From the IMG/VR virus record IMGVR_UViG_3300027972_000043, positions 1-30,198 of that record: DNA of 30,198 nucleotides. The stretch is one strand, 5' to 3'. Shown piece by piece: positions 1-30,198 of the stretch. The DNA comes from a virus. A program made the translations under genes and the position numbers. Below the pieces are notes generated by a model that searched no databases, was not told the origin of the DNA, and was given only the letters and a program-made list of their open reading frames with translations. How positions within the stretch are numbered: position 1 is the stretch's first letter; each line of letters starts with the position of its first letter.

Positions 1-32
1 TACTATACCCATGTCTTATCAATAACCAATCA
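1..32 (+). promoter_or_regulatory. Promoter -10 and leader shared with the 27541 promoter
   Basis: TACTAT at 1-6 looks like a -10 box whose -35 lies outside the window. It is followed by an 18-nt block at 15-32, CTTATCAATAACCAATCA, that recurs exactly at 27576-27593 downstream of a much clearer promoter. The distance from the -10 box to the ATG is nearly the same in both places (about 30 bases between). The call rests on this parallel; the -10 alone would be weak. Confidence 0.5.
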
Positions 33-36
33 GTAT

Positions 37-366
37 ATGACAACTCAAGACCTATTCTACACTCCTCCAGATACAATAATATTTTTGGAGATGCAACGAA
101 TTGCTATCAGTATCTGGAACACTTACGACGACTCTCACTGATATGCTACTGAAAAAATAGAAAAAGTGCAATCGTTATTAAACGAATGAAGCGACTTTTG
201 CTACATCTACAATATGTTTGACACAAATAATCAACTGATAGCAAGAAGCAAGATGAGTAATGAATGCTTTGAAGAAATAACAAAAAGAGTACATATAGAC
301 GAGTGGACTGAAAGACAATCACTTGCACACGGTGCAACTTACTCAGACTCTTACGATATAGAATAA
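37..366 (+). CDS. Hypothetical protein, 109 aa
   Basis: The frame runs from ATG 37 to TAA 364-366 with two internal TGA codons read as Gly. The protein begins MTTQDLFYTPPDTIIFLEMQ and is mixed, somewhat acidic, with no membrane segment and no motif I recognise. The start is supported by the AATAACC element 9 bases upstream and by the leader shared with gene 27598. The next gene overlaps its stop codon (TAATG), so the two are probably translationally coupled. It opens a run of small genes ahead of the packaging operon. Function unknown. Confidence 0.7.
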
Positions 367-488
367 TGAAAACAATCCTCTGAATAACAGCTCTTGCAAT
401 GCTTGTCGCAGGAGCTTACGGAATACATCCGTACTTCGCTTTATTCCTCTGAGGGATAATCTTACTTAACGCAGCTAACAATATCTAA
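366..488 (+). CDS. Small membrane protein, 40 aa
   Basis: The ATG shares its A with the preceding TAA. Two TGA-encoded glycines (residues 6 and 29) lie inside hydrophobic stretches. The peptide is almost entirely hydrophobic, MKTILGITALAMLVAGAYGI followed by a second apolar segment, which suggests one or two membrane passes. It is too short for a family assignment. Read in the standard code it would stop after five residues, so standard gene callers would miss it. It could be a lysis-related or membrane-modifying micropeptide, but nothing shows this directly. Confidence 0.55.
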
Positions 489-489
489 T

Positions 490-702
490 ATGAACACAAA
501 AACAGTACGAATAAACGGAGAACACTTTGCTCCAACTATTATTCCAAGAGTCTACATCCAAGTAGACACCAAGAAAGGTCTTGAAGCATACAGAACATTT
601 AACGAGATATATTCCAAGTATCCAGTTGGTGGAAGAATACTCGATGACATAAACGAAATGAAGTCAACTCAAGCAGAAGGTATATACTATACTCAAGTAT
701 AA
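490..702 (+). CDS. Hypothetical protein, 70 aa
   Basis: ATG 490 follows the previous TAA by one base and the gene ends at TAA 700-702. There are no TGA codons. The sequence (MNTKTVRINGEHFAPTIIPR...) looks like a small soluble alpha/beta protein without cysteines or membrane segments. I do not recognise the family. Close packing with its neighbours places it in the same transcript as the genes at 37 and 366. Confidence 0.65.
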   Translation: MNTKTVRINGEHFAPTIIPRVYIQVDTKKGLEAYRTFNEIYSKYPVGGRILDDINEMKSTQAEGIYYTQV

Positions 703-730
703 TTTGAAATACTAAAATTATCCATATAAT
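703..730 (+). promoter_or_regulatory. Promoter, TTTGAA-16-TATAAT
   Basis: TTTGAA (703-708) and a perfect TATAAT (725-730) are separated by 16 bp. The same pair with the same spacing precedes the large RNA region at 24465-24492. The expected transcription start, about 6-7 bases after the -10 box, falls on or beside ATG 737. The mRNA of the 737 gene may therefore be leaderless, and the transcript would continue into the structured region from 938. Confidence 0.6.
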
Positions 731-736
731 CAAACT

Positions 737-937
737 ATGGATACACGATATACCGAACTCGTAAACAATATCAGAAAGGCAGAGGATTTACAAACTCTGT
801 CTTTTTTACATATTGAGATGATTAAAGTTTCTAATCACAATACGGAAATATTTGTGAAACTTCATGCAGAATATCGAAAACAGAAAAAGAAGATTTGCAA
901 TAAGAAGAAGATTAAATATATTGTCCATACCACTTAA
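737..937 (+). CDS. Hypothetical basic protein, 66 aa
   Basis: ATG 737 to TAA 935-937 with no TGA codons. The N-terminal part (MDTRYTELVNNIRKAEDLQT...) looks helical, and the C-terminal part is very lysine-rich (RKQKKKICNKKKIK), suggesting nucleic-acid binding. No SD or AATAACC element precedes it; the promoter -10 box ends six bases upstream, so translation may start at the 5' end of the message. The gene is followed directly by the structured RNA. Alternatively the A-rich stretch is only the 5' part of that RNA and the frame is fortuitous. Confidence 0.5.
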   Translation: MDTRYTELVNNIRKAEDLQTLSFLHIEMIKVSNHNTEIFVKLHAEYRKQKKKICNKKKIKYIVHTT

Positions 938-1190
938 GACCTGAAACGACAGGCAGCGAGTATTCTCGAACATTACGAAAGAGAATATGGTAAGGAGCGA
1001 AAGCTCGGGGGTAGTAATGTAACTCAAGACTGCACAAGCATACTGAATTATATTCAACAGCCGTACAGGTATCCGAAAAGGATATTCCAGTAAAAGGGAA
1101 CAAAGGCTTTAAACCTGTCTAGTACGAGGCTCAACATAGAGTTTCGGAAGATGTCCACAGTAGTATTTTATTGAAAATATACTGGGGGCT
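938..1190 (+). ncRNA. Candidate structured RNA upstream of the terminase genes
   Basis: About 250 bases hold no plausible frame but many helices. CCTG/CAGG closes 940-953. TATTCTC (961-967) pairs with GAGAATA (981-987). GAGC-GAAA-GCTC (995-1006) is a GNRA-capped hairpin. The loop sequence ACATTAC (970-976) is complementary to GTAATGT (1014-1020), which makes a seven-pair pseudoknot. TATCC/GGATA lies at 1070-1084. ACAGG (1065-1069) can pair with CCTGT (1114-1118). An 11-pair hairpin with one bulged G occupies 1158-1184, followed by runs of five and six G. No U-tract terminator is visible, so it may be part of the terminase mRNA leader. Family unknown to me. Confidence 0.55.
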
Positions 1191-1246
1191 TAAGGGGGGA
1201 ATTTCCTCACAGAACTAACAACAGCTCCTGAATTACTAAAACCATT

Positions 1247-1534
1247 ATGCAAGTAACTGATACACTCGAAGAGATTGATAATCACATCTCACAGATAGAA
1301 TACGAAGCTGAACGAGATTGAATAGATGAGATTACAGCAGAGTTATATATCCTGATCCGAAACCTCAGAGAACAAACAGCAGAAGTAACAGAGTATCAAT
1401 CTAACCAAATAGAGATTATGAAAAAAGAGATACAAATGCTAAAAAGTAAAAAGTCGGCAAACTTTCTTGATTTTTCGGTATATTTCGCTATATTTATTGT
1501 GGTTGTTGGTATTATTTCCATAATATCTAAATAA
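1247..1534 (+). CDS. Coiled-coil protein with C-terminal membrane anchor, 95 aa
   Basis: ATG 1247 to TAA 1532-1534, one TGA (Gly 25). Residues 1-70 are acidic and heptad-like (EEIDNH..., QSNQIEIMKKEIQMLK), predicted to form a coiled coil. The last 25 residues are a strong transmembrane segment (YFAIFIVVVGIISIIS) ending in a lysine, so the protein is probably C-terminally anchored with the coiled coil in the cytoplasm. It overlaps the next gene by the TAATG arrangement and so is co-translated with the terminase. Spanin-like or membrane-organising roles are possible; none is proven. Confidence 0.65.
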
Positions 1535-1905
1535 TGAGAGTAGATAGACTTAAGAACACTAAAAAGGTCATCGAAGAAGTTATTGTAAATCCATTACAGA
1601 CTCATAGAGAAATAGCTGAAAGCACCTGAGTATCAAAATCAGCAGTGTGAAGAGCATTGCAAGAACTGGGTCAAATTGGTCCAAAAGATGACAAGATACT
1701 TGCTATTACTGACACAGACCTTTCTATCGTAGAGAAATGACAGAGAGAAATAGACAGGAGATTGTGAAACCAAGAAGAACTCGCAAAGATGAGAACTGGC
1801 GAAATCTCACAAGTTCTTAGAGAGTCAACAGCAAGATATACATTATTCCGAGGAACTGCAACTGATAGTTCTGGATGAGCTAGAGAAGTAGTAATCGAGA
1901 TATAA
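1534..1905 (+). CDS. terS: Terminase small subunit (HTH DNA-binding)
   Basis: ATG 1534 overlaps the previous stop; TAA 1903-1905 overlaps the TerL start. 123 aa with five TGA glycines. Residues about 20-50 form a helix-turn-helix: QTHREIAESTGVSKSAVGRA, in which the turn glycine (T-G-V-S) and a later Gly are TGA-encoded, exactly as expected at the HTH turn. Small terminases use such a domain to recognise the packaging site and deliver DNA to the large subunit. The assignment rests on the HTH, the size and the position directly ahead of TerL; sequence alone cannot exclude a generic regulator. Confidence 0.75.
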
Positions 1906-3224
1906 TGAAAATCAACCTTTCAAAAGCTCTCCGACCTTGGCAGAAAGACTTTATAATAAACAAGAAACGATTTAATGTTCTTGTAGTTCACAGGCGAGCA
2001 GGAAAAACAGTTTGAGCCTTGCTTGATGTTATCGTTCAGATGATAAAGGAACAGTGAGATTATTGATATATTGCGCCAACCTACACTCAGGCAAAGAAAA
2101 TAGCTTGGAAGCTTATACAAAAGTTCGGAAACCAAATATCTGACTTCAAGTATAACAATTCGGAACTTATCGCAACTTATAACAATGGCTCAACACTTAC
2201 TTTGTTTGGTGCTGAAACTCCTGACTCTCTCCGAGGATTAGACCTCAAGGGAGTTATTTTTGACGAATACGCACAACAGCCAAGCAATATCTATTGAGAG
2301 ATTATCTTCCCAATGATAAATGCAAACGGTTGATGGGTAACATGGATTGGAACACCGAAATGAAAGAACAGTTTTTGGAAACTTTACAAGCGAGCAAAAG
2401 AGGATGAAAGATTTTATACAGCTCTCCTCACTTATCGTGATACTGACTTATTATCTGAGGAGCAAATAAACGATGCACGAGCCGAAATGACTCCAGAGGA
2501 GTTTGAGCAAGAATACAACTGTTCTTGGGATGCAAGTATTCGTGGTGCTGTTTATGGTAAAGAGTTAGCGCAAGCACATGCAGATGGAAGAGTGAAGCGA
2601 GGGATTTATGATCCAAACATAGAAGTAACAACATTCTGGGACTTAGGTATCTCGGACGCTATGTCCATCCTATTCGTACAAACAGCAGGAAACGAAATAC
2701 ACATAATCGACCATTACACCAACACTGGATACTGACTGGAACATTATGCTTGAATATTACAATCAAAGCCTTACAAGTATAAAAATCACTATTTCCCTCA
2801 CGATATTCGCAACAGAGAACTTGGAACAGGATTGAGTAGAATGCAAGTCGCTATCAATCTCCTCGGAAACATCTGTAAAATAGTTCCATCATCTTCTATT
2901 GAGTCCTGAATAAATGCCTGACGACTTATCTTCAAGAATATCTGGATAGATGAAACACTTGATAGTTTCATTAACAATATCTCACTTTATCAATACGAAT
3001 ACGATGACAAACTCGGAATGTATAAGAAGTCTCCGAAGCACGACTTTACTTCACATGATGCCGACTGTTATCGTTATATGGCAGTAGTTTACGAACACCT
3101 TATCAAAACTCCTGCAGTAGAAGCTCCAAAGAAATCCGAACAGGAAAGAAGGCAAGAAGAACTCGACAACTTTATATTTCAGTTAGATGAGCCAATAGAA
3201 GAAATGAATTTTTCGGCTTATTAG
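1905..3224 (+). CDS. terL: Terminase large subunit (ATPase/nuclease)
   Basis: 439 aa, ten TGA glycines, TAG stop at 3222-3224. This is the DNA-packaging motor: ATP-driven translocation plus genome cutting at the portal. The N-terminal ATPase has Walker A HRRAGKT at residues 29-35 and Walker B GVIFDEYA with D120-E121. The nuclease half has an acidic strand TFWDLG (D246), the block HYFPHDIRNRELGTG, and HDADCYRY (D385) near the end, matching an RNase H-like metal site. TGA glycines fall in GDYGYIAPT and TNTGYGLEHY, positions usually Gly in this family. Length is typical. In the standard code it would appear as three broken pieces. Confidence 0.93.
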
Positions 3225-3252
3225 TTGAATTTTCGTTGATTATAGATATATT
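3225..3252 (+). promoter_or_regulatory. Promoter TTGAAT-16-TATATT before portal
   Basis: TTGAAT (3225-3230) and TATATT (3247-3252) with a 16-bp spacer lie in the only sizeable gap between terminase and portal, starting immediately after the terL TAG. This may provide extra transcription of the head genes. Inference from consensus and from the spacing shared with the other candidate promoters. Confidence 0.45.
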
Positions 3253-3279
3253 TAATATCAGTATTACAAAAAATCAAAC

Positions 3280-5115
3280 ATGTTTCAGTTGTCTGATGAA
3301 GAAATCCTCGTACAAATTCGCTACGAAAAAGAAATGGGCGAGAATTATGTAAACCCTGAGAGAATTAAACTCGAGGCTGATTTATCTCTCATCCGTGGAA
3401 TAAAGGCAAAGGGCAAAGATGATTATATCTGAGACCATACAACATATTCACATGTTAAGGCTCTCGTTGCTCGTTCATTCCGAAACAAGATACCAGTTAC
3501 CATCCGAGGAGACAAGAACGGAGCTGACAGAACAGTTAAGATGCTCAATGCTTGCTTCAAGGAAGACCAAGAGTCAACATATTCAAAGGCTATTCGCTTT
3601 ATGAAGGAAACTGACAAATACTCCACAGGTATTGCAATCGTAGCAAAGACAGGATGGGATTGAGTGTATAAGAGAAACAAGTTTGAGGTTATCAATCCAT
3701 TACTCGCAGTTCCAGACCCTTACGGAGACTATTTTACAGGAAACTATCGGTATATCGGTTTCTACACAGTAAAGAGCAAGCAGGAAGTCGAGGAAGAAGG
3801 TTATGATACTTCTTACCTTCAAGATGCTACATACTGAGAGAAGGAACAAAAGAAACGAGAAGCAGAAGACGGAGGACTTGTTCCACAGTCAGACAAAACA
3901 ATGTATGACTTCTACTTACACTTCACACACATCGGAGAGAAGAAAGCATGGTTTCTCACAGATGGAGAATGTAAACATATCTTCAAGAGTGAAATCATAG
4001 AAGCAGGAGACAGTTTCTCAGAGAAGGAAGAAGATGCAATCAGTTTCCCATTCGCTTTCTATTATTATTCTCCAATTCGTGGAAACTTCTTCGGAGACAG
4101 AATAGCCAACTATACAAGAGACGTGCAGAAATGGAAGTCTGAGATGAGAAATCTACAAAGAGACAAAGTTCGAGCAGAACTCTATCCTATGTACCTATAC
4201 AATAAAGACTATGTAAACGGAAAAGACCTATCATTCGGATTTAACAAAGGTATTCCAGTTTCCACAGGTCTCGAAGGTCCTCAAGTATCTCTCGGAAATA
4301 TTGTATCGCCAATAGTGAAAGACTTACGAACGGACAATACGAACTTGATGATTAACGAAGTTGAGTACGACTTACAAAGAGCTACTTCAATCGGTCCAGT
4401 CGTTCAAGGCTCAACACCTCAGAGACGTGAAGCTCTCGGAACTAACAAACTCGTTCAAGATAACACTGATATTAACCTTTCACTCAACGAGGAAATAGAT
4501 GCAATCGGAGATGAACAGTATGTGAAACTTTGGTTCTCTGGATACTATCAGAACTTTGAGAAGGGAGACAGAAAGACAGTATTCGCAGGCTCATCAACAG
4601 GTCAAATTGCAATCGTTCTAAAGAGAGAAGACTTCGTATTCGAAGGAAATCTCACACTCTCTATTGAAACAAACGCACAATCAGAGGAAAGGAAACGGAA
4701 AGAAGCAGCAGCATATATCCAAACAGCTCCTCTTATCCTCCAAGACCCAACGATAAACGAAGCAAGTAAACGAACAACACTCCGAAGGTTAATGCAGGCA
4801 AACGGAATATCCGATGAAGATATAGACGCAGAAGTTCCAAAAACTCCTCAACAAAAGTTGCAAGAGATAGAGAACGAACAACTCAAGGCTTGAATATATG
4901 TTCCTATCAACGCAGATGATGACGATGAACAACATCTCATCGCAATGTGAGATATAGACCCTGATAACATGCTTATGGTAGCTCACCAACTCGACCATAT
5001 CATGGCAAGTATCAAGAAATGAAAGCCACAGGAAGTAGAAGGAGGAAATCAAATGCTTAATGCCTGAATGTCTCAGGCAATGGCACAAGCAGGAAGCGAA
5101 GTAATTAGTCAATAA
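3280..5115 (+). CDS. Portal protein
   Basis: 611 aa from ATG 3280 to TAA 5113-5115, seven TGA glycines. It follows terL and precedes scaffold and capsid, the usual portal position. The protein has the mixed alpha/beta character of portals, with a central segment RGNFFGDRIANYTRDVQKWK followed by a long helical C-terminal part, and conserved-looking blocks such as AVPDPYGDYFTGNYRYIG. The C-terminal 100 residues are acidic and Met/Gln-rich (DDDDEQ..., MSQAMAQAGSEVISQ), resembling the barrel/crown end of portals. It would form the dodecameric channel at one capsid vertex that docks TerL. The identity comes from size, context and general resemblance rather than a catalytic motif. Confidence 0.8.
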
Positions 5116-5126
5116 CCTTATTATAT

Positions 5127-5606
5127 ATGACAGCAGAAGCACAAATGGAAGCAGAAGTACTAGCAGAAGCAGAACTCGCACAGAAACGAGAAAAGCTCAA
5201 AGGATTGCTCAAGTACGAGAAATCGGAACAATACGCAGAGCTTACAGTATACTGTAAGGAAATGGAAGAGAAAGCACTTGCAGAAGTAAAGTATGAACTA
5301 GAGGAAAGAGATGAAATCACTATCGAATACTCAACAGTATCTGAAAGAAAAGTATACATCGAAGTTCTCCGAGATTACGTTGATAAAATCACAAATCCAG
5401 AGTTCAAAGAGTATATTGAGAAACGGATTGAAGCTCACATCTCATTCTGTGAAAACAGAGCAGGCGAAGATACTCCAATCTACTCACTCTTAGACCTCAA
5501 GAAGTTTGTACGACAAGAATACCACAATCTCCATTTCTATCTTGAGTTCTGCATAGAGTCATACAAAGAGGAAAAAAAACAAGACGAAGACAACTCAGCA
5601 TACTAA
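5127..5606 (+). CDS. Acidic coiled-coil protein of the head region, 159 aa
   Basis: ATG 5127 lies 9 bases after an AATAACC element formed by the portal stop. TAA ends the gene at 5604-5606. The sequence is Glu/Lys/Ala-rich (MTAEAQMEAEVLAEAELAQK...) and almost wholly helical, with conserved-looking aromatic residues in the C-terminal half (HNLHFYLEFCIESYKEE). No TGA codon occurs. Its position between portal and scaffold suggests a head-assembly or internal protein. I do not recognise the family; it could be a second scaffold-like protein. Confidence 0.7.
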   Translation: MTAEAQMEAEVLAEAELAQKREKLKGLLKYEKSEQYAELTVYCKEMEEKALAEVKYELEERDEITIEYSTVSERKVYIEVLRDYVDKITNPEFKEYIEKRIEAHISFCENRAGEDTPIYSLLDLKKFVRQEYHNLHFYLEFCIESYKEEKKQDEDNSAY

Positions 5607-5616
5607 ATCTCGATAC

Positions 5617-5668
5617 ACAGCTATTCACGGATGGCTGTAATTGGCATTTAGCCAAGCACAATACGTGC
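5617..5668 (+). other. Three tandem RNA hairpins before the scaffold gene
   Basis: Three perfect or near-perfect stem-loops follow one another in the 81-base gap. ACAGCTAT (5617-5624) pairs with ATGGCTGT (5631-5638), one G-U. TTGGC (5641-5645) pairs with GCCAA (5651-5655). GCAC (5656-5659) pairs with GTGC (5665-5668). No U-run follows, so this is not a plain terminator. It is followed by ATAACC (5672-5677) and the scaffold ATG. An mRNA-stabilising or processing element ahead of strongly expressed head genes would fit. Confidence 0.55.
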
Positions 5669-5687
5669 ATTATAACCAAACCTTTCT

Positions 5688-6245
5688 ATGACTGAAAACA
5701 TGGAAGAGCTAGAACTCGACGACAGCTCAAGCGAAAGCGAAACAGTGAACGAGACGGACGAAGGCAATTCGGACGGAGACGAAACCCAGAAACAGGACAA
5801 GAAGAAAAAGTCTACATCGGAGAAGTTCAAAGAACTACACCGAAAGGCTAAGCAAGCAGAAGCACTCGAAAAAGAGTTGCAAGATGCTCGTGAAGAACTG
5901 GAGCAATGGAGGAGTGAAAACCCTGAGATTGTGAAAGGTTATCTTGAAAAGAAAGAGGAAACAACACTCGAAAAGAGAGTATTCCTTATCGAAAATCCTG
6001 ATGCTAAAGAACATTTTGGACAAGTGGAAGCACGTGCCAAGAAGTACAATATGCCTTTAGATGAAGCATGGGAAGACATCAAACTGAGACTTCCAGCAGA
6101 AAGCCGAAGTAAAACAGACTTCTCATTCACTGGTAAAAATAAACCAGCTCAAAAGGATCTAAACAGTATGACAGCCGACGAGGCTCTTGAACTTAGTCCT
6201 GAAAAGAGAAAAGAATGGAGGAAAGTACACGGTTTCTACGGATAG
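5688..6245 (+). CDS. Capsid scaffold protein
   Basis: 185 aa, ATG 5688, TAG stop at 6243-6245, no TGA codons. The N-terminus is strongly acidic (ELELDDSSSESETVNETDEG), residues about 40-90 are a charged coiled coil (KFKELHRKAKQAEALEKELQ), and the C-terminus is basic (SPEKRKEWRKVHGFYG). This is the classic layout of tailed-phage scaffolding proteins: acidic, helical, with a basic C-terminal helix contacting the capsid protein. It sits immediately upstream of the capsid gene. No protease motif is visible in or near it, so scaffold may leave without being cut, or a protease is encoded elsewhere. Assignment by composition and position. Confidence 0.78.
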   Translation: MTENMEELELDDSSSESETVNETDEGNSDGDETQKQDKKKKSTSEKFKELHRKAKQAEALEKELQDAREELEQWRSENPEIVKGYLEKKEETTLEKRVFLIENPDAKEHFGQVEARAKKYNMPLDEAWEDIKLRLPAESRSKTDFSFTGKNKPAQKDLNSMTADEALELSPEKRKEWRKVHGFYG

Positions 6246-6281
6246 CTCGGAACATTGCCATAAATCACTTAATTATCATTT

Positions 6282-7469
6282 ATGAGCAATGTATTCACAT
6301 CAGCAGTAAAACAACACTGGGCTGATATGTTCCAAGAAAATCTTGAGAAAGACCTTCTCGCAATGGAACTTGTAAAGATGGAAAATGTACCTAACGGAAC
6401 AACTAAAAACCTTCCTTACATCAACTTCCAAAAGCCTGTACAATACGTAAAGTACACATCAGTTACTAGCGTAGATGCAGTAACAGGAAACGACCAATTG
6501 GTTATCAATCAGACACCAATGGTGCCGTTTGAAATCGATAGAATTGATATTGACGACAATTACCTAGATGTTACTCCTGAACTTATCAGTGGTGCAGGGT
6601 ATATGCTCAAGTCAGCAATCGACGGAGACGTTATGGGACAAGCACTCGTTGCAAATTCTGTTTACAACTCTAACGGTCTAAACGGTGCAGGAACTGCTCC
6701 AGTAGCTCTCACACTATCAGCAGGAACTGGATATATAGCAACTGTTTTCGGAAAGTCTAAATCACGACTTACGGCAGCAGGAGTAAATCCACAAAAGCTC
6801 TGCATGGTAGTAGACAGCGACACAGTAGACGAACTCGCAAATCTCGGACTCGAAAAGGGTTTCAACATTGCAGACGAAAGTTTCGCACGAGGTTTCCGTG
6901 GAATGTTCAAGGGAATGAAGGTATACGAATCCAACAACCTTACAGCGACTCGCTCACTTGCTATGGCAACAAACCCAACAGCAGGCGACACACTAACTGT
7001 ACTCGGAATTACCTTCACTTATGTTTCATCAATTGGAACAACCCCTGGTAATATTCTTATCGGAGCAAATGCAGCAGCAACTGTTGACAATACTGTTGCA
7101 GCAATCAACGGTGGTGCAGGAGCTGGTACAACTTACATCGCAATCGCTGACCCATCAGTTCTTGCAGGTGTAACAGCAACAGACAACACAACATCTATTC
7201 TTCTCACTTCAAAGAGTGGTCGAATGTATGCAGACTCTACTCTTACTGCTTCTGGTGATAAGTTTGGAGCTGAAAGTGTAAACTGCTGGATTACTGAAAA
7301 GGGTGCGACTCGACTCGCTCTCCGAAATTCAGTTGAAATCAAGCAGGACTCAGACCCTGATTCTCTCGTTGAGAAATTCAAGGTTTGGTCTCGATATGGT
7401 ATCGTTACTCCAACTAGAGGTAAGGCTCGGATGGTACGCGTTATCATCCAAGGAAGTGCAGCTGAATAA
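6282..7469 (+). CDS. Major capsid protein (HK97-fold)
   Basis: 395 aa, no TGA codon despite roughly 40 glycines. The N-terminal part has the long-helix and extended-loop pattern of HK97-type coat proteins (VKQHWADMFQENLEKDLLAM, then DIDDNYLDVTPELISGAG). The A-domain block KLCMVVDSDTVDELANLGLE and the C-terminal EKFKVWSRYGIVTPTRGKAR are typical of phage coat proteins. Residues about 225-328 (TAGDTLTVLGITFTYVSS... onward) look like an inserted beta-rich domain, rich in Thr, Ala and Gly, likely exposed on the capsid surface. The location after scaffold and before the head-tail adaptor supports the call. A strong hairpin follows the gene. Confidence 0.85.
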   Translation: MSNVFTSAVKQHWADMFQENLEKDLLAMELVKMENVPNGTTKNLPYINFQKPVQYVKYTSVTSVDAVTGNDQLVINQTPMVPFEIDRIDIDDNYLDVTPELISGAGYMLKSAIDGDVMGQALVANSVYNSNGLNGAGTAPVALTLSAGTGYIATVFGKSKSRLTAAGVNPQKLCMVVDSDTVDELANLGLEKGFNIADESFARGFRGMFKGMKVYESNNLTATRSLAMATNPTAGDTLTVLGITFTYVSSIGTTPGNILIGANAAATVDNTVAAINGGAGAGTTYIAIADPSVLAGVTATDNTTSILLTSKSGRMYADSTLTASGDKFGAESVNCWITEKGATRLALRNSVEIKQDSDPDSLVEKFKVWSRYGIVTPTRGKARMVRVIIQGSAAE

Positions 7470-7478
7470 TCGGTAGCA

Positions 7479-7504
7479 AATCAATCTCTCAAGGGGGATT
7501 GGTT
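7479..7504 (+). other. Stem-loop after the capsid gene
   Basis: AATCAATC (7479-7486) pairs with GATTGGTT (7497-7504), and the stem can be extended inward through G-U pairs to about 11 pairs with a small loop. No U-run follows, so it is more likely an mRNA 3'-end stabiliser or partial terminator that boosts capsid message over downstream genes. Confidence 0.45.
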
Positions 7505-7525
7505 GGTACTTATTAACCTTACATT

Positions 7526-7768
7526 ATGTCAAAGAACACAAAAACAAGTGTTAAACCAGTAAAAACTGAATTAAACACACCAGAAACAATCGTTGAAACG
7601 AAAGACGATACAACACAGGTTGAAGCACCTAAAAACGATGATAAAGCACAAAAGATTGAGTCAAAAAAATCAGAAGTTGCAACTTTCCCAGTATTCTGTA
7701 TAAAAGAGAACAAATTCGCTTTTATCACAGAAGAACAGTTCAATATTTACAATCATAAACGAGTTTAA
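7526..7768 (+). CDS. Small head-region protein, 80 aa
   Basis: ATG 7526 follows ATTAACC (7512-7518). No TGA codons. Residues 1-50 are low-complexity, rich in Lys, Thr, Glu and Val (SVKPVKTELNTPETIVETKD). The C-terminal 30 residues (FPVFCIKENKFAFITEEQFN) look like a small folded unit. Being directly after the capsid gene, it may be a decoration, head-completion or capsid-fibre component. Family not recognised. Confidence 0.65.
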   Translation: MSKNTKTSVKPVKTELNTPETIVETKDDTTQVEAPKNDDKAQKIESKKSEVATFPVFCIKENKFAFITEEQFNIYNHKRV

Positions 7769-7770
7769 CT

Positions 7771-8466
7771 ATGAATGTTACCCAAATCATCTCGAAGGCT
7801 CGAAGAAAAGCCAAATGCACAACAAGCAATGTATCAGATACGGTCGCTCTTGATTATCTTAATTGAGTCAAAGATGAATTTTGGGCAGAAGTAGTACAAC
7901 GACTTGAGGAAGATTACAACTGGCAGGAATGGACAGGCAATATTGTTGCTTGAATTTCTGAGTATGCGTTTCCAGATAGAACACTTATTTCGGACAAACT
8001 CAAAACGGTAAAATCACTCTCACTTGCTTACGATACATCCGACACTTATAAAAACGGCAATCTTGTATTTTACAAGGCTAATCCAGTAGACGCTGAAAGT
8101 CTCGACAAAGATTGGAGATATTACCTTGAGAATAGAGATATTCAAGTTCCACTCTTTAAGATTGTAGACAATTCAATTTGTATCGCTCCAATGCCTCTTG
8201 TTACTGTTACTGATGGTATGATTATCACAGGAGCAAAAGAGCTTGATGATTACGAGCTTGACACAGTAGAGTATGATATAGGCTTTGATAAAGAATACCA
8301 CGATGTTCTCGTTGACGGACTTGCGGAACAACTCGGAATAGACAAAGGATTGCCTATTGATGACATAGCTTATCTCGGACAATCATACAAGGCCCGAATG
8401 GAAAAAGCTATCAAGCAAATGGCAAGTCGAAAGGAAGGAACTATAACTCTCGATTACCCTCAATAA
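7771..8466 (+). CDS. Head-tail adaptor-like protein, 231 aa
   Basis: ATG 7771 starts two bases after the previous TAA; TAA ends at 8466. Two TGA glycines (…DYLNGVKDEFW, IVAGISEYAF). The N-terminal helix with DYLNGVKDEFWAEVVQRLEE followed by tryptophan-rich strands (DYNWQEWTGNIVAGISEYAF) resembles the adaptor or tail-accessory proteins (P22 gp4-like or gp6-like) that sit under the portal in short-tailed phages. The C-terminal part is helical with basic residues (SYKARMEKAIKQMASRKEG). Position directly after the head genes and before the nozzle-like gene agrees. Fold-level inference only. Confidence 0.6.
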
Positions 8467-8467
8467 T

Positions 8468-9955
8468 ATGGCAATACAACAGTGGACATGGTCGAACTTC
8501 TATCTCGGTATTGGAGAAGATAGAAGATTTTGAGCAGAGAAAGGATATTTCCAAGCGAATTACGGTATAGATACGCAAGCAGAGCCAAGAGGAATACGAC
8601 TCACAGCTTGAGCAGTGGAACAGTACGATTTTGATTATGGAAACTGTACACTTATGTGAAGGCTTGAGGATTGGTTTTCTGATCAGTCTGGTTGGTTGCA
8701 TGTAGTAAACGATAAACTGTACAAGAATGGTACTCTCGTTGGCTCGTTATCTTCTGGAGTAACTGGATGGTGTCAGAGTTCTATATCTTCTGATGCTTAT
8801 GTTCTATTTTTTGGAACTTCTACGATAGATGTTCTGAATGTTGGCACAAATGCTATCACTCTAGCGATAGGTTCGTTTACAGGGTACGGAACAGCAAGAC
8901 CAACACTCTCAATGACGACAGAAGATGATGTTACTGGGTCAACTATCTATTTTTGAGTTTGAAACACAATAAAAGTAGTTGAACACACTTGACCTACTAT
9001 AATAGTACCACCTACAAATGTTCTTGTAGTATGATTATGAGAACAGATTACAGGACTTACAAGATATAACACAGAATACAGAGTATATACAAAGGCTTGA
9101 CTCAGTAACGGCTCGCTTGGCAAACAATATATGTGGGATTGACGTTCGGAAGAGTTCAACAGTTTTATAGAATGGAACTCAACTCCAATTCTTGCGGTAG
9201 CAAATGGCGGAATGGTAGACTATGTACTTGCAGGAATATCCGAAGAATTTACAGACCTTTATATCACAACTGGAACGGAACGGAAACTCGTTCGGACTGG
9301 ACTCGCAGGAGGAAGATGACGGAGATTTCTCCCAAAGATGGCAGTATGTAGGGATATAGTTTATATTCTCTGAGCTATGGACCTTGCAAGAGTCGGAGAA
9401 ACTTCACAAAGAGTATCTTGTATATTCTCATACGGAACAGAAAACGCAGGATTTCCGAAGGGATTGCAGATAGAACACGAATGGACGGAAGGGCAGGTTG
9501 ATTTCTGTAACTTGTATCCAACAGATGATAACCTATACTTTCTTATTGGTAAATCTGGAGTAACTGATATAGCATATTCCTACTCTATACAAAAAAGACT
9601 CGCTCCATCGGTAGACTATCGAACATCAGGAACAATCGTATCAAACACTTTTCAAGGATGAGTTGTATGGGCAGTAAAGGAGTTGAAGCAAATAAACATC
9701 GGATATTCTCTTGAGTCCGAACTTGGATATGGTGGAAGTATAAAACTATATTACAGAGTCAAACCATACGGAGACTTCACTCTATTATCTACCATCACAG
9801 ACAGCTCGGAGAACTTCACAAAGATATTCGGAAACCAGATAGAGCAGACAAAATTCAATGAGCTAGAATTGAAACTTGAACTCATTGCAGATGAAGACAA
9901 AACACCATTCGTATACGAAGTAACAACTATTTACGATGATAACCTCAGAGCATAA
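8468..9955 (+). CDS. Tail nozzle/hub-like beta-rich protein, 495 aa
   Basis: 13 TGA glycines; TAA ends at 9953-9955 and overlaps the next ATG. It is almost entirely beta structure, with repeated blade-like units containing aromatic and Gly-rich turns (DYGNCTLMGRLEDWFSDQSG, VCRDIVYILGAMDLARVGET, DNLYFLIGKSGVTDIAYSYS). A propeller followed by a beta domain near residues 400-495 is characteristic of podoviral tail nozzle or hub proteins (P22 gp10, T7 gp12). Its place after the adaptor supports this. Alternatives are a distal tail or receptor-facing propeller. The ORF is unreadable without TGA = Gly. Confidence 0.55.
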
Positions 9956-10170
9956 TGGACTACTCTACTGAAATCAAACCTCCAAAGATTGGAGAGGAAG
10001 TATCATATGAAGAGCCTAGCTTCCAAACACCATACCAAGAAGGGCGAGCAAAGCCACAAATTGCATACAAAACTGGACTTCTCGGAAAGCCAAAGTTTGT
10101 ACTTCAAACAATCGACACATCAACTGGAAACACCTTCACATTTTACGCACCAACAGAAAAACCCGAATAG
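9955..10170 (+). CDS. Small virion-region protein, 71 aa
   Basis: ATG 9955 overlaps the preceding stop (TAATG) and TAG ends at 10168-10170, inside the terminator hairpin. No TGA codons. The sequence is Pro/Glu/Lys/Thr-rich (EIKPPKIGEEVSYEEPSFQT) with a short beta-like end (KFVLQTIDTSTGNTFTFYAP). It is probably a small tail or connector accessory, last gene of the head-tail transcript. Family not recognised. Confidence 0.65.
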   Translation: MDYSTEIKPPKIGEEVSYEEPSFQTPYQEGRAKPQIAYKTGLLGKPKFVLQTIDTSTGNTFTFYAPTEKPE

Positions 10171-10191
10171 TATTGAACTTTCGGGCTTTTT
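10162..10191 (+). terminator. Rho-independent terminator
   Basis: CCCGAA (10162-10167) pairs with TTCGGG (10180-10185), the loop carries a further AGT/ACT pairing, and CTTTTTG follows. The stop codon of the upstream gene lies within the hairpin. This ends the head/tail-connector transcript. Confidence 0.85.
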
Positions 10192-10217
10192 GCATATTAT
10201 ATAACAAGTTATAAAAT
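10190..10217 (+). promoter_or_regulatory. Promoter TTGCAT-16-TAAAAT
   Basis: TTGCAT (10190-10195) begins in the terminator U-run; TAAAAT (10212-10217) follows after 16 bp and the gene starts at 10226. The transcription start would fall close to the ATG, giving a very short leader. Moderate consensus match; supported by position after a terminator. Confidence 0.45.
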
Positions 10218-10225
10218 TCAATCCA

Positions 10226-13036
10226 ATGGCAACAAAATCACAATCACTTATTGACTTAGGTAAACAGGTTTTAGCAGAGAACAAAGCACCAGTGGAAACA
10301 CCAGTTGCAACAGCTCCAGAAGTTTCAACACCTGTAAATCAGCCAGCCACACCAACAACGGTACTTCCACCACCAGTTCAAGCACCTGCACCAGTTTCAA
10401 CAACTCCTGAAAAGTCCCAATGACTTATTGATTTAGGAAAGCAAGTATTGGCAGAGAACAAAGCTCCAGTTGCACCTGCTCCAGTAGAAGCACCAGTTGC
10501 TCCAGTAGTAGACAACAAGCCAGCTACTCCTTCAACTGTTCAAGCACCTGCAACTCCAAAGCCAACAGCAGAGGACAAGAAGGTACAGGAAACAACCAAT
10601 CAAGCTCTTGCTATCAATAAAATGGTAGACAAAAACAGAGCCAATGGTATGGATGAACAGCAGGCTTTCCAATCAGCAATGAAAGAGTTTCGAGGAGTCA
10701 AGCCAACTGTCAGAGAACTCCGAACATCTGTTCCAGATACTGGAAGACTCGGAACACCAGACGAGAGACGAGCGCAATTTGAGAATAACAAGCTATCAAA
10801 GTATAACACGATGACTAGCGAGCAGTTATTTTCAGAGCTTAAATCTTGAAATCTTACACCAAAAGTACAACAGGAATTATCACAAAACCCTGCGTATGCG
10901 AAAGCAAAGGAAAAGTACGACAAACAGAAGCAAGTTGATAATATAAACAGCTCAACAGCTTCTCTTTTAGGTGTTCAAACTCAAAAAGACCCACTCGCAG
11001 AGCTTTCAAATACTCTTGTAAATATCTTTTCACAGCAAGGTGGGCAATCATCAGTTGGACAGTTTAGAGAGTATCTGTCGCAAAACCCTACAATCACAGG
11101 AAAAACAGCCGAATACAACACTTTAGCAGCAGAACGAATGGAAGTACAGCGAGCGAGGGATAGTGTAGTGAAAGACTTGAAAAAGAAGTATGCTCTTCCT
11201 ATGTCTACAATTCTCGCAATGGCAGCACGAGAAACAGAGCCACTTAATGAACGATTAAACACCTTGAATGACTCAATGGCAATACTTGGCTCTGAAATCA
11301 AGCAAGAAACAGAATTTGCACAAAAAGAGTTTGATATTTTCCGTGAAGAACAACAGGCACAGCAAGCGAAACAAGCACAACTTCAACAGCTTCTCGGAAA
11401 CTTGGCTATTTCAGACTACCAAACAACTCGAAGTCAGCAATTTGATGTTGCCAAAATGCAGATGGGGCAGGAATACCAAAAAGAACAAATGGCTATCCAA
11501 AACAAATACGAAACCGACAGAGATGTTAATAATTTTGTACAGGATTTACAGAAGATTGGTATACAAAACGAGTTTGATTTCCAAAAAGCTCTACAAAATC
11601 AAGGATTTCAGAAAGAGTTGCTTGCACTTAATCAGAAATACGAAAATTCTAGAAGTGTTAGAGACTTCCAAAACGATATTACAAAGATGGGTCTACAATT
11701 TAATATGGCTCAACAAGGAAAAGCTCTTGATTTAGCGAATGAAAGAGAGATGTTAGATTACAAGGCTTCACTTGATCCAGATTTAGCGGAGAAATGGGAA
11801 GCAGTTCGAGCAAAGGCAACAGAAAACAGCTCACTTGCAGACCTTTATGGAAAGAATGTAGGAACATACGAAGGGAACAGATGATACGACCTTGCAGGAA
11901 AAATGGGCGATGCTATCGTTGCACCTCCAGGGGCAAGAGTTATTGAAGTAAACTCATTAAATGATGATGGGACAGTTTCTATAATCAAGGACGCAGGAGA
12001 AGGACAAACACCTATCTGAATGTCAGGGAAAGATAAAGGATGGGGCAATTCAGTAGTTTTACAACTTCCAGATGGTAAGTTTATGAGACTTTCACACCTT
12101 CAAAACATAAATGCCAATGTATGAAGCACTCTCGCAGGTGGGCAAGTAGTTTGAACACGAGGAAACTCAGGAAATGTAGTAGGAAAGAATGGGGAAAAAC
12201 TCACACCTGAGCAATTAGCAGCAGGAAGATGAGCACACGTTGATGTTGAGATTGCAGAAGACTCTGGATTTAAAAAACTCCTCAATCAAAGCGAGCAACT
12301 TGAATATCTAAAGAGTGTAAAGCCTTTCGCAAAGCAAGTACAGCAAGAAGGTATAACTGATGTAGATATTGAAACCTTCAATAACCCTACTTTTAAGCCA
12401 GCAGATATAAAAGACCCTACAACAAAGGCGAAATTTGATGCTTACACTAAAGAAAAGGCAAGAATAAAGACTGCCAAAGATGTTTCCATTGATGATATAC
12501 TTCGTTTCTCAGCTGGTGGCAAGGATTTATCAGATACAAATGTAATTTCTTTAACCAAGTACAATCAAGCACTTCAACAATTGGATTGAATAGAAAAACA
12601 AATTAAAGATACAAACAACTGACCTATTATTTGAAAAATTGCACAGCTTAATCCTTACGATACTAATTCCCAAGTATTGAAGGCAGCACTCTCAGCACTT
12701 ATACCAAATCTTGCTCGATGAGTATACGGAGAAGTTGGAGTGTTGACTGACCAAGATATTGAAAACTATGCAAAGACTATCCCAAATCTTACTAGTACGG
12801 ATGCTGTAAACGATGCAGTTCTTGCGATGACACTCGATACAGTAGCAGAAGGGTATAAACAACAACTCCGAACACTCGCAGCAAGTGGAAGAGATGTATC
12901 TGGTTTCGTTTCTCTTTACGGAGAGTTGAAAGCACAGGCAGACAATCTAAAGGCAGGAATTGGAATGACAGGACAGCCAACACAAACACAAAAACAAGGA
13001 AGTTATGATGCTTATATGTCTAAACCACTCTACTAA
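10226..13036 (+). CDS. Large virion protein with M23-peptidase-like domain, 936 aa
   Basis: One frame of 937 codons with 11 TGA glycines. Residues 1-120 carry a duplicated motif: SQSLIDLGKQVLAENKAPV near residue 5 and SQGLIDLGKQVLAENKAPV near residue 66, the second Gly being TGA, separated by Pro/Ala linkers. Residues about 300-540 are a long Gln/Lys-rich coiled coil. Residues about 545-680 have the M23 layout: GYDLA (D555), GNSVVLQ, RLSHL (H624), VGTRGNSGNVVG, GAHVDVE (H671). Both catalytic-type His are present, but two usual zinc ligands appear replaced (Asn551 for His, Asp673 for His). The C-terminus is helical. It is likely an internal or ejection protein that acts on the cell envelope; tape measure is an alternative. 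Confidence 0.72.
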
Positions 13037-14778
13037 TGGCACTCTCTCAATATGCTCTCTCTCAACTAAATGTAAAATGAGAGAGAGACACGAAACCAAG
13101 TATGTTTGATTTTTCAGCACAAAGCCAAACAGTACCAAAAAAGCTCTCACGACAAGAAGTTGTTGAGGCTCTTAAAAATGTCCCTGATAAGAATGCAGGT
13201 TTTGATGCTCTTTTAAATGCAGGCTATGAAATAGAATGATACGAGCCACAAATACAGACTCCAGCACCTGCACCAGTAAAAGAAAGCTCCACAGCCTCAA
13301 GTATTGGGGATTTTTTCGCAGGATTATCACAAGCACCATACCAAGCAGTTGGAGGAATACTAGAAGTTGCTTGAGATGTGGTTTCTGCTCCGTTTTCGGA
13401 TACTGTATCGTATGGTTGAATATTTACATGAGGGAATAAAGGTGGTGTATGACAGTTTGCTAGAAACACTAAAGAAATGTTACTAAAATGAAGCAAAGAG
13501 GCTTTCAATGTACAAAACGAGTGAGCATACAAAGGTGGATTGACTACTTGAGCTGTTGCATCATCTATATTAACTCCTGGAGGTGTTCTTTGAAAGGTAA
13601 AAGATGTATGAACTCTCGGAAAAATAGGACTCTGAGCAACCCAATGAGCTATTGAAACAGCTAAGTTCAATGTTGTAAATGAGTGAAGAATAGGAACACC
13701 AACAGAACTAGGAACAGGAGCCTTGCTTTGAGGTGGTCTTGCTTGAGCTTGAGTATGATTATCAGCTGGAAAGAAATATCTTACTGAAAAACTACCACTC
13801 TGACTGATTGGCACTGGTATCGCTACTCCATCAAAGCTATTAAATGCAAGCGAGCGACTAAATAAGTTATGAGACCCTGCGTTCCAAGACGCAAACTCAG
13901 CTTCCAAATGGCTACTTAAAAACAAGATATCATGAGAACTCGATACAAGAGTTAGTCAGCTTAATTCACTAGCTCAATCAGCGAGAGAAAAGGCACAGAA
14001 TTTATTGAAATCAAGTAAAGTTACAGTTTCAGACGATGTTGCAGGAGAAATGAAGAAATGACTTGAAGCACTTAAGCCAAAACTAGAAACTGCTTGACTC
14101 ACAAAATATACTTCTTTTATTGATGATTTTCTTGCTAAAGATAAGATTACAGCCGAAGAACTAAATAAGGCTCGTACATTTATAGCAGACAAAGGAGGAA
14201 TATTCAAACAGTCTGGAGATTGGGTTGACTCACTCCAAAAAGAAGCACTCCAAGATATATGGAAAAATTCATCTAAGTATCTTGACGAAGCTATACCATG
14301 ATTTAGGGCGAGCAATAAAGATTATGAAGTTGCTTCTGCACTCGCTGAGTCTATCGGTCTAAAGATTGCACAAGACCAAGCACGACAGGTATTTTCACTT
14401 GTAAATGTGGCTTGAGCATGAATAGGTGGTACAATTTGAGCCTTGACAGCAGACGACCCTATGAACATGTTAAAGAATGCAGCAATCGGAGCAGCAGTTT
14501 GAGCTTCTGGAAGATATATATTTTCCCCTTCTAACATGTCAAAGCTCGCTATTAAACTTAATGAGTATGCGACAAAAACGGAAGCGAACGCAGCAACAAA
14601 GGCAATCGAAACATTTATAAAATCAAGAGGTGCAACTCCTATACCACAAAAGTACATTGATATAATCAAAAAAGCCACTGGAAAAGCTCCAAAAAATATC
14701 AGCACTCCGAAAGTACCGAAAGGAGCAACGGAAGCAAAGAAAGCCAAGAAATTAAAACCTGATTATGTTCAGAAATAG
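13036..14778 (+). CDS. Ejection/pilot-like virion protein, 580 aa
   Basis: ATG 13036 overlaps the previous TAA; TAG ends at 14776-14778. About 28 TGA glycines, many in hydrophobic Gly/Ala stretches such as GALLGGGLAGAGVGLSAGK and VNVAGAGIGGTIGALTADDP. Such segments are typical of phage internal proteins that insert into or cross membranes during DNA ejection. Residues about 300-400 are amphipathic helices (REKAQNLLKSSKVTVSDDVA). The C-terminus is strongly basic (KVPKGATEAKKAKKLKPDY), suggesting DNA contact. It forms a pair with the M23-like protein upstream. No enzymatic motif seen. Confidence 0.6.
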
Positions 14779-14974
14779 ACAACAACCGAACAATCCTATA
14801 TTGGATGAATTAGGACAGCCAATCTTTGATGAGACTGGCTATCCTATCTGCGAGGAGAACGGACAAGAGTATACAAATAGAACAAATGTAAGGAAAAGGA
14901 TGTGATATGACTGAGATTTCCCATATGATGCTCCGATTGCTTACGATAAAGCATATACTAACAATAACAATTAA
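14765..14974 (+). CDS. Small protein, 69 aa, Asn/Tyr/Asp-rich
   Basis: ATG 14765 lies inside the end of the previous gene (14-base overlap) in another frame and the gene ends at TAA 14972-14974. Two TGA glycines give MGYDGDFPYD. The sequence MFRNRQQPNNPILDELGQPI continues with short Asn, Asp and Tyr-rich turns, consistent with a small virion-surface or linker protein. No family recognised. The translation is supported mainly by the length of open frame under code 25 and by tight fit between its neighbours. Confidence 0.55.
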
Positions 14975-14976
14975 CT

Positions 14977-15909
14977 ATGGCAACAAACTTTCCATCAAGT
15001 CTGGATACATTTACAAATATCACAGACCCAACAGTTACAACAACGGAAACCGAAGTGGGTGGAAGAACTCACTCGGAGTTTCATAACGATTACAACGATG
15101 CACTTGAAGCACTTGAAGCAAAGGTTGGTGCTGACGGCTCGGCTGTAACAAGTTCGCACTCTTATAAAATTGCTACACTTGAGGGAGCTTTCCCATCAGC
15201 TTCCGTAAACAATGAACTTGCACTATTCTCTGGAACAAGTGGTAAGGTTTTGAAACGGTCAACTGATACTTGACTTGTAAAGGTTACGAGTTGAATAGCA
15301 AGTGTTGCGACTCCATGAACTGATTACGCAAGTGCAGGGGCAGTTGGATCATCCTGACTCACAATGGCAACGGCTAAACTTCTCGGAAGAGGAACAGCAA
15401 GCACAGGAGCGATTGAGGAATTAACTGTATGAAGTGGTTTGTCTCTCTCATGAACAACTCTATCAGCACAATCTATCGGAGCGAGTGTATTTTACACAGG
15501 AACTGCACAGGCTTCATCAGCAACTCCAAACACTTGGACAACACTTAATTTCAATAACGAAAGATACGATACTTCAAGTTTTCATGACAATATCACAAAT
15601 AATCCAAGACTTACAGTACCAGCTTCTTGAACTTATAGAATTTGTGCTTGATTTTACTTTCAATCTGCAGCCTCTTGAAATGCTAACTGGATAGGTATCT
15701 TAAAGAATTGAACGACTCTTATTCTTGAGAGACCTTTGAGAGATGCTGGAGGAGCTGGAAACCAAGATTATAGTTTTGATGTAAGTGTTGCAGATGTAGC
15801 GAGTAGTGGAGACTATTACGAAGTGCAAATAAAATCAACTGCTAGTGCTAATATGTCAGTAGTTTGAAGTTCAACTGCTTCAAATGCTTTTGAAATTACT
15901 AGAATTTAA
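14977..15909 (+). CDS. Tail fibre / receptor-binding protein with C1q-like head
   Basis: 310 aa, 11 TGA glycines. Residues 1-65 match the attachment unit seen in many tail fibres: NFPSSLDTFTNITDPTV, HSEFHNDYNDALEALEAKVG and GSAVTSSHSYKI. The middle carries fibre-shaft style repeats (LLGRGTASTGAIEELTVGSG, LSLSGTTLSAQ). Residues about 165-310 have the pattern of a C1q/TNF-like jelly roll: VFYTGTAQASSATPNTWTTL, RLTVPASGTYRICAGFYFQS, GILKNGTTLI, DYYEVQIKSTA, a fold common in trimeric receptor-binding tips. It probably mediates adsorption. In the standard code it breaks into about a dozen pieces. Good confidence for fibre, moderate for the C1q call. Confidence 0.78.
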
Positions 15910-15919
15910 TTTACCTTTT

Positions 15920-16138
15920 ATGTCAAAAATATCAGAATACCCATCAGGAACTCCTGAGAACTCAGACTTACTTGTATACGTTGATGTATCAGAGTCAGAG
16001 ACAAAGAAAACAACACGTGAAAACTTGTTTGATAATATAGTTCTAAAAGACTCATCAAGCACAACAGCAGGGGCAATCAGATGGAATGGGACAAAGTTTC
16101 AAGGGTATACTTGAAGTGGGTGGGTAGACTTCCACTAG
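15920..16138 (+). CDS. Small fibre-associated protein, 72 aa
   Basis: ATG 15920, one TGA glycine near the C-terminus, TAG at 16136-16138. The sequence MSKISEYPSGTPENSDLLVY continues with SETKKTTRENLFDNI and ends AGAIRWNGTKFQGYTGSGWVDFH. The closing RWNGTKFQGYTGSGWVDF block resembles short tail-fibre modules found next to fibre genes. Likely a fibre partner or a small adhesin unit. The start is chosen because the preceding frame belongs to the upstream gene. Confidence 0.68.
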
Positions 16139-16139
16139 A

Positions 16140-16427
16140 ATGAGACTATCAAAGTGAAATATCTGACTTTGACCAAATTCATGGGGCTTACTCCGTTATC
16201 TACTACCCTATAACGGAGTATTCCATACAGCAGCAAGATATCACGATATAGCCTATACTAGATGAGGAACAGAGAGAGACAGAGAAAGAGCCGACTCAAT
16301 GTTTTATCGTTTAATGCTTGCAAAAAGTCAAGATAATTCTTGTAGAAAGTGCATAGCATGGATATACTATAAATTAGTCAAAAACCTCTGAAAATATCAC
16401 TTCAATTACTTATGACTACCGAAATAA
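16140..16427 (+). CDS. Small PLA2-like / phage-lysis-region protein, 95 aa
   Basis: ATG 16140 starts one base after the previous TAG; TAA at 16425-16427 lies inside the holin gene, a 16-base overlap. Six TGA glycines. The core AARYHDIAYTRGGTERDRERADSMFY has the His-Asp pair, GGT turn and AD..FYR spacing seen in phospholipase A2-like and related small phage proteins, followed by a short hydrophobic helix (CIAWIYYKLVKNLG). It may act on membranes during entry or lysis. The motif match is by eye; a non-enzymatic relative is equally possible. Confidence 0.5.
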
Positions 16428-16858
16428 CAACAGCAAAAATACTATGATATACTACTATTGTTATCGCAGTAGAATACGTATGAGCTTCCCCAGAAATGTT
16501 TTGATTACTTGTTGCACTTATGGTGTTTGATACAATGACAGGACTTGGGAAAAGATTTGCTCTCGGAAAGTGAGATATTACCTCAAGAGGTCTTTGGATT
16601 GGTGCTATGTCAAAAGTGTTTGTTCTTGTTATGCTTCTTCTTCTCGGTTGGTCTATTAAACTCACAGGGCTTAGTAATCAAATGGCAATCTCTGCCGTTA
16701 TCGGACTATTTATAGGTGCTGAATTGTTCTCGTCTATTCAGAATATCTATATCATGCATACAAAGAAGGAAATCACGGAATTTGATGCAATCTCAAAAGT
16801 TCTCGGAGGGCTTATAGCTATCGTTCGATGATTTATAGAGAAGATGGTAACGAAGTAG
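16412..16858 (+). CDS. Holin (phage holin 4 / TcdE-type)
   Basis: 148 aa, five TGA glycines, TAG at 16856-16858. Hydrophobic segments are ILGYTTIVIAVEYV, MFGLLVALMVFDTMTG, FVLVMLLLLGWSI and AVIGLFIGAELFSSI. The FDTMTGLGKRFALGKGDITS block (Asp-x-x-Thr-Gly, then Gly...Ser) is the hallmark of the TcdE/UtxA-type holin family. Holins accumulate in the membrane and open it at the time of lysis. The upstream small gene overlaps its start. The terminator right after it closes the transcript. The partner lysin is probably the papain-like enzyme at 20181 or the M23-like protein. Confidence 0.85.
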
Positions 16859-16881
16859 CCTTGTTTTAAAGGGCTTTTTTT
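16857..16881 (+). terminator. Rho-independent terminator after holin
   Basis: AGCCTT (16857-16862) pairs with AGGGCT plus the adjacent A (16870-16875, one G-U), followed by a run of seven T. The holin stop codon is part of the 5' arm. Confidence 0.8.
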
Positions 16882-16888
16882 ATATAAT
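16861..16888 (+). promoter_or_regulatory. Promoter embedded in the terminator
   Basis: TTGTTT (16861-16866) in the terminator stem/loop and a perfect TATAAT (16883-16888) are 16 bp apart, with the next ATG at 16912. The overlap of terminator and promoter lets the fibre genes be transcribed independently of the lysis genes. Same spacing as the other candidate promoters. Confidence 0.5.
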
Positions 16889-16911
16889 ACAATTACTTTA
16901 ACTTAACAATT

Positions 16912-17178
16912 ATGCGACACTCATTTACAGCGACAACAACTGCACAATCAGTAGCAGGAAGTTTATTTATTCAAGAAAATCAGGCGATACAATCTATTGT
17001 AATCTGTAATCTTGGAGCAAATCCAGTATTCTTCACAAAGTACGGAACAGCAACAGCAACCGACTGTATTAAAATCCCTGCTGATACTCCTTTTGAAATA
17101 CCAGTAACTCAGGCAATTCCTAGCTACTCATTTATCACAACTGGTGGAAACTCAGTAGTAGTATTAGAAACATTTTAA
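16912..17178 (+). CDS. Small beta-sandwich virion protein, 88 aa
   Basis: No TGA codons. The sequence MRHSFTATTTAQSVAGSLFI continues with AIQSIVICNLGANPVFFTKY and GTATATDCIKIPA. The same core occurs at the N-terminus of the adhesin at 18438 (VSIQNRGDYPVHFTAHGTATTADCIKIPAG), so this is a stand-alone copy of that domain. It is probably a small beta-sandwich that attaches to the tail or capsid. The copy in the adhesin suggests it is the anchoring module of surface proteins. Family name unknown to me. Confidence 0.7.
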   Translation: MRHSFTATTTAQSVAGSLFIQENQAIQSIVICNLGANPVFFTKYGTATATDCIKIPADTPFEIPVTQAIPSYSFITTGGNSVVVLETF

Positions 17179-17180
17179 AC

Positions 17181-18068
17181 ATGAAATATCTACCAGCAAA
17201 AAGTGGCCCATGAACTATCGGCTTCGGTAGTCAATCATGGATTAACAGATGGAGTACAGGAGCTAGCATGATAACTTCTCGCAGACAAACTTTCGGTTGA
17301 GCTGTAAATTGAATACTTATAGTGGCTTGAGGGTTTACAACAGTATCAACAGCTGTCACAGAAGGCTATAATCCAGTTACAAATACTTGGAGTAGTTTAG
17401 CTAGTATGAATTTAGCTAAGAGAAACGGAGCAAGTGCTGTATTAGATGGGGAATTATATTGTATCGGTTGAAGTACAACAGCAGTAACGAACGATGTACA
17501 GAAATACAATCCTACAACAAACTCTTGGACAACTCTCAATAATTATCCAATCAGTGCAGAAGCCTTCCCATCATCAGTAGTAGGAACTTCTATTTATTGT
17601 TTTGGAGGATTTACAACTGTTAATGTAAACAACTGTTATAAGTATACAAAAGCAACTGACTCTTGGGCGAGTATAGCAAACTTCCCAACAACCAAAGGTA
17701 ATGCTTCTGCGAGTGCCTATGGTAATAATATTTATATAATGGGTTGAAGTACGCCTCGTACTACTAATTATGAGTATGATACAGTTGCTGATACATTCAC
17801 TTCAAAAACTGCATTGCCACTTGGAAAACAATTAGGAATACAAGCAACCATCTGAGAGTACATTTATATTACTGGTGGAACAGACGGCTCAGTACGAAAT
17901 CAAACTTACAGATACTCTCCGTATTTAAACAATATGGTTACTCTAGCAAATATCCCAACTGCAAGATATGCTTGAGCAAGATGAGTAATTGACTGAAAAC
18001 TATATATCACAGGCTGAACATCCACAGGAACTAACAACTTTGCAATACTAGATATCTATACCCCTTAA
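17181..18068 (+). CDS. Kelch-repeat beta-propeller protein, 295 aa
   Basis: 11 TGA glycines, TAA at 18066-18068. At least five kelch units are visible, each with a Gly-Gly doublet followed by a Tyr...Trp pattern: LIVAGGF...YNPVTNTWSSL, LYCIGGST...YNPTTNSWTTL, IYCFGGF...TDSWASI, IYIMGGST, IYITGGT, LYITGGT. In several doublets the second Gly is TGA, for example ggt-TGA, which is direct evidence for Gly and against Trp. It is probably a virion surface protein binding host glycans or proteins. Located among adhesins and fibre genes. The propeller fold is firm, the ligand unknown. Confidence 0.85.
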
Positions 18069-18079
18069 CAATAACCTTT

Positions 18080-18436
18080 ATGGAAAACGAAATCAAAAAC
18101 TACACTCAAGAAGAATACGATGCGTTTATTGCAACTATCGACCTATCAGAAGTTGAAGCAGAGCTAAACAAAGTTCCAGTAAACCTCCATACTTTCGATG
18201 AACTCTACAACGGACACCAGATTGACAACCCAGCAAACTGACAATACTACTACACAGTAGAGGTGGCTGGAAGGATGTTTCTCCAGAATATCGTACCTTT
18301 CGTAGAAGGTAATCAACCTATCACAGAAGATAACAAAGAAGATGTAATCGCTACTCATCGTAAACAGCTTATAGCTGATTTCATAGCTAGCGAAAAAGCA
18401 AGAATAGCAGAGGAGTATTTCTCTAACAAACAATAG
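18080..18436 (+). CDS. Hypothetical protein, possible fibre chaperone, 118 aa
   Basis: ATG 18080 lies three bases after AATAACC (18070-18076). One TGA glycine (NPANGQYYYTV). The N-terminus is acidic (MENEIKNYTQEEYDAFIATI), followed by a short beta region and a helical C-terminus (THRKQLIADFIASEKARIAE). Small acidic helical proteins between adhesin genes are often tail-fibre assembly chaperones, but no specific motif is present. TAG ends at 18434-18436. Confidence 0.6.
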
Positions 18437-18437
18437 T

Positions 18438-20171
18438 ATGCAAATAGATGTAACAACCACAGCACAGTTTGTGCCTATCAATCAGTTCTGTAATTGAGTA
18501 TTACCACAACAGGTAAGTATTCAAAATAGAGGAGACTACCCAGTACACTTCACAGCACACTGAACAGCTACAACAGCTGACTGTATAAAGATACCAGCAT
18601 GAAGGTCTCACTGAATATGGCTGACTCAATCCATTGAAGGATTATCGGTTATCTCCAACGGATGAACTTCCTCAACGATTATTACTGCTCTTGGAGAAGA
18701 GGTGGTAGCAGAAGCACCACCAGTTCCAAGAAATTGATTAGAAGCAGAATATTTACTTGCAACTAATAGCCTTGATACAAGTGGAAATTGATTTGATTGA
18801 ACTGATACATTAGTTTGATACTTTGCAGGCTACGCAAGTTTATCAACTTCAAGCTATATTTCATTATGAAATGTTCTAAATTGGGAATACACACAACCAT
18901 TCACTAAATGATTTTGGCATAAAACAACAGATAACTGAGCCAATAAGCACATTTTTTCAAAACAAAATCAATCTTGAGTCAATCAATGAACATGGATTGA
19001 AATGAATAACTGAAAGTATTGAATATGGTTATATAACGCAACAAGTGCAACAGATAATATAAGGCTTGAAACAGTATCAACTTTTAATGATGGAGATTGG
19101 CATTATGTAACATTCACTTATGATTGAAGTGGCAGTTACTTATGAGTCACAGTTTATGTAGATTGAGTAAGTGTATCAACTTCTTTAATTACATATACTT
19201 GAACTATTACAAACTCAATCTTAAATTCAGAATCTCTCCAGATAAATTGAAGATGGACAAGTACAGATTCAACTATGGAATGTGGTTTAGCTAAGTTGCG
19301 TGTATACGATAGAGTCCTTGATTTAGATGAAATAGAAATCCTATATTGAGATTGAATAGAATTTAATCCAGTTTGAGAAATAAACACACTTATTGTAGCA
19401 TGAGGAGGTTGAGCATGAGCTGCAGCATGAGCATGAGGAGGAGGAGGAGGAGTTATAAAAGAAACATCTATACCAATATGATTAGGTTCATATACCGTAA
19501 CTGTAGGGACTTGATGACTATGAAGTTCAAGTTCTAGTCTACAATGAGATAGTGGTACAAACTCTTTACTCTTCTCTTACTTAGCAGTTTGAGGTGGTGG
19601 GGGTGGAAGTAATCTTAATTCTTCTGGATTAAACGGTTGAAGTGGTGGATGAAATTGAGGTACATGAAATCCATGAATTATATTTTGACTTTGAACATCA
19701 TTACAATGAAATAATTGAGGGGTTCATGCATTAACTGCTCCAGCTTATTGAAGTGGAGGTGGAGGTGGTGCCGGTTCAGTATGAGCTAATTGAACAGGAA
19801 CAACATGAGGTAATGGATGAGATGGTATAGCTGACTCGATATCTGGCTCATCAGTTTACTACGGATGAGGAGGTGGAGGAAGTACATACGACAGTAACTG
19901 AACAGCAGGACTAGGATGACTCGGTTGAGGTTGAAATGGAAACATAAGTTGAAGTTGAGTAAACTGAGTAGATTGACTCTGATGAGGTGGAGGTTGAAAT
20001 GGTAGTGATTGAGCATGAAACCCACTAGGAAACTGAGGAAATGGAGGAAGCTGAGTAGTAATAATTTCTTACACTACTTGAGAAATAACAGCGACTGGAG
20101 GAACAATTACTACAAGTGGAGGAAATACAATCCATACATTTACAAGCAACGGAACATTTACAGTCTCATAA
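18438..20171 (+). CDS. Modular adhesin: anchor + LamG-like + polyglycine domain, 577 aa
   Basis: About 66 TGA codons in 577, all read as Gly. Residues 1-85 repeat the core of the 16912 protein. Residues about 110-325 have the LamG/concanavalin-type jelly roll pattern: GNVLNWEYTQPFTKGFWHKT, GTWIEMNNGKYGIWLYNATS, FNDGDWHYVTFTYDGSGSYL, LAKLRVYDRVLDLDEIEILY. Residues about 325-550 are glycine-rich (runs such as VAGGGGAGAAAGAGGGGGGV), like the polyglycine-helix tips of T4-like adhesins and the Gly-rich domain of many tail fibres. The C-terminus TGGTITTSGGNTIHTFTSNG is the familiar cap of that domain. Probably the main receptor-binding protein. The frame cannot exist in the standard code. Confidence 0.8.
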
Positions 20172-20180
20172 CCAACCAAA

Positions 20181-21107
20181 ATGAACGAACTATACCTAAA
20201 ACCAAACGGAGTAAAGGATTGCCCAGATGAACGAGACTTTAAGTTCTGAGCAATCGTAAAACCTCGAACAGATGTTCCTGAGGAAATACTCCCAGATTTC
20301 AAGAACGAAATCTTAAATCAAGGAAACACCATGCGTTGTACTCTGTTCTCTCCAGCAGGTGCAATTAACCATATGAATAGAAAAGAGTTTGGAGAGTTCG
20401 AGCTTACTAACTACCCTAGAAAAACTGGGGTAGAGTATCTTGAAGAAGCAATCAAAAGAGGATATTCAGAAATTAACTGATGGTACATTCAAGAATGAGT
20501 GAAACTCTACAGAGATAAATGAGACTTCACAGGATATGCAGTAGTAGACAAAACTAAAGATGCACTCAAGGAAGCAATAGCAAGTGGCAAACCAATCTGT
20601 GCAGGTTCTAACACTATTGACTGGAGCAAGACTGGAAAGTATGCACATATAGGAAATGGACAAGGACACGCATTCTATTTCCCATTCTATTCTAAGGAAT
20701 GAGTAATAGTCCCAAACTCTTGGGGAGATACAGTACACGACCGAGGATACTTCACAATTAAGTGGGAAGATATTGGATGTCTATTTACTTGCTATGCTTT
20801 ACTTGATAAATCGGATAAACCGTTTATTATGCAAGAGTATGCGAAGCTTCGAGGTTGGTGGAGTACAGAATACACTGACTATACAGAGCAAGCCACTAGA
20901 CTATGGGGAGCATTGGTTATAGCTAAAGCCTACGGAGTAGAACTATCACAAATTTACGACAGTGGCGAGAGAATAACAAAAGCTAGACTCACAGTTCTTG
21001 CATACAAAACAATGCTAAAAAAGATAGGAAGGAAGACAAAGTTTAAGTGAAATAAGATACTCCTCAAGTGGGAGTTAATTGAACTAATTATCAATGACCT
21101 TAAATAA
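20181..21107 (+). CDS. Papain-like cysteine peptidase, candidate lysin, 308 aa
   Basis: Six TGA glycines. The C1-peptidase arrangement is visible: NQGNTMRCTLFSPAGAIN with Cys53 as candidate nucleophile, GHAFYFPFYSKEG with His163, and VPNSWGD with Asn179, followed by GYFTIKWEDIG. In the papain family these give the Cys-His-Asn triad; the segment before Cys53 (NQGN) would hold the oxyanion Gln47. Residues about 215-308 are an extra helical domain (YAKLRGWWSTEYTDYTEQAT) that could bind the cell envelope. Position in the adhesin/lysis region and lack of another endolysin suggest cleavage of peptidoglycan cross-links or surface proteins. The substrate is an inference. Confidence 0.75.
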
Positions 21108-21109
21108 CC

Positions 21110-22567
21110 ATGCAATTCAATAGAGCTACACCAGAACTAAAGAACAAAGTACGAAGTTTTATTGACCAGAACAAAGAGCAATCAGCACCAAAGTTGGTTG
21201 CTCTTATTCAAAAGAAATTCAATATTATCGTTTCGGAACGAACAGTAAGCTATCAATTAGCTAGTATCAGACAATCACTTAATGAAATCTGAGAAGAACT
21301 TACAACAGCTATTGAGCAGATTAACGAAGAGGAAGACAAGAAACCGTATGAGGTTATTGAAAAAGGTGGAGAACTCTGCTACAGTCTCACAACTCAAAAG
21401 CAAACCTTCATTATTCCAGTTGCACAGATAGACAAGATGTTCAAAGACTTCTCTCGGAAAGGAAACAATCTTTCTGGAGAAGCTATGAGAGTTAAGTACA
21501 AACTACGGCCAGAAGCTTGGAACGCAATCAAGAGTAAACTATCACTCTACAAGGACTCGCATGTAGTAAGTCCACACACACTTGAGAGTCTATCTCCAGA
21601 GGATGAGGCACATGCTATTCATAAAGCTATTGAAGACCACATCGACACAAAGGTAGAGAAGTTCACAATGACCTACGATAAAGAGTTTAAGAAACGAGCA
21701 GAACAGGCGTTGAAGGAAAAGGCGAACTTCGATTATAAACTTGCCAGGCTACAAGAAGCTATCGAGAAGCACCAACCTATGGAGTTAGACTTTGAGCCTG
21801 TGGAGGTGTCGGAAAATGATGAAGCTATAAATTATGTACTTACTGATATTCATCTCGGAAAGATTGATACAGCAGGAGTTATCAGAAGACTCGATGCTAT
21901 GCTTCAAGATATAGTAAACAGTAAAGCAAAGACTGTTCAGATTACTTGTCTCGGAGATTTGGTTGAAACACTAGCACAAGGGTGAATGCACAAAAGCCAA
22001 ATAGAATATGGAACTGATGCAAACTACGGATACTGATTTGATGCACTTATGAAGACAGTAAACATATTTGAGAAATGGTTGTACGCAATAGCTAAGAGTG
22101 GAAAGAAGGTATATTTCAAGGCGGCAAGTGGGAACCACTGACGTTTCACACAAAACAAAGAAGATGACCACTGGAGAACTTGAGAGCTAGTGATATACGA
22201 AATGATTAAACGAGGAGTATCACAACTCGGAATAGAAGTGGAATACTTTAAAGAGAGAATAAATGTATTTGTGTTTGATGGCATACAATACATTATCCAT
22301 CATTGAGATTGAAACATAGGAAACCAAGCACCAGAGAAACTCATAGTATCACACGCAGACTTCTGAATGTATACAGTTATTCTATCTGGAGACAAACACA
22401 ACCTCAAGATGTCAGAGTGAAAGAACTACACTCAAATACAAGTGCCTGCACTCGCAGGGCAAGGAAGATATGATAAAGACATGAATTTGCATAGTGAGCC
22501 TTGATTTGTAAAGATACTAAGAAACACTTATGATACAGTTGATGTAATAATTAAGAGACTCAAGTAG
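21110..22567 (+). CDS. Calcineurin-like metallophosphoesterase with N-terminal helical/HTH domain, 485 aa
   Basis: Ten TGA glycines, TAG inside the terminator. Metal-site motifs occur in order: DIHLGK (D246, H248), LGDLVE (D283), SGNHG (N342, H343), IHHGDG (H398, D400) and SGDKHN (H430). The Gly of HHGDG and the Gly after GNH are TGA. Residues 1-60 look like a DNA-binding winged or HTH fold (APKLVALIQKKFNIIVSERT), followed by a coiled region. Phage enzymes of this kind act as nucleases or phosphatases; a DNA-repair or host-takeover role is plausible. AATAACC abuts the ATG directly. Confidence 0.85.
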
Positions 22568-22577
22568 TCTCTTTTTT
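22553..22577 (+). terminator. Rho-independent terminator
   Basis: AAGAGACT (22553-22560) pairs perfectly with AGTCTCTT (22566-22573), loop CAAGT, followed by T residues to 22577. It ends the transcript of the late/adhesin genes. Confidence 0.9.
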
Positions 22578-22580
22578 AAC

Positions 22581-22608
22581 TTGCATATAAATATTTTTCA
22601 AGTATATA
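22581..22608 (+). promoter_or_regulatory. Promoter TTGCAT-16-TATATA
   Basis: TTGCAT (22581-22586) and TATATA (22603-22608), 16 bp apart; TATAGT two bases further is an alternative -10. It follows the terminator and precedes the accessory genes; a short leader with AATAACC at 22622-22628 leads to ATG 22632. Confidence 0.5.
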
Positions 22609-22631
22609 GTATTGTACACTTAATAACCTTT

Positions 22632-23081
22632 ATGAACAAACACCTACTTAAAAAGTTCTACAAACTGTACGAAAGTATCACAGAAGTGGAACATTCTATA
22701 CTCCCTGAAAAGTACATAGAAAACTGATTTGTTTACTTTGAAGATATACACACACGATTATCAAGCCTATACAAAGAGTTTGACGACTCGGAATACTCTG
22801 AGCTTGAATACTTACAAGACATTGTAAGAAACAAAGGATACTATGATACAAGTAAGCTAACCGAAGAACATAGTAAGAAGTATGAAAGAAAGATGAGTAA
22901 GTGATGAATATTATTTACAGAGAATTGACTTTCTACAAATGAATATGATAACGAATGAGAAACTTGTATTATGATGAACAAAGAGTTTCACGCAGAATGC
23001 CAATACTGTTTTATCCCCCTTGAAACACTAGATGAGGCATTAAACCACATGGAAGAAAGAGGGTGGCTTAACACAATATAA
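22632..23081 (+). CDS. Hypothetical protein, 149 aa
   Basis: Five TGA glycines including a tandem pair (KMSKGGILFT). The N-terminal two thirds are charged and helical (KHLLKKFYKLYESITEVEHS, SELEYLQDIVRNKGYYD). The C-terminal part contains three cysteines (ETCIMMNKEFHAECQYCFIP) that could bind a metal, followed by an amphipathic helix ending at TAA 23079-23081. No family recognised. First gene behind a promoter in an accessory block, so possibly an early or regulatory protein. Confidence 0.65.
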
Positions 23082-23096
23082 TTAAATTTTAACACA

Positions 23097-23597
23097 ATGA
23101 GAATAGGATTAACAGGCTCGCACTCAACAGGTAAAAGCTCCATCGCTAGAAACTTTAGCAACCACATCGAAGAGATAGCCAGATGAGTTATTGCAGAGAA
23201 ATGACACCCAGATACATTATCAAAGGAAGAACTAGACGACTTTGAGCTAGTGATAATGAAGAAGCAGATTGAAGCAGAGAACACCATGCAAGACTTCATA
23301 TCAGATAGAACTGTGATTGATGTTCTAGCCTATGCAACAACCATGTGTAGACCAAGCATGACAGCAAGGCTCAAGGATATGGCAGAGATGCACTTGAAGG
23401 ATAATCCATACGATTTAGTATTCTATATCCCTATCGAGTTTCCTCTGGAGAAAGATTGAGTAAGATTTGAAGATGATAGTTATCAGAAGATTATCGACTT
23501 GCAGATACTCAAATATCTGAAACGATACAAAATACCATACATCACTCTTACTGGAACTCTCGAGGAACGACTTGCAATAATCCGTAAACACATATAA
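23097..23597 (+). CDS. P-loop kinase / AAA_28-like ATPase, 166 aa
   Basis: Three TGA glycines. Walker A GSHSTGKSS at residues 7-15 is near the N-terminus. The block DFISDRTVIDVLAYATTMCR carries the DR-D motif, and LVFYIPIEFPLEKDGVRFED gives the strand plus Gly/Arg lid typical of the NadR-kinase/AAA_28 group of nucleoside or nucleotide kinases. The C-terminal TLTGTLEERLAIIRKHI is also usual. It probably phosphorylates a nucleoside-like substrate (deoxynucleoside or nicotinamide riboside); the specificity is not readable here. Length agrees with the family. Confidence 0.78.
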
Positions 23598-23618
23598 TGA
23601 GATTATAACTTTCTCATT
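23596..23618 (+). other. Hairpin overlapping start region of the next gene
   Basis: AATGAGA (23596-23602) pairs perfectly with TCTCATT (23612-23618); it begins in the stop codon of the kinase-like gene and ends just before ATG 23619. It could hide the initiation site until upstream translation melts it, or mark an mRNA processing site. Confidence 0.4.
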
Positions 23619-23819
23619 ATGCTTATTCCCATCTCAGATTGAGTCATTCAAGAAGTATTGAAGCTCCAAGCAGTTGAAGAAGGAAGGCTTGGAAACTACA
23701 CAAAGGTAGATGAACGAATAGACAAATTTCGGAGTCATGTAAGCGACCTTGTAATGTGAGCAGTCATGGTTGAAATCCATAGACTCCAAAAATACCAATT
23801 ACCATATATTCCAAAATAG
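23619..23819 (+). CDS. Hypothetical protein, 66 aa
   Basis: ATG 23619 to TAG 23817-23819 with two TGA glycines (PISDGVIQEVLKL, LVMGAVMVEIHRL). Helical, mixed charge, no cysteine or membrane segment. Followed by the next gene after one base. Part of a string of short accessory genes; function unknown. Confidence 0.6.
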
Positions 23820-23820
23820 C

Positions 23821-24042
23821 ATGCAAGACATCACAATTTTTCGGCATATAGACTGAACAGCCAGAGGAATAGTTTGGAAAAGTTGAGAGCCAACTGATGA
23901 AGAAGTAAATCCAGAAGGGGCTACTTATATCACATACACGATAATGCCTAACGAGTTCTGCGACTTTGTCCAGAATGCAACAAAAGAGAAAGTTCACGCG
24001 TTATTAGATAATTTCATTATGAGGAATGAAACCTATCCATAA
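23821..24042 (+). CDS. Hypothetical protein, 73 aa
   Basis: ATG 23821, two TGA glycines, TAA at 24040-24042, overlapping the next gene by 17 bases. The sequence MQDITIFRHIDGTARGIVWK continues with an acidic turn and a helical end (KEKVHALLDNFIMRNETYP). It resembles small soluble accessory proteins; no family recognised. Confidence 0.6.
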
Positions 24043-24226
24043 ATACACTCTCGATGATGATACTGTTAAGAATATCAGAATGTTAGCAAGGTTTGAAATT
24101 CATAAGGAGATAGATCCAAACTGTCCATCTCACTCCGTTATCTGAAAAGAGGAAGTCAGAAGGCGAATAGCCGATACAGTTCTACGAATTATCGTGGAGC
24201 AGGAAAAGAAAAAGTTACTTCGGTAG
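24026..24226 (+). CDS. Hypothetical protein, 66 aa
   Basis: ATG 24026 is preceded by GAGGA, one of the few SD-like sequences in the window, and overlaps the end of the previous gene. One TGA glycine. The protein is helical with a basic C-terminus (VRRRIADTVLRIIVEQEKKK). The terminator directly overlaps its TAG. It may bind nucleic acid; family unknown. Confidence 0.6.
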
Positions 24227-24234
24227 CTTTTTTA
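24212..24234 (+). terminator. Rho-independent terminator with UUCG loop
   Basis: AAGTTAC (24212-24218) pairs with GTAGCTT (24223-24229, one G-U) around a TTCG tetraloop, followed by T residues to 24233. The stop codon of the upstream gene is within the 3' arm. Confidence 0.88.
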
Positions 24235-24235
24235 T

Positions 24236-24263
24236 TTGACACTGTGAAATATTCGTATATATT
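24236..24263 (+). promoter_or_regulatory. Promoter TTGACA-16-TATATT
   Basis: Perfect TTGACA (24236-24241) and TATATT (24258-24263) with 16-bp spacer, directly after a terminator. The leader contains AATAACC (24278-24284) before ATG 24288. One of the two clearest promoters in the window. Confidence 0.75.
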
Positions 24264-24287
24264 TATCTCACTTCTTAATAACCAATT

Positions 24288-24476
24288 ATGAAAACACTTA
24301 TTTTAATCGCTGTTATTTCAGCAATAGGGGCTACAAACTACGATTTACGTACATGAACACCTGAGGACACTGTACCAGTGAAAAAAACATCATTTGAGTA
24401 TGTTTCTTGCATGCAGGATTTAAGTATCCAAGACAAGGTAGAATGTGGAACTCCTCCAAAAACATTTGAAAAGTAA
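24288..24476 (+). CDS. Small secreted or periplasmic protein, 62 aa
   Basis: ATG 24288 to TAA 24474-24476, one TGA glycine. Residues 1-16 (MKTLILIAVISAIGAT) are a compact signal peptide: Lys followed by an apolar core and small residues. The mature part has two cysteines (YVSCMQDLSIQDKVECGTPP) that could form a disulfide, as expected outside the cytoplasm. It has its own strong promoter, hinting at an independent, perhaps early or lysogenic, role such as superinfection exclusion. That role is speculation. Confidence 0.65.
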
Positions 24477-24492
24477 AAAATCGGAGTATAAT
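24465..24492 (+). promoter_or_regulatory. Promoter of the large RNA, TTTGAA-16-TATAAT
   Basis: TTTGAA (24465-24470) and perfect TATAAT (24487-24492), 16 bp apart, overlapping the end of the preceding gene. Identical in both hexamers and spacing to the promoter at 703-730, which precedes the other structured RNA. Confidence 0.65.
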
Positions 24493-24794
24493 ACAAACGA
24501 CTACAAACTGCGGAGCGGAGGGTAGTTAGTCAGCATCGCTTTAGCTCGAAAGATACATGCATTGTAATACTCAAGCATATTACTCTTATATAACTAGCTT
24601 GAAGAACACCAAAATTAAATTTGTGAAATTATAGTTTTGGCGAACATAATTCACTCATTAGCACAACGAAGCCTTTGTAAGAGGTGGCAAGCTAGGTACT
24701 GACGACTCAGTATGACGCAATAGCTGAAATGCTATAAACAAAGCACAACCAAGTTATCACTAGTGGCTTACAACTGCTTAGTGATAGCGAATAT

Positions 24795-24865
24795 GGAGCA
24801 ATAATTCAACTGGTAGAATGTGAAGCTAGACTTCATAGATGAGGGTTCGACTCCCTCTTGCTCCT
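24795..24865 (+). tRNA. tRNA-like element with shortened anticodon loop
   Basis: The acceptor GGAGCAA/TTGCTCC, D stem ATTC/GAAT with AACTGGTA loop, T arm GAGGG-TTCGACT-CCCTC and spacing are canonical. The anticodon arm is TGAAG/CTTCA around only five bases (CTAGA), so the whole unit is 71 rather than 73 nt. If the closing G-C pair is opened, a seven-base loop GCTAGAC would present TAG, but position 33 would be C instead of U. No CCA is encoded (TGCA follows). Either a degenerate tRNA or a tRNA mimic built into the surrounding RNA. Confidence 0.6.
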
Positions 24866-24870
24866 GCATA

Positions 24871-24940
24871 GCAGACAAAGTGTAACGGTAGCACATCAGC
24901 CTCATAAGCTGGAGGATTGGGTTCAACTCCCATGTCTGCA
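24871..24940 (+). tRNA. tRNA with CAT anticodon (Met or Ile2 type)
   Basis: Acceptor GCAGACA/TGTCTGC, D arm GTGT-AACGGTA-GCAC, anticodon arm TCAGC-CTCATAA-GCTGG with U33 and anticodon CAT, T loop TTCAACT closed by TGGG/CCCA (four pairs). Position 8 is A instead of the usual U. The 3' end reads A-ACCA, one base more than a plain CCA tail. Next helix of the large RNA starts at 24944. It probably is a functional elongator or Ile2 (lysidine) tRNA; a structural role within the RNA is possible. Confidence 0.75.
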
Positions 24941-25172
24941 ACCATTGATACGAAAATAGATGATTGGAGAAATCCAAGTAAGACGGAGTATAAACCGATT
25001 TAAGACCTATTATCAACGATAGGCTCACTTATCCAGTATCAATAAGACACTTCACTGAATGAAGTAAAATGTCAGCGTTAGATGGACGACGATAACATGG
25101 GATAGCAGCACCTTGGCGAACCTGTCGCTACTGAGGGAAGAGACTCAGTATAATCAAGCGATTGCCAAAACT

Positions 25173-25198
25173 TCTTCCAATCCCAGGAAGATTTTTTT
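25173..25198 (+). terminator. Rho-independent terminator of the large RNA
   Basis: TCTTCC (25173-25178) pairs with GGAAGA (25186-25191), loop AATCCCA, followed by seven T and further T-rich sequence. The loop sequence ATCCCA could also pair with TGGGAT at 25098-25103. Confidence 0.85.
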
Positions 25199-25206
25199 AT
25201 TTTAGT

Positions 25207-25234
25207 TTTACAAGGAAAAGGAATTGAGTATACT
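25207..25234 (+). promoter_or_regulatory. Promoter TTTACA-16-TATACT
   Basis: TTTACA (25207-25212) and TATACT (25229-25234), 16 bp spacer, immediately downstream of the RNA terminator. It would drive the 25343 HNH gene and replication genes with a roughly 100-nt leader. Confidence 0.6.
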
Positions 25235-25257
25235 GCTAAAAGCGAACTGAGTTAAAT

Positions 25258-25336
25258 GACTTTGCAAAATAACAATCCTGTTTAATTCTCCATGTCTCGG
25301 TTCGCAAAGTCAGCATAGAGGATTAAACAGGGTTTT
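25258..25336 (+). promoter_or_regulatory. Pseudoknotted leader with terminator-like hairpin
   Basis: Two perfect helices cross: GACTTTGC (25258-25265) with GCAAAGTC (25304-25311), and CCTGTTTAAT (25277-25286) with ATTAAACAGG (25322-25331). The second is followed by GTTTTTA, so it resembles a terminator. The two can coexist as a pseudoknot or act as alternative states, which is how leader attenuators and riboswitches work. It ends 7-10 bases before the ATG of the HNH gene. Ligand or factor unknown. Confidence 0.6.
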
Positions 25337-25342
25337 TATATT

Positions 25343-25681
25343 ATGAAACATAGAAAGTACTACGAAAAGTGTACAAATAGAAAAATACCAAGTGATTTTC
25401 ATGTACACCATATAAATCATGACCATTCGGATAACAGAATTGAAAATCTTGTAGCAATACCAGGAGATTTACACATGTCGTATCACAATTTATATTTTTG
25501 ATTTGATACAGTAAATATACGTTTAACTCCAAGTATCCACATGGGGATGAAATGAATTAATGTATGAGTGCCAGAAGAACAATTAACTGAACTTATGGAG
25601 ATTTGTAAAGAAATATCATCCTGGATGTTATACAGGGAATATTTATTATGAAACTTTCCTTGTACAAATAATAGTTATTAA
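25343..25681 (+). CDS. HNH endonuclease-like protein, 112 aa
   Basis: Four TGA glycines. The block VHHINHDHSDNRIENLVAIP followed by HMSYHN is the HNH_3-type motif (His-His...Asn...Asn-Leu...His) of homing or phage HNH nucleases. No CxxC zinc pair is present. The C-terminal half (VPEEQLTELMEICKEISSWM) is helical. It is first in the replication transcript, behind the structured leader. Possible free-standing homing endonuclease; the nicking role is family knowledge, not shown here. Confidence 0.72.
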
Positions 25682-25683
25682 AT

Positions 25684-26376
25684 ATGAAATACGATTTCGA
25701 TCAGAATATAGCGAAACAAGTATGAGTAGAAGAAGCAATAATGTACTCAAATATTTGTTGGTGGTGTTCAAAAAATAAAGCAGATAAATCAGAAAGACAC
25801 TTTCACGATTGAAAATATTGGACTTATTCCTCAGAAAAAGCTTGGGAAGAACTTTTCCCATTTTGGACTGCAAAGCAAATTTCAAGGATAATTTCTAATT
25901 TAGAGAAAGCATGACTTTTATTATCAAAACAATTTTGATGAAACGATAGAACTAAATGGTATTGTCCATTAACCCAAACGGTCTTTTGCAAGAACCCAAA
26001 CGGTCTTTTGCAAGAACCCAAACGGTCTGATGTTATATATGATACAGATAATAAACCTCAGATAATAACCTCAGATACTACTTATGTATTTAGCGAATTA
26101 AAAACTAAAGAGCTTATTATTCATGAGAACAGAACAGAACTTGAACTATTGCTCCAAGATTTTAAACAATCCAGAGCAAAACTAAGAAAGCCAATGACTG
26201 ATAAGGCTATGGAATTATTACTCAGAAAACTCTCGGACTATTCCGAAGCTGAACAAATTGCCATGCTGGAAGAAGCTATCGAAAAAGGCTGGCAGACTAT
26301 CTATCCTCCGAAACAAAAGACTACTACAGCAAGCAAAGAACGAAAACAATTTATTGCATCTTACAATTTTACTTAA
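25684..26376 (+). CDS. Replication initiator / replisome organiser, 230 aa
   Basis: Five TGA glycines (including FGGNDRTKW). Residues 1-95 form a winged-helix unit of the phage initiator type: YDFDQNIAKQVGVEEAIMYS, then KYWTYSSEKAWEELFPFWTA, SRIISNLEKAGLLLSKQFGG. A linker encoded by 22-bp tandem repeats follows (residues about 96-115), then a helical C-terminal domain (AEQIAMLEEAIEKGWQTIYP) like the DnaD-type region that recruits helicase or loader. Internal repeats in an initiator gene usually mark the origin it binds. The call is strong for initiator-like winged helix, moderate for exact function. Confidence 0.75.
25971..26028 (+). repeat. Iterons: 2.6 copies of a 22-bp direct repeat, candidate origin
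   Basis: Two exact 22-bp units (25971-25992 and 25993-26014) and a partial third (26015-26028) share AACCCAAACGGTCT followed by TTTGCAAG. Because 22 is not a multiple of three, the repeats encode different residues in successive copies, so selection acts on the DNA. AT-rich sequence with further short direct repeats (CCTCAGATA, 26056-26082) follows, as expected for an unwinding region. Comparable to the lambda O-gene origin arrangement. Confidence 0.7.
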
Positions 26377-26381
26377 AAAAT

Positions 26382-26717
26382 ATGTCAATTATTCTTTACA
26401 AAGACCATTACGAAGTTTATATAAAAGGAATGGAAAATCCTATTCTAATCTCTCACGATTGATGAAACGCACTCAAATTATCGCTCCAAAACAACGATTG
26501 TCCTCCATTCGTACAAATTAACAACTGATTGTACAACCGTTTCGAGATTGCGAAAGTAGTGCCAGCGAGTCAAAGTTCTAGCATGGTGGAGGAAATGATA
26601 GCAAATTTACCAAACGAATTGAAAAACAAAGTACGACAAAAAGTACGAGAACGACAAAAAGAAAATTTGGCATTGACAGAATGAGTAATTCAAAATATTA
26701 TCAAGGCAATAACCTAA
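26382..26717 (+). CDS. Hypothetical protein, 111 aa
   Basis: Four TGA glycines, two in tandem (SHDGGNALKLSL). N-terminal half is beta-like (MSIILYKDHYEVYIKGMENP), C-terminal half is basic and helical (NELKNKVRQKVRERQKENLA), which suggests nucleic-acid contact. It ends at TAA 26715-26717, from which the AATAACC of the next gene is formed. Located between initiator and a DNA-binding protein, so a replication accessory is plausible. Family unknown. Confidence 0.65.
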
Positions 26718-26726
26718 AATAACCAC

Positions 26727-27146
26727 ATGCAACAATACCGAAAGAACACAGCAATCCAGGCAATCTCTCCAGATGGAGAAACCATAGTATTCCGAACGAT
26801 GATTGAGTGCTGAAAACATTTTGGAGTTAATCCAGCTCGAATATACGAGGCAATCAACTGGCGAGGTCGTGTAGTCAATGGGTGGACTATTCAAAAGATA
26901 GATTCAGATGGAGAGCCACCAGAATACAACAACGTGCAGGCAAAAATTAACTTAAAACGCAAGCAACAAGGGATAGACAAAGCTATCAACATTGAGAACA
27001 CCAAGAAACTCAAACGAAAGTACGATTTCTCCTCAGATGGATTTGGAAACACTGAAATGTTTATTATTGAAGATGGAGTAAAAATCCCATACGAGATAGG
27101 CAGAACACCATGAAGCAACTCAGTTCGTAAAGCATATAAACGATAA
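26727..27146 (+). CDS. NUMOD1-like DNA-binding protein, 139 aa
   Basis: ATG 26727 lies two bases after AATAACC. Two TGA glycines. The N-terminal segment AISPDGETIVFRTMIECGKH followed by FGVNPARIYEAINWRGRVVNGWTIQKI has the order of the NUMOD1/intron-nuclease DNA-binding repeat: short strands, a helix-turn-helix and the G..GW.. end. The C-terminal half is basic (KINLKRKQQGIDKAINIENT). No HNH or GIY-YIG catalytic motif is present in it; the HNH gene next door could be its partner. The stop overlaps the ATG of that gene. Confidence 0.6.
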
Positions 27147-27538
27147 TGTTATTCCCAAAATCATCGCTCCCAAAAATGCCTCCATCTGACTGGAAGAAAA
27201 AACTTACAGAAAAACCTATTGCAGAAGCCAAAAAAGAAACGGTTAAACCTAAGCCAAAAAAGCCAATTTCCAAGATTAGCAAGAAAAAGAAAAAGCGACT
27301 CAAGGAAACAGGAGGGGAAAAGGCTATCTTTCTCGAAGTCTGGAACGAGAGGTGTCATAATTGTGAAGTATGTGGCAAGGCTCTCAAAGAACTCAAAGCT
27401 CACACCATTGACCATAAAATTCCGAAGAGTAGAGGCGAGAAATACAGACTGGATAAAAACAATCTACAAATACTATGTTTCCCTTGCCATTACGAAAAGA
27501 GCTTCTGACTCAAATACAAGTGAATTGATTTAGATTAA
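27146..27538 (+). CDS. HNH nuclease with zinc finger, 130 aa
   Basis: ATG 27146 overlaps the previous TAA. Two TGA glycines extend the protein past the apparent stop at 27506 to TAA 27536-27538. Residues 1-60 are extremely lysine-rich (EKPIAEAKKETVKPKPKKPI, SKKKKKRLKETGG), an unstructured DNA-binding tail. The nuclease follows: RCHNCEVCGKALKEL, then HTIDHKIPKSRGEKYRLDKN, NLQILCFPCHYEKSF. CxxC pairs and the H..DH...N...CxxCH arrangement match HNH_1/5-type enzymes. It may act in recombination or DNA packaging, as phage HNH proteins next to terminase do, though here terminase is distant in the window. Confidence 0.8.
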
Positions 27539-27540
27539 AT

Positions 27541-27568
27541 TTGACACAGTAAAATTATCTGCTACACT
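27541..27568 (+). promoter_or_regulatory. Promoter TTGACA-16-TACACT
   Basis: Perfect TTGACA (27541-27546) and TACACT (27563-27568), 16 bp spacer. The leader holds the 18-nt block also found at 15-32. It controls the HNH/methyltransferase genes. Confidence 0.72.
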
Positions 27569-27597
27569 ACTCTCGCTTATCAATAACCAATCACGAT

Positions 27598-27930
27598 ATG
27601 GCAAACCAACCATCAGCAGGAGTAACACTCCGAATGTACTACGAACAGTGAAAGAAATGTATTTACTGTGAACACGACTTTATCCTTGGAGATAAATACT
27701 ACAAACCGACAGTTGAACACATCAACCCAAAATCAAAGGGGGGAAAGAACAAAGATAACCTTTGTTTAGCTTGCTGGAAATGCAACACAATGAGGGGAAA
27801 CATAGATTTAGACCTTTTCATGAGTGGATACGCAGGAACAACACAACACATAGACGGAAAGACTCAGATGGTTCCTGTAAAGGTTAGATGACCAAAAATG
27901 TGGTATCACGGTAATTTTATAAAATGGTAA
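27598..27930 (+). CDS. HNH endonuclease, 110 aa
   Basis: Two TGA glycines. KKCIYCEHDF then PTVEHINPKSKGGKNKDNLC and LACWKCNTMRGNIDLDLF make a complete HNH_1-type site: CxxC, EH..P.S.GG, N, CxxCN...G. The C-terminus is short and aromatic (KMWYHGNFIKW). Typical length for a free-standing phage HNH nuclease. It starts a transcript with its own strong promoter and leader shared with the gene at 37, which is unusual for a selfish homing element and suggests a regular phage function. Confidence 0.85.
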
Positions 27931-27931
27931 T

Positions 27932-29335
27932 ATGTTTCTAAACAACAAAAATTTCTATCCCACACCGTCTCAGTTAATATCAGAAATGATTGCTCCGTAC
28001 CTCGATAAAATATGAAGTGAGCATACAACCATACTTGAACCATCTGCAGGTAAATGAGACATTGCCAGATACATCAAAGATAGATACAGGTATGCAAAGA
28101 TACACCTTATCGAACTAGATGAAGAACTCCGAGAGATTGCAAAACAATACGGACAAATAGTTGACTATGATTTTCTCCAGTTTGAAGCAGATACGGACTA
28201 TGATTATATTATCATGAACCCTCCGTTTGATAACTGAGATGAACACTTACTAAAAGCATGGGAAATAGCTCGAAACACAAAAATAGTGTGCATTCTAAAT
28301 GCTGAAACTATCCGTAATCCGTTCTCTGCTAAAAGGAAACTTCTCAAGAACATAGTCGACCAACATGGTACAGTAGAATTTAAACAAAACGCATTTACGG
28401 AAGCCGAACGAAAAACAGGAGTTGAGATTGCAATAGTTAGACTCGAAAAACGAACTGAAAACACTTTTAAGTTTGGACAGTTTGAGGAGGAACTAGAATA
28501 CTTTGCAGAAGTAAAGGAAATGGGGATACAAACTCCAGATAGAATTGAAAACCTGATCCAAGATTACAATCGAGCAAAAGAAATGTACGCAGAATGACTC
28601 GCTAAAATATCATATGCTCAGAAACTTGTAAAAACCTTTTCAGGAAATACCAACCTTCTGGACATAGCAAAAAACACTAGCTCAACAAATTGAGCGCTCA
28701 TTGAAATGTCAGACTCTGTACGGATGGGAGCATGGAACAAGATTATTGAAGAACTAGGGATAAAAAAGTACATGACTTGAAAAGTTCTTGACGCATTCCA
28801 AGAGAAAATGAAAGAACAATGAAAGATTGCTCTCAATAAAAGAAACATAAATATGTTTGTGGAAGCTATCATCTACAATTCAGGTTCTATTCTCGAAGAA
28901 AATGTTACAGTAGTATTCGACCTCATAACACGATACGACAAAAAGAACACTGTACATATTGAATGATGGGCACATAATGACTGCTATATGGTAAACAAGA
29001 AGTTTATACTCCCATGAATAGTCGATTTCTCAATGTGGGGATGTCCTCTCAGATACTACGCAGAAAAGACAGTTTGAGACATAGAGAAGTGTATGGCTTA
29101 CATATCAGGTACTAGTGAGTATACCACGATACGAGAAGCAATAAACACAGCACACAAAAACGGGGATATGGAATGTGAAAATGAGTTCTTCAAGATGAAA
29201 ATGTTTTTAAAATGAACGGTACATTTTACTTTTAAGTCTCAAAAGCTCTGGGCAGATTTCAATATTCGTGCCTGCAAGTGAAAGAACTGGATACCTCCAG
29301 CAAACGACTGATGGAAGCAATCTAATAAATGGTAG
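27932..29335 (+). CDS. DNA N6-adenine methyltransferase with DUF4942-like C-terminus, 467 aa
   Basis: 13 TGA glycines. Motif I TILEPSAGKGDIARYIKDRY (residues about 34-50, where the second motif Gly, G42, is TGA) binds S-adenosylmethionine; motif IV NPPF lies at residues 96-99 followed by a helix with TGA-encoded Gly (NGDEHLLKAWEIAR). These define an N6-adenine (or N4-cytosine) amino-methyltransferase. The second half (AQKLVKTFSGNTN..., then MGAWNKIIEELGIKKYMTG and KMFLKGTVHFTFKSQKLWAD) resembles the DUF4942 domain often fused to such enzymes. It probably modifies phage DNA against restriction. No restriction partner is adjacent. Confidence 0.82.
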
Positions 29336-29336
29336 T

Positions 29337-29798
29337 ATGAAAACACATTGACACACACAAACACTATTTATCCAAGCAGGTAAATATAAATGGTCTTACA
29401 ATTTTGACCACTGCATAAAATGTTGAACTTGCAATTTTAAGCACAAAGGGAAATGACTATGCACTTCTTGCCACGATAAAGAACGAGCCAAGTGAAGAAC
29501 TCGAAAACAGACACTTAAGAAATCAAATAGTAAATGGATCGAAACCAGTCGAGAGCAATTCAACGACTACCAAAAACAATGGCACAAAGAGTATTACGAA
29601 AAAAACAAAGAAATTATAAATCTAATCCGAGCATGACAACGATACCAAAAACAAGGTAAACCAATTATAATAGTTTCCTGAAAGCCTATTCCATTTATGG
29701 AACTAACAAAACCAAAGTCTACAACAGACCCAAGATACGAAGAATGGAAAAGAAACGATGTAATCTTTTCAAAACTTAAACTTTTCTTAGAAAAATAA
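29337..29798 (+). CDS. Zinc-ribbon protein, 153 aa
   Basis: Six TGA glycines. Residues about 26-46 are a four-cysteine ribbon: CIKCGTCNFKHKGKGLCTSC, with Gly residues encoded by TGA at turns. The remainder is basic and helical (KERAKGRTRKQTLKKSNSKW, FNDYQKQWHKEYYEKNKEII), reminiscent of HNH-associated or transcription-linked DNA-binding proteins. No catalytic motif is present. Ends at TAA 29796-29798 and is followed after one base by the next gene. Confidence 0.65.
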
Positions 29799-29799
29799 T

Positions 29800-30066
29800 A
29801 TGAAACAATCAATCTGGACTATCAAACACCCTATCGGAAGTTCTACACTCTACAACGCATGAACATGCGAGGTTAGTTACACAGCTAAATCACTTATACT
29901 CTCAAACATTAAATCCGAAAGAATACGACCAAAGAAAGAAGGATGAAAGGTAAATATAAAAAGAGAATGGAACCCAGAAGTGAAGGATGAGGATATAGAG
30001 AAAGGGGAGTTCACACTTTACTACCAAAAACAAGGTATACCTTACATTTTCAAAAAATGCTCATAG
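29800..30066 (+). CDS. Hypothetical protein, 88 aa
   Basis: ATG 29800, two TGA glycines (NAGTCEVSY, KKEGGKVNI), TAG at 30064-30066, overlapping the next gene by 10 bases. Beta-rich sequence with basic patches (KSERIRPKKEGGKVNIKREW). No family recognised; co-transcribed with methyltransferase and zinc-ribbon genes. Confidence 0.62.
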
Positions 30067-30198
30067 AAATAAATTACACTCCATTTCCTGCAGTTCGCTC
30101 AAATAGAAACTCATGGGACAAAAGAACTAAAGCATATCATCTCAAAATGAACGAGCTGAGAGCTATTCTATCCCCTCAAATTCACGAGATAACCCAAG
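30057..30198 (+). CDS. RusA-like Holliday junction resolvase, N-terminal part
   Basis: ATG 30057 overlaps the previous gene and the frame runs off the window after 47 codons. The start MLIEINYTPFPAVRSNRNSW, then DKRTKAYHLKMNELRAIL, has the order seen at the start of RusA-family resolvases (short strand, a PxP-like turn with basic residues, then a Y..K.. helix). The catalytic aspartates would be beyond the window, so the call is tentative. A resolvase next to initiator, HNH and methyltransferase genes fits phage DNA processing. Confidence 0.4.
   Translation, partial: MLIEINYTPFPAVRSNRNSWDKRTKAYHLKMNELRAILSPQIHEITQ

Follow-up and report, generated by a model that had tools for sequence, protein, structure and literature searches.

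The window analysed here, a 30,198-base virus record, contains one long noncoding stretch (24477-25342), which most likely holds an orphan gene for a structured phage RNA with tRNA-fold modules; judging from the sequence, we give this reading an even chance. The dedicated gene would yield an RNA of about 700 nt that starts near 24499 and ends at a terminator at 25173-25198, with two tRNA-fold modules placed between structured 5' and 3' flanks. The initial annotation had proposed a tRNA-linked noncoding RNA in a code-25 phage, possibly belonging to the GOLLD or ROOL families. Its first part is still the best reading, while the family membership fails. The main rival is an ordinary phage tRNA transcript, in which two tRNA genes, of which one is drifting, are surrounded by decayed DNA or unconserved spacer with chance hairpins; we take this possibility seriously without favoring it.

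The terminase, portal-like and major head proteins encoded in the record identify it as a tailed phage, and no integrase was found among its annotated genes. Under genetic code 25 the window is 93.7% coding, and reading TGA as glycine raises the coding share from about 42% to 94%. At the TGA codons of the window the relatives have TGA in 122 cells and Gly in 111, the next residue being A, in 30. These residues verify, at the sequence level, that TGA encodes glycine in this phage, in agreement with its annotation as a code-25 phage. The noncoding stretch is bordered on one side by a thymidylate-kinase-like gene with small ORFs and on the other by genes for an HNH endonuclease and a DnaD-like replication initiator. 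Three HNH endonuclease ORFs (25343-25681, 27146-27538 and 27598-27930) lie within a 2.6-kb span just downstream of the RNA.

According to the code-25 ORF lists, the 866 nt of 24477-25342, listed without a strand, contain no ORF, and the second-largest gap in the genome is 213 nt, which bears out the earlier description of a gene-free region in a packed genome. The period-3 signal of the region falls inside the range of shuffled sequences, and a PHROGs search with every frame gave no convincing protein-family match and hence no protein-family remnant. That no other gap exceeds 213 nt in a genome that is 94% coding, together with the lack of coding signal in the region, counts for a noncoding RNA gene. 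The same observations weigh against the tRNA transcript: 866 nt is long for so compact a genome, and any decayed gene has left no trace in periodicity or in PHROGs. The G+C content of the flanks without the tRNAs is 0.39, compared to 0.30 in 768 nt of other short intergenic DNA, which also favors an RNA gene over spacer.

The 213-nt gap, at 938-1150, sits upstream of ORFs 1151-1534 and 1534-1905 and of TerL. It has a G+C content of 0.43 and a fold z of -3.9 to -4.8, and some relatives also have a gap of 300-600 nt near this position. At E≤10 Rfam gave no match of interest for the gap, whose similarity to the main RNA is not above that of shuffles. A packaging site or a further structured RNA could be located here.

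A possible promoter, TTGAAA-N15-TATAAT, can be read on the plus strand at 24466-24492. Promoter-like boxes are therefore present, but the sub-optimal 15-nt spacer makes the site weaker than the "clean promoter" that had been claimed, and leaves it unlisted by our promoter scan, which demands a spacer of 16-18 nt. The scan identified a stronger promoter-like site on the same strand, TTGACA-N16-TATATT (24236-24263; 11 of 12 matches), which precedes a 62-aa ORF (24288-24476) and could also transcribe into the RNA. At the other end, a program scan found an intrinsic terminator on the plus strand at 25173-25198, consisting of TCTTCC, 7 nt and GGAAGA followed by T7. It was graded good, so the terminator of the initial annotation stands as terminator-like from its sequence. 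Beyond it, 25207-25342 contains a promoter-like site and then a stem, TGACTTTGC/GCAAAGTCA, that overlaps a second one, a long terminator-like hairpin with T5. The arrangement, located directly before the HNH ORF at 25343, resembles an attenuator of the HNH gene or a conditional terminator.

Both tRNA-shaped units lie on the plus strand and score well above the cut-off of the Rfam tRNA model (RF00005; 29 bits). Unit 1 (24795-24865), called tRNA-Leu(UAG) by ARAGORN, scores 55.0 bits, and unit 2 (24871-24940), called tRNA-Met(CAU), scores 58.2 bits. The units are 5 nt apart, 6 nt separate unit 1 from the end of the preceding hairpin, and the 3' helix starts 3 nt past unit 2; with such gaps it is fair to describe them as flush with other helices. 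All pairs of the acceptor, D and T arms are kept in unit 1, and its Leu(UAG) name derives solely from the anticodon. A long variable arm and A73 characterize the Leu tRNAs of bacteria, and nearly all tRNAs have U33. Unit 1, which is 71 nt long, has none of these: its variable region is short and it carries U73 and C33 instead. Moreover, the anticodon loop may close to 5 nt (CUAGA). The one Leu tRNA used for comparison, from a phage contig (L203), is 86 nt long. Unit 1 is therefore an intact tRNA body and not a credible Leu decoder. It is unlikely to decode Leu codons; its sequence is best explained by a structural or decoy role for a tRNA-like element. The retention of its arms without Leu features counts for the noncoding RNA gene. 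Recoding by the UAG unit was considered separately and rejected, since CTA codons align with Leu. In unit 2 the anticodon arm is that of a normal Met tRNA, the T stem has 4 bp, and CCA is not encoded. The defects in both units favor the ordinary tRNA transcript; on the other hand, the arms of both tRNAs are intact and not eroded.

Some phages are known to use tRNAs against the anticodon nucleases of their hosts. The two units could likewise be counter-defence decoys or replacements, for instance against such nucleases, with flanks that serve expression and processing only. This general precedent and the combination, in unit 1, of a tRNA body with a non-standard anticodon loop agree with such a role. 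However, the support is not direct, the anticodon arm of unit 2 looks like that of a normal Met tRNA, and about 550 nt of flanks would be left unexplained, so that we regard the decoy explanation as improbable.

The predicted fold contains the more than ten stems and the two multi-branched domains of the initial annotation, all on the plus strand. The 5' flank (24499-24794) is predicted to form a leader hairpin, the 5' strand of a putative closing stem P1, a branched domain closed by the helix 24594-24601/24688-24695, and hairpins at 24696-24713, 24720-24735 and 24753-24788. The 3' multibranch domain (24941-25046) includes a GAAA-loop hairpin, and its predicted closing helix ATTGATAC/GTATCAAT (24944-24951/25036-25043), 3 nt past unit 2, has a pairing probability P of 0.93-0.95. 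A predicted series of hairpins and the 3' strand of putative P1 (25156-25165) follow at 25047-25172. With the tRNAs held fixed, P1 (24533-24541/25156-25165) is predicted with P of 0.7-0.96, and a local hairpin (25113-25119/25162-25168) is predicted to compete for its 3' strand.

The folding energy of the whole RNA, at z of -3.16 to -4.59 relative to shuffles, counts for an RNA gene, and when the tRNAs were held fixed it was about 3.2 sd below that of shuffled flanks. Folded without the tRNAs, the 5' and 3' flanks have z of -1.73 and -2.61, respectively. The level of confident local pairs in the 3' flank was reached by only 2 of 200 shuffles, which again counts for the noncoding RNA gene and against the tRNA transcript, as this flank is better defined than chance hairpins. 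The corresponding level in the 5' flank was reached by 56 of 200 shuffles and is not above chance. The long-range closing stem is not significant either, since 70 of 160 shuffles form a helix of 9 bp or more across the tRNAs. The modest z of the 5' flank and a long-range stem typical of shuffles both favor the tRNA transcript, and these shuffle-level results are counted against the noncoding RNA gene. So is the finding that some coding segments fold equally well. Of 94 further segments taken from the genome at equal length, 19 reached the pair density of the joined flanks. Of the "ornate" RNA initially described, the predicted fold and the statistical support for the 3' domain and the tRNA units stand, while the 5' flank and the closing stem are at chance level. 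As a yardstick, an authentic Ligilactobacillus ROOL RNA gave a z of only -1.25 by the same method, and folding energy therefore neither proves nor disproves an ornate RNA. Unpaired A residues were not enriched in the RNA above shuffles.

Two further candidate features were rejected. Pairing of the leader with the 3' half of unit 1 (-27.3 kcal/mol) was reached by 16 of 1000 shuffles and bettered by seven other sampled genome segments. The internal repeats AGCACAAC and GACTCAGTAT form short two-copy families that we estimate to be within chance.

No homologue of the RNA was found in IMG/VR, phage or plasmid records, in searches whose reach was set by the exact short pattern that IMG/VR scans need and by the roughly 65-70% identity that BLAST needs; more diverged copies could escape both. 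DNA patterns from the RNA and unit 1 matched IMG/VR only by chance, in coding DNA (L014, L146-L177). In the collections of phages and plasmids, only similarity to the tRNA units and short chance matches were seen, and a single-sequence covariance model of the 3' domain, run on 726 kb of phage DNA, detected itself and no second copy. Single and profile scans with TerL did yield relatives, at 60-74% identity, and none of the fetched relatives of the phage lineage has a tRNA gene or DNA resembling the RNA. Single-protein IMG/VR scans with the methyltransferase and the phosphoesterase gave no matches. A profile scan with the kinase gave 23 loci, none with a copy of the RNA, and one with the phosphoesterase gave a single match, the relative G014. 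Upstream, this phage retains the genes for phosphoesterase and kinase, and downstream the terminase, with ordinary ORFs between them. As the RNA is absent from relatives and its place in G014 is taken by ordinary ORFs, it is accessory or recently gained in the lineage. The lack of a homologue in any collection searched and the absence of the whole region from the nearest relatives, which marks it as accessory, favor the ordinary tRNA transcript and are counted against the noncoding RNA gene.

A scan of genome contigs returned one contig (L144; JALZUP010000340.1), which has no tRNAs, and the whole MAG to which it belongs gave no real DNA match. This 11.8-kb contig was binned as Robiginitomaculum; its TerL is about 65-69% identical to that of the phage, and it is probably a mis-binned phage contig. 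A related 36-kb code-25 phage carries a noncoding stretch of 614 nt on its minus strand (L032; G004:30711-31324) with a fold z of -5.8, without tRNAs and unrelated in sequence.

If the region is indeed a noncoding RNA gene, its RNA would be transcribed as a single unit. The tRNA folds would be modules that provide shape or serve processing, and would be released or clipped by RNase P and 3' processing. The flanks would fold into an RNA that is stable, probably oligomerises or binds protein, and is produced late or at lysis, in line with proposals for tRNA-bearing GOLLD RNAs. A bolder version, which we put forward only tentatively, is that the large phage RNA makes up a new class with no relation to GOLLD or ROOL, in which tRNA-fold modules (one with a disabled anticodon) are permanent parts and the host is a code-25 bacterium of the Gracilibacteria/Absconditabacteria type. 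What the GOLLD and ROOL cages are used for is an open problem for large tRNA-linked phage RNAs. If a separate class exists in the phages of ultra-small code-25 bacteria, this would suggest that phages evolved such RNAs repeatedly, and its built-in tRNA folds would provide a direct test of tRNA parts as cargo, processing signals or structure.

GOLLD and ROOL form RNA cages, whose function is not known, and are often found near tRNA islands; the linker of GOLLD sometimes holds tRNAs, and its 3' region has been called universally conserved (PMC12286853). Phage K and ICP1 produce large, abundant ORF-free noncoding RNAs with no assigned function, which have been likened to GOLLD and ROOL (PMC9241854, PMC7567579). 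The tRNA association of GOLLD and ROOL and the large RNAs of phage K and ICP1 are counted for a noncoding RNA gene in the present phage. At the gathering score, only the tRNA family of Rfam matches the region, and no family of interest matches the region or its halves at E≤10. The GOLLD and ROOL memberships suggested initially failed, their covariance models being unmatched on the window at the gathering score and on the region and the halves even at E≤10, as did those of OLE and tmRNA, also unmatched at that threshold. Neither ARAGORN nor Rfam detected a tmRNA, with its tRNA-Ala-like ends and tag reading frame. As a positive control, the ROOL model scored 130.4 bits on the known copy in plasmid pMP118. 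A diverged GOLLD or ROOL member, to which size, phage setting, internal tRNAs, branched domains and terminator are all alike, is very improbable given the working ROOL control, the lack of a covariance match at E≤10 in region, halves or genome, and the failure to detect the GOLLD 3' region at E≤10 in the region, its 3' half or the family search.

The setting is nonetheless of the GOLLD type, with two tRNA units inside the RNA and a phage that has terminase, portal-like and head genes. Like GOLLD (RF02032), a large noncoding RNA of phages and prophages found near tRNA genes and sometimes with tRNAs in its linker, the candidate combines a large RNA with tRNAs; unlike GOLLD, it gives no covariance match, has no detectable conserved 3' region and is about 700 nt long with the tRNAs included, whereas many GOLLD members exceed 800 nt. 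With ROOL (RF03087) it shares the size class, a multi-domain predicted fold, carriage by phages or plasmids and the frequent tRNA neighbourhood. It differs in lacking a covariance match, and instead of tRNAs the solved ROOL example carries a linker that is short and disordered (nt 414-464). The RNAs of phage K and ICP1, for which a likeness to GOLLD and ROOL has been noted, are likewise long phage transcripts without ORFs, but they were revealed by RNA-seq, whereas the candidate is known from its sequence. The good match of both units to the tRNA model is shared with ordinary phage tRNA clusters (RF00005); unlike such clusters, the candidate has just two tRNA units, both with defects, and these lie within a structured noncoding unit of 700 nt. 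The candidate may work as the GOLLD and ROOL families do, but it does not belong to them.
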